Part shown: one piece after another, positions 1 to 31,933 of the stretch
Numbering within the stretch: position 1 is the stretch's first letter
Layout: every line of letters starts with the position of its first letter
IMG/VR virus record: IMGVR_UViG_3300034160_000082
Span: 1-31,933 of that record
Length of the DNA stretch: 31,933 nt
Source of the DNA: a virus
Reading direction: 5' to 3' (one strand)
Notes under the pieces: generated by a model
What the model was told of the DNA's origin: nothing
What the model saw: only the letters and a program-made list of their open reading frames with translations
Database searches by the model: none
Translations under genes and position numbers: made by a program

Positions 1-554
1 TCCTTAGGTATCGCATAGCGTTCGGCAGCATAGAGCTTGGCTGCTCCTCCTGCATACTGTCTGACATTACTCGTAGTCAGACCCAGACCATAGATCGTCG
101 CCGTTACGCCGGTGCTGATCGTCAGGATCGCTTGAGTCGTATTAATTGCGCTGACAATGCTGGAGTCACCGGTTGCAGCGACAAAGACGCACTCCTGGCG
201 AGTTGTCTCGTCGTACCCAATGAACTCAGTTGCGTCACCACCGCTCGTGGCAAAGCTATCGCCATCCCATAGTTTTGTCGGCGTGCTGTTGGATGAGAAG
301 GGGGCCAGGTACCAGTGGATACCAGTGTTAGATACCAAGCCGGTCAACAGGTCAATCTGGTATTTCTCGCCTTCGACCGTTCGCTGATTGTGGAACTCTT
401 GATGGTCAATGCACTCGTACCCCCAGCGTCGTATCTTCCCGTCCTCACCACGCAGCGCGTCAAGCGCCGCCTGCAACTCGCCCGGATCGCCACTCTCGCG
501 CGCTCGCATCAGCCGCGGATGGTCCCATATCTCTGCGATAAACCTGCCTTCCAT
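1..554 (-). CDS. Minor virion/tail-associated protein (C-terminus outside window)
   Basis: An open frame of at least 184 codons runs off the window edge without a stop. It starts with ATG at 554, two bases after the TAA of the upstream gene, so it is translated in the same operon. After an N-terminal stretch with charged helices (about residues 1-65) comes a part with the pattern WYLAPFSSNSTP, then LWDGDSFA, then TEFIGYDETTRQ and a Gly/Thr-rich beta stretch. From memory this resembles a loosely defined group of phage structural proteins that read 'YLALFS...TP...TEF..Y...TR'. The role is inferred from that resemblance and from its place among late virion genes. The missing C-terminus prevents a firmer call. 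Confidence 0.7.
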   Translation of the reverse strand, partial: MEGRFIAEIWDHPRLMRARESGDPGELQAALDALRGEDGKIRRWGYECIDHQEFHNQRTVEGEKYQIDLLTGLVSNTGIHWYLAPFSSNSTPTKLWDGDSFATSGGDATEFIGYDETTRQECVFVAATGDSSIVSAINTTQAILTISTGVTATIYGLGLTTSNVRQYAGGAAKLYAAERYAIPK

Positions 555-555
555 C

Positions 556-981
556 TTATACTCCGGTAGGAACGTTGATACGCAACGTGCGGATAGCGAT
601 CTCAATTCCTTGAACAACTGTTTCACTGCCCATGATGAGCGCCGCACTTGACCCTTCAATGCCGCACGTCAGGTCATAACGGGTTGTCCCGGATGAGTCC
701 TTAACTCGGCCAAATACGGGGGTACCAGAGGCGTCTGCCGCTGCATCGGAAACAAGGTCATTTGCCTCGATGGTGCCGTTTACCGCGCTGCCAAATGCCG
801 GATCAGAAAAAGTCACAGTACCAAACAACGTCTGCGTCGTGATGGCTGTGCTTGGCGTTGCCGGAAGCGGCCCGCTGTATATCAGTATGGTGCCAGCACT
901 TGATCCCGCATCTGGAAGTGACGCCAGCAGGTTAGCAATCGCATTTGCCGTTTCAACCGTCAGTCGAACATTGGAACTCAT
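556..981 (-). CDS. Small putative virion protein (141 aa)
   Basis: ATG at 981, 141 residues. It starts with a short helix (VRLTVETANAIANLLAS), then a Ser/Thr/Ala/Gly-rich beta region with repeated phrases such as TLFGTVTFSDPAFGSAVNGTIEAN. The start MSSNVRLTVETANAI, followed by 'ILIYSGPLPATP', looks like a recurring type of small phage structural protein, but I cannot name the family. It sits nine bases after the 371-aa gene and two bases before the next start, so it is co-translated with putative tail or appendage genes. No signal peptide or membrane segment is visible. The function is not assigned beyond 'probably virion'. Confidence 0.7.
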   Translation of the reverse strand: MSSNVRLTVETANAIANLLASLPDAGSSAGTILIYSGPLPATPSTAITTQTLFGTVTFSDPAFGSAVNGTIEANDLVSDAAADASGTPVFGRVKDSSGTTRYDLTCGIEGSSAALIMGSETVVQGIEIAIRTLRINVPTGV

Positions 982-989
982 CTTGTCAC

Positions 990-2105
990 CTATAGCGTAT
1001 GGTCGTAGTAGATGACGTAAGCGTCACCTTCAAGGGGATATAGCGCAGCCTCGTTTGGCGTCAACTGACGAATCGACGGCGTATGCTCACCAGGGTATCC
1101 CTCAATCGTTGTGGTATCACCATAGACACCATCTCCATCGAGGTCGAAGGCCAGGATGTTATGGTCGCTGTATTGCGCGCGGAACATCCCAAGCCAGTCT
1201 GAATCGGTCGCATCATTATGGAAATAGAAGCACTTGCGCGTTTCCCGCGCGTCAATCAGGTCAACCGCGTTGTCAGCGACCAGGAACATCGAGCCAAATT
1301 CCCTTAGCAACTCCCCATTTGTCTCGAAATAGAATCCCTTGGCAGTAGCCCAATCAAGCGGGGTTGGGTCAATTACCAGGGCGCGGACGATTGGGGGTCC
1401 AGGATTCCAGTCAACGATTACCTCGCACGACAGTAAATCCTGCTTAGTCCGCGGTACAACGGTATCTGTTTCAGGATTCTCCCACAGCCACACCCAATAC
1501 AGCGTGCCGTTAGTATCCGCCGCAATAACGATAATCCCAACTCCCAAGGGATGACGAAAGCCATAGGGTCGCAGCAGGAACCCAGACGAATCCGATTCAA
1601 TCAGCGTGCACAACTCACGGCCATACTCAACGTGACCGTCGATGGTCCAGTGGTTGCCCCAAATCTCGTCTCGCTTTTCCCAGGTTCGTGCCAGGTCAAG
1701 ATCGCCGGTGATGGCGCCAGTCAGCCGATGGGTCCACTTCCCGTCCCAGCCAGTGACCTTGACTACTGTGACATCGCCAGTTACCCCGCCAAACCCATCG
1801 GGGCAGGATGAACCGACCACGGCGTAGTCAGGGATGCTTCCGCCAGTCGCTGACACATGCCATGGCAGGCTATATTCGCACTCAAGCTTTTCCCCCTCAG
1901 TAGTGACCCACGTCACTTCATACCGCGGGATGGGGCCGTTGAGTGTAATCCTGGTCTCTATCCATACCTTATCGTCGACCTGAACGCGGCGGATGCCGAA
2001 CTGCTGACCGGTCACGCTCATCTGCTGCTCAAGCACGGCAATCTCTGCCAACGCCAGGTTGCGCTGTACGCCATTCTTGAGCAACAAGGTTGATCCAATT
2101 TCCAT
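990..2105 (-). CDS. Putative tail/virion protein with EF-hand-like Ca-binding loop (371 aa)
   Basis: ATG at 2105, 371 residues. Residues 1-40 look helical, with QRNLALAEIAVLEQQMSVTG suggesting a short coiled coil. The rest is rich in Trp, Tyr and alternating hydrophobic residues typical of beta folds. Residues 321-330 read DLDGDGVYGD, matching the DxDxDG calcium loop of EF-hand or dockerin type, though as a single loop. I do not recognise the family. It lies between a helical 312-aa virion protein and a 141-aa putative virion protein in the late operon, so a structural or host-contact role is the best inference. An enzymatic role cannot be excluded. Confidence 0.75.
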   Translation of the reverse strand: MEIGSTLLLKNGVQRNLALAEIAVLEQQMSVTGQQFGIRRVQVDDKVWIETRITLNGPIPRYEVTWVTTEGEKLECEYSLPWHVSATGGSIPDYAVVGSSCPDGFGGVTGDVTVVKVTGWDGKWTHRLTGAITGDLDLARTWEKRDEIWGNHWTIDGHVEYGRELCTLIESDSSGFLLRPYGFRHPLGVGIIVIAADTNGTLYWVWLWENPETDTVVPRTKQDLLSCEVIVDWNPGPPIVRALVIDPTPLDWATAKGFYFETNGELLREFGSMFLVADNAVDLIDARETRKCFYFHNDATDSDWLGMFRAQYSDHNILAFDLDGDGVYGDTTTIEGYPGEHTPSIRQLTPNEAALYPLEGDAYVIYYDHTL

Positions 2106-2111
2106 TTGAAA

Positions 2112-3050
2112 TTATGTAACTTTCCGAGATTCAGAAAAGCTGTAGCCATTGCTGAGGCTGGCGCTAAACCCGATGTTGGCATTAACCATTCCGCCCCAGC
2201 CTTGGAACACCGCCGCCTTCGCCTTAATAGTCTCCTGCTTCATCGCCAACAATTGCTGTAGCGTCAACGTGCCCCACTCGATATAGATTTTGGCTGACTG
2301 CTCAGCTTCCGTCATGATCTGAGCGACCTGCTCATGAGTCCACCCAAGCCGCGCTTGCTCCCTTTTCAACTGCGCTTCGTACTGAGCCAGCATACCGGTC
2401 AAAGCATCTTCCTCAGCCTTGAGTCGACCTTGCGTAACTGACCACCGGTCGGTGAACTGCTTCATCTCCATCTCAATGATGGTCTTGATGTCCTCGCGCG
2501 CCCAGAGTCCCTCTTGCGTCGCCTGCTCATTCGCTACCTGAACGATGGCCTCGCGCTCGGCCTGCACGGTTGCGATAAGCGCCGCGTGGAGTTTCCCAGA
2601 ACTCATGCCAAGGCCAGCCGCTCCCTGGTAAAACGCCTCGCGTGCGCCCTGTGCCGTTGAGCGGCTGACCTGCGTGCGGGCCTTGGCGAAGATCGCATTA
2701 GAAGCGGAATCGGTTAGCAGCCCGGCGCGTGCTGGAAGCGCCACGACAGGTGGCGGCTCCAGCGCCAGATAGTTGCCGCGTACCGGATTCACGCTAGGCG
2801 GAACAAAGGTAAATGAAATGCCATCGACCTTGGGCAAATATGGCGGCGCATCCATGTTGTCAGCAATGATGACATTCAATTCTTCAAGCGCCTGGCCGAT
2901 CTCCAGGTCAGCCGCGTTCGCGTTGTTAAATGCTTTCTGCACCAGGGACCCAATTCCAACCCCTGCCTGCGCTACCCATGCCCTGGCATCACTGATTCCA
3001 GCCAGCGGGTTATTGATGGTCCCACCCGTTGATACTAAGCCGCCGCTCAT
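2112..3050 (-). CDS. Helical putative virion protein (312 aa), possible ejected/internal protein
   Basis: ATG at 3050, sharing ATGA with the stop of the upstream gene. Residues 1-60 are Gly/Ala-rich. A Pro-rich linker follows (about 75-100, NPVRGNYLALEPPPVVALP). Residues about 120-300 are almost entirely amphipathic helix with many Glu, Gln, Ala and Lys, for example ALTGMLAQYEAQLKREQARL. The C-terminus is Ser-rich (SASLSNGYSFSESRK). Long helical proteins in this part of podovirus late operons are often ejection or internal virion proteins, but no specific family is recognised. There is no membrane segment. The next start lies only a few bases downstream. Confidence 0.75.
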   Translation of the reverse strand: MSGGLVSTGGTINNPLAGISDARAWVAQAGVGIGSLVQKAFNNANAADLEIGQALEELNVIIADNMDAPPYLPKVDGISFTFVPPSVNPVRGNYLALEPPPVVALPARAGLLTDSASNAIFAKARTQVSRSTAQGAREAFYQGAAGLGMSSGKLHAALIATVQAEREAIVQVANEQATQEGLWAREDIKTIIEMEMKQFTDRWSVTQGRLKAEEDALTGMLAQYEAQLKREQARLGWTHEQVAQIMTEAEQSAKIYIEWGTLTLQQLLAMKQETIKAKAAVFQGWGGMVNANIGFSASLSNGYSFSESRKVT

Positions 3051-4288
3051 ATAAGCCTCTCGGTAGCGATCACCAATTGTTGAAACCCAGCATGGTCACT
3101 GAACTGGAACGACGCCAACAGGTTTGTCACGTCGACGTGGTATCTGCCCTTGGTGGGAAACAGCATGGACCCGTCAGGCAATCCCACGGCAAGCCCCCAC
3201 TGGCACAGGAACAGCGCCACGATGGTTGGCGGTAGAGACAGGCCGGGAAGTAGGCTGCTATGCGCCACCAGCGACCCCCGCGCAAACATCGTGCGTGACC
3301 GCAGCGGGGTAACGTGCCATTGCTGCGGGCGTTGTCCTGTGACCCAATAGGCGTCTTTGGCTGTAACGCACCAGAAGCCGGTTGAAAAGCCAGCACCGGC
3401 TAGGATATCTCCAGGAAGAGGCGTCTCAAGTCCCATGTCAAACAGGCTGAATGCCGGGCCAAGCGAACCGTAGAGCATGTTCCCAACCCCAAGAACCACG
3501 TAGTCGCCGCAGGAAATCAGCACCTGTGCTGGCGATGGCGGAGAAAGCCCGATGGTCCACGCCTGGGTGTCGCCATTGGGAAGTGACGAGACGGTCATCG
3601 GAAAATTGGCGCACGGAACATCCGAGTGCCAGAACAGCAGTGGGTCGTCAGGACCCCCGACGTAGACGCGCACAGCGACCGCTGAGGCGTCCGCGGCAGG
3701 AACATGGACGCGAATCCCACTGCCCGGCGCCAGCATGATAGGGGCTGCGGCAGACGATCCATGCTCGATCCCGTAGGCGTCGAGGTACGCAGCTGACACC
3801 AGATAAAGCCCGGCTTCAAGCCCGCCTTGAACGACTGACAAAGACGGCGGCGGGCATACTTCGCAGCCCCAATTTGCCGCTGTCCCATCTTCAATAATGC
3901 GCCCACTCACCTCGCCGTTGGACCACAGTAGTTGATCTGCGTGGTGGACGAACTGCACGATCCGCGTTGCGCTCAAATCGTCAACCAGGACCGTCTTGCT
4001 TGCAGTGCTCGGGTCGATCCTTGCGATGGTGCCATCTTGCTGGACGATGAGATATTCGCCGAAAGATTCGGGTGAATGCAGACCAGCAGCCAGCAACACT
4101 TGAGAAACACCGTGGCGCGCTGTCAGCGAGCCGTCGGTATCCAAGTCCAGGTCGATGATAGACCGCACGAGTTTTGGCGGTGCATATCCGTCCTTCGTGC
4201 GCTGCGGCTGGAACACCGCATGGCTGTCGGCGTGCACGTTATCCATGCCACCGCTCGGAAGGATCGGGATTAAGCGGGGTTCGCTCAC
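3047..4288 (-). CDS. Putative tail hub/stabilisation-like structural protein (413 aa)
   Basis: The start is GTG at 4288 (GTG AGC GAA CCC), with a GGTGAG-like sequence just upstream. 413 residues. The N-terminal third has the order 'GYAPPKLVRSIIDLDLDTDGSLTARHGVSQVL', 'SFGEYLIVQQDGTIARID' and 'VHHADQLLWSNGEVSGRI'. This is the repeated beta-blade-like pattern of phage proteins that start with a parameter or gate-like propeller and sit at the portal-tail junction. The remainder is rich in Gly, Pro, Ser and beta strands. The identification as a tail hub or DNA-stabilising protein is family memory plus position, not proof. The end overlaps the 312-aa gene by ATGA. Confidence 0.75.
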   Translation of the reverse strand: MSEPRLIPILPSGGMDNVHADSHAVFQPQRTKDGYAPPKLVRSIIDLDLDTDGSLTARHGVSQVLLAAGLHSPESFGEYLIVQQDGTIARIDPSTASKTVLVDDLSATRIVQFVHHADQLLWSNGEVSGRIIEDGTAANWGCEVCPPPSLSVVQGGLEAGLYLVSAAYLDAYGIEHGSSAAAPIMLAPGSGIRVHVPAADASAVAVRVYVGGPDDPLLFWHSDVPCANFPMTVSSLPNGDTQAWTIGLSPPSPAQVLISCGDYVVLGVGNMLYGSLGPAFSLFDMGLETPLPGDILAGAGFSTGFWCVTAKDAYWVTGQRPQQWHVTPLRSRTMFARGSLVAHSSLLPGLSLPPTIVALFLCQWGLAVGLPDGSMLFPTKGRYHVDVTNLLASFQFSDHAGFQQLVIATERLI

Positions 4289-4334
4289 GACTCACCCAGA
4301 ACCGCTTTCGCAGCGTCCCAATTTCCGATTGATT

Positions 4335-4589
4335 TTAAACAGGGCCATCGGTATCCTCCGAATCTCGTGCAGGATGAGTTTTTTCAATCACCTTTGCCAA
4401 ATCAACAGCGAGCACCATCAGTTCCGCCGTGGCTTTGACTAATCCTTCTGTACTTTTTGATATCTCCCTTATAGCCTCAGCCGACACTTTAATGTGGGCT
4501 GATATTTCCACCATTTCAGAGCCAATAATGTAAAGCGCGAGAGCTAATACTGCGACGATCAAAGCCAGTATAACAAACGTCGCGTCCAC
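4335..4589 (-). CDS. Small membrane-anchored protein (84 aa), possible lysis protein
   Basis: ATG at 4589. Residues 4-23 form one strong N-terminal transmembrane segment (FVILALIVAVLALALYIIGS). A soluble helical tail follows, with heptad-like repeats (VSAEAIREISKSTEGLVKATAEL), and then a charged C-terminus. A single N-terminal anchor plus a helical domain fits a pinholin, an inner-membrane spanin or a tail-associated membrane protein. The gene follows a second small membrane protein by five bases and belongs to a group of membrane or coiled-coil genes between 4.3 and 5.5 kb. No LysB or Rz motif is recognisable, so the function stays open. Confidence 0.65.
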   Translation of the reverse strand: MDATFVILALIVAVLALALYIIGSEMVEISAHIKVSAEAIREISKSTEGLVKATAELMVLAVDLAKVIEKTHPARDSEDTDGPV

Positions 4590-4594
4590 TTTGT

Positions 4595-4801
4595 TTATCG
4601 GCCCTGTTGTGCGCTCTCGATGATGGCCTCAGCGATGACGGCAATCCATGCCGGAACCTTGATCCCGCGGCGGCGCGCGGTTGCAATCACGCCAAAAGAG
4701 AACATGACAAAGCTAGTAAGTCCCATCGCAATCGTCGCCTCGGCGCTCTGGCCCATGACGAAATAGGCTGCGATATTGTGTGCAGCCCAGGTTGCTGCCA
4801 T
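4595..4801 (-). CDS. Small hydrophobic protein, holin candidate (68 aa)
   Basis: ATG at 4801, 68 residues. Residues 22-40 (ATIAMGLTSFVMFSFGVIA) form a clear membrane segment. They are followed by the positive stretch TARRRGIKVP and another hydrophobic stretch (AWIAVIAEAII). One or two membrane spans with a basic turn is a common holin layout. The frame overlaps the end of the preceding 72-aa gene by 89 bases, which is unusual. Either the 72-aa gene is really shorter or frameshifted, or the two genes truly overlap. A stop lies ten codons upstream of the ATG, so a much longer N-terminus is not possible in this frame. Confidence 0.6.
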   Translation of the reverse strand: MAATWAAHNIAAYFVMGQSAEATIAMGLTSFVMFSFGVIATARRRGIKVPAWIAVIAEAIIESAQQGR

Positions 4802-4931
4802 CGCGATACACGTGCAGGGACCGAGACTTGGCTAAGTCCTTAGCCCACGACTCAGAAGTGACAACCTCGGTCGCAATCTCACTGGCTCCTGGCATACTCG
4901 CAACAACTCGTTCCACTGCCTGTAATATCAT
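4713..4931 (-). CDS. Hypothetical protein (72 aa), overlapping the next gene
   Basis: ATG at 4931 follows the TAG of the 192-aa gene by one base (TAGCATG), so translational coupling is likely. The first 40 residues (MILQAVERVVASMPGASEIA and on) look like a normal helical protein. The last 30 residues are rich in Arg, Gly, Asp and Tyr and coincide with the 5' part of the holin-like gene, so they look like shadow coding. Possible explanations are a real overlapping gene, a programmed frameshift into the holin-like frame, or a sequence error. I cannot assign a function. Confidence 0.4.
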   Translation of the reverse strand: MILQAVERVVASMPGASEIATEVVTSESWAKDLAKSRSLHVYRDGSNLGCTQYRSLFRHGPERRGDDCDGTY

Positions 4932-4932
4932 G

Positions 4933-5511
4933 CTATCCACCCAATGCCGTTTTGGCAGCGGTCCACGCTGCGTGAAGACGCCTGTCAATGTCAGGCCACA
5001 CCATAGATGAAACAAAGCCGCTGACCATAGCCCCTAATGCCATAACAACAATCCATAACGCTTTAGTCAAAGTCCCCGGGACTTTTACCTTATCGGCTAA
5101 CGCCATAACATCACGGATGTGCTCACTCCGCGTTTGTTGCTGCCAAGTTAGCATATCAGTATTTACCCGCAGCAACGCCCCAAGTGTCTCATGTATTCGT
5201 CCAAATTCTTCCTTAGTAGCTAATCTGTCTTCTTTAGCAGCTAGCCTATCCGCTTTTGCTTCTTCTCCAAGTCGATCAAGTATTTCAAGAATTGACCCGC
5301 GATGGAGTTGCTCTTCTGCGACAAGGGCCTCAAGTCTTTCAAGCCTCGTGGCAAATCGAAGCGCGCGCTTATCGCTATTGTCTTTCCATCTCTTTAATTC
5401 AGTAAGCTGCCCACCATGACTTATAATAACACGCTCTTGTCCGGCAACACTACCAGTCATTCTATGGAGTTTTGCTTCTATGTTTTGAAGCGACTCCACT
5501 ATTGTCAACAT
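4933..5511 (-). CDS. Coiled-coil protein with C-terminal membrane anchor (192 aa)
   Basis: ATG at 5511. Residues 1-145 are almost all helix-forming, with heptad-like leucines. An internal duplication is visible: ADRLAAKE then DRLATKEE around residues 88-102. Residues 151-171 (ALWIVVMALGAMVSGFVSSMV) form one transmembrane segment, leaving a short helical tail. A coiled coil tethered to a membrane suggests a role in lysis (spanin-like) or in membrane interaction during entry. Neither is shown by a diagnostic motif. It starts the small membrane-protein group that continues downstream to 4335. Confidence 0.7.
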   Translation of the reverse strand: MLTIVESLQNIEAKLHRMTGSVAGQERVIISHGGQLTELKRWKDNSDKRALRFATRLERLEALVAEEQLHRGSILEILDRLGEEAKADRLAAKEDRLATKEEFGRIHETLGALLRVNTDMLTWQQQTRSEHIRDVMALADKVKVPGTLTKALWIVVMALGAMVSGFVSSMVWPDIDRRLHAAWTAAKTALGG

Positions 5512-5530
5512 TTACGTCAACTATAAAAAG

Positions 5531-6220
5531 TCATACTGGCGGTCCTTCGGCAAGCAGTGCTGCTCTATCCATTACAGAAAGTAATCGACCAGAAAACACT
5601 CGCATCGTAAGACCCTGGCGCGCAGCAAGATAGCTCGCCGGAGTGGTTGCGAGGCTTACACCCACACGGGTCCTCGCCGTAGTACTTGTTCCGAGTGCTG
5701 TAAACGCTGTTGCGTAATCAATTGACTGCGCTGTACCAACCCACGCGGCTATTGTGTCAGCGTCAGCATCCCAGTTAACGTTTAAGCAACTCCAGGCGTT
5801 TAGCGCGAGTGCAACCGTTCCTGTTACCGTTACTGCTGATCCACTCGGGTCGGCCGCTGCTGGCCGCCAAGCAATAACCGGCATCCTAGACGCATCAAGA
5901 TAAACACCAAATCTGGTGTTTGCTGCGGTTGATGTACTGGTAGCGAAGATGAATCCAACTTGTGACGCGGTAGGATACAGCCATACTGATAGGGCTATTT
6001 TGGTCGCACCAGAAAGGGGAACCAATCCTGCAACATTACCGTATTGTGAGCTCCCGTTCCACGCCACATAGTTGTCTGCCCACGTTGGCGACCCAACTAG
6101 CGTTATTGTCTTTCCCGCAGGACCTAAATCAGCGACCGTGCTCCCGCTTCCACCAGCAAAAGTCCAGCGTGCTAGTAGCCCTGTTGTCAGGTCTGCCCTA
6201 TCTGATGGGCGCAAGATCAT
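5531..6220 (-). CDS. LamG/concanavalin A-like domain protein, putative appendage (229 aa)
   Basis: I chose ATG at 6220, 229 residues, because it overlaps the stop of a 20-codon reading frame by ATGA. A GTG at 6276 is an alternative start. Residues about 9-60 have the hallmark LamG/ConA entry: LTTGLLARWTFAGGSGSTVA, then DLGPAGKTITLVGSPTW, then AWNGSSQYGNV. Further beta-sandwich strands follow (IALSVWLYPTA, FGVYLDASRM, WSCLNVNWDADADT). Such domains bind carbohydrates or proteins and in phages occur on tail fibres and appendages, so a host-surface binding role is inferred. The long frame continues upstream of the ATG, but that part overlaps the 208-aa gene. Confidence 0.75.
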   Translation of the reverse strand: MILRPSDRADLTTGLLARWTFAGGSGSTVADLGPAGKTITLVGSPTWADNYVAWNGSSQYGNVAGLVPLSGATKIALSVWLYPTASQVGFIFATSTSTAANTRFGVYLDASRMPVIAWRPAAADPSGSAVTVTGTVALALNAWSCLNVNWDADADTIAAWVGTAQSIDYATAFTALGTSTTARTRVGVSLATTPASYLAARQGLTMRVFSGRLLSVMDRAALLAEGPPV

Positions 6221-6279
6221 CGGCGCGCACCGTGGCCCGAGCGCCCGCCGAATCCACGGTGCGGATAGCCTACGCACAT
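6217..6279 (-). CDS. Possible 20-aa coupling peptide
   Basis: ATG at 6279 overlaps the TGA of the 208-aa gene (TGATG). The frame ends in TGA at 6219-6217, overlapping the ATG of the LamG gene (ATGA). The peptide is rich in Gly, Arg and His. No ribosome binding site is visible in front of the LamG ATG, so reinitiation through this frame would explain its translation. It may be only a coupling device, or chance. Confidence 0.35.
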   Translation of the reverse strand: MCVGYPHRGFGGRSGHGARR

Positions 6280-6905
6280 CAGTATTCGCCGATTTGCGCG
6301 TTAAGCTGAGCAAGCGTAATCGGCCAACGCACATCCTCCGCGATATCATACGCGGTGCCTGCCGTTGCGCGTGCGATAAGGTCTTTGGCAATTTCCTCGC
6401 ACAATCGCACCAAGCTTGCCGATTCCGTGTTTTCCACGAGGGTCTCCTGTTGATCGGCGGTCAGTTGCCCGCCTGAGAACTCGGTGTGTAGCGCGTCCAT
6501 CGTCAGTACACGCTGCGCCGGTTCATTGCTGGCCGGGATAAGCGCGTTCACCACTCGTTGCTGATGATCGCGGATCGCAGCAATCTGCTCAGGGAGAGAG
6601 CGGGGCTCAACCACCCACGCCGGAGAACACGTGCCTTTAGGCTCCCCTGGACCTGCTGGGGGGGTGTACGGCGTCAGCGTATACGGTGGATCGTCGGCCA
6701 CTACGCGGAATTGTGGGCTCTCGCTTGGGCGCTCAGACTCAACCCGGAGGTAATAGTCGTAGTAAAAGACGCCACTTGCACTGGTGAGTGCCTCGCCCTC
6801 GTCGCGTGGCCATCGCACTGACGCACCCTCAATCACCCCCGTTGACGCAACAACCTGAGCGAATCGAGAAACCGCAGGATCGAAACCCAATGGGCCGGTA
6901 GCCAT
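6279..6905 (-). CDS. Putative virion protein (208 aa)
   Basis: ATG at 6905 with GAGGT seven bases upstream. 208 residues. The N-terminal half is beta-like with aromatic stretches (GVFYYDYYLRVESERP) and a Pro/Gly-rich linker (PPYTLTPYTPPAGPGEPKG). The C-terminal half, from about residue 105, is helical (LPEQIAAIRDHQQRVVNALI and on to LVRLCEEIAKDLIARATAG). No catalytic motif is visible and I do not recognise the family. It is one of the late-operon genes between capsid and appendage genes and starts one base after the 243-aa gene, so a structural role is likely. Confidence 0.7.
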   Translation of the reverse strand: MATGPLGFDPAVSRFAQVVASTGVIEGASVRWPRDEGEALTSASGVFYYDYYLRVESERPSESPQFRVVADDPPYTLTPYTPPAGPGEPKGTCSPAWVVEPRSLPEQIAAIRDHQQRVVNALIPASNEPAQRVLTMDALHTEFSGGQLTADQQETLVENTESASLVRLCEEIAKDLIARATAGTAYDIAEDVRWPITLAQLNAQIGEY

Positions 6906-6906
6906 G

Positions 6907-7638
6907 TTATGACCTCGTGATAAGAACGCGAATTGAAACGGCCCGCACAGTAGTACCGGTTTGCACTACTCGCGGCTGTAGCCACGTGTCAGCAGTCATC
7001 GTCAGAACCCCCGATGTACCGCTCAGCGATCCTGATGTCTGGTTATTCCCCCCAGTTGCGATAGTTGCCGAAGTGCTAAGCAGGCTTGTGCGCGCCCCAC
7101 TTGAGCGGTCTACACGGTAAATGTCTATAACTAAGTCAGTGGTGGATGGCTCGTTATTCGGATCACAGTCAATAATGACGGCAGTGACGGTCCCCGCGAA
7201 ACCTGTGGCGGCTCCTGACTTATAGCCAACAACCGGCGCGGCATCGTCTGCCGACAGACTCATTTGCCAAAGATACGGATTAGCTACTGCCAAGTCTGTT
7301 GCCAGACTAGGTAAAGACGCAAACACCGTCACCGAATCGCCATTACTTATCGTTCCCGTTGAGCCCTCTAGCGTTGCGGTCGCCAGGCTAACCGTATCGG
7401 GGCTTGCGTCAGTCCACACCGCTCCGATGTAACGCTTATAGTTAGCGGCGTCCTTGACAACAGTCACCGTGCAGGTGTTCGTCGAATCAAACGCAATTGT
7501 GGTATCTGCCGCCGCCGCGGCAAACGTCCGCGCTGGATATGCGCCAAGTGCCGCTGCAGTACCGCTCAGCGCAACCGCCGGTCCAGTCGTACTATAAGTA
7601 CCTGTCTCAGCCGCAAAGTATGGAAGCGTATCAGCCAT
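6907..7638 (-). CDS. Ala/Thr/Ser-rich putative virion protein (243 aa)
   Basis: ATG at 7638, 243 residues. The composition is dominated by Ala, Thr, Ser, Val and Gly, with short beta-strand stretches and Asp-rich turns (VIIDCDPNNEPSTTDLVIDI). It resembles phage beta-sandwich surface or tail proteins in composition only. It lies twelve bases after the stop of the 239-aa beta-repeat protein and one base before the 208-aa gene. No membrane segment, signal peptide or catalytic motif is visible, and no named family is recognised. Confidence 0.7.
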   Translation of the reverse strand: MADTLPYFAAETGTYSTTGPAVALSGTAAALGAYPARTFAAAAADTTIAFDSTNTCTVTVVKDAANYKRYIGAVWTDASPDTVSLATATLEGSTGTISNGDSVTVFASLPSLATDLAVANPYLWQMSLSADDAAPVVGYKSGAATGFAGTVTAVIIDCDPNNEPSTTDLVIDIYRVDRSSGARTSLLSTSATIATGGNNQTSGSLSGTSGVLTMTADTWLQPRVVQTGTTVRAVSIRVLITRS

Positions 7639-7649
7639 ATGCTACTCTG

Positions 7650-8369
7650 TTAGGGCCACTGCTGAACGCCATTGAGGCGGATACTAGAGGCTTGTATTCC
7701 GTTCAACCGAAGGTCCGAAGCGTCGATGCCATTTAGCCTAAATGGGACTGTGAAACTTGTACGTACAAATAGTGATCCTGATACAACAATCGCTGCTGCG
7801 ATATCTACCACACCAGACAGTGCATGGGTTGTACCATATCCCCAAGTACCTGCCGCGGATAATCCAGCATTGAATGAGACTGTTCCGCTTGTGCTATAGA
7901 TCGACAACGAACCGGAAACAATAACAGATGCATTGATCTGCGCCAATCCAGCAATGTTCTTAGCATTCGTATACTCAACAGCACCGCTTATGGCTGCTGT
8001 GGCCACGATCGGGACAGCGCCAAGAACAGATATCGGTAGCTGATACTCAATTAACCCGTTTGCATAAGCGCCAACTGCAACCGAAATCGAACTAGAAGCA
8101 GAATACAAAGACAGCGAACCGGCAACCGTTGCCGACGCAACTATCGGAACATCGCCTGAGATTTGTTCAGACCCTATGTACTCAATAGCACCAGACAACG
8201 AGACAACGACGGGAACTACGACTCCACCAGACAACGAAATAGGAAGCTGATAGCTAACCGCACCGCTTACAGTAACACTTGTGGAGACTGTTGCTAGCGA
8301 TCCTGCGACAGTAGCCTCTGTCGCAAGTGGCCAGAATCCTAATCCAAGTGGTGCTCCAAGAAATTGCAT
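7650..8369 (-). CDS. Beta-repeat virion protein with C-terminal RLNG repeats (239 aa)
   Basis: ATG at 8369. The sequence consists of repeated hydrophobic beta strands. VxGSL recurs at about residues 21, 82, 151 and 196. The phrase (S/E)YQLPIS recurs at 39 and 108, and SGA(I/V)EY at 59 and 128. The C-terminus carries three copies of RLNG(I/V) exactly ten residues apart (211, 221, 231), reading RLNGIDASDL, RLNGIQASSI and RLNGVQQWP. Similar xLNG repeats occur at the ends of some phage minor tail proteins, from memory. The architecture suggests a stacked beta-solenoid or fibre-like virion protein. There is no catalytic motif. Confidence 0.75.
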   Translation of the reverse strand: MQFLGAPLGLGFWPLATEATVAGSLATVSTSVTVSGAVSYQLPISLSGGVVVPVVVSLSGAIEYIGSEQISGDVPIVASATVAGSLSLYSASSSISVAVGAYANGLIEYQLPISVLGAVPIVATAAISGAVEYTNAKNIAGLAQINASVIVSGSLSIYSTSGTVSFNAGLSAAGTWGYGTTHALSGVVDIAAAIVVSGSLFVRTSFTVPFRLNGIDASDLRLNGIQASSIRLNGVQQWP

Positions 8370-8373
8370 TGGC

Positions 8374-8748
8374 TTAGCTTAGCGAAACACTCAGAGTCAG
8401 CGAAGTGATATTCACCGACGTTGCACCAGATGGAATAACAGCGTCCGCCACTTGGAAGTCTCCAGTCCCAACCCCCACTGTTCCGCTCATGATCGCCACC
8501 GCAGAACTGTTACGAAGAGCAATCTTTCCGATAGTGCCAGCGGTAATGCTGCTGTCCGCGGTGAACGCATTTGCCGTAGCCACAGCTGGAGAGGCATTAG
8601 TTGCTGCGCCAAACGCTGTAGCGCCAAATGTCGGCACAGCGAGCTCAACATCACCAGATGTCGAAAGCAGCACTGTCCCAGAGTTTAACAGCGCCGCGAT
8701 GCCGTCGGCAGCAGCTTTTCGGGCCAGATTACTGAATGTCCAGGCCAT
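8374..8748 (-). CDS. Small Ala/Ser/Thr-rich putative virion protein (124 aa)
   Basis: ATG at 8748, 124 residues. It starts with a short amphipathic helix (TFSNLARKAAADGIAALLNSG). The rest is a low-complexity beta-like region rich in Ala, Ser, Thr, Val and Gly (FGATAFGAATNASPAVATANAF). The composition resembles the small structural proteins around it. The start lies 20 bases inside the upstream 51-aa gene, which suggests tight translational coupling. No family is recognised. Confidence 0.7.
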   Translation of the reverse strand: MAWTFSNLARKAAADGIAALLNSGTVLLSTSGDVELAVPTFGATAFGAATNASPAVATANAFTADSSITAGTIGKIALRNSSAVAIMSGTVGVGTGDFQVADAVIPSGATSVNITSLTLSVSLS

Positions 8749-8884
8749 CGGTTTCTTCCTCTTCAGGTGTGGGTGGGATTACTGCCGTGCCCGAGAACTC
8801 AACATCCTTAATCGGACCTTGCTCGTTGCTAAAGGTGAGTACTCCAGCAACGCCAACAGATATACCAATTGATTCTGTGATCAT
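8729..8884 (-). CDS. Short hypothetical protein (51 aa)
   Basis: ATG at 8884 overlaps the TGA of the upstream 155-aa gene as ATGA. The frame ends with TAA at 8729 after 51 codons. The protein starts MITESIGISVGVAGVLTFSN and ends in an acidic Pro/Glu stretch (PPTPEEEETDGLDIQ). Overlapping junctions on both sides and the lack of any other frame between 8749 and 8880 support a real gene despite its size. Function unknown. Confidence 0.6.
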   Translation of the reverse strand: MITESIGISVGVAGVLTFSNEQGPIKDVEFSGTAVIPPTPEEEETDGLDIQ

Positions 8885-9348
8885 AGCGTAAGTCCTGGAA
8901 AAATAATGTAAAGGGTTCCAGTGATTTCTGTAGACGGAATCTCACTGACCGCAGCAATATCCGTAAACCCTGTGACCTTAGCCCAAATAGGTGAAGCAGC
9001 ATTAGGAGGCGTCAATGCCAAAAACTCGGGCAATAAAAGATCAGCGCCCACGGACTCGAGCTCTACAAGCTCAGATGTAACTGTACGAAGATTCTGTTGG
9101 CTATACCATTGGACACGAAAACGCCAATACAGTTGCGGAGTAATCTCCTCAGTAGGCGTGAGCGGTAGAGTTACTGCTGCGCCATTGATAGAAGCGGTGT
9201 ACGCCCCGATAATCCCCTCACCAGTCAGCACATTATAACCTGGCTGTGCAACACCACTAGAGTTAACAAGCTCAAACCATACAATTGCCTCAGCGCTTGA
9301 CCCACCCGGCAGCATGTAAGGTTCGATTATTATGTTACGCGAGGGCAT
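8881..9348 (-). CDS. Putative virion protein (155 aa)
   Basis: ATG at 9348, 155 residues, overlapping the end of the 234-aa adaptor-like gene by 14 bases. The pattern is all-beta with many Glu/Thr turns: IIIEPYMLPGGSSAEAIVWF, YWRFRVQWYSQQNL, then a Pro-rich segment (FLALTPPNAASPIWAKVTGF). It has the look of an immunoglobulin-like or beta-sandwich structural protein, but no family name can be given. Position among virion genes is the main clue. Confidence 0.7.
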   Translation of the reverse strand: MPSRNIIIEPYMLPGGSSAEAIVWFELVNSSGVAQPGYNVLTGEGIIGAYTASINGAAVTLPLTPTEEITPQLYWRFRVQWYSQQNLRTVTSELVELESVGADLLLPEFLALTPPNAASPIWAKVTGFTDIAAVSEIPSTEITGTLYIIFPGLTL

Positions 9349-10039
9349 TTGCGGCTCTTATCTTCGGCAAATACTTATCCATAAAAGCAGCCCACAACGA
9401 GGTAAAAGCACGCTGAGCCGCAGAAGCATTTTCTGCAAGTTGCTGATCCTGCACAACATGCTGTCGCGACTCAATCAGCATTACCGCGCGCCACACAACA
9501 AGCTCGTGGTATTTTTCTTCCCACGGCGGCTCGTCCTCGGGATACTCCAATCGTGTCTTGCTGTACTGCCAATTGCCATTAAGAATCCATTGCTCATTAG
9601 GCGTAGGCCAAACAATCCATCGCGTCGGCTGTGCGCCCCAGATCAAATACAGTGGAATACTTGACGTTGGAACAGTGACTCGTTCTCGCGCCTGCCAGCA
9701 ATCATACTGTTCTTGGTAAATCGGCCACCGAGTTGTGGAACCGCTTTTCGTAAGGTACAGTGAATCCCATTCAAGTGACTCAATTGCGGGCTTCACATAC
9801 TCGCTAACACCTGCGGCTAGGTGAAAAATCTCCCCACGCCTGTTAAGAAACTTCCAGTGCTGCGAGAACTCCATGATCCAATCGAATGATTGTTGCGCCG
9901 CACGAATTGCCCTGCGTGCAACAGGGTCAGCTACAATATACAACCCATCTGCATCCCTGCCAAGGTCAACAGAAGAAATGGCCAACGGTAATCCGTTAAC
10001 CTCTTCTGTGACACGCTCAGCAATCTGCAGAAAGTTCAC
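9335..10039 (-). CDS. Putative head-tail adaptor protein (234 aa)
   Basis: The start is GTG at 10039, sharing one base with the upstream TAG (TAGTG). 234 residues. The start NFLQIAERVTEEVNGLPLAI, a core with many Trp and Tyr residues (SFDWIMEFSQHWKFLNRRG, ILNGNWQYSKTRLEYPEDEP) and a helical end (YHELVVWRAVMLIESRQH) match the usual layout of gp4/gp11-type podovirus adaptor proteins that bind below the portal. Length is close to that group. The assignment rests on this layout and on position downstream of capsid genes, not on an exact family match. Confidence 0.65.
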   Translation of the reverse strand: MNFLQIAERVTEEVNGLPLAISSVDLGRDADGLYIVADPVARRAIRAAQQSFDWIMEFSQHWKFLNRRGEIFHLAAGVSEYVKPAIESLEWDSLYLTKSGSTTRWPIYQEQYDCWQARERVTVPTSSIPLYLIWGAQPTRWIVWPTPNEQWILNGNWQYSKTRLEYPEDEPPWEEKYHELVVWRAVMLIESRQHVVQDQQLAENASAAQRAFTSLWAAFMDKYLPKIRAANALA

Positions 10040-10500
10040 TAGCGTCTCGTATATTGGAGCCGAAGTTCCTGCACCCAGGCACGACCCCGCGGAGAATCAT
10101 CCAGCACATCAAAGTTGTAGCGGCTTTGCGATTGCTGCGTGAGCTGATTGCGATATTGTTCTGGCACATTGCGATCACCACCAACATGGCGTACCGCACT
10201 AGGCCGCGCCTTCATGAGCTGCGCAACGTGATATCGTTTTACTTGCGTAGGATATCCAGGAATCAGCACTACACGATCATCATTGATTGACAAAGAAACT
10301 TGCGGTTCACCTGCAGTATCGGGCAGTGGCTGGAGCACAACCGTAACAAATTCTGCAAGAAACGCTTGTTCCGATATCAACGCCTTGTAATCAACACCAG
10401 CAGGAATCTCGTCAATGAGTTCGTTAGGATTAAGCTCAATGACTGGACCTGGCGTATCGTCCGCCTCAACGCCTTTACGAATAATGACAGGAGGATTCAT
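10039..10500 (-). CDS. Putative virion/head completion protein (153 aa)
   Basis: I chose ATG at 10500 because the earlier in-frame ATG at 10530 lies within a strong stem-loop and has no ribosome binding site. 153 residues. The N-terminus is Pro-rich, followed by helical and mixed parts (VDYKALISEQAFLAEFVTVV) and an Arg/Gln-rich C-terminus (YRNQLTQQSQSRYNFDVLDD). It is directly coupled to the adaptor-like gene by a one-base overlap. No motif is recognised. A role in head completion is suggested only by place in the operon. Confidence 0.65.
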   Translation of the reverse strand: MNPPVIIRKGVEADDTPGPVIELNPNELIDEIPAGVDYKALISEQAFLAEFVTVVLQPLPDTAGEPQVSLSINDDRVVLIPGYPTQVKRYHVAQLMKARPSAVRHVGGDRNVPEQYRNQLTQQSQSRYNFDVLDDSPRGRAWVQELRLQYTRR

Positions 10501-10512
10501 CTTATAGTTCCC

Positions 10513-10528
10513 GGGGCCTTGCGGCCCC
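10513..10528 (-). other. RNA hairpin with GCAA (GNRA) tetraloop
   Basis: On the minus (mRNA) strand the sequence is GGGGCC-GCAA-GGCCCC, a six-pair GC stem closed by a GNRA tetraloop. It sits between the stop of the 144-aa gene and the ATG at 10500. There is no T-run after it, so a plain intrinsic terminator is unlikely. It could separate expression of upstream capsid genes from downstream genes or protect an mRNA 3' end. Confidence 0.55.
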
Positions 10529-10535
10529 ATCAGGA

Positions 10536-10970
10536 TCAGCGAGTGATCTCGATGACGATTTCGTCGTTGTCAGTGATTGGAGCACAAGCTGAGACATCGA
10601 AGTTCAGCTTACCTTCAGCCCAAGAAACGCCAGCTGAGGCAACCGCAACAACGGTCTTATCACCTGCGGCAACAGCTGTCCAACCTGACTTGACGAATGC
10701 TGCGCCGGTAGTGGTAGTAGTGCCGCCAACAGTCTTGCTCTTGACGCCGTTAGCGAGCCACCAGAGACCACTGGTGCCATCCGTCATGTTGAAAACTTCG
10801 ACCTTGCCTGGTACAAAGCTGATACCGTTGGAGGCATCCAGATAGAAATCCGCAGCGGTGTAGGTACCCGTAATATGATAACGCAACGGCTGACTGCCAG
10901 CCGGAATCAGGTTTTCACTGATTCGCGCCACGACCATACCGCTAACAGCGGAAGCAGCAACGTATGCCAT
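10536..10970 (-). CDS. Putative virion protein (144 aa)
   Basis: ATG at 10970 with a GGAGT ribosome binding site seven bases upstream. 144 residues, Ala/Ser/Thr/Gly-rich beta pattern: LRYHITGTYTAADFYLDASN, then SGLWWLANGVKSKTVGG and a Thr run (TTTTT-like). A compact all-beta protein of this size directly downstream of the capsid gene could be a head decoration or fibre protein. No family is recognised. It starts four bases after the 183-aa gene. Confidence 0.7.
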   Translation of the reverse strand: MAYVAASAVSGMVVARISENLIPAGSQPLRYHITGTYTAADFYLDASNGISFVPGKVEVFNMTDGTSGLWWLANGVKSKTVGGTTTTTGAAFVKSGWTAVAAGDKTVVAVASAGVSWAEGKLNFDVSACAPITDNDEIVIEITR

Positions 10971-10973
10971 GAT

Positions 10974-11525
10974 TTACTCCGTGAGAAAGTTAGCAGCGGA
11001 AATGGGGTAGTACGCAACGGATGCGCAATCTGACGCGGCAGTCAAGTCATCAGTTCCGGCAGTCCATTTGGTGTCAGCCTTAGCACCGACCACAATGATG
11101 CCAATAATGACGTTGGATGCAGTGGGCGCAACCGCTCGTGCTGCGATCTCTGCCGCCGCTGCAGACGTGTAGTTTTGATCCGCGGCAACCTGCTTGAAGG
11201 TGATTGTGCCGGCAGCTACGATCTGAGCCACAAAGCCACCATAGAAGGTACCGGTTGCTCCTGCATTGTTAATGGTACCTGTCAGCCCCAGCGCCGTACC
11301 GGCCGCTACTGCGGCCTTAGCATAGGGCATTCCTGAGATGCGGAACGAGAATGCAGTCGTGGCTACGTTTTCAGGAGTAGTCCCCGTGCTGAGAGTCGTA
11401 GCACGAATGATTGACGTGCCCTTAAGGGCTGCAAGCTCCAATCGAAATGCTTCAAGCACGGTACCGAGCGCTCTACGAGACGCTGGGTCTCGCATCCCAC
11501 GAACACCATCTTTGAGAGATGCCAT
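10974..11525 (-). CDS. Putative head-associated virion protein (183 aa)
   Basis: ATG at 11525 preceded by AAGGAG at ideal distance. 183 residues. A charged helical N-terminus (LKDGVRGMRDPASRRALGTV) leads into a low-complexity Ala/Thr/Gly/Val beta region (IINNAGATG-like phrases, IVAAGTITFKQVAADQNYTS). It is the first gene after the major capsid gene, where decoration or cement proteins are often found. This is inference from position and composition, and no domain is recognised. Confidence 0.7.
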   Translation of the reverse strand: MASLKDGVRGMRDPASRRALGTVLEAFRLELAALKGTSIIRATTLSTGTTPENVATTAFSFRISGMPYAKAAVAAGTALGLTGTINNAGATGTFYGGFVAQIVAAGTITFKQVAADQNYTSAAAAEIAARAVAPTASNVIIGIIVVGAKADTKWTAGTDDLTAASDCASVAYYPISAANFLTE

Positions 11526-11536
11526 TGTGGTACTCC

Positions 11537-12595
11537 TTACAGTTCCGTCACGCCGACTTCGATCTCTGCCATCCAGTCCTGGTTGGTGATCTCAGCCGCA
11601 TGGAACGTGCCTGCCCAGACGTAGCCGCGCTGGCCACCAGGATCAGACTTGGACTTGACCGTGTGTGGAATGTGATTGGCGTCGATGGAGCTCAGGCCAC
11701 GCAGGGCAAGCTGTCGGAATGCGTTTTGGCCCAGCACGATCATCGGATACACGTCGATGTTGGTACTGTTATCGGCCTTGAGCCCAGTAGCGCCAACAGC
11801 CGCGCCACCTCCAGGATAGTAGGTAAGCTCTGCCGCAAGGATGAACCGAAATCCATAGGCCGCACCGATCTCGCCTGGAGCGATGATGTTTGCCGCGCCG
11901 TATTCTTCAATGCCCTTGAAGTCTGGCAACTCACGAATGTCGTGCTCCAAATCCGTGTGGCAATAGACCGGATAAGAGGACTGAATCGGGTAAGTTGCGT
12001 AGCCAGGACCGCCACTGAGCGCCTTGTTCTGTGGGCGACTGTAGCGACGCTTGAGCCCGCGGCGCACCTTTTCCAATATGGTCTTGGTGATGGTGCCGTT
12101 GACCGTGCCAGTCGTGGTACCAGTACCACCAAAGAACGCATTGGTCGCGGCCTTGAGTTTGCCGTAGTTGTACAGCTCGCGCACCAGCGTGATGCGCTTA
12201 CCCGCGAACTCAACTTCCTGCGCTGGAATGTCGTCCTCGAAGAAGATCGCTGTCTCATTCGTGTATGAATACAGGCAATCGAACTGGTACGGCGTGGCCG
12301 TGATAATCGTGGAGGTAACGCTTTCCGCGCCTCGCGTCACACCCTCAGCCGTGCGGTGATAATCGACGATGGCCTGGTCCTTGCCGGGAGCAACCCACTG
12401 GTTGTCAACATCGGTGCCGCCATATCCAGACGGAATGATGAATCGCTTCCACTTGAAAACTTTTCCGCTCTGCGTTGGCATCGGATCGGTTTCACCTGCC
12501 TTCGACAGGTTCTCCTCGAACATCGCGGCTTCGAGAATCTTCCCCTTGACGATACCGACTCGCGCGGTATCACTTGCGAGCATATGGCCGGCCAT
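11537..12595 (-). CDS. Major capsid protein, N4-gp56 family-like
   Basis: ATG at 12595 with a GGGAGATAA ribosome binding site. 352 residues. The sequence follows the N4-gp56 capsid pattern: ARVGIVKGKILEAAMFEENL near the start, then KVFKWKRFIIPSGYGGTD, then a region about 80-160 with EGVTRGAESVTSTIITATPY, FEDDIPAQEVEFAGKRI and LVRELYNYGKLKAATNAFF. The C-terminal half contains VYCHTDLEHDIRELPDFKGI and a Gly-rich loop. It builds the icosahedral HK97-fold shell. Scaffold and portal genes lie directly upstream, as expected. The length is slightly below the 380-400 aa common in the family. Confidence 0.9.
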   Translation of the reverse strand: MAGHMLASDTARVGIVKGKILEAAMFEENLSKAGETDPMPTQSGKVFKWKRFIIPSGYGGTDVDNQWVAPGKDQAIVDYHRTAEGVTRGAESVTSTIITATPYQFDCLYSYTNETAIFFEDDIPAQEVEFAGKRITLVRELYNYGKLKAATNAFFGGTGTTTGTVNGTITKTILEKVRRGLKRRYSRPQNKALSGGPGYATYPIQSSYPVYCHTDLEHDIRELPDFKGIEEYGAANIIAPGEIGAAYGFRFILAAELTYYPGGGAAVGATGLKADNSTNIDVYPMIVLGQNAFRQLALRGLSSIDANHIPHTVKSKSDPGGQRGYVWAGTFHAAEITNQDWMAEIEVGVTEL

Positions 12596-12607
12596 TGGTT
12601 ATCTCCC

Positions 12608-13417
12608 TCAGCTTGCCTTTTTGAAAACACTCATGAAGCCATCCTCTTCAGTTTGAAGCTTGGCTCCGGTTGGATTGGTGCGTCCCGCGCTGCGCGTCTG
12701 GGTTGCACCGGCAAGCCGGGAGGCTGCAGCGCCTGCCGACTTAGAACTGTCCTGAATGGCCTGCTTGTAATAAGCGTTGAACGCTTTCAGAGCCTGGCCG
12801 TGCCCATATGGGTCAGCAACATTGCGATCCTCGCGTTGCGAAGTAAGTGCGGCACGAGTAGCAGTGTCCTGTCGCTCGTACCACTTAAGAAAGAGTTTCT
12901 GAGTCTCAGTCTTTGGTGCCGACTTATCAGCCAAAGTTGGGTCCCGTAGCTCATCCATCGAGAACTGAAGAGTCTCCTGCACCTGATCAAGCCAACGAGC
13001 AGCGTGCTTGTAATCCCACTCGTCAAACATAGGATTAAGCAGGGGTTGGAGTGCTTCAGCAGAAATTGCCTGCTGCTTAACAGACCCAGTAAGGAATGCC
13101 TTCAAGTCGTCAGCAAGACCTTCACCAAGCGTTTGATCGTACTTAGAGAAACGATCTACGAGCCGCTTAAGTGCGTCCTCGCTGACCTCTACTACAGCCT
13201 GCTTTGCCATTGCGGCTTGCAGGCCTTTCAGAGTCTCGTTGATTGGGGCGAAGCGTTCGCCAAGACGGCTCTCAGTTGCAGATAGAACGCCGCGCAAGTC
13301 ATCAATGTCTGTTGCCCATGCAGGGGGCTCGACTACTTCAGTCTCTGCCCCACCCAGGTCCGAGCCCTCTTCGAGCTCTTCCTGCACTGGCCACTTATTT
13401 TGAAGATTGAAGAGCAT
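12608..13417 (-). CDS. Capsid scaffold protein (269 aa)
   Basis: ATG at 13417, 23 bases inside the preceding small gene. 269 residues. Acidic and helical, starting with a Glu-rich stretch (EELEEGSDLGGAETEVVEP). Long amphipathic helices follow at about 35-160, and a basic, Ser/Thr/Ala-rich C-terminus comes last (AASRLAGATQTRSAGRTNPT, ending FKKAS). An acidic coiled-coil protein with a basic C-terminal tail placed directly before the major capsid gene is the standard form of a phage scaffold, which guides capsid assembly and leaves or is degraded. No protease motif is visible. Confidence 0.8.
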   Translation of the reverse strand: MLFNLQNKWPVQEELEEGSDLGGAETEVVEPPAWATDIDDLRGVLSATESRLGERFAPINETLKGLQAAMAKQAVVEVSEDALKRLVDRFSKYDQTLGEGLADDLKAFLTGSVKQQAISAEALQPLLNPMFDEWDYKHAARWLDQVQETLQFSMDELRDPTLADKSAPKTETQKLFLKWYERQDTATRAALTSQREDRNVADPYGHGQALKAFNAYYKQAIQDSSKSAGAAASRLAGATQTRSAGRTNPTGAKLQTEEDGFMSVFKKAS

Positions 13418-13598
13418 TCTTTATTATCTCTTGAGCGAATAGTTGGCCGCGGAGGTACTCAGTCTCGGAGGGGCTTGTGCCGTGCACAGAGAGTTCCCGT
13501 ACCACAAGCCTAGCACGTTCCGCGAGAAAGTCAAGCAGATTATCACATGATACATAATGTGTACCCCCAATCTGAGCCACCTCTAACAAAATGCTCAT
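13395..13598 (-). CDS. Small hypothetical protein between portal and scaffold (67 aa)
   Basis: ATG at 13598 overlaps the portal stop by ATGA, and the gene runs 23 bases into the scaffold gene. 67 residues, with an N-terminal beta-like part (VAQIGGTHYVSCDNLLDFLA) and a C-terminal helix (TEYLRGQLFAQEIIKNALQ). No family is recognised. Both overlaps support a real gene in the head cassette. Confidence 0.6.
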   Translation of the reverse strand: MSILLEVAQIGGTHYVSCDNLLDFLAERARLVVRELSVHGTSPSETEYLRGQLFAQEIIKNALQSSK

Positions 13599-15841
13599 TG
13601 CAACCCCAATTCTGCCAAATCGTCATCAGACACCATCTCGGCCTCTGGCTGCACAAGCGGGTTCATAGGATCGAGCGCGGCATCGCGAGTCTGAAGCTCC
13701 TTCGCGTGCTCATGTGCCTGTGCTTGTTGTGTGGCAGAGCCATCCTGCTTAACGGACTCCTGCGCAACCGCCATGAGACCCTGCGTCTGCACAACCTCTT
13801 TTGCGTGCTCGAACTCCGCACCCTTAATTTGCTGTTCCAGCATAAGCTTCATTTCGCCAAGCTGCGCTTGCATCTGGGCGATTTGAGTATCGGTCTGTGC
13901 ACGAATCTGAGCTACCTGCACTGCAGCTTCGGGCTGCTGTTCCGCGGCACGCAGTTGCTCTTCTTCCTCAGGCGTAATCTGCACATCCTCGTGATTGATG
14001 CCAAAGCCTTCAACAAGCCGTCGCATGAGGCGTTTAGGTGACAATCCATAGACAGGCTGTACTGCACGATCCACTAGCTGAAGCATGGCTTGTTGCTGAA
14101 GCTCCTTCTCAACGAGAATCGAAGACCCGAGTGCGTGGGCAACCGCGTCCGACTGTGCCCTCTCAGGTCCGTATAATTGTACCCAATTGTAGTAGTCTGT
14201 AACAATTGGCGCGCAGTTGTCGTCATCCCAATGCTTGATGAACAGACGAAGATTAGTTGTTGATGAGCCCAAAAGCGCATTAGTGACGCCAACAGAGTCA
14301 GTAACCTTTTGGCCCTGCAACATGAGCGGCAAACCGGTAGTCTGCTCTGCCATTTGGAGCCAATAGTTGATCCACGGAAGAATCTGTGCCAAATAGTTGG
14401 GGAACTCAAGAAACTTAAGTGCGTCCTCTGGTCGTGACTCTTTGCCTTGCATTGCTGCAAGCGCATCCTCAGTGACTTCGTAAACCTTGTACGGATAATG
14501 CTGCCAACCCTCACCTGCTAGCGGCTGAATCCTTCCTTGTCTGAACAAGAGACCAGGGCCGACCGACCAACCTAAGTTGTCCTGTGCGGCACGCACCGCG
14601 GCGTTGAGGCCGCGCTGGGGTGTCTCGATCTGCTCCGGAATACTAATTCCTGCAGGACTATCATTTCTGGCTTCCCAAACCAGGAACCGATAGGGAAACT
14701 CATACGAGTCAGTTGGCAGAGCATTGACTTTGACCAACTTGTCGTTGATGAACTCGAGTTGCAGGAAATGGTACTCGTCTTCTGCAAGACTTTCTGGGTC
14801 TTTGCCAAGACTAGTGGCGATGCGCTCAAGAAATTCCCATTGAGCCCCCTCAAAATCTTCCTCATCAGCACCAAGTTCAGCGCTAAGCTTAGCAATATTG
14901 ACTTCGCCAGTGCGTCGCCAAATCTCAAAAGACTTGCGTGTGGCACCGCCAAGCTCTGAGACACTCTTTGGCTCTTGTGTCAACAAGTAGTCGATTTCCT
15001 CAGCAAAATAACCAGGCGCTGTTCTTAGATTACGAAGCTGTCGCTTAGAAATGTCTGGCACAACCTGCCAAAACCGCCGACCCTTCTGAATATTAGTACC
15101 ACATGCCTTGTCCCAATAGCAATTCTCTATGGGAATTTGCTCAAGTGCCGGTCGCCGCAACACGCGCATTTCGAGTTCAAAACGTAGTGCGGACTGCTGA
15201 AGGGGATCAGCTGCAGCAACAAGCACCTCAACTGCGGAACGTACATCAGGTGTGAGTTTGCGCTCTTCTGGGAACGGCCCGTAGAGGACTCCAGTTCCAA
15301 CGAGTCCTGCCTCTTTGATCTGCTTCCGCGTCTTGGAAGCAAAGTCCGTCTCAAGCAAATAGTCTTTGATTAGGGCGCGGCACACGGCAATGGCTGCTTT
15401 GCGCGCATCTGGAAGTTGCGACAGCTTTGTACGAAGCGCAGCAGGCAATGCTTCGAGCAACTGAGGCTGTGCCTCAAAGTAGGGTCGTAATGTCTCAACA
15501 TCACTGATGGGGGTTTCGCGCAGGTCCCAATTGTCACGATCGCCAGCAGGCAGCAGCAGGTCGCTGGTCCGCGCTGTTCCTGCATTCGTGTATGGGCGGG
15601 TGATGTTGACAGAGACGGTAGAACGTCCGTCGTTGTCGGGCTCACGATAGCCGGTAATGATTGGCCCGTCCAGTGTGCGACCCTTTTCGGGCAATGATGC
15701 GCTGACTTTTTCCGCGTCACCGTGCGCGTACTGAGCGCGGGCACGTGACCATGTAAGCTCAATGCCAGACGCTCTACGATGATTGATGTCCTCAGCACGC
15801 TCAGCAAGAAGCTCCTGGAGATATGGGGATTCAGTGTTCAT
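13595..15841 (-). CDS. Portal (head-tail connector) protein (748 aa)
   Basis: ATG at 15841. 748 residues, the right size for podovirus-type portals. It follows terminase large subunit and precedes scaffold and capsid, the canonical place. Features seen: VNITRPYTNAGTARTSDLLL (about residues 78-97), LETDFASKTRKQIKEAGLVG, a core with ENCYWDKACGTNIQKGRRFW, FLVWEARNDSPAGISIPEQI and MLQGQKVTDSVGVTNALLGS. A long Gln/Glu-rich coiled coil follows (about residues 650-730) that may form the barrel or bind scaffold. It forms the dodecameric ring through which DNA enters and leaves the capsid. Confidence 0.85.
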   Translation of the reverse strand: MNTESPYLQELLAERAEDINHRRASGIELTWSRARAQYAHGDAEKVSASLPEKGRTLDGPIITGYREPDNDGRSTVSVNITRPYTNAGTARTSDLLLPAGDRDNWDLRETPISDVETLRPYFEAQPQLLEALPAALRTKLSQLPDARKAAIAVCRALIKDYLLETDFASKTRKQIKEAGLVGTGVLYGPFPEERKLTPDVRSAVEVLVAAADPLQQSALRFELEMRVLRRPALEQIPIENCYWDKACGTNIQKGRRFWQVVPDISKRQLRNLRTAPGYFAEEIDYLLTQEPKSVSELGGATRKSFEIWRRTGEVNIAKLSAELGADEEDFEGAQWEFLERIATSLGKDPESLAEDEYHFLQLEFINDKLVKVNALPTDSYEFPYRFLVWEARNDSPAGISIPEQIETPQRGLNAAVRAAQDNLGWSVGPGLLFRQGRIQPLAGEGWQHYPYKVYEVTEDALAAMQGKESRPEDALKFLEFPNYLAQILPWINYWLQMAEQTTGLPLMLQGQKVTDSVGVTNALLGSSTTNLRLFIKHWDDDNCAPIVTDYYNWVQLYGPERAQSDAVAHALGSSILVEKELQQQAMLQLVDRAVQPVYGLSPKRLMRRLVEGFGINHEDVQITPEEEEQLRAAEQQPEAAVQVAQIRAQTDTQIAQMQAQLGEMKLMLEQQIKGAEFEHAKEVVQTQGLMAVAQESVKQDGSATQQAQAHEHAKELQTRDAALDPMNPLVQPEAEMVSDDDLAELGLQ

Positions 15842-15894
15842 AATTATCTTAGTGGGGTAACTGTTAGTGAGACGGACTTAGGCCCCATACAGGT

Positions 15895-17538
15895 CTAATA
15901 AGCCATCACAGTATCTTTAGGCTTCCACGTCGAAGCTTTGCCCATGCTGAAACTTGGCGTCAATGACTTGATTGATTTGCCTCGTGGAGGCATGAACGAC
16001 AGCACAAAGCTGTCCCACTCGTCAGGACTCGGCGATGACAACTTCTCCGCGAGGCTGTTGCCCGCGGCAAATCGTGCCCTGTACTGCTCTTTGGACTCAA
16101 TCAGCAGTGCACCGCCCTTATGCGAGTAATGGATTGCAGTTGCCTGCCGCAAGAACATTTGGGACTCAGGAATAATCGGCTCTTGCTCTGCAAGATAGGT
16201 CTTGGCCTGATCGTGCAGCCACGCACGCCAATTATAATGAGCACCATCGGCAAGCTTTGCGCCGGTGTGCACAGCCACAAGAATCGAAGCAAATGGCGAA
16301 TAGCGAAGTTGGTCTGCGCAGGAGATGCCTGGCCCGTCGTTCTCAAGGCAAATTAGCTCAAGTGGCCCAGACTTGAGCAGCTCTCTTGCAACATCCTGTA
16401 CTACTCTTGCAAGCTGAATCCCATCCATCTTTCCCATCGTGAGCACTGGCAGATTCAGTCGGCCGCGCCTACGCCACAGCTTGATCTTGTCGTTGCCCAT
16501 TCCCGCGGCGTCGATACTGAGTCGCCATGCCACGTCAAATGGCAACTGCGTCTCTGACGCACGGCGCTTAAAAGCAGCCCTGATCGTGTCTGTGTCAACG
16601 AACTGCACCGCGGAGGCCGCGTCGTCGATCATCAGATATTGGGTCTTGAAAACCGCAGGCGATGCCTCGGCCTCTGTCTTGATATACCAGGGCTCTTGCT
16701 CAGGCGGCAATTCGGGATTCTGCCGCTTGCGAGGGTCCTCTTCCCACTGGAACACAAAGACCTGTGCTTCGGGCATTCGCTGCTCCAGCAGATAGAAATG
16801 GCTGGAGCGCCAACCCGAGGTAGGAATCGTACCACCGTAGATGCAGCATTCTGTGTTGGCGATCAGCGCGCTTTCGACATGCTGCGGATGTGCTAGTTCG
16901 CCAAACTCGTCAGGCATCGCAATCGTGGAGCGGCCACCACGGCCAATGTTGTCACCAATCTCGCCAATTAGTGTTGCACCGTTGTTCGGATTAACAACGA
17001 GAAAGTTTTTAGAGGCTCGCTCCCACTGCTCTGGCACGAATGGCTTTGGCAAATGCCGGATACCGGAGCGAATCTTCCAGAATAACGAGTCCGGATTGCC
17101 GTCACCCGCATCAACTTTCTCTTCCTTTTGAGAACCGTAGGTGATGACGCTGCCAGGGCGGGCAAGCCAAAGCAGGATGCCAATGAAGGCGTTGATCCAA
17201 GACATTCCCGCGTCACGATGCTTGCGACAGACGCCGCGCTGCTGGCGCACGAACCGTTGGTAGACCCAATCGACGTACTGAATTTGGCGCTCAGACAGAA
17301 TGAACGGGCGATACTGGAGTCGCAGGTCTGTCGCTCGAGGATCGTAAGTCACGCCCCAATCGCAAATGAACTCCGCCCAATGACCGTCCAAGTAGTATTG
17401 CAAAAGAGGTTCGAACGCGCCAGGCTTGTCCGCGAGCCTCGCTAAGTTTCGGGCGCGTGCCGCGAGGATCTTCTCGTAGGCGAGAAGTGGGTCTTTCCAG
17501 TCAAGTGCGTGGGAGAATTGGATGGCGCGGGTGGTCAC
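15895..17538 (-). CDS. terL: Terminase large subunit (547 aa)
   Basis: The start is GTG at 17538, overlapping the previous stop as GTGA. The ATPase half has a Walker A-like CRKHRDAGMSW at about 104-114 and a Walker B-like STIAMPDEFGEL at 204-215 with the catalytic Glu after Asp. The nuclease half has LSIDAAGMGNDKI (Asp343), ICLENDGPGI (Glu399/Asp401) and PDEWDSFVLSF (Asp506/509), the three acidic positions of an RNase H-fold terminase nuclease. It pumps DNA into the prohead through the portal and cuts concatemers. The Walker A lacks the usual GKS/T, as in several other phage terminases (a KxxRxxGxS form). Confidence 0.92.
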   Translation of the reverse strand: MTTRAIQFSHALDWKDPLLAYEKILAARARNLARLADKPGAFEPLLQYYLDGHWAEFICDWGVTYDPRATDLRLQYRPFILSERQIQYVDWVYQRFVRQQRGVCRKHRDAGMSWINAFIGILLWLARPGSVITYGSQKEEKVDAGDGNPDSLFWKIRSGIRHLPKPFVPEQWERASKNFLVVNPNNGATLIGEIGDNIGRGGRSTIAMPDEFGELAHPQHVESALIANTECCIYGGTIPTSGWRSSHFYLLEQRMPEAQVFVFQWEEDPRKRQNPELPPEQEPWYIKTEAEASPAVFKTQYLMIDDAASAVQFVDTDTIRAAFKRRASETQLPFDVAWRLSIDAAGMGNDKIKLWRRRGRLNLPVLTMGKMDGIQLARVVQDVARELLKSGPLELICLENDGPGISCADQLRYSPFASILVAVHTGAKLADGAHYNWRAWLHDQAKTYLAEQEPIIPESQMFLRQATAIHYSHKGGALLIESKEQYRARFAAGNSLAEKLSSPSPDEWDSFVLSFMPPRGKSIKSLTPSFSMGKASTWKPKDTVMAY

Positions 17539-17720
17539 AGCAGAGCCTGTTCTTTATCTCTGCGGATCAATGCATTACAACTCTCATGCCCATAGATACA
17601 CTTATCAGGCATTCCAGCTTGAAAGCTTGCTCCACAATCTGGACAAAACCAAGGTACCTCACCCCGAGCTGCACTTAGCATATACTCTTGGGTTTCTTTG
17701 TCAAGTTGGGTAGTATCCAT
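17535..17720 (-). CDS. Small zinc-binding protein (61 aa) between terminase genes
   Basis: ATG at 17720 shares bases with the TAA of the terminase-small-like gene (TAATG). The stop overlaps the terL GTG (GTGA). 61 residues. Residues 26-29 form CPDC and a second cluster, CIYGHESC, has Cys-Ile-Tyr-Gly-His spacing. Together they give a plausible zinc ribbon (CxxC...CxxxHxxxC). A small zinc ribbon between the two terminase genes could act in packaging-site recognition or regulation, but this is inference. No known family is recognised. Confidence 0.65.
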   Translation of the reverse strand: MDTTQLDKETQEYMLSAARGEVPWFCPDCGASFQAGMPDKCIYGHESCNALIRRDKEQALL

Positions 17721-18496
17721 TATTGCTCGCCTCCGCGGGCTTCGCCCGCGAGTAGTTCTTCTGGCAGCCCAAACACCCCATCTTCCCCTACAACCAACTC
17801 CACAGCATTTGACACATCCTGGAAAGTTGGCTCTGCAATAAGCTGATTATAGGCATCCATCGGACTCAGTTCGCGACCGCGATCTGCTCGCTTCTCCATT
17901 CCCGACAATGTAACGAGCACTTCGTGCGGTGCAGGGGCGAATGCCCGCGTAGCAATCTGCTCAGGACTTTCAAGCGCGTCAAACTGTGGCAGCGTCTTGA
18001 GCAACTCCAACGCAACTTTGTTGCCCTCAAATGCCGCGCGCTCATAATAGCTTTGCACTGCACTAAGCGTGCGCGAGATGTGTCGCATCCGCACCGGCCC
18101 TTTACGCCGCGCATCGTTCACCATCTGCACAATGGAACTGTAGCCCGCGGCACAGGCAACGTCGGTCAGCGTCGGCACAATGTTATGCTCGAAAGCATCG
18201 CGGAAGATCGCGTTCAGTCGAATCGAAATGTCTTGATCATCAGCCTCTGTAGCGGGCTCATAGCTAAGCGGCTCCCGCAGCCAAGCTGCTCTTCGTGGCG
18301 AGTCCTCACAAACCTTTACAAATACACCAGCATCAGACCGCCATGATGGAAGTCTTCCAGCGCGTGCATCGACGAGGGAGTTGTCAACCGACGACAAATT
18401 TGAATACACGGAATCGGGCCAAGCACCCGTTGGTACTTTGACCACTGTGCCGAACAATCGGCCTGCGTCAGCTTCACTTCGATTAGAAGAAGGCAT
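17720..18496 (-). CDS. Terminase small subunit-like protein (258 aa)
   Basis: ATG at 18496; a GTG at 18409 is an alternative start. The ATG start makes a 181-base overlap with the nuclease gene. From about residue 80 the protein is helical, with a possible helix-turn-helix (VPTLTDVACAAGYSSIVQMV) followed by RTLSAVQSYYERAAFEGNKV. This is the usual order of a DNA-binding head and oligomer helices in small terminases. It sits directly before the zinc protein and terL. It would recognise the packaging site. The identification is by layout and position. The end is Gly/Glu-rich and its DNA contains a perfect GC hairpin (17734-17750). Confidence 0.65.
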   Translation of the reverse strand: MPSSNRSEADAGRLFGTVVKVPTGAWPDSVYSNLSSVDNSLVDARAGRLPSWRSDAGVFVKVCEDSPRRAAWLREPLSYEPATEADDQDISIRLNAIFRDAFEHNIVPTLTDVACAAGYSSIVQMVNDARRKGPVRMRHISRTLSAVQSYYERAAFEGNKVALELLKTLPQFDALESPEQIATRAFAPAPHEVLVTLSGMEKRADRGRELSPMDAYNQLIAEPTFQDVSNAVELVVGEDGVFGLPEELLAGEARGGEQ

Positions 18497-18711
18497 CCCG
18501 AGGGGCTCTCAATCAGGAAGTCTGGCTGGCACGGGCCAGGAAACCAAGGCCCTGAGTGCAGCTTCCATCCTATTGATCTTGTCCATGTCTCGAGATATCG
18601 ACCTACTCGGGCCTGGTAACGGAGTCCAACACGCTGGGCCGCGGTAAGTTGCTGCGGAGCAAAGCATGGCACCGGAATTGTCCATTGGCCGTTCAGGCAA
18701 ACAGGCGTCAT
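18316..18711 (-). CDS. PD-(D/E)xK-type nuclease (131 aa)
   Basis: ATG at 18711 overlaps the stop of the 68-aa gene as ATGA. 131 residues. The core is classical: an N-terminal helix (RVGLRYQARVGRYLETW), then CQPDFLI with Pro63-Asp64, then LLLIEVKLT with Glu78-Val-Lys80, then a helix and strand (SAQWSKYQRVL, PCIQICRRL). This matches the small restriction-endonuclease-like fold used by phage resolvases and nucleases. Lying directly upstream of the terminase genes, it may process DNA junctions before packaging. The substrate cannot be deduced. Its last 60 codons overlap the next gene in another frame. Confidence 0.75.
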   Translation of the reverse strand: MTPVCLNGQWTIPVPCFAPQQLTAAQRVGLRYQARVGRYLETWTRSIGWKLHSGPWFPGPCQPDFLIESPSGCLLLIEVKLTQADCSAQWSKYQRVLGPIPCIQICRRLTTPSSMHALEDFHHGGLMLVYL

Positions 18712-18914
18712 TGTTCATTCAACACTCGATTACGCTTCCTAACCCGATTGATAGTGGTGTCAAGACCTGGCTGCTGAGACTCACGAGGTGCAACTTTCAC
18801 AGGTTGTTGCTCTAGCCCTGAAAGCCCCGGTAGCTCCAGCACACGCCTAGTTTCTGCACGTGTGCGTTCCAGATTAGCAATCGCCTCTGCTAGAGTTGGC
18901 TTACGCTCCGGCAT
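18708..18914 (-). CDS. Small hypothetical protein (68 aa)
   Basis: ATG at 18914, starting 14 bases inside the holin candidate and ending as ATGA with the nuclease gene. 68 residues, with an N-terminal helix (TLAEAIANLERTRAETRRVL), a Pro/Gln-rich linker, and a basic end (INRVRKRNRVLNEQ). It has no membrane segment or lipobox, so a spanin role is unlikely despite its place after the holin. Function unknown. Confidence 0.6.
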   Translation of the reverse strand: MPERKPTLAEAIANLERTRAETRRVLELPGLSGLEQQPVKVAPRESQQPGLDTTINRVRKRNRVLNEQ

Positions 18915-19146
18915 TCTCTACCACCTTGATGTCCTGACGCCGCAGCGTTGCAATCAGCACTGTTGCGTTGCCCGCGGCAACAGCCAGAGCGTTGATCCAT
19001 TCAGAAGCCGTCTCGGGAGGAATGCCGATCAGGTACAATGAGAAGAACACGAAGGTGAGTGCCCAACCCCAGAAAGTTACTGATTCCCAAATAGGTTTCG
19101 CATTCGGACCAGACGAAACGATCTCTTCCCACAGGTTCTTAAGCAT
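18901..19146 (-). CDS. Holin candidate with two membrane segments (81 aa)
   Basis: I chose ATG at 19146, which overlaps the endolysin stop by eight bases. 81 residues. Residues about 24-41 (TFWGWALTFVFFSLYLIG) and about 50-68 (WINALAVAAGNATVLIATL) form two hydrophobic segments, followed by a basic end (LRRQDIKVVENAGA). Size, two spans, charged C-terminus and the endolysin gene directly upstream are typical of a class II holin, which opens the inner membrane at the time of lysis. A longer frame exists upstream, but it lies inside the endolysin gene. Confidence 0.75.
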   Translation of the reverse strand: MLKNLWEEIVSSGPNAKPIWESVTFWGWALTFVFFSLYLIGIPPETASEWINALAVAAGNATVLIATLRRQDIKVVENAGA

Positions 19147-19675
19147 TTGAATTCTCCAAACAGTGTTGAAATTTGATCGCATAGCCAGCGATAAGTTCTG
19201 CTTTGTCGAGGCCATTGATTACGAGCCGTGCTCTGCGATAGTCGGTACTTGCGCCGATGTAGTCAGCAAGCCGCACACCTGTAAACCACCCCTGCTGCAT
19301 TCCGCGAACCATCACCTTATAGGCAATTACTGGCTGCATTGCTACGTCGGGATCAGTTGTCAGGTCAAGCCCGAGTTGCGCCCCCGCTAACTTGTAGTTT
19401 CGCTCCCAAGTCAGTTGCACAAAGCCGCGGCCATACCAAGGCCAGTAACGCAGGTTGCGCTTGCGCCATGCTTCGCTAAGCCAAAAGGCTTCGCGGACTG
19501 GCAAGTAGGTCTCTGCGGTCTCATGCTTGACAGTCGCTAGCATGTATGCTGTGTGCCGCGCATCAATGTGCTCGCTGGTGAGCCAACTAAATAGTTGCTC
19601 CAGTGGCCCGACCTGCTCGGGCTCAAGCGTGCCAAAAGCTTGCCTGTATGCGGTGAAGAACTTGCGAGGACTCAT
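19139..19675 (-). CDS. GH19-type endolysin (178 aa)
   Basis: ATG at 19675 overlaps the previous stop as ATGA. 178 residues, one catalytic domain without a binding module. The GH19/chitinase-like fold is shown by AYMLATVKHETAETYLPVRE with the likely catalytic Glu52 in KHET, and by the family signature YGRGFVQLTWERNY at 81-94. Further signs are DPDVAMQPVIAYKVMVRGM and a helical end. It hydrolyses cell-wall glycan during lysis. There is no signal peptide or N-terminal anchor, so it should need the holin to reach the wall. The adjacent holin candidate agrees with this. Confidence 0.88.
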   Translation of the reverse strand: MSPRKFFTAYRQAFGTLEPEQVGPLEQLFSWLTSEHIDARHTAYMLATVKHETAETYLPVREAFWLSEAWRKRNLRYWPWYGRGFVQLTWERNYKLAGAQLGLDLTTDPDVAMQPVIAYKVMVRGMQQGWFTGVRLADYIGASTDYRRARLVINGLDKAELIAGYAIKFQHCLENSNA

Positions 19676-19869
19676 GGGTAAAGTCCCAGAAGACCTATCG
19701 GGTCAAGTTGCTCATTGGTAGGCTCCTCTGTCCGCTGCGGGACTTCGTCCCGCTTGCCGTGCTGCATCTCCCATGCAGGTGAACCGCGCAGGGTTTCGTC
19801 CTGCGCGGCCGCGGCCCAACGGAGCTTGGCTTCAGCGAGGCTCACTTGGGCGCCCCAAAACCAATAGCT
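19672..19869 (-). CDS. Small hypothetical protein (65 aa)
   Basis: I chose ATG at 19869, which has GAGG just upstream, over the ATG at 19902 without one. The stop overlaps the endolysin start as ATGA. 65 residues starting MSYWFWGAQVSLAEAKLRWA, with a Glu/Gln/Thr-rich C-terminal half ending LLGLYP. The DNA contains two GC-rich hairpins with TTC-type loops (19737-19753 and 19784-19808), which may shape the composition. No function can be assigned. Confidence 0.6.
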   Translation of the reverse strand, partial: SYWFWGAQVSLAEAKLRWAAAAQDETLRGSPAWEMQHGKRDEVPQRTEEPTNEQLDPIGLLGLYP

Positions 19870-20047
19870 CATCCACCTCAGGCAGCTGTTTGTTGCGCTC
19901 ATGCAGTATCATCAACACTTGCGCCGTGTTCACCGCGGCCTGCGTATACTGCATTGCTTGCGTCGCTGATGGGTTGTCCAACGCAGCACCTAACAGCCAC
20001 GATAACGTTGTTTCGGCCTTGGTAACGATGTTTGTTTGCTCAGTCAT
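19832..20047 (-). CDS. First late-strand gene, hypothetical (71 aa)
   Basis: ATG at 20047 with GGAG nine bases upstream is preferred over a GTG at 20062 that lies on the ribosome binding site. 71 residues, helical throughout (ETTLSWLLGAALDNPSATQA, AVNTAQVLMILHERNKQLPE). No family is recognised. It is the first gene of the minus-strand operon after the divergent region and overlaps the next gene by 38 bases. Confidence 0.65.
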   Translation of the reverse strand: MTEQTNIVTKAETTLSWLLGAALDNPSATQAMQYTQAAVNTAQVLMILHERNKQLPEVDELLVLGRPSEPR

Positions 20048-20359
20048 GGGTTCTAGCTCCACGATTGCCGCACCGGGATGGGCGGCCTACCTGGAGCCTA
20101 GCATAGTGTCGGGTTGGAGTCAAGCTCCTAGCAGGTCCGGCGCTTTCGACCCTTGGGCACCCGTTGGGTGGCCCTGGGTGGCGTTCCGCGGGGCCGTGGT
20201 GGCCACCATGGGTTGCCCTGGTAGGGTCCTAGCCACAAGGCGGCGAGGCGGCTACGGGGCTCCTACGCGCTGGCCCCATAGAGATGGTGTACCTATAAGA
20301 CTGTCAGCGCGTGGTATTAGGAAGACCATGATGACTGTGTGGTTTTTATTGCGGGGTAT

Positions 20360-20365
20360 ATTATA
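20360..20365 (-). promoter_or_regulatory. Possible late promoter -10 box
   Basis: A perfect TATAAT is present on the minus strand about 310 bases before the first late gene. The expected -35 position 16-18 bases upstream reads ACTATC or similar and does not match TTGACA. If real, it would need an activator. A second weak option lies at 20701-20729, with TTGACC, 17-bp spacing and TGC-TATTCG. Confidence 0.3.
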
Positions 20366-20442
20366 GTCTGCCACCACGGACCGATAGTAGCAGCCCAGCC
20401 GCAGTCGAAAGTACCCCCAGGCGAGACTCCCAGACTGCGAGA

Positions 20443-20458
20443 CCCCCCCCCCCCCCCC
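20443..20458. repeat. 16-base C homopolymer
   Basis: Sixteen consecutive C residues, preceded by the C-rich stretch GTACCCCCAGGCGAGACTCCC. Such a long mononucleotide run is rare in compact phage genomes and is prone to slippage. The exact count may vary between copies or be affected by sequencing. Confidence 0.85.
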
Positions 20459-20471
20459 GTCTGAGCGAGCC

Positions 20472-20687
20472 TTGGCACGCGGCTTGCACTCGCGCTCGCG
20501 CGCACGCGAGGAGCAAGGGCCATGCCAGGTGTTGGCACGAGCATTGCTATTCGCGCGAGGAGCAAGAAGAATGCCAACCTATGGACCATGCCTGGCATGA
20601 GGGTTGCTACGCGCGAGGAGCAACAAGTGGGCCAGAGCATTGGCATAGCAATTGCTATTCGCGCGCCCGCGCCCGCTTCTTTAGGTG
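20472..20687. repeat. Tandem array of imperfect 60-bp repeats
   Basis: TTGGCA (CTGGCA in the third unit) starts units at 20472, 20532, 20592 and 20640, so the first three are exactly 60 bp apart and the last is 48 bp away. Each unit continues with a TTGC element about eight bases later. In the first three this is followed by CGCGAGGAGCAA. The first two end with ATGCCA, giving an inverted TTGGCA...TGCCAA pair within the unit. The last unit diverges after CGCGCG. The position between divergent operons suggests iterons, packaging or regulator sites. Confidence 0.7.
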
Positions 20688-20709
20688 GGCCGCCTGCGCG
20701 CGAATAGCA
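20653..20709. repeat. 14-bp perfect inverted repeat
   Basis: The arms TGCTATTCGCGCGC (20653-20666) and GCGCGCGAATAGCA (20696-20709) are perfect complements separated by 29 bases. The left arm is part of the last unit of the 60-bp repeat array, and the same TTGCTATTCGCGCG also occurs in unit 2. It can form a long stem in RNA or a cruciform in DNA just upstream of the early promoters. Confidence 0.75.
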
Positions 20710-20777
20710 CAAAGCGGGGCCGCGGTCAAATGAAATCTGGCAATGTTAAGGATAGCGAAAGATTCTTCGCGGGGCGC

Positions 20778-20806
20778 TTGACACCCCATCGGGCATGGCC
20801 TATAGT
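20778..20806 (+). promoter_or_regulatory. Early promoter P1 (sigma-70 type)
   Basis: TTGACA at 20778-20783 and TATAGT at 20801-20806 with an optimal 17-bp spacer. A small inverted repeat (GCGAA...TTCGC, 20756-20771) lies directly upstream of the -35 box. It is oriented towards the first early genes. Confidence 0.75.
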
Positions 20807-20867
20807 TTCACCATCAGATCACGGAACGAAATGGCGATCTAGGGACGGAAGAATCTAGCACGGAGGC

Positions 20868-20895
20868 TTGACAACCCAACCAAATAGGCTAAGAT
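20868..20895 (+). promoter_or_regulatory. Early promoter P2 (sigma-70 type)
   Basis: TTGACA at 20868-20873 and TAAGAT at 20890-20895, spacer 16. It shares the phrase CTTGACAACCC with P3. It lies about 30 bases upstream of the 20-aa reading frame. Confidence 0.6.
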
Positions 20896-20926
20896 GTAAC
20901 CAACAGAAACAAACCGAGAAAACAAA

Positions 20927-20989
20927 ATGCTCCTGATAGCACTACTGATAGGTGTGATTGCAATCATAACCGAGTGCCTTTGCGACTAA
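20927..20989 (+). CDS. Possible 20-aa hydrophobic peptide
   Basis: ATG at 20927 with CCGAGAAAA upstream, TAA at 20987-20989. The peptide reads MLLIALLIGVIAIITECLCD, a single hydrophobic helix followed by an acidic, Cys-containing end. It is the first frame after promoters P1 and P2 and lies 14 bases before the next gene. It could be a tiny membrane peptide, a leader peptide or chance. Confidence 0.4.
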   Translation: MLLIALLIGVIAIITECLCD

Positions 20990-21003
20990 CAAAGCGAGGT
21001 TTT

Positions 21004-21213
21004 ATGTACATACTCCGAATTGAACACCACATGGAACAATGGGATCGCCCCTTCGGCTATCGTGGGATGCCCATTGATGAGGCAATAAAGGAAGCCGAAA
21101 GCATCTTACGGCAATCCCGTATAGCTCGAAACGCTTCTGGTGCCAGGTTGTTTATGGCCATCGGAGAACAAGTAGCTTGTTGGGACTTAGGATTGTCCAC
21201 TACCTGCGCGTAG
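21004..21213 (+). CDS. Small early protein (69 aa)
   Basis: I chose ATG at 21004 because GCGAGG lies at the right distance upstream; an in-frame ATG 30 bases earlier has none. 69 residues starting MYILRIEHHMEQWDRPFGYR. The layout is beta-turn-helix: IEHHMEQWDRPFGYRGMPID, then EAIKEAESILRQSRI, then GARLFMAIGEQVACWDLG. This resembles small alpha/beta early phage proteins, but no family is recognised. It is the first convincing early gene, served by P1/P2, and is followed by a hairpin at 21222-21243. Confidence 0.65.
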   Translation: MYILRIEHHMEQWDRPFGYRGMPIDEAIKEAESILRQSRIARNASGARLFMAIGEQVACWDLGLSTTCA

Positions 21214-21221
21214 GCCCCATC

Positions 21222-21243
21222 GGCAAGGCCCTTAGGCTTTGCC
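21222..21243 (+). other. Intergenic RNA hairpin
   Basis: GGCAAGGCC-CTTA-GGCTTTGCC forms a nine-pair stem with one G-U pair and a four-base loop, nine bases after the first early gene. There is no T-run after it. It could be a factor-dependent terminator, a processing site or an mRNA end stabiliser. Confidence 0.55.
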
Positions 21244-21277
21244 AATGAGACTTGGAAAGGATCAGAACGAAAGATGC

Positions 21278-21305
21278 TTGACAACCCGCTAGGATGCGCT
21301 AGACT
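21278..21305 (+). promoter_or_regulatory. Early promoter P3 (sigma-70 type)
   Basis: TTGACA at 21278-21283 and TAGACT at 21300-21305, spacer 16. The upstream phrase GATGCTTGACAACCC matches the P2 context. Transcription from here would begin with the boxA-like leader. Confidence 0.6.
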
Positions 21306-21371
21306 GACAAGCAAGGATTAGATGAACGGACTCACAATGGGCAACCGATCATTAGGCTGCAAAAGTGGAAC

Positions 21372-21427
21372 GCGGGCAATCCTTTGAACCCGCAACGAGA
21401 CTGATCTTTAACAATTCGGTTGGGCAA
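21372..21427 (+). promoter_or_regulatory. rRNA-like antitermination leader (boxB-boxA-boxC-like)
   Basis: A stem GCGGG/CCCGC (21372-21376 and 21389-21393) is followed by TGATCTTTAACAATT at 21402-21416, then GGTTGGGCA at 21418-21426. The E. coli rRNA-operon boxA is TGCTCTTTAACAATT from memory, so 14 of 15 bases match. The order stem, boxA, GTGGG-like box is that of rRNA leaders rather than lambda nut sites. It lies about 90 bases after the P3 -10 box and before any gene. Role in NusB/NusE-dependent antitermination is inferred. Confidence 0.65.
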
Positions 21428-21482
21428 AAGGCGCAAGCCTACCAGGACCTACCTTAGCCTGGTGCAATAAGACCCAGGGTGA

Positions 21483-21528
21483 GCTAGTGGGCGCCTACCC
21501 ACTAGCAGTGTCATGGAGCGGTAGCTCC
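21483..21528 (+). other. Two hairpins before the 84-aa gene
   Basis: GCTAGTGGG and CCCACTAGC (21483-21491, 21498-21506) form a nine-pair stem with a CGCCTA loop. GGAGC-GGTA-GCTCC (21515-21528) forms a second, short stem directly before the ribosome binding site AAGGA. A weaker ACCAGG/CCTGGT pair lies at 21441-21463. No T-run follows. Confidence 0.55.
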
Positions 21529-21539
21529 CGGATGAAGGA

Positions 21540-21794
21540 ATGACCAATGCGCAGGAACGCGCCAGGCTTGTTATCCGTTGCAACCAAACGGAGAACATGA
21601 TGAGAACATTTTACGAGCGTGCCAGACGAGAAAACTGGCATGATGCCTGCAAGTGCGTGCAAGCCTCTAAGTTTGGGGAATACCGCGAAAGCGAAATACC
21701 CGAACCAACTGGAGAACCCATGAATGAGTATGCGGGTTATTTGATCCAGTGGGATTGGCACAACAGCGTCTTTATAATCTGGAAACCGCTCTAG
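21540..21794 (+). CDS. Small early protein (84 aa)
   Basis: ATG at 21540 directly after GATGAAGGA, a close ribosome binding site. 84 residues. A basic helical N-terminus with two Cys (MTNAQERARLVIRCNQTENM), further Cys (DACKCVQASKFGEYRESEIP) and a beta-like end with aromatic residues (YAGYLIQWDWHNSVFIIW). No family is recognised. It is the first gene after the boxA-like leader. Confidence 0.65.
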   Translation: MTNAQERARLVIRCNQTENMMRTFYERARRENWHDACKCVQASKFGEYRESEIPEPTGEPMNEYAGYLIQWDWHNSVFIIWKPL

Positions 21795-21800
21795 TCTGCG

Positions 21801-21922
21801 TCCCTTGCATGGTTGCAAGGGATAACAAGCCTCGAAGGGGTCAAGGTGCGTCAACCACACAAAGGCCCCACCCTTGCAGGCAAGTAGCCAGCACACAAGC
21901 AGGACTTAGGTTGCTGCTTGTG
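21801..21922 (+). other. Two intergenic RNA hairpins
   Basis: TCCCTTGCA-TGGT-TGCAAGGGA (21801-21822) is a nine-pair stem with a four-base loop. CACAAGCAG (21894-21902) pairs with CTGCTTGTG (21914-21922) across an 11-base loop. A CGGAGACGCAGA leader precedes the next ATG at 21959. No T-runs follow either stem. Confidence 0.6.
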
Positions 21923-21958
21923 GCTGCCCACTTTCGAGTAGCATAACGGAGACGCAGA

Positions 21959-22156
21959 ATGAACGAAATCCAAGTTAAGAGCCCACTTGACCAGGCTACC
22001 GAAGATTACTGGCAAGCTGCTCTCGCGGTTAAGGATGCCAAACGTGAGCTACTTCGCACGGCAACTGAGGAGCTCGGCGAGCTTGCCCGAGACATGACAC
22101 TGGGCGAGATTGCACGAGTGTTGCGTAGGCGTCGCAATCGACTCCAAGGCCGTTAG
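21959..22156 (+). CDS. Small helical early protein (65 aa)
   Basis: ATG at 21959 preceded by the CGGAGACGCAGA leader. 65 residues, MNEIQVKSPLDQATEDYWQA, then a continuous helix (ALAVKDAKRELLRTATEELG) and a basic C-terminus (IARVLRRRRNRLQGR) able to bind nucleic acid. The end, DMTLGEIARVLRRRRNRL, could be a weak helix-turn-helix. The MNEI start is shared with the next gene. No family is recognised. Confidence 0.65.
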   Translation: MNEIQVKSPLDQATEDYWQAALAVKDAKRELLRTATEELGELARDMTLGEIARVLRRRRNRLQGR

Positions 22157-22164
22157 GCAACCCC

Positions 22165-22191
22165 GCTAAGGCATTCCACGAGTGCCTTAGC
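22165..22191 (+). other. Intergenic RNA hairpin with TTCCACGAG loop
   Basis: GCTAAGGCA (22165-22173) pairs with TGCCTTAGC (22183-22191). The loop TTCCACGAG differs by one base from the loop of the hairpin at 27958-27982, whose stem is different. CTGGGccGCACTACC and a CGGAGACACAA leader follow. Confidence 0.65.
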
Positions 22192-22229
22192 TGGGCCGCA
22201 CTACCGTGGCTTAAAACGGAGACACAACG

Positions 22230-22814
22230 ATGAACGAAATCACCCTTTCCCTGCCAATCAGTATCCAAGTTGGTGGACCTGCTGGTCACGAGCGCAACAT
22301 GAGTACCGCGCTTTGGAACGCAGACTTCCTGCTGGAAATGGCCCTGCACGGCATTAAGCAGCGCCGCACTGACAAATTCAGCGTGCAGAAAGCCACCAAA
22401 GGGCTCGACGACGCCATCAAAGGGCTGCTGGAGCTTGACGCACGCCTGATTGCAGGTGAGATTCCCGCAGGTGGTGGTGGTGGTGGCCCCAGGCAATCGC
22501 CGGAGACGAAAGGCTGGCTGGCCTACTTCAAGAGTGCGAAGCACCAGGAGGGCTCAAAGGCCGTTACGAGCGACACGCTCGAGCGCGCCAAGGACAGCTA
22601 TGTCAGGACGGGGCTGCTGCGCAGCCTCAAAGACAAGGCGCTTGAGCAAGCAAAGCAGGACATTCGCCCCTTCATGGCGAAGTATCGCCAGGTGATTCTG
22701 GATCAGGCTGAAAAGCGCCGGGACAAAGGCCAGCCCGGCTGGTTCATCCAGAAGGAACTGGAGAGCCGCAACGTGACTGAAATTGCCGAGTTCGACCTCG
22801 ACATTAAGGCGTAG
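22230..22814 (+). CDS. Early protein with Gly6 linker (194 aa)
   Basis: ATG at 22230 after the AACGGAGACACAACG leader. 194 residues in two parts. Residues 1-80 begin ITLSLPISIQVGG and continue with helices (ALWNADFLLEMALHGIKQRR). A six-Gly linker (PAGGGGGGP) follows. The C-terminal 110 residues are Lys/Arg/Glu-rich helices (SDTLERAKDSYVRTGLLRSL, KALEQAKQDIRPFMAKYRQV). The basic second half suggests nucleic-acid or protein binding. No named family is recognised. It is one of the larger early proteins and more GC-rich than its neighbours. Confidence 0.7.
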   Translation: MNEITLSLPISIQVGGPAGHERNMSTALWNADFLLEMALHGIKQRRTDKFSVQKATKGLDDAIKGLLELDARLIAGEIPAGGGGGGPRQSPETKGWLAYFKSAKHQEGSKAVTSDTLERAKDSYVRTGLLRSLKDKALEQAKQDIRPFMAKYRQVILDQAEKRRDKGQPGWFIQKELESRNVTEIAEFDLDIKA

Positions 22815-22839
22815 CAGCCAGCTTCAAGTAGGCAAACCA

Positions 22840-22860
22840 CAGAGCCCTGCTAGGGCTCTG
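22840..22860 (+). other. Intergenic RNA hairpin
   Basis: CAGAGCCCT-GCT-AGGGCTCTG is a perfect nine-pair stem with a three-base loop, 26 bases after the 194-aa gene. It is followed by a small GCTTGC...GCAAG stem and the GAGGAGACACAAC leader. The stem AGAGCCCT also occurs in the repeated hairpins at 24.9 and 25.4 kb. Confidence 0.65.
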
Positions 22861-22891
22861 GAGCTTGCACATTCGCAAGAGGAGACACAAC

Positions 22892-23074
22892 ATGACGATA
22901 ATCCGTAACACCCACACTCAGAACATCTTTGCAGGTTTTACTCCAAATGGAAAGACACGATGGGTTATGTATGAAGATGGCATGGTAGCCGTTATTTTCA
23001 TAACCAAAGAACAAGCCAACGAGGTTGCTCGAGACTTGCGAAACCACGGCTTTGTTGTGGAGGTGATATCGTGA
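22892..23074 (+). CDS. Small early protein (60 aa)
   Basis: ATG at 22892 after GAGGAGACACAAC. 60 residues, MTIIRNTHTQNIFAGFTPNG, then KTRWVMYEDGMVAVIFITKE and a helix (QANEVARDLRNHGFVVEVIS). It is a compact alternating beta/alpha protein. Its base composition is more AT-rich than that of the preceding gene. The stop overlaps the next GTG start (GTGA). No family is recognised. Confidence 0.65.
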   Translation: MTIIRNTHTQNIFAGFTPNGKTRWVMYEDGMVAVIFITKEQANEVARDLRNHGFVVEVIS

Positions 23075-23223
23075 ACGAAACCCAGCAACTCAACGACACA
23101 ATCGCCCAAGCAACCTGGCTCGCAGCCGAATCCGGCTACGCAGACATTGAGGAACTTTGGCTCTCTGATCCAGACCTGTTTGTGAGCTTGGCGCAAGAAT
23201 GGCGCCAGGAGCAATCCCACTAG
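23071..23223 (+). CDS. Small acidic early protein (50 aa)
   Basis: GTG at 23071 overlaps the previous stop (GTGA) and has a perfect GGAGGTGAT ribosome binding site five bases upstream. 50 residues to the TAG at 23221: MNETQQLNDTIAQATWLAAE, then SGYADIEELWLSDPDLFVSL. It is helical and acidic, with no basic residues except two Arg near the end. It is too short for a common gene-length cutoff, but the start signal and coupling are strong. Function unknown. Confidence 0.65.
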   Translation: MNETQQLNDTIAQATWLAAESGYADIEELWLSDPDLFVSLAQEWRQEQSH

Positions 23224-23231
23224 GCTCTTCC

Positions 23232-23257
23232 GCAACACCATTTCCAAATGGTGTTGC
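23232..23257 (+). other. Strong 12-bp hairpin after the 50-aa gene
   Basis: GCAACACCATTT pairs fully with AAATGGTGTTGC; as RNA the top pairs would open to a loop. It is followed by TGGGtaGCACTACC, matching the sequence after the 22165 hairpin. No T-run follows. Confidence 0.65.
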
Positions 23258-23282
23258 TGGGTAGCACTACCTGAGCCAAACA

Positions 23283-23314
23283 CCCCACCCAGATAATAAC
23301 TAATCTGGGTGGGG
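23283..23314. repeat. 12-bp inverted repeat CCCCACCCAGAT
   Basis: CCCCACCCAGAT (23283-23294) and ATCTGGGTGGGG (23303-23314) are perfect complements with an AATAACTA loop. The core CCCACCCAG recurs at 23529 and, inverted, at 23610. Confidence 0.75.
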
Positions 23315-23465
23315 CGTACACACCCCCCGTTACCAACCAACTTCAGGGGGGGACCCAGCAGTAGTAAAATACACACATATATATATATTTATATCTCTAT
23401 AGGGGTGCTTTTACGCTACATCCGGGACTCCCCCTCAAATCGGTTGGTAACGGGACCTGTGTACG
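23315..23465. repeat. 151-nt nested imperfect inverted repeat (ncRNA or cruciform candidate)
   Basis: From outside in, these segments are complementary: CGTACACA with TGTGTACG (23315/23458), CCCGTTACCAACC with GGTTGGTAACGGG (23326/23442), a G7 run with the CTCCCCC stretch (23346/23428), CCC with GGG (23354/23424), GTAG with CTAC (23361/23416) and TAAAA with TTTTA (23365/23409). The apex is an AT-rich loop with an (AT) run. About 40 base pairs can form in order without rearrangement. It lacks an open frame. Confidence 0.7.
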
Positions 23466-23634
23466 ACCCTAAAGTCAATAAAAACAATAACTTAACCTAA
23501 ACAGCCATAACACACGTGTAATAATACACCCACCCAGCCGCACAACTAACCCCCCAAAATTCGAGCAACAGCACCCATTAATTTAACTTACTGACAATAA
23601 TAATCCTGACTGGGTGGGGCACGCCTAATATGGG

Positions 23635-23663
23635 TTGACAACCCATAATACCTATGTTATACT
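23635..23663 (+). promoter_or_regulatory. Early promoter P4 with overlapping operator-like palindrome
   Basis: TTGACA at 23635-23640 and TATACT at 23658-23663 with 17-bp spacing, the best promoter in the early half with P1. The palindrome ATGGGTT-GAC-AACCCAT (23630-23646) covers the -35 box. The next gene encodes a ribbon-helix-helix protein, so autorepression is plausible. Confidence 0.75.
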
Positions 23664-23707
23664 AGGCCCCACATGACCAATTCCACCTAGGCTTAACCAG
23701 TCAGCTT

Positions 23708-24025
23708 ATGTCCAAAAAACTCCCACCAGAACAACGAGCTGTGCCTCGTAGTATTTCCCTTTCTCAAATTGATTGGGAGTACGCGGCGCAACTTAGCCCC
23801 GACAACAACGTCTCGCGCGGAATTAGAGTAATGCTTGACGAGCATCGCGCAAGAGCCGGGCGAAGCTGGAACCGAGAGCCCACACCGCAGGTACCAGTGC
23901 AACTCGATATTAAGCCTGATGAAGAAGGCTACGAGACAATAATGCGCGGGCTTGCAGAAGATGCGCGGCTTAGTGAAGCGCTTAAAGCGAGACACGAGCG
24001 CTTGCGGACGGGACATGCAAAATGA
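23708..24025 (+). CDS. Ribbon-helix-helix-like transcription regulator (105 aa)
   Basis: ATG at 23708, 45 bases after the P4 -10 box. No clear ribosome binding site is present. 105 residues. Residues 11-48 have the RHH order: a short strand AVPRSISLSQ, helix IDWEYAAQL, turn SPDNNVSRG and helix IRVMLDEHRARAG. The VSRGIR phrase is typical of the second helix start. RHH proteins bind DNA as dimers, with the strands in the major groove, and usually repress their own promoter; the palindrome on P4 fits. The C-terminal half is charged and helical. The stop overlaps the HNH-like gene as ATGA. Confidence 0.7.
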   Translation: MSKKLPPEQRAVPRSISLSQIDWEYAAQLSPDNNVSRGIRVMLDEHRARAGRSWNREPTPQVPVQLDIKPDEEGYETIMRGLAEDARLSEALKARHERLRTGHAK

Positions 24026-24510
24026 CGCCAATTCTGCTCGGTATCCCATTACCTCTCGGCAAGCTTACTGACTATGTAGTATGGGCAGCGCCAGACCCAC
24101 TGCGCACAGAGCGCAAACGCCGCATACAGTGGGAAACCACTACTAAGCGTACTCACGGGCGAGCCCATCGGCACGCGGCACCACGCAACTTCCCCGAAGG
24201 ACGAGACACCCTTAACAGTGATGCACCATTAGGCAAGCCAGGCAAGTTCTGGCCCATTAACGGTATTCACACCCAGCAGGAGCTTGCCGCGCTGTTCCAG
24301 ATGCGCGGCCCCTTCCTGTGTGACCACAATAATGTGATCGCGGGTCGGCTCGTGGGCAACCTAGGTCGCGTCGTCGCACTGGAAGGCTACGAGTACCCTG
24401 CACAGGACATTGCCTGGTGCCTGCAAACAGGCGCTTGGCCTCACAGCCCACTAACGCACATCGGTGCGTTGGGCGATAACCGGAGGGAGAACCTCCAGGA
24501 GACACAATGA
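24022..24510 (+). CDS. HNH-type protein with degenerate active site (162 aa)
   Basis: ATG at 24022 (ATGA overlap). 162 residues. The C-terminal 60 residues follow the phage HNH endonuclease layout: IAGRLVGNLGRVVALEGYEY, PAQDIAWCLQTGAWP, then LTHIGALGDNRRENLQE. This aligns with the usual 'HRLAW...G.WP...IDHINGD..DNR..NL'. The first catalytic His is Gln (PAQDIAW), and the DHxNG core reads THIGA, so cleavage may be lost or altered. The first 90 residues are Arg/His/Lys/Pro-rich and may bind DNA. Phage HNH genes act in packaging, homing or DNA repair; the role here is open. Confidence 0.65.
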   Translation: MTPILLGIPLPLGKLTDYVVWAAPDPLRTERKRRIQWETTTKRTHGRAHRHAAPRNFPEGRDTLNSDAPLGKPGKFWPINGIHTQQELAALFQMRGPFLCDHNNVIAGRLVGNLGRVVALEGYEYPAQDIAWCLQTGAWPHSPLTHIGALGDNRRENLQETQ

Positions 24511-24680
24511 GCATGATTGATCGCCTTATTTCCCCGCAATCCTTGTATATTGGCGCGGAAGAAATTAAAGACCATCGTCGCTCCGGATATCGCACGCGAG
24601 CCGGTGTTTACAAAGCGCGACACGCTCGACTTAGCCGCAAAGCCGGACAAGCTCTGATTCGCTCCGAACTGACCAGCTAA
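24507..24680 (+). CDS. Small basic early protein (57 aa)
   Basis: ATG at 24507 overlaps the HNH-like stop (ATGA) and has AGGAGACACA directly upstream. 57 residues to TAA: MSMIDRLISPQSLYIGAEEI, then KDHRRSGYRTRAGVYKARHA and RLSRKAGQALIRSELTS. It is rich in Arg and Lys, so it is a candidate nucleic-acid-binding protein. No family is recognised. Confidence 0.6.
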   Translation: MSMIDRLISPQSLYIGAEEIKDHRRSGYRTRAGVYKARHARLSRKAGQALIRSELTS

Positions 24681-24681
24681 C

Positions 24682-24704
24682 CCAGACCAGAGCCCTGCGT
24701 GCAG
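24682..24704 (+). repeat. Intergenic direct repeat, degenerate copy
   Basis: CCAGACCAGAGCCCTGCGTG followed by CAG matches the copies at 24930 and 25354. Here the right half of the stem has changed (AGAGAGA instead of AGGGCTC), so the hairpin is lost. The AGGAGACACA leader follows. Confidence 0.7.
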
Positions 24705-24724
24705 AGAGAACCCCAGGAGACACA

Positions 24725-24928
24725 ATGAGCGTTGCAGACAACCTACCAAGCGTACTCTACATCCCACCAGCCGCAAGCGGCGCCGACAGGTCCCTGTCAG
24801 TAGCGCGGGTGCTTAAGCAGGCAATCGAATTGCTTGAGCAATGCGACTATCCAGCAGAGGCAGAAGAATCTGGGGACGTTGACGTGATTATTGGCAACCT
24901 TGGAATCTTGCTTAGCAGAGTCCGATAG
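24725..24928 (+). CDS. Small acidic early protein (67 aa)
   Basis: ATG at 24725 after CCAGGAGACACA. 67 residues: MSVADNLPSVLYIPPAASGA, then SLSVARVLKQAIELLEQCDY and an acidic stretch (PAEAEESGDVDVIIGNLGIL). Mostly helical and acidic. No motif is recognised. It is flanked by two copies of the CCAGACCAGAGCCC repeat. Confidence 0.6.
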   Translation: MSVADNLPSVLYIPPAASGADRSLSVARVLKQAIELLEQCDYPAEAEESGDVDVIIGNLGILLSRVR

Positions 24929-24929
24929 T

Positions 24930-24957
24930 CCAGACCAGAGCCCTGCGTGCAGGGCTC
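24930..24957 (+). repeat. Intergenic direct repeat with hairpin
   Basis: CCAGACCAGAGCCCTGCGTG starts at 24930. GAGCCCTG-CGTG-CAGGGCTC (24938-24957) forms an eight-pair stem. GCGCCTGGG after it can pair with the leading CCAG. The next gene starts after ACCGGAGACGACC. Confidence 0.75.
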
Positions 24958-24995
24958 GCGCCTGGGCACGAAGTGCTCAACAACCGGAGACGACC

Positions 24996-25352
24996 ATGAT
25001 CAAATCCCTCGACCACGCCCGTGGACTGCGCGGCACCCCACAAGCCGTCTTGCGCTATCTGACACAGACGAAGCATATTTGGTTTTGGACACCTACTTGC
25101 ACTGCGCAAGCCATCCAGCGAATGCCCCCAATTAAACATACCCCGTATCCTGGTAACCTGACTAGCTCGGGATTCGAGCGAATTCCAGGAAAACTCGATA
25201 ATTACCGGGCCCTTACCAACATCTGCCGCAATATCCGGCGCGCAGCCCGCGAGTTTGGCCATGATATGAGCATGTGGACAGACGAGGATATTTTGGCCCT
25301 TGAGGACTATGTTGACGATCCGGAACTTGATGAGTTCCTGCTCCAAATGTAA
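24996..25352 (+). CDS. Early protein (118 aa)
   Basis: ATG at 24996 after CCGGAGACGACC. 118 residues. Phrases such as DHARGLRGTPQAVLRYLTQT at the start, then KHIWFWTPTCTAQAIQRMPP, then an acidic helical end (MSMWTDEDILALEDYVDDPE). The middle helix with NICRNIRRAAREFGHDM is basic. The fold could be a small winged helix, but this is only a feeling for the pattern. No family is recognised. Confidence 0.65.
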   Translation: MIKSLDHARGLRGTPQAVLRYLTQTKHIWFWTPTCTAQAIQRMPPIKHTPYPGNLTSSGFERIPGKLDNYRALTNICRNIRRAAREFGHDMSMWTDEDILALEDYVDDPELDEFLLQM

Positions 25353-25353
25353 C

Positions 25354-25381
25354 CCAGACCAGAGCCCTGCGTGCAGGGCTC
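25354..25381 (+). repeat. Intergenic direct repeat with hairpin
   Basis: Second intact copy of CCAGACCAGAGCCCTGCGTG. The hairpin GAGCCCTG-CGTG-CAGGGCTC spans 25362-25381, and GCGCCTGGGAGC follows. The match to the 24930 copy is exact over at least 38 bases including GCGCCTGGG. Confidence 0.75.
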
Positions 25382-25416
25382 GCGCCTGGGAGCAATCCCG
25401 ACAACCGGAGACGACA

Positions 25417-25686
25417 ATGCCATACCCAACCTACACAACAACCGACGGCGAGCTAACCGCCGCAGAAATAAAAGACGCCATCCGAGATGGCTGGGGTGCT
25501 TACGACGCCTTTGCTGCCGATAGCGTCATTGCACAGCTTCCTATCGGACAGCGGGCTTGTAAGGCCACACGAAACTCCCTTGATTACATGCTTGGCAGAG
25601 GAGAACTACGCCATCTTCCAGCTGACGGCGTATACTCCTGGGGCCCGACGGACCTCAACGGCCGTATCCTTAGGGATATCAGATAG
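25417..25686 (+). CDS. Early protein (89 aa)
   Basis: ATG at 25417 after CCGGAGACGACA. 89 residues: MPYPTYTTTDGELTAAEIKD, then AIRDGWGAYDAFAADSVIAQ, RNSLDYMLGRGELRHLP and a final segment GVYSWGPTDLNGRILRDIR. Helices followed by a short strand pair resemble a winged-helix layout, where the segment between LRHLP and YSWG would be the wing. This is tentative. No family name can be given. Confidence 0.65.
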   Translation: MPYPTYTTTDGELTAAEIKDAIRDGWGAYDAFAADSVIAQLPIGQRACKATRNSLDYMLGRGELRHLPADGVYSWGPTDLNGRILRDIR

Positions 25687-25696
25687 GACATTCTAC

Positions 25697-25716
25697 CAGG
25701 GCATTACGGTGCCCTG
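25697..25716 (+). other. Intergenic RNA hairpin
   Basis: CAGGGCA-TTACGG-TGCCCTG forms a seven-pair stem followed by CTGGG and a small GGACA/TGTCC stem. The CGGAGACACAAC leader and ATG at 25747 follow. No T-run is present. Confidence 0.6.
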
Positions 25717-25746
25717 CTGGGACAATCCTGTCCGCGGAGACACAAC

Positions 25747-25995
25747 ATGCTAATATTCCATACTGACTATCCAGACACAATAGAGGGCGTGGCAAATCGC
25801 ATCTATTCTGATCAAACTTTCGACACAGCATTACCTCAAGCCTGGGTTGACGCCCTTTGTGGCCGAGACTTGGACCCTCGTGGCCATTTCATATGGCTCT
25901 ACCCACAAGGACTGCTCTGTGGCCGTGCAGCACCAATCACAGAGCGCGGAGTCGAAATCGCCTCTATTCTCGCCACTTTCGTAACCATGAGATAA
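25747..25995 (+). CDS. Early protein (82 aa)
   Basis: ATG at 25747 after CGGAGACACAAC. 82 residues: MLIFHTDYPDTIEGVANRIY, SDQTFDTALPQAWVDALCGR, then a beta-like FIWLYPQGLLCGRAAPITER and a helical end. Two Cys are present but there is no zinc pattern. Function unknown. The next ATG follows two bases after its stop. Confidence 0.65.
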   Translation: MLIFHTDYPDTIEGVANRIYSDQTFDTALPQAWVDALCGRDLDPRGHFIWLYPQGLLCGRAAPITERGVEIASILATFVTMR

Positions 25996-25997
25996 TC

Positions 25998-26210
25998 ATG
26001 ACCAAGCGTGACTATGAGCTAATCGCATCAGCCCCGGCTGACGCCCATGCTCAAATCGGCGCAACAGCCCATTTTCAACCCGGTCAGAACCTGGCCGTAT
26101 TCTACGGCCACAGGCTTTCATGCGAAGCACTTGTAACAACACTGAAAGCCAATAACTCACGTTTCAATCGCGAGCAATTCCTCGCGGCCTGCACAGGAGC
26201 ATCCAAATGA
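25998..26210 (+). CDS. Small early protein (70 aa), common phage type
   Basis: ATG at 25998, two bases after the preceding stop. 70 residues: MTKRDYELIASAPADAHAQI, then NLAVFYGHRLSCEALVTTLK and NNSRFNREQFLAACTGASK. The C-terminal pattern 'N-x-R-F-x-R-E-x-F-L-x-A-C' is one I associate with small uncharacterised proteins in many phage early regions. The role is not known. The stop overlaps the next gene as ATGA. Confidence 0.7.
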   Translation: MTKRDYELIASAPADAHAQIGATAHFQPGQNLAVFYGHRLSCEALVTTLKANNSRFNREQFLAACTGASK

Positions 26211-26350
26211 ACTTTGACTACTTTCGCATCCAAGACTGGATGGAGGGCAATAGCCTGTTTGTAATGTATCTCCCACGAGAAGAAAGGTACTATATTCAAG
26301 ATAGACTGAATGCAATGCTTGAAGCAGCCGGCTGTCTCGACCACTGCTAG
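26207..26350 (+). CDS. Small early protein (47 aa)
   Basis: ATG at 26207 (ATGA overlap with the previous gene), TAG at 26348. 47 residues: MNFDYFRIQDWMEGNSLFVM, YLPREERYYIQDRLNAMLEA, ending AGCLDHC. It has many aromatic residues and a helical C-terminal half with two Cys. Too short for most gene finders, but the coupling is clear. Function unknown. Confidence 0.6.
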   Translation: MNFDYFRIQDWMEGNSLFVMYLPREERYYIQDRLNAMLEAAGCLDHC

Positions 26351-26360
26351 TCCGCAGCGC

Positions 26361-26382
26361 AGAGCGGGGTGCGCCCCACTCT
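26361..26382 (+). other. Intergenic RNA hairpin
   Basis: AGAG-C-GGGG-TGCG-CCCC-A-CTCT forms an eight-pair stem with one mismatch and a TGCG loop, before the ACGGAGACACAG leader of the next gene. Confidence 0.55.
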
Positions 26383-26416
26383 TCAGTGCGCGACTTGCGC
26401 CCCAACGGAGACACAG

Positions 26417-26635
26417 ATGATTACGAAAGAAATCGCCCTTACGCAGCCACGAGAACTCTGGCACACCACGCTTCGCAACGCAGACGGCACCCCACTGCGT
26501 TGCCGCAGCAACGGCAAGTGCAAAATCTGGGTCACTCGCCCCAGCAATTGGCAACTTCCAGTTAAGCATGGCCTGCGTCAGTGCTTCTACATCACCCACA
26601 ACACCGCCGCAGAATGGGAGTTGCCTCATGCCTAG
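26417..26635 (+). CDS. Small early protein (72 aa), common phage type
   Basis: ATG at 26417 after AACGGAGACACAG. 72 residues: MITKEIALTQPRELWHTTLR, NADGTPLRCRSNGKCKIWVT, then RPSNWQLPVKHGLRQCFYIT and HNTAAEWELPHA. The series 'RNADGTPLR.R.NGK.K.W..RP..F.LPVK.GL..CFYI' is one I know from many phage genomes as a conserved small protein without a known role. It is likely a compact beta protein. It overlaps the next gene by eight bases. Confidence 0.75.
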   Translation: MITKEIALTQPRELWHTTLRNADGTPLRCRSNGKCKIWVTRPSNWQLPVKHGLRQCFYITHNTAAEWELPHA

Positions 26636-26972
26636 ACCAACCTCTCGTGAAGAAGCCCTGGACCAGTGCGCGGCACTCTGGACCGAGCTTGCTGAAAGGG
26701 GCACTGACAATAAACACGCGATTGCCTTGGCAATCCTGGGTTATAAACCACAATCTGGCTGTCCCGCTTGTGAGTATGCGCTTGCCTATCGAAACTACAC
26801 TTGCGCAGACTGCCCCATTATTAGCTGGAGTGCAGCATATATAGACAAATCTGTTCGTACTCCGTGCGAAGATAGTGGCCCATATCGAGCGTGGCTGCAA
26901 GCACAGAGCAACGTGGCTCGTCAGGCCGCAGCCCATGCTATGCTGGTCCTCATCGAGGAAAGCCGCGGATGA
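26628..26972 (+). CDS. Cys-rich early protein (114 aa), possible zinc binder
   Basis: ATG at 26628, eight bases inside the previous gene. 114 residues. An N-terminal helix (SREEALDQCAALWTELAERG) is followed by GCPACEYALAYRNYTCADCP at about residues 44-63, which gives a CxxC...CxxC pair suited to a zinc ribbon. A further Cys follows (RTPCEDSGPYRAWLQ) and then a helical end. Small proteins with such a CPAC...CxxCP core occur in several phage early regions. The partner is unknown. Confidence 0.65.
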   Translation: MPRPTSREEALDQCAALWTELAERGTDNKHAIALAILGYKPQSGCPACEYALAYRNYTCADCPIISWSAAYIDKSVRTPCEDSGPYRAWLQAQSNVARQAAAHAMLVLIEESRG

Positions 26973-27241
26973 ACATAGCAATCCGTACCCGCTACATTGG
27001 GCCAACTAGTTCTCGTGGAGCACATTGTCATGTAGCGCGGCTAACTCCAGGAGGAGAACCTCCAAAGACTCTTTCTCGGGTATGGGAGCCTAATCAACAT
27101 AGTGAGTATAATCATCGTGTCACGGCTTTGGCATTAGCATTATACTCCAGCAATACACAGCCCCTCACCCTCCACGGCCCAGCACCACTCGGTCCGATGG
27201 AGTTCCTCTGGATTGCAACAACCGAGACACACCATGACTGA
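26969..27241 (+). CDS. Early protein (90 aa), common phage type
   Basis: ATG at 26969 (ATGA overlap). 90 residues: MNIAIRTRYIGPTSSRGAHC, then HVARLTPGGEPPKTLSRVWE and NHRVTALALALYSSNTQ. The start 'I.T+Y.GPTN.RGS+' and the later 'NH+.AA.ALA.' are a pattern I recall from a widespread small phage protein of unknown role. The last 30 residues (LHGPAPLGPMEFLWIATTET) are less typical. Co-translated with its neighbours. Confidence 0.7.
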   Translation: MNIAIRTRYIGPTSSRGAHCHVARLTPGGEPPKTLSRVWEPNQHSEYNHRVTALALALYSSNTQPLTLHGPAPLGPMEFLWIATTETHHD

Positions 27242-27392
27242 CCCACTCGAGTTTGCCCCCAATGAAGACTGCATCATCGCAGTTCCAGACTGGCTTGACG
27301 TTGACTTCGGGCTAGAGCCATTTGAAGAGCGCGAGCTTGAGCAGCTCATCAGGGACGATGATACGGACGCGGGCGGCTGGATCACGAACTGA
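27234..27392 (+). CDS. Very acidic small early protein (52 aa)
   Basis: ATG at 27234, eight bases inside the previous gene, TGA at 27390-27392. 52 residues with nine Asp and seven Glu against two Arg and no Lys, so net charge about -14. Sequence phrases: MTDPLEFAPNEDCIIAVPDW, LEPFEERELEQLIRDDDTDA. Such extreme acidity at this size is seen in DNA-mimic and other host-inhibitor phage proteins. That role is inference only. Confidence 0.6.
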   Translation: MTDPLEFAPNEDCIIAVPDWLDVDFGLEPFEERELEQLIRDDDTDAGGWITN

Positions 27393-27402
27393 GGAGACAA
27401 CA

Positions 27403-27621
27403 ATGAGAGCATTCTTTTCCAAACGAGGCGCAGAGCTTTACGGTACCGCAATCTATGCTCGTGCAGATGGCACAGAGATTGAGGTAACTGCTGTAGTGGA
27501 CCTTAAGCAGTATCCGGATTCAATACTTAAGTGGCCTGATCTCGAAGATCGTGGAGAGGTTGAGCGCTACTTGCGCAAAGGAACTCCGGGCAGTAGTTTA
27601 CTCAACAAACTAAATATGTGA
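27403..27621 (+). CDS. Small early protein (72 aa)
   Basis: ATG at 27403 after GAGGAGACAACA. 72 residues: MRAFFSKRGAELYGTAIYAR, ADGTEIEVTAVVDLKQYPDS, then LEDRGEVERYLRKGTPGSSL. It reads as a small beta sheet followed by a helix. No family is recognised. It is the last gene before promoter P5. Confidence 0.65.
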   Translation: MRAFFSKRGAELYGTAIYARADGTEIEVTAVVDLKQYPDSILKWPDLEDRGEVERYLRKGTPGSSLLNKLNM

Positions 27622-27637
27622 TAGCTGACACATAAGT

Positions 27638-27680
27638 ATGGGCCGAGCCGCTTGACTACCGACGCGGCCCATGTTACCCT
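27638..27680 (+). promoter_or_regulatory. Possible early promoter P5 within an inverted repeat
   Basis: TTGACT at 27652-27657 and a weak TACCCT at 27675-27680, spacer 17, preceded by ATGTTA-like bases as in P4 (CATGTTAC here, TATGTTAT there). ATGGGCCG (27638-27645) and CGGCCCAT (27665-27672) are perfect complements flanking the -35 box, like the ATGGGTT/AACCCAT pair on P4. The weak -10 lowers confidence. Confidence 0.4.
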
Positions 27681-27726
27681 ATATCCACGTTACCAACCTA
27701 ACGCGCATAAGCGCCCGGAGCCAAGC

Positions 27727-27948
27727 ATGATTATCCAAATCGTCCACACTACTGCCCACGACAAATCAGGCGCTCCTTACCTAACTGGCGGCCGCGAGAT
27801 TCGTCGCAGCGTTCGCCATGTAGGACACTCTGTGCCATTTGCTGGCCACATCTACGCAAAGGTCTGGGACTGGGCTGGTGAGCCTTGGATCGCCAAACAG
27901 GTGGCTGGAGGCTACCAGTCCACGTCGATGACCGCCTTGCCCGCGTAG
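27727..27948 (+). CDS. Small early protein (73 aa)
   Basis: ATG at 27727 with CCCGGAGCCAAGC upstream. 73 residues: MIIQIVHTTAHDKSGAPYLT, GGREIRRSVRHVGHSVPFAG, then HIYAKVWDWAGEPWIAKQVA. His- and Arg-rich with mixed alpha/beta pattern. No family is recognised. It is the first gene downstream of P5. Confidence 0.65.
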   Translation: MIIQIVHTTAHDKSGAPYLTGGREIRRSVRHVGHSVPFAGHIYAKVWDWAGEPWIAKQVAGGYQSTSMTALPA

Positions 27949-27957
27949 CCAACTCCG

Positions 27958-27982
27958 CAGACCCATTCCGCGAGTGGGTCTG
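27958..27982 (+). other. Intergenic RNA hairpin with TTCCGCGAG loop
   Basis: CAGACCCA (27958-27965) pairs with TGGGTCTG (27975-27982). The loop TTCCGCGAG is one base different from that of the hairpin at 22165-22191, with entirely different stem bases. GTGGGCCACACTAC follows, close to the post-hairpin sequence at 22.2 and 23.3 kb. Confidence 0.65.
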
Positions 27983-28026
27983 GTGGGCCACACTACAACT
28001 GTATGGGGCATCACAGAGCTGTATAA

Positions 28027-28042
28027 GGTTCCACGTGAAACA
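28027..28042. promoter_or_regulatory. parS-like ParB-binding site
   Basis: GGTTCCACGTGAAACA matches the widely conserved bacterial parS consensus TGTTnCACGTGAAACA at 14 of 15 fixed positions; only the first T differs. It is in the gap between the 73-aa and 72-aa genes. parS is the binding site of ParB in chromosome and plasmid partition. No parA or parB gene is visible in the window, so host ParB or an unseen phage ParB would be the partner. Binding is not shown. Confidence 0.55.
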
Positions 28043-28061
28043 TAGACCCTCGGAGACACTC

Positions 28062-28280
28062 ATGACCATCCGCACCCCATCTCACCTCCGTCTCAACTTC
28101 CCACCCAACACCACATTGGAGCGCATCGCGGCCGAGCTTCACGCACTTGGCTACATCATCTCCGCGCGGCGCAACCGCGACGGCAGTCATGATGTGATCG
28201 AGCGGCCAAGTGCACGAGTGCAAGCCGCAGCAGCGCAGCAGCGCAGCGCAACGCCTGTTCTGGAAATCGAAGGACTTTAA
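28062..28280 (+). CDS. Small early protein (72 aa)
   Basis: ATG at 28062 after CTCGGAGACACTC. 72 residues: MTIRTPSHLRLNFPPNTTLE, RIAAELHALGYIISARRNRD, then GSHDVIERPSARVQAAAAQQ. The middle reads as a helix and a beta pair (ALGYIISARRNRDGSHDV), as in small DNA-binding or winged proteins. The end has an Ala/Gln-rich low-complexity run. No family is recognised. Confidence 0.65.
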   Translation: MTIRTPSHLRLNFPPNTTLERIAAELHALGYIISARRNRDGSHDVIERPSARVQAAAAQQRSATPVLEIEGL

Positions 28281-28292
28281 CCCTAAATCTTA

Positions 28293-28329
28293 GTGGGGCC
28301 ATGGTCGGCACAACAAACCATGGCCCCAC
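28293..28329 (+). other. Strong 12-bp intergenic hairpin
   Basis: GTGGGGCCATGG (28293-28304) pairs perfectly with CCATGGCCCCAC (28318-28329), loop TCGGCACAACAAA. No T-run follows. An ACCGGAGATCATAACA leader precedes the next ATG. Confidence 0.65.
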
Positions 28330-28350
28330 CCAAAACCGGAGATCATAACA

Positions 28351-28671
28351 ATGTCAACAATATCACCAATTCCACTTCGAGTAGAATTACTTAATTTCGA
28401 TCTAGCAACGCTTAATCCATTTAAGCAAGTTGTTAGTGGTGTCATAGTAAATTGGAACGAGAAAAAGTGTAGAGCCTATGTGGGGTATTTAGGCAAAGGG
28501 CGTATAGCTCAATACGTCCGTTTTTCGGATGGCCTAACAAGCGCCTTGTACAAACTGGAAGAAGGAGAAATGAAAGAATTGGATATTGCCGCAACAAAGG
28601 CATATCTTAGTTTGCATCCACGTAGAAAAAGTTTCAGCGAGTTACTTGCTGAACAGAAAAAATATTCATGA
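28351..28671 (+). CDS. AT-rich early protein (106 aa)
   Basis: ATG at 28351 after ACCGGAGATCATAACA. 106 residues: MSTISPIPLRVELLNFDLAT, FKQVVSGVIVNWNEKKCRAY, VGYLGKGRIAQYVRFSDGLT, and a Lys-rich helical end. The DNA is clearly more AT-rich than neighbouring genes, which suggests separate acquisition. The beta-rich centre with VIVNWNEKKCRAYVGY is SH3-like in look only. Function unknown. ATGA overlap with the next gene. Confidence 0.65.
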   Translation: MSTISPIPLRVELLNFDLATLNPFKQVVSGVIVNWNEKKCRAYVGYLGKGRIAQYVRFSDGLTSALYKLEEGEMKELDIAATKAYLSLHPRRKSFSELLAEQKKYS

Positions 28672-28925
28672 GCATCACAATCCCACCCGAGGACTTCTTA
28701 AAAGCTCCCGAGCAAGCTCGCCTTCCCGGTGAGCCACGTCGCTTTAAGGCGCTCTCATTCCGCAACCTCACACCACCCCAACATTGGGACGGCGCACAGA
28801 TTACCTCCTCTCGCCCCGAGGAGGTCACCCATGGAACAGACCCCCTTCTGCTGCGTATTCGAGAGCTTGAAGCCGAAATCGCAGTGTTACGCACCCAACT
28901 GGAGCCCGACGATGATCCGACTTGA
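28668..28925 (+). CDS. Small early protein with C-terminal coiled coil (85 aa)
   Basis: ATG at 28668 (ATGA overlap). 85 residues. A Pro-rich N-terminal half (ITIPPEDFLKAPEQARLPGE) precedes a C-terminal helix (LLLRIRELEAEIAVLRTQLE) with clear heptads, and the end is acidic. It is likely dimeric through the coiled coil. It overlaps the next gene by 14 bases. No family is recognised. Confidence 0.65.
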   Translation: MSITIPPEDFLKAPEQARLPGEPRRFKALSFRNLTPPQHWDGAQITSSRPEEVTHGTDPLLLRIRELEAEIAVLRTQLEPDDDPT

Positions 28926-29121
28926 AATCCCCGAGCCTACCATCATAAGCGCCCATGAAGTTCGTCGCCTGCATTGGCAGGACGTGGTAGAGCTTACTTC
29001 TACCTGCTTCTACCGCGATTTGCGCGTGGAACACTCAACCGGCACCTTTACGCTGCGCGTGTTCGCAAGCACGCGAGAGGTACTCGACGCAGAACAATTC
29101 GACTTTGATGGTCCCGGCTGA
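28912..29121 (+). CDS. Small early protein (69 aa)
   Basis: ATG at 28912, 14 bases inside the previous gene. 69 residues: MIRLEIPEPTIISAHEVRRL, HWQDVVELTSTCFYRDLRVE, then TGTFTLRVFASTREVLDAEQ. It looks like a small alpha/beta protein. No family is recognised. A repeat-type hairpin follows the stop. Confidence 0.6.
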   Translation: MIRLEIPEPTIISAHEVRRLHWQDVVELTSTCFYRDLRVEHSTGTFTLRVFASTREVLDAEQFDFDGPG

Positions 29122-29123
29122 GC

Positions 29124-29151
29124 CCAGACCAGAGCAGCCCGCGGGCTGCTC
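29124..29151 (+). repeat. Fourth CCAGACCAGAG repeat copy with altered hairpin
   Basis: CCAGACCAGAG at 29124 matches the copies at 24682, 24930 and 25354. It leads into the perfect 20-bp palindrome GAGCAGCCCGCGGGCTGCTC at 29132-29151. The stem sequence differs from the other copies, yet both sides changed so that pairing is kept. Confidence 0.7.
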
Positions 29152-29178
29152 GAGCCTGTGCCCATCAGGGGAGTTAAT

Positions 29179-29649
29179 ATGAGGTATGTTACAATGAGAG
29201 ATAATAATTGCCAGCTAATGTACAATGATCACAAGCCATCGTTCCCTTTCTGCCAAACGGGGGATGCACCTATTAGCTACCTAGACCCGCACTACTCAGA
29301 CAGGCAATTCCGTGACCCCCGATCAGTTTGGGCTAAGGATAAGTCAAAGCTGGCGCGTGGTGAGTTTGGCTGCGACGCTTACAACGAGCCCGGCATCTAC
29401 TACGACTATTCAGACCGCCTTGAAGAATGGCACTCCTACGAAAAGATTACCGCCGCCCGCAAAGCCGCCGAGGCAGCAGGTTATCAACCCCGGACGGCCC
29501 CCTATCTTGAGGCATTTATACGGGCGTTGCTGGACGCTCCAAATCTGGAGATACTCCACATCGTTGCCGGGGTCAACCACAGCAACGGATATTCATACCT
29601 TATCTATGGATATCGCAGTAATACTCTCGTGGTCGGAGACCAGCCATGA
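29179..29649 (+). CDS. Early protein (156 aa)
   Basis: I chose ATG at 29179, preceded by CAGGGGAGTTA; an in-frame ATG at 29158 lacks a site. 156 residues. The N-terminal part is rich in Tyr, Asp and Pro (DNNCQLMYNDHKPSFPFCQT, APISYLDPHYSDRQF). The later part is helical (EKITAARKAAEAAGYQPRTA, YLEAFIRALLDAPNLEILHI) and ends with a beta strand (GYSYLIYGYRSNTLVV). No family is recognised. ATGA overlap with the next gene. Confidence 0.65.
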   Translation: MRYVTMRDNNCQLMYNDHKPSFPFCQTGDAPISYLDPHYSDRQFRDPRSVWAKDKSKLARGEFGCDAYNEPGIYYDYSDRLEEWHSYEKITAARKAAEAAGYQPRTAPYLEAFIRALLDAPNLEILHIVAGVNHSNGYSYLIYGYRSNTLVVGDQP

Positions 29650-29870
29650 CCCCAGACCAGACCCTCATCGCCGAGGCCTTACGCCGCGAGCGCAACGAGA
29701 TTCTCAACGCGCCCAGCGCACTAGCTCCACCAAACAACCTCTGCGCGGCCTACCACGTCGGCCGACACGAATCCTGGCGCCGCATTCGCAACAAGCTCCA
29801 ACACATGCTGGCGGACGCAGACGAGACGTTCAACGAGACCGCGTTCTTTAAAGCCTCAGGAGGCAAATGA
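29646..29870 (+). CDS. Small early protein (74 aa)
   Basis: ATG at 29646 (ATGA overlap). 74 residues, mostly helical: MTPDQTLIAEALRRERNEIL, then VGRHESWRRIRNKLQHMLAD and ADETFNETAFFKASGGK. The mix of Arg and Glu pairs suggests a charged helical hairpin. The end 'FNETAFFKASG' recalls the 'F.R..F..A.G' end of small phage proteins at 26.0 kb. No function is assigned. Confidence 0.65.
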   Translation: MTPDQTLIAEALRRERNEILNAPSALAPPNNLCAAYHVGRHESWRRIRNKLQHMLADADETFNETAFFKASGGK

Positions 29871-30265
29871 TGGGAACATTCACAACGAGTCTTTCTTTAG
29901 GTAAACAAGCCTTTGGGGTGTCAGGTGGACTAGACCCGCAAGTTATAACCTTAACTGTGGGCCTAATCCGTGTGACAGAAACTCTCCCAAAAGCTCGCCT
30001 GTTCACACATGACGCATGTTATCAAGAAGAGTACATGTGCCTCGAAACTGGCGTCGGTGGCGGAACCCTCTGGCAGTATGGTAAAGACATATTTGCCACT
30101 AGAGCCGACGCGGAACAAGGCGTTATTGCTGCACAGCAACGTATGTATATGCAGCGCGCTCTGCGGGACAAGCAACAAGCAGAGTCCGTGGAACTCCTGC
30201 GAACAAAAAACCTTAAACTGCTACAACAACTGAAATCCAAATACGAAATAGAAAATCTATACTAG
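29867..30265 (+). CDS. Early protein (132 aa)
   Basis: ATG at 29867 (ATGA overlap; a second ATG follows directly). 132 residues. The first 90 residues are mixed, with short strands (VITLTVGLIRVTETLPKARL) and a Gly-rich turn (CLETGVGGGTLWQYGKDIFA). The last 45 are helical (VIAAQQRMYMQRALRDKQQA, LLRTKNLKLLQQLKSKYEIE), probably a coiled coil. No family is recognised. It ends eight bases before the helicase gene. Confidence 0.65.
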   Translation: MMGTFTTSLSLGKQAFGVSGGLDPQVITLTVGLIRVTETLPKARLFTHDACYQEEYMCLETGVGGGTLWQYGKDIFATRADAEQGVIAAQQRMYMQRALRDKQQAESVELLRTKNLKLLQQLKSKYEIENLY

Positions 30266-30273
30266 GAGCCTTC

Positions 30274-31755
30274 ATGCCCAACTCAACCCCCCAGCAACTC
30301 GCGTGCTATTCTCACGCCACCGACCCCACCTCTGGCAGCCTCGCAATCCGCGCTCGCGCCGGCACAGGCAAAACCTCAACCCTTCGTGCTCTCGCGGCCA
30401 AGCTTCCAGGCACCGGCCTTGCGACCAGCTTCTCCCGCAGCACAGTTGCTGACCTTAAGGCAGCAATGCCCTCGAATTGGGAGGCAGTAGGAATGCACGC
30501 GCTCGGTCTTCGAGGCATCAAAACTCGTCTGCCCCAGTGCACCATCGACACCAACGGCAACGCGCTCTACTCCTTTATCAAGGAGCAACTCAAGTCCGAG
30601 GACGAAGATTGGAAACTTCTCCCCGACATCCGTGCGCTCGTCGAAAAAGCCGCGATCTGCGGATTGGTCCCCAACAACGAGCGCAGCCTTCTGCAAGACA
30701 TCCCCGAAGTCTGGGAAGAGATTGCCGACCTCTACGACATTGAGACCAATCCGGTCGTGCTTGACCTGGCCCGCCAAGCGCTGATCTACAGCAACGAGCA
30801 GGCCCTCCAGGGCAACATCATGTTCATGCACATGCTGACGCTGCCATTGTTCTTTGGCTTCCCGCTCGCGCAGTATCCGAAGATCATCGTTGACGAGGCT
30901 CAGGATCTCAACATCCTCCAGCACATGCTTGTTGCAAAGGCGCTCCGACATAATGGACGCATCTTCGCGGCAGGCGATGATCGCCAGGCAATCTACGCCT
31001 TTGCGGGTGCGCGGACCAACAGCTTTGATGAGCTGTCTACTCGATTCAGTGCCACCGGGCTGCCCCTCACAGTAAGCTGGCGCTGTGCCCAGGAGGTCAT
31101 CCGCGAGGCCCAGCAATGGGTGCCCGACATCGAATGGGCTCCCGGAGCCATCGAGGGCAGTGTTGTTCCAGTTCAACACACTGAACTGGAGGACCTCCCC
31201 CGCATCATCCTCTGTCGTAACAATGCTCCTCTTACGCGGCTCGCTATGCGCCTCTTTGTGGCAGGCCATTCTGTCGAGTGCGCAGGCCGCGACATAGGTG
31301 CCGGCCTCAAGTCCACCATGACTCGGGTCGCAGCTACGAAAGACTCCGAGCATATGCCCATCGCGGAATTTCTTTCACGCCTCCAACGCTGGGCCGCCCG
31401 CGAGATCGAACGTCGCCCCGGTCGCAAGCCGCGCGTGCACGATAAGGTAGAGGCACTTACCGCGCTAGCCGAGACCCATACAACTGTTGGCGCTGTCCGC
31501 AAACACATCGACAACCTGTTTGTGGACCAAGACGGAGACAAGCGCACTAAGCAGCCTCCAGAATTTGTGCTATCTACAGTGCATAAGGCTAAGGGTCGAG
31601 AATGGTCTCGAGTTGGTTTTCTTGACGCGCACCTGCTGCCGAGCAAGTACGCGACAACGCCTGAGCAAATCCAACAGGAGGCGAATGCGAGCTACGTCGC
31701 CGTAACACGAGCAAAGCAAGAGCTTGTGTATTTAGACTCTAACATGATTCTGTGA
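30274..31755 (+). CDS. UvrD/Rep-like SF1 DNA helicase (493 aa)
   Basis: ATG at 30274 with TAGGAGCC upstream. 493 residues with a full SF1A motif set: Walker A ARAGTGKTST (27-36), Walker B IIVDEAQD (204-211), motif III GDDRQAIYAFAGA (234-246), motif IV SWRC (268-271), motif V STVHKAKGREW (434-444) and motif VI YVAVTRAKQEL (474-484). It unwinds DNA with ATP, so it should act in phage replication or recombination. It is shorter than UvrD or Rep (about 700 aa), so the 1B/2B inserts must be reduced. Host-like helicases of this short type occur in other phages. Confidence 0.9.
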   Translation: MPNSTPQQLACYSHATDPTSGSLAIRARAGTGKTSTLRALAAKLPGTGLATSFSRSTVADLKAAMPSNWEAVGMHALGLRGIKTRLPQCTIDTNGNALYSFIKEQLKSEDEDWKLLPDIRALVEKAAICGLVPNNERSLLQDIPEVWEEIADLYDIETNPVVLDLARQALIYSNEQALQGNIMFMHMLTLPLFFGFPLAQYPKIIVDEAQDLNILQHMLVAKALRHNGRIFAAGDDRQAIYAFAGARTNSFDELSTRFSATGLPLTVSWRCAQEVIREAQQWVPDIEWAPGAIEGSVVPVQHTELEDLPRIILCRNNAPLTRLAMRLFVAGHSVECAGRDIGAGLKSTMTRVAATKDSEHMPIAEFLSRLQRWAAREIERRPGRKPRVHDKVEALTALAETHTTVGAVRKHIDNLFVDQDGDKRTKQPPEFVLSTVHKAKGREWSRVGFLDAHLLPSKYATTPEQIQQEANASYVAVTRAKQELVYLDSNMIL

Positions 31756-31762
31756 GGTTTTC

Positions 31763-31933
31763 ATGCCTAAGTTAAATGACGTAATCATTGCAGTAGATGG
31801 TGTATCTACGCAAGAGCCAATACCAACGGAGGTTAAATCAAACTGTATGTGTAAATATCCTGCAGTAGCCTATCGTAATGGATCAGGCCATGCTGAGCAC
31901 TGTCCTATCCATATTGCCTATTGTAAGGCACGA
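31763..31933 (+). CDS. Early protein with Cys/His cluster (partial at window end)
   Basis: ATG at 31763 with GAGG upstream, open to the window edge (57 codons). Starts MPKLNDVIIAVDGVSTQEPI and later has CMCKYPAVAYRNGSGHAEHC, PIHIAYC. The Cys-x-Cys...His-x-x-His-Cys...His...Cys pattern could bind zinc. It is co-transcribed with the helicase gene, seven bases after its stop. The C-terminus lies outside the window. Confidence 0.6.
   Translation, partial: MPKLNDVIIAVDGVSTQEPIPTEVKSNCMCKYPAVAYRNGSGHAEHCPIHIAYCKAR

Follow-up and report, generated by a model that had tools for sequence, protein, structure and literature searches.

The window analysed here is a virus record of 31.9 kb, part of the genome of an uncultivated tailed phage. 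Its structural block lies on the minus strand and includes genes for the capsid (11537-12595) and the portal (13595-15841), followed by a gene at 15895-17538 that we take to encode the large terminase, given where it lies and what its homologues are, and without a family match. The portal is distantly related to those of HMO-2011-like and other phages. A plus-strand early block faces these genes and ends in a UvrD-type helicase gene (30274-31755), the only type of helicase seen in the window. A search of the phage collection returned no close DNA relatives, DNA comparison with known phages or plasmids gave no usable match, and single-sequence protein searches with the genes neighbouring the element described below found no relatives.

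The element occupies a gap at 23224-23707, which contains a long inverted repeat centred on an AT-only tract. The protein of the synteny marker gene (22230-22814) has a low-confidence predicted structure of mean pLDDT 53 and no match in the PDB. The second gene past the element (24022-24510) encodes 162 aa with a weak match to an HNH endonuclease PHROG. Family matches for the neighbouring genes are uninformative, and none of these genes can be named as an initiator. The features of the locus are as follows.

22230-22814, plus strand: gene upstream of the element that serves as synteny marker; its product is Gly-rich and has an SPxxKGWxAYF motif
23232-23257, no strand: perfect 12-bp inverted repeat with a 2-nt loop, just past the upstream gene, without a T-run
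23284-23292, plus strand: CCCACCCAG copy 1, left pair, also within a small hairpin at 23280-23317
23305-23313, minus strand: CCCACCCAG copy 2, left pair, inverted
23311-23469, no strand: long imperfect nested inverted repeat, defined by arm geometry, folding against shuffles and an arm scan
23377-23394, no strand: AT-only tract ATATATATATATTTATAT, a putative DNA unwinding element that ranks lowest in duplex stability in the window at both 20 bp and 30 bp
23529-23537, plus strand: CCCACCCAG copy 3, right pair
23610-23618, minus strand: CCCACCCAG copy 4, right pair, inverted
23635-23663, plus strand: sigma-70-like promoter TTGACA-17-TATACT (11/12), overlapping a near-palindrome at 23626-23650
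23708-24025, plus strand: first gene past the element; its 105-aa product matches no family and is RHH-like only by eye

The palindrome and its AT-rich centre

The nested inverted repeat described in an earlier note on this DNA is present, with gapless arms of 54 nt each (23311-23364 and 23416-23469) that are 78% complementary and separated by 51 nt. The outer segments CGTACACA (23315-23322) and TGTGTACG (23458-23465) are fully complementary, as that note had claimed, and pairing is likewise perfect between CCCGTTACCAACC (23326-23338) and GGTTGGTAACGGG (23442-23454) inside the arms. When every fifth base of the window was taken as a centre and scored for flanking arms, this repeat ranked highest of the 6327 centres, with a score of 32 against a mean of 9.7 (sd 2.1). 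The comparison with shuffled controls that the note had called for places the hairpin far beyond chance (z from -6.8 to -7.8): as RNA, the plus strand folds with an MFE of -75.7 (z -6.8; 0 of 200 dinucleotide shuffles as good) and the minus strand with an MFE of -86.2 (z -7.8), and the z-score for folding as DNA is -6.8; in all three cases none of 200 dinucleotide shuffles folded as well. The AT-rich apex with an (AT) run also proved real, in the form of the 18-nt AT-only tract at 23377-23394. No tRNA or tmRNA was detected. A T7-like phage promoter candidate in the apex, TATAGGG, has no second occurrence in the window and was rejected.

Two statements about the surroundings of the repeat fared less well. 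That no reading frame spans it is literally false, since a mechanically called 63-aa frame with a GTG start (23309-23500, plus strand) does so; a 152-aa frame on the minus strand (22918-23376) enters the hairpin as well, and neither frame looks coding-like. Nor is the gap unique in the early half as a long stretch without genes, as the region at about 20367-20930, between the divergent gene blocks, is also gene-poor and rich in repeats. That region carries a long C run from near 20446 and three direct repeats of about 25 nt (at 20503, 20552 and 20610), and its segment 20405-20453 shows DNA similarity to the ends of contigs L004 and L005. Repeats of this type were not seen in the matching regions of two related genomes, G001 and G002.

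The short repeat CCCACCCAG is concentrated around the hairpin. Four of its five copies in the window fall within the gap, where they form two inverted pairs, one on each side of the hairpin; only 0.16 copies are expected over the whole window.

The same gap in related phages

Profiles for the capsid, terminase and helicase recovered relatives of this phage, and six contigs reach the locus: G001 (41.9 kb), G002 (32.2 kb), G003 (13.3 kb), G008 (58.9 kb), G011 (61.5 kb) and L116. In G001, G002, G003 and G008 the gap is directly preceded by a homologue of the window gene 22230-22814; the gene at that position in G011 and L116 bears it only a weak resemblance, as judged by eye. On the opposite side, a UvrD-type helicase gene lies several kilobases past the gap, except that G003 ends before this gene, G002 ends inside it and G011 carries it at the other contig end. 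In the close relatives the location of the gap is a matched position and not a chance match. The terminase profile found no prophage relatives in bacterial genomes, and a search of viral contigs for the exact stem pattern returned a single unrelated match that is not a hairpin of this type.

An AT-rich tract is present in the non-coding gap of all six relatives and sits inside an inverted repeat in five, counts that come from looking in the syntenic gap for a hairpin or an AT tract and so have some selection built in. The hairpins have z-scores of -4.2 (G003), -4.1 (G002), -5.5 (G001), -6.4 (G011) and -5.9 (L116); the arms in G001 and G002 score high, yet are not the top of their genomes. The hairpin is not universal, because G008 combines its AT tract with many direct repeats and has no long hairpin above background. 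Stem sequences differ from genome to genome, with each element pairing by itself. Since the arm sequences differ and an alignment of four elements shows no common base pair, it is the unstable AT centre that has been kept, along with a palindrome in most cases, and not the sequence of the stem. Every relative's gap also contains short repeats of its own, confined or nearly confined to it, such as AAACGTACCACAGGTCTACCA in G011 and AATGAATCAATG in G008.

We calculated duplex stability from nearest-neighbour energies in 20-bp and 30-bp windows over all available sequence of each genome. In seven of seven genomes (the window and its six relatives), the AT-rich tract in the gap ranks first as the least stable duplex at both sizes; because intergenic gaps are generally AT-rich, the odds against coincidence are less extreme than the length of the gap suggests.

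Several other observations were made in these records. A very strong hairpin in MW202426 (L007:7471-7670, z -7.8) lies right after a primase-like gene and is followed by a T-run; its position beside that gene and its T-run led us to reject the hairpin (7491-7640) as the same element, and it is probably a terminator. In G008, the gene for the ribonucleotide reductase large subunit (L110:11901-14639, minus strand) has an internal LAGLIDADG-like domain and a weak intein-splicing match, making the insert a probable intein. The same record contains a tandem repeat array with a 15-base period (L109:132-586), as in a pentapeptide-repeat-like gene.

Candidate functions of the gap

Because both strands of the hairpin fold strongly, the gap might be thought to encode a structured non-coding RNA, a rod-like transcript made during infection, perhaps from the minus strand, and acting as a decoy, an antisense RNA or a regulator. 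Across six elements, the arm mismatches do lean toward pairs that would be G.U on the minus strand (44 versus 12), but composition alone predicts 37.5 +/- 3.5 A.C mismatches where 44 are seen, leaving no significant strand bias, and in composition-controlled folding neither strand is consistently better. No Rfam covariance model matches at its gathering threshold, and most of the matches with weak E-values are to eukaryotic miRNA precursors, that is, generic hairpins. Covariation in relatives, proposed in the earlier note as a check on its non-coding RNA option, gave nothing in favour: RNAalifold found 0 common pairs among four aligned elements, a weak test since these sequences are very divergent and the quality of their alignment limits it. 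In addition, the right-hand side of the hairpin has no promoter-like site directed into it, and the part that is conserved, the (AT)n tract, would be an unusual core for a functional RNA. We therefore consider an RNA product unlikely.

A marginally less probable explanation is that the gap is regulatory DNA between two early operons, acting as a transcription barrier or an operator cluster or serving the promoter at 23635 as an upstream activating region. This strong sigma-70-like promoter overlaps a palindrome, and about 170 bp separate it from the hairpin on its left; it is one of a family of related TTGACAACCC-type sigma-70-like promoters on the plus strand (20778, 20868 and 23635), suggesting a shared early regulator. 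The other early promoters, however, have no comparable AT tract nearby, and nothing requires a regulator site to have the lowest duplex stability in each of the genomes. The hairpin also lacks a T-run, and an intrinsic terminator, composed of a GC hairpin and a T run, is accordingly unlikely.

It is very improbable that the element is a site for partition, recombination or attachment (parS-, att- or resolution-type) or the remnant of a mobile element. Although inverted repeats are common in such sites and the contigs G003 and G011 both stop no more than about 300 bp away, the element is single copy and at the same locus in all relatives reaching the gap, no partner recombinase or ParB occurs among the proteins scanned (part of the genomes), and the 51 nt between the arms set it apart from a perfect telomere-resolution palindrome. 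The earlier suggestion of a mobile-element remnant is disfavoured by the same single copy and constant place, and a MITE or other mobile repeat, for which multiple copies or a patchy presence would be the mark, was rejected given presence at the gap in six of six relatives.

We consider it probable, from the arrangement of sequence features, that the gap at 23224-23707 is instead a phage replication origin, with likely initiator sites on either side of a long palindrome that has an unwinding element at its centre. Origins in general have initiator-binding repeats together with some AT-rich DNA, about 20 bp long (PMC5043065). Easily melted AT-rich DNA of about this length, as in theta-type origins, is found in all seven genomes, and repeats of initiator size beside the putative unwinding element are represented by CCCACCCAG and by the gap repeats of the relatives. 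These gap-specific repeats look like iterons of lineage-specific initiators and would be candidate binding sites. Genes for DNA polymerase A, a ligase and a DUF3987 protein are present in a near-complete relative, and a phage-owned origin is therefore to be expected. The origin option of the earlier note, with its cruciform and unwinding element, thus gains support from a stability minimum that recurs at one syntenic gap in seven related genomes and from the local short repeats. GC skew was a more equivocal guide. In most genomes it starts out positive or about zero and turns negative near the gap, even though the genes on either side run the same way; the change point is 0.3-1.6 kb off the element and the sign of the change is opposite to that of the usual G-rich leading strand. 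We take the skew as suggestive only and reject it as proof.

In a working model of this origin, a phage initiator would bind the inverted repeats on both sides of the hairpin, and the (AT)n centre would melt, possibly aided by cruciform extrusion in supercoiled DNA. The replicative helicase and the phage DNA polymerase A might then load at the melted centre. A role for the sigma-70-like promoter, located 240 bp rightward of the AT tract, could be to express the early operon that follows and to contribute negative supercoiling.

The candidate origin compared with known layouts

A palindrome with an unwinding element at its centre is a layout better known in herpesviruses than in tailed phages. 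The parts of the candidate origin resemble those of lambda and plasmid origins, while its layout resembles that of herpesvirus oriS. As in lambda-type and iteron plasmid origins (PMC5043065), partly inverted repeats of initiator size lie beside an AT-rich unwinding element near early genes. In contrast to those origins, a long palindrome encloses the AT tract here and repeats flank it left and right, and the candidate origin is intergenic instead of lying within an initiator gene, with no initiator that can be named. Inverted boxes around a central (AT)n spacer, in a sequence capable of forming a hairpin, are shared by the window element and herpes simplex oriS and oriL (PMC12543377). The sequences are unrelated, however, and the helicase seen in the window is of the UvrD type, with no UL9-like helicase identified; oriS is thus the closest layout by analogy, not by membership. 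The origin of the ICP1-satellite PLE (PMC7145576) similarly places inverted repeats converging on an A/T tract in a phage-related non-coding region, but it has a RepA_N initiator and semi-palindromic direct repeats, neither of which was identified here.

More tentatively, this clade of tailed phages may use an origin of the herpes oriS kind, a long palindrome with its (AT)n centre as unwinding element, the sites in its arms and flanks evolving fast together with a lineage-specific initiator. The relatives that reach the locus are few (six). Origins of uncultivated phages are rarely known. The rule that emerges for this clade, in 7/7 genomes, is that the least stable duplex and a private set of repeats, mostly in a palindrome, share one syntenic gap. 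Such a rule makes the candidate origin predictable from sequence, offers a target for replication mapping and points to a putative initiator.

Follow-up and report, generated by a model that had tools for sequence, protein, structure and literature searches.

The DNA analysed here, referred to as the window, is a linear IMG/VR virus record whose 31,933 bases represent a fragment of a phage genome. Genes for a terminase, a portal protein (PHROG head-tail adaptor) and a major head protein, located on the minus strand in the left half, identify it as a tailed phage, and many small rightward ORFs extend from about 20 kb up to a UvrD-like DNA helicase gene (30274..31755, plus strand), which closes the rightward region and was used for placing this region in relatives. 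Four strong sigma-70-type promoter matches, with a perfect TTGACA and 10-11 of 12 positions matched, open the rightward region at 20778-20806, 20868-20895, 21278-21305 and 23635-23663 and are likely early promoters. A 37-bp hairpin-forming repeat, CCAGACCAGAGCCCTGCGTGCAGGGCTCGCGCCTGGG, lies ahead of small early ORFs at 24682-24718, 24930-24966, 25354-25390 and 29124-29160; two of the copies are identical and the repeat is without T runs. A long inverted repeat with 54-nt arms (78% complementary, 51 nt spacer) occupies 23311-23469, in a stretch without clear genes.

Within the rightward region, a solitary site resembling parS, the centromere-like sequence of bacterial chromosomes, is present. 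This parS-like site, GGTTCCACGTGAAACA, is located at 28027..28042 on the plus strand and differs from the consensus TGTTNCACGTGAAACA by one mismatch, at position 1. Its 14-bp core, GTTCCACGTGAAAC (28028-28041, plus strand), matches the parS core GTTNCACGTGNAAC with zero mismatches. Elsewhere in the window the best match to the core has 2 mismatches, and no other place comes within 3 mismatches of TGTTNCACGTGAAACA. The description given in the initial annotation, a near-perfect parS that departs from the consensus only at the first base, is thereby confirmed in its exact position and its perfect core. A chance match had also been put at far fewer than one per hundred windows; 0.0021 matches with at most one mismatch on either strand are expected per window from base composition, a value that holds for one motif and leaves out the number of motifs and windows inspected, so the estimate is right for this one motif.

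The site begins 78 bp past the end of an orphan ORF of 73 aa (27727..27948, plus strand), whose frame scores positive for codon usage over most of its length, and ends 19 bp before the ATG of a second orphan ORF of 72 aa (28062..28280, plus strand), where the codon score is positive from about 28050. The 72-aa ORF has no PHROG or Pfam match and no IMG/VR relative. A good ribosome-binding site, cGGAGacactcATG, was read from the sequence at 28050..28061 (plus strand) ahead of this ATG, and its GGAGACA motif recurs in the region ahead of other start codons (families D9, D10, D15 and D16). Codon-usage scores are negative in all three forward frames between 27990 and 28050, in agreement with the earlier placement of the site in a gap between genes; the frame upstream of the ATG at 28062 is open back to 27885, and a longer form of the ORF with a non-ATG start is possible.

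Other functions for this gap were considered. A hairpin (AGACCCA...TGGGTCT; 27961..27982, plus strand) that separates the 73-aa ORF from the site is unconvincing as a terminator, being without a T run, and a scan for promoters and terminators found no good one at the site. The RNA fold of the gap around the site was no more stable than those of shuffled sequences and the Rfam search gave no match. A replication-origin signal at the site was rejected because GC-skew showed no switch at 28 kb.

On bacterial chromosomes, the exact 16-mer gave 40 matches in 369 gammaproteobacterial genomes as compared to 1 for the reversed control. Both flanks were fetched for 20 of these copies and in all 20 a further parS-like core with no more than one mismatch was present within 1.4 kb, mostly 600-640 bp off. 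Given the matches relative to the control and the neighbouring parS cores, the exact 16-mer GGTTCCACGTGAAACA is, by its sequence and company, a genuine variant of chromosomal parS in Gammaproteobacteria. Its departure from the consensus falls on the least constrained base of parS, position 1, where A, C and G variants were seen adjoining canonical parS in 21 genomes of bacteria in which distant relatives of the terminase occur; the outer base is also written as variable for Caulobacter and Burkholderia (review PMC7022226).

The site therefore shares with the chromosomal parS of ParABS (canonical TGTTTCACGTGAAACA) a perfect 14-bp core and, as the exact 16-mer, a place beside other gammaproteobacterial parS, but here it is on a phage genome, single and with no parB found nearby. 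It has the conserved inner core of the 16-bp palindrome that defines chromosomal-type parS, with the outer position 1 differing, and is not clustered near the oriC of a ParABS-bearing replicon. As a single site on a phage fragment in which no ParB_N domain was found, it is named here a host-type parS on a phage and not a chromosomal parS locus.

The exact 16-mer was also scanned for in 2.9 million IMG/VR viral contigs and was present in at least 119 of them. Three control 16-mers were far less frequent: the reversed sequence was found in 4 contigs, a control with the CACGTG core kept and the arms shuffled in 1, and a control with the original arms around a CAGCTG core in 15, representing 8 distinct contexts. 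Among the parS matches listed there were 101 distinct flank contexts, which group into 52 lineages by a loose criterion and into 75 at 40% protein identity, and the G+C of the matching contigs listed ranged from 0.33 to 0.72. If the controls measure the chance rate, approximately 90% or more of the 101 listed contexts would exceed chance, an estimate that rests on the three control 16-mers and at least 119 contigs and is carried over to the window with caution. A BLAST search of phages with the short, N-padded 16-mer as query returned nothing for target and control alike and was hence uninformative.

The placement of the matches was then compared with random positions in the same contigs, and intergenic placement was roughly twice as frequent for the matches. 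Among the matches listed, 24 of the 101 sites were between genes (10.7 expected, binomial P ~1e-4), and with a codon-based gene model the count was 43 of 101 (24.6 expected, P ~4e-5). Fifty long matching records among the matches listed were also inspected: 44 carried a single site, none had a match to the reversed control, and 43 were without a ParB_N domain. At least one of the 7 records with ParB_N is a methyltransferase-ParB fusion (L069). The recurrence of the 16-mer in unrelated phages suggests that some phages may recruit host ParB.

Two other sources of this enrichment were rejected. Some of the matching viral contigs may be host DNA; bacterial contamination as the general cause is disfavoured because phage structural or packaging genes were present in most of the sampled contigs and most of the viral records, unlike the chromosomal copies, are without a second parS. 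When one long ORF per locus was sampled among the matches listed, 27 of 40 were head, tail or packaging proteins according to PHROGs, indicating that most matching contigs are real phages. Coding constraint was discarded since the matches in long ORFs occupy several frames and cover the whole of the G+C range above, and since the most codon-like control (core CAGCTG, reading VPAET or FQLK) yielded only its 8 contexts.

Five related records, with terminases 47-64% identical to that of the window, contain neither the parS site nor the parS core, and the genes flanking the site have no counterparts in them. The initial annotation had named absence from close relatives as a sign against its reading; the site is indeed absent, from relatives that are no closer than this TerL identity and that are also without the flanking genes. 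No IMG/VR relatives were found via the helicase and no near DNA match to 20-31.9 kb was found in INPHARED. Five contigs with the extended 19-mer GGTTCCACGTGAAACATAG were rejected as homologues of the site region, as they form one unrelated family with identical flanks.

The absence from the relatives found is what would be expected if the 16-mer had drifted by chance into an unconserved region of small genes and had no role, and this is the main rival to a host-type parS. The single copy, the orphan neighbours and the many motifs and windows that the first inspection covered also speak for it. The counts for the three controls, set against 101 listed contexts of which about nine-tenths or more are in excess, speak against it, and we consider chance an unlikely explanation of the site.

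The initial annotation had also offered a phage ParB encoded elsewhere and a plasmid-like prophage state. Since the window covers a linear 31.9-kb fragment and the largest relative reaches 58.9 kb, a phage-encoded partition system could be located on the rest of the genome, and phages with their own ParABS do exist, e.g. RedRock (PMC7157519). The parS of the RedRock type, however, consists of arrays of 8-bp repeats and not of the chromosomal palindrome (PMC7157519). The check for parB and further parS proposed earlier, carried out here on the 31.9-kb fragment, found no ParB_N and no second site, hence neither a cluster nor an array; ParB_N was also absent from the five related records of 25-59 kb and, as given above, from 43 of the other 50 long matching records among the matches listed. 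The phage-ParB proposal thus lost ground and a phage-plasmid partition site is quite improbable. The remaining alternative, an operator that resembles parS and through which a transcription regulator of the phage or the host would control the ORF at 28062, would suit a nearly palindromic element 19 bp upstream of the ATG and a TATAAG at 28022-28027 that resembles a -10 hexamer, but is very improbable given that no promoter-like match at the site passes the scan (the four with 10-11/12 matches lie at 20778-23663), that the window holds no second copy, and that it leaves unexplained why dozens of unrelated phages, and parS clusters on chromosomes, have this 16-mer.

ParB dimers bind parS, close on CTP, slide off to cover kilobases of DNA and load SMC. 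By this mechanism, a single parS on phage DNA that is being replicated would attract host ParB. We consider it probable that the site is a solitary host-type parS carried by the phage, which would load host ParB. This reading is based on sequence, on identity with chromosomal parS and on over-representation in unrelated phages; from these we infer a canonical ParB in the host of this phage, its binding and loading at the site and a benefit to the phage. The window having a single site and the flanking genes being orphan are points against it. The proposal in the initial annotation that the site could attract host ParB is supported as far as the site is a real chromosomal parS variant enriched in phages, and the matches being mostly single and without a ParB domain fits such attraction; the binding itself is predicted. 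With this, the original observation is stronger than the sequence alone could show, and the host-ParB interpretation is favoured over the phage-ParB one.

Under the host-ParB interpretation, the chromosomal ParB of the host would recognise the 14-bp core in the infected cell, be loaded on it as a CTP-dependent clamp and then slide over the adjoining phage DNA. The phage genome would thereby be marked with host ParB and its followers, with ParA-driven positioning and SMC loading as possible outcomes, and the multiplying phage copies would draw ParB from the host origin. By analogy with SGI1 and with ectopic parS in Caulobacter, the phage might be better positioned or more stable in slow infections, or might remove ParB from the host origin, at a possible cost in silencing of its own genes. 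We consider co-option or titration of host ParB the most likely benefit.

The closest logical precedent, taken as an analogy, is the mobile element SGI1, whose parS-like sites exploit the ParABS of a helper plasmid so that SGI1 gains stability and displaces that plasmid (PMC10954446). The likeness between the SGI1 DR motifs with the IncC plasmid ParABS and the present site would lie in a mobile element that has the cis site only and depends on the ParAB of another replicon (PMC10954446), and the window, in whose 31.9 kb the site is present and no ParB_N was seen, may follow this logic of an element with parS only. The two differ in that SGI1 has a plasmid partner, two copies and demonstrated binding and stabilisation (PMC10954446), whereas here a single copy would have the ParB of the host chromosome as its predicted partner. 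The extrachromosomal mycobacteriophage prophages RedRock and Miko likewise carry a phage-borne centromere-like site, but have genes for ParA and ParB, and their sites are arrays of short direct repeats (PMC7157519), none of which was seen in the window. Ectopic parS in Caulobacter can lower host fitness depending on its place (PMC5815017); extra parS at unusual places can thus be harmful to the host, which a phage could exploit, although these were engineered chromosome insertions and not phage (PMC5815017).

Distant relatives of the terminase are mostly found in Pseudomonadota. In some of the bacteria that hold them (Enterobacter, Proteus, Citrobacter and Lelliottia) no chromosomal parS was found, and the site would be idle if the host is an enterobacterium that lacks chromosomal ParABS.

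Few DNA motifs are, like parS, common to bacterial phyla, and for this reason one short site on a phage could engage the segregation machinery of many hosts. The open-access literature yielded the SGI1 exploitation and phages with their own ParABS, and no solitary host-type parS in phages. Whether a solitary host-type parS, one per phage, is under selection in many unrelated tailed phages, where it would recruit host ParB and with it SMC, is in our judgement evenly balanced. The same even balance applies to parS serving these phages as a positioning signal, decoy or organiser, with the window as one example. If many phages do carry parS, host chromosome segregation would be a direct target or tool of phages.

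Several of the matching viral contigs have arrangements of their own. Three exact copies of the 16-mer form a 29-bp tandem array in L087 (12306-12379), and a phage record of 17.9 kb, L078, has five parS-like sites (10298-11899) and no ParB_N. In L136 (~5511) the 16-mer precedes the gene for a phage groEL-type chaperonin by 26 bp. The 16-mer overlaps the end of the large terminase gene in L040 (1424-1439) and L047 (3359-3374), and lies 56, 69 and 143 bp upstream of this gene in L076 (9183-9198), L002 (1927-1942) and L049 (3883-3898), respectively. These five sites adjoin two TerL families, PHROG 38 and 2, and a possible link between the 16-mer and packaging is worth a test.
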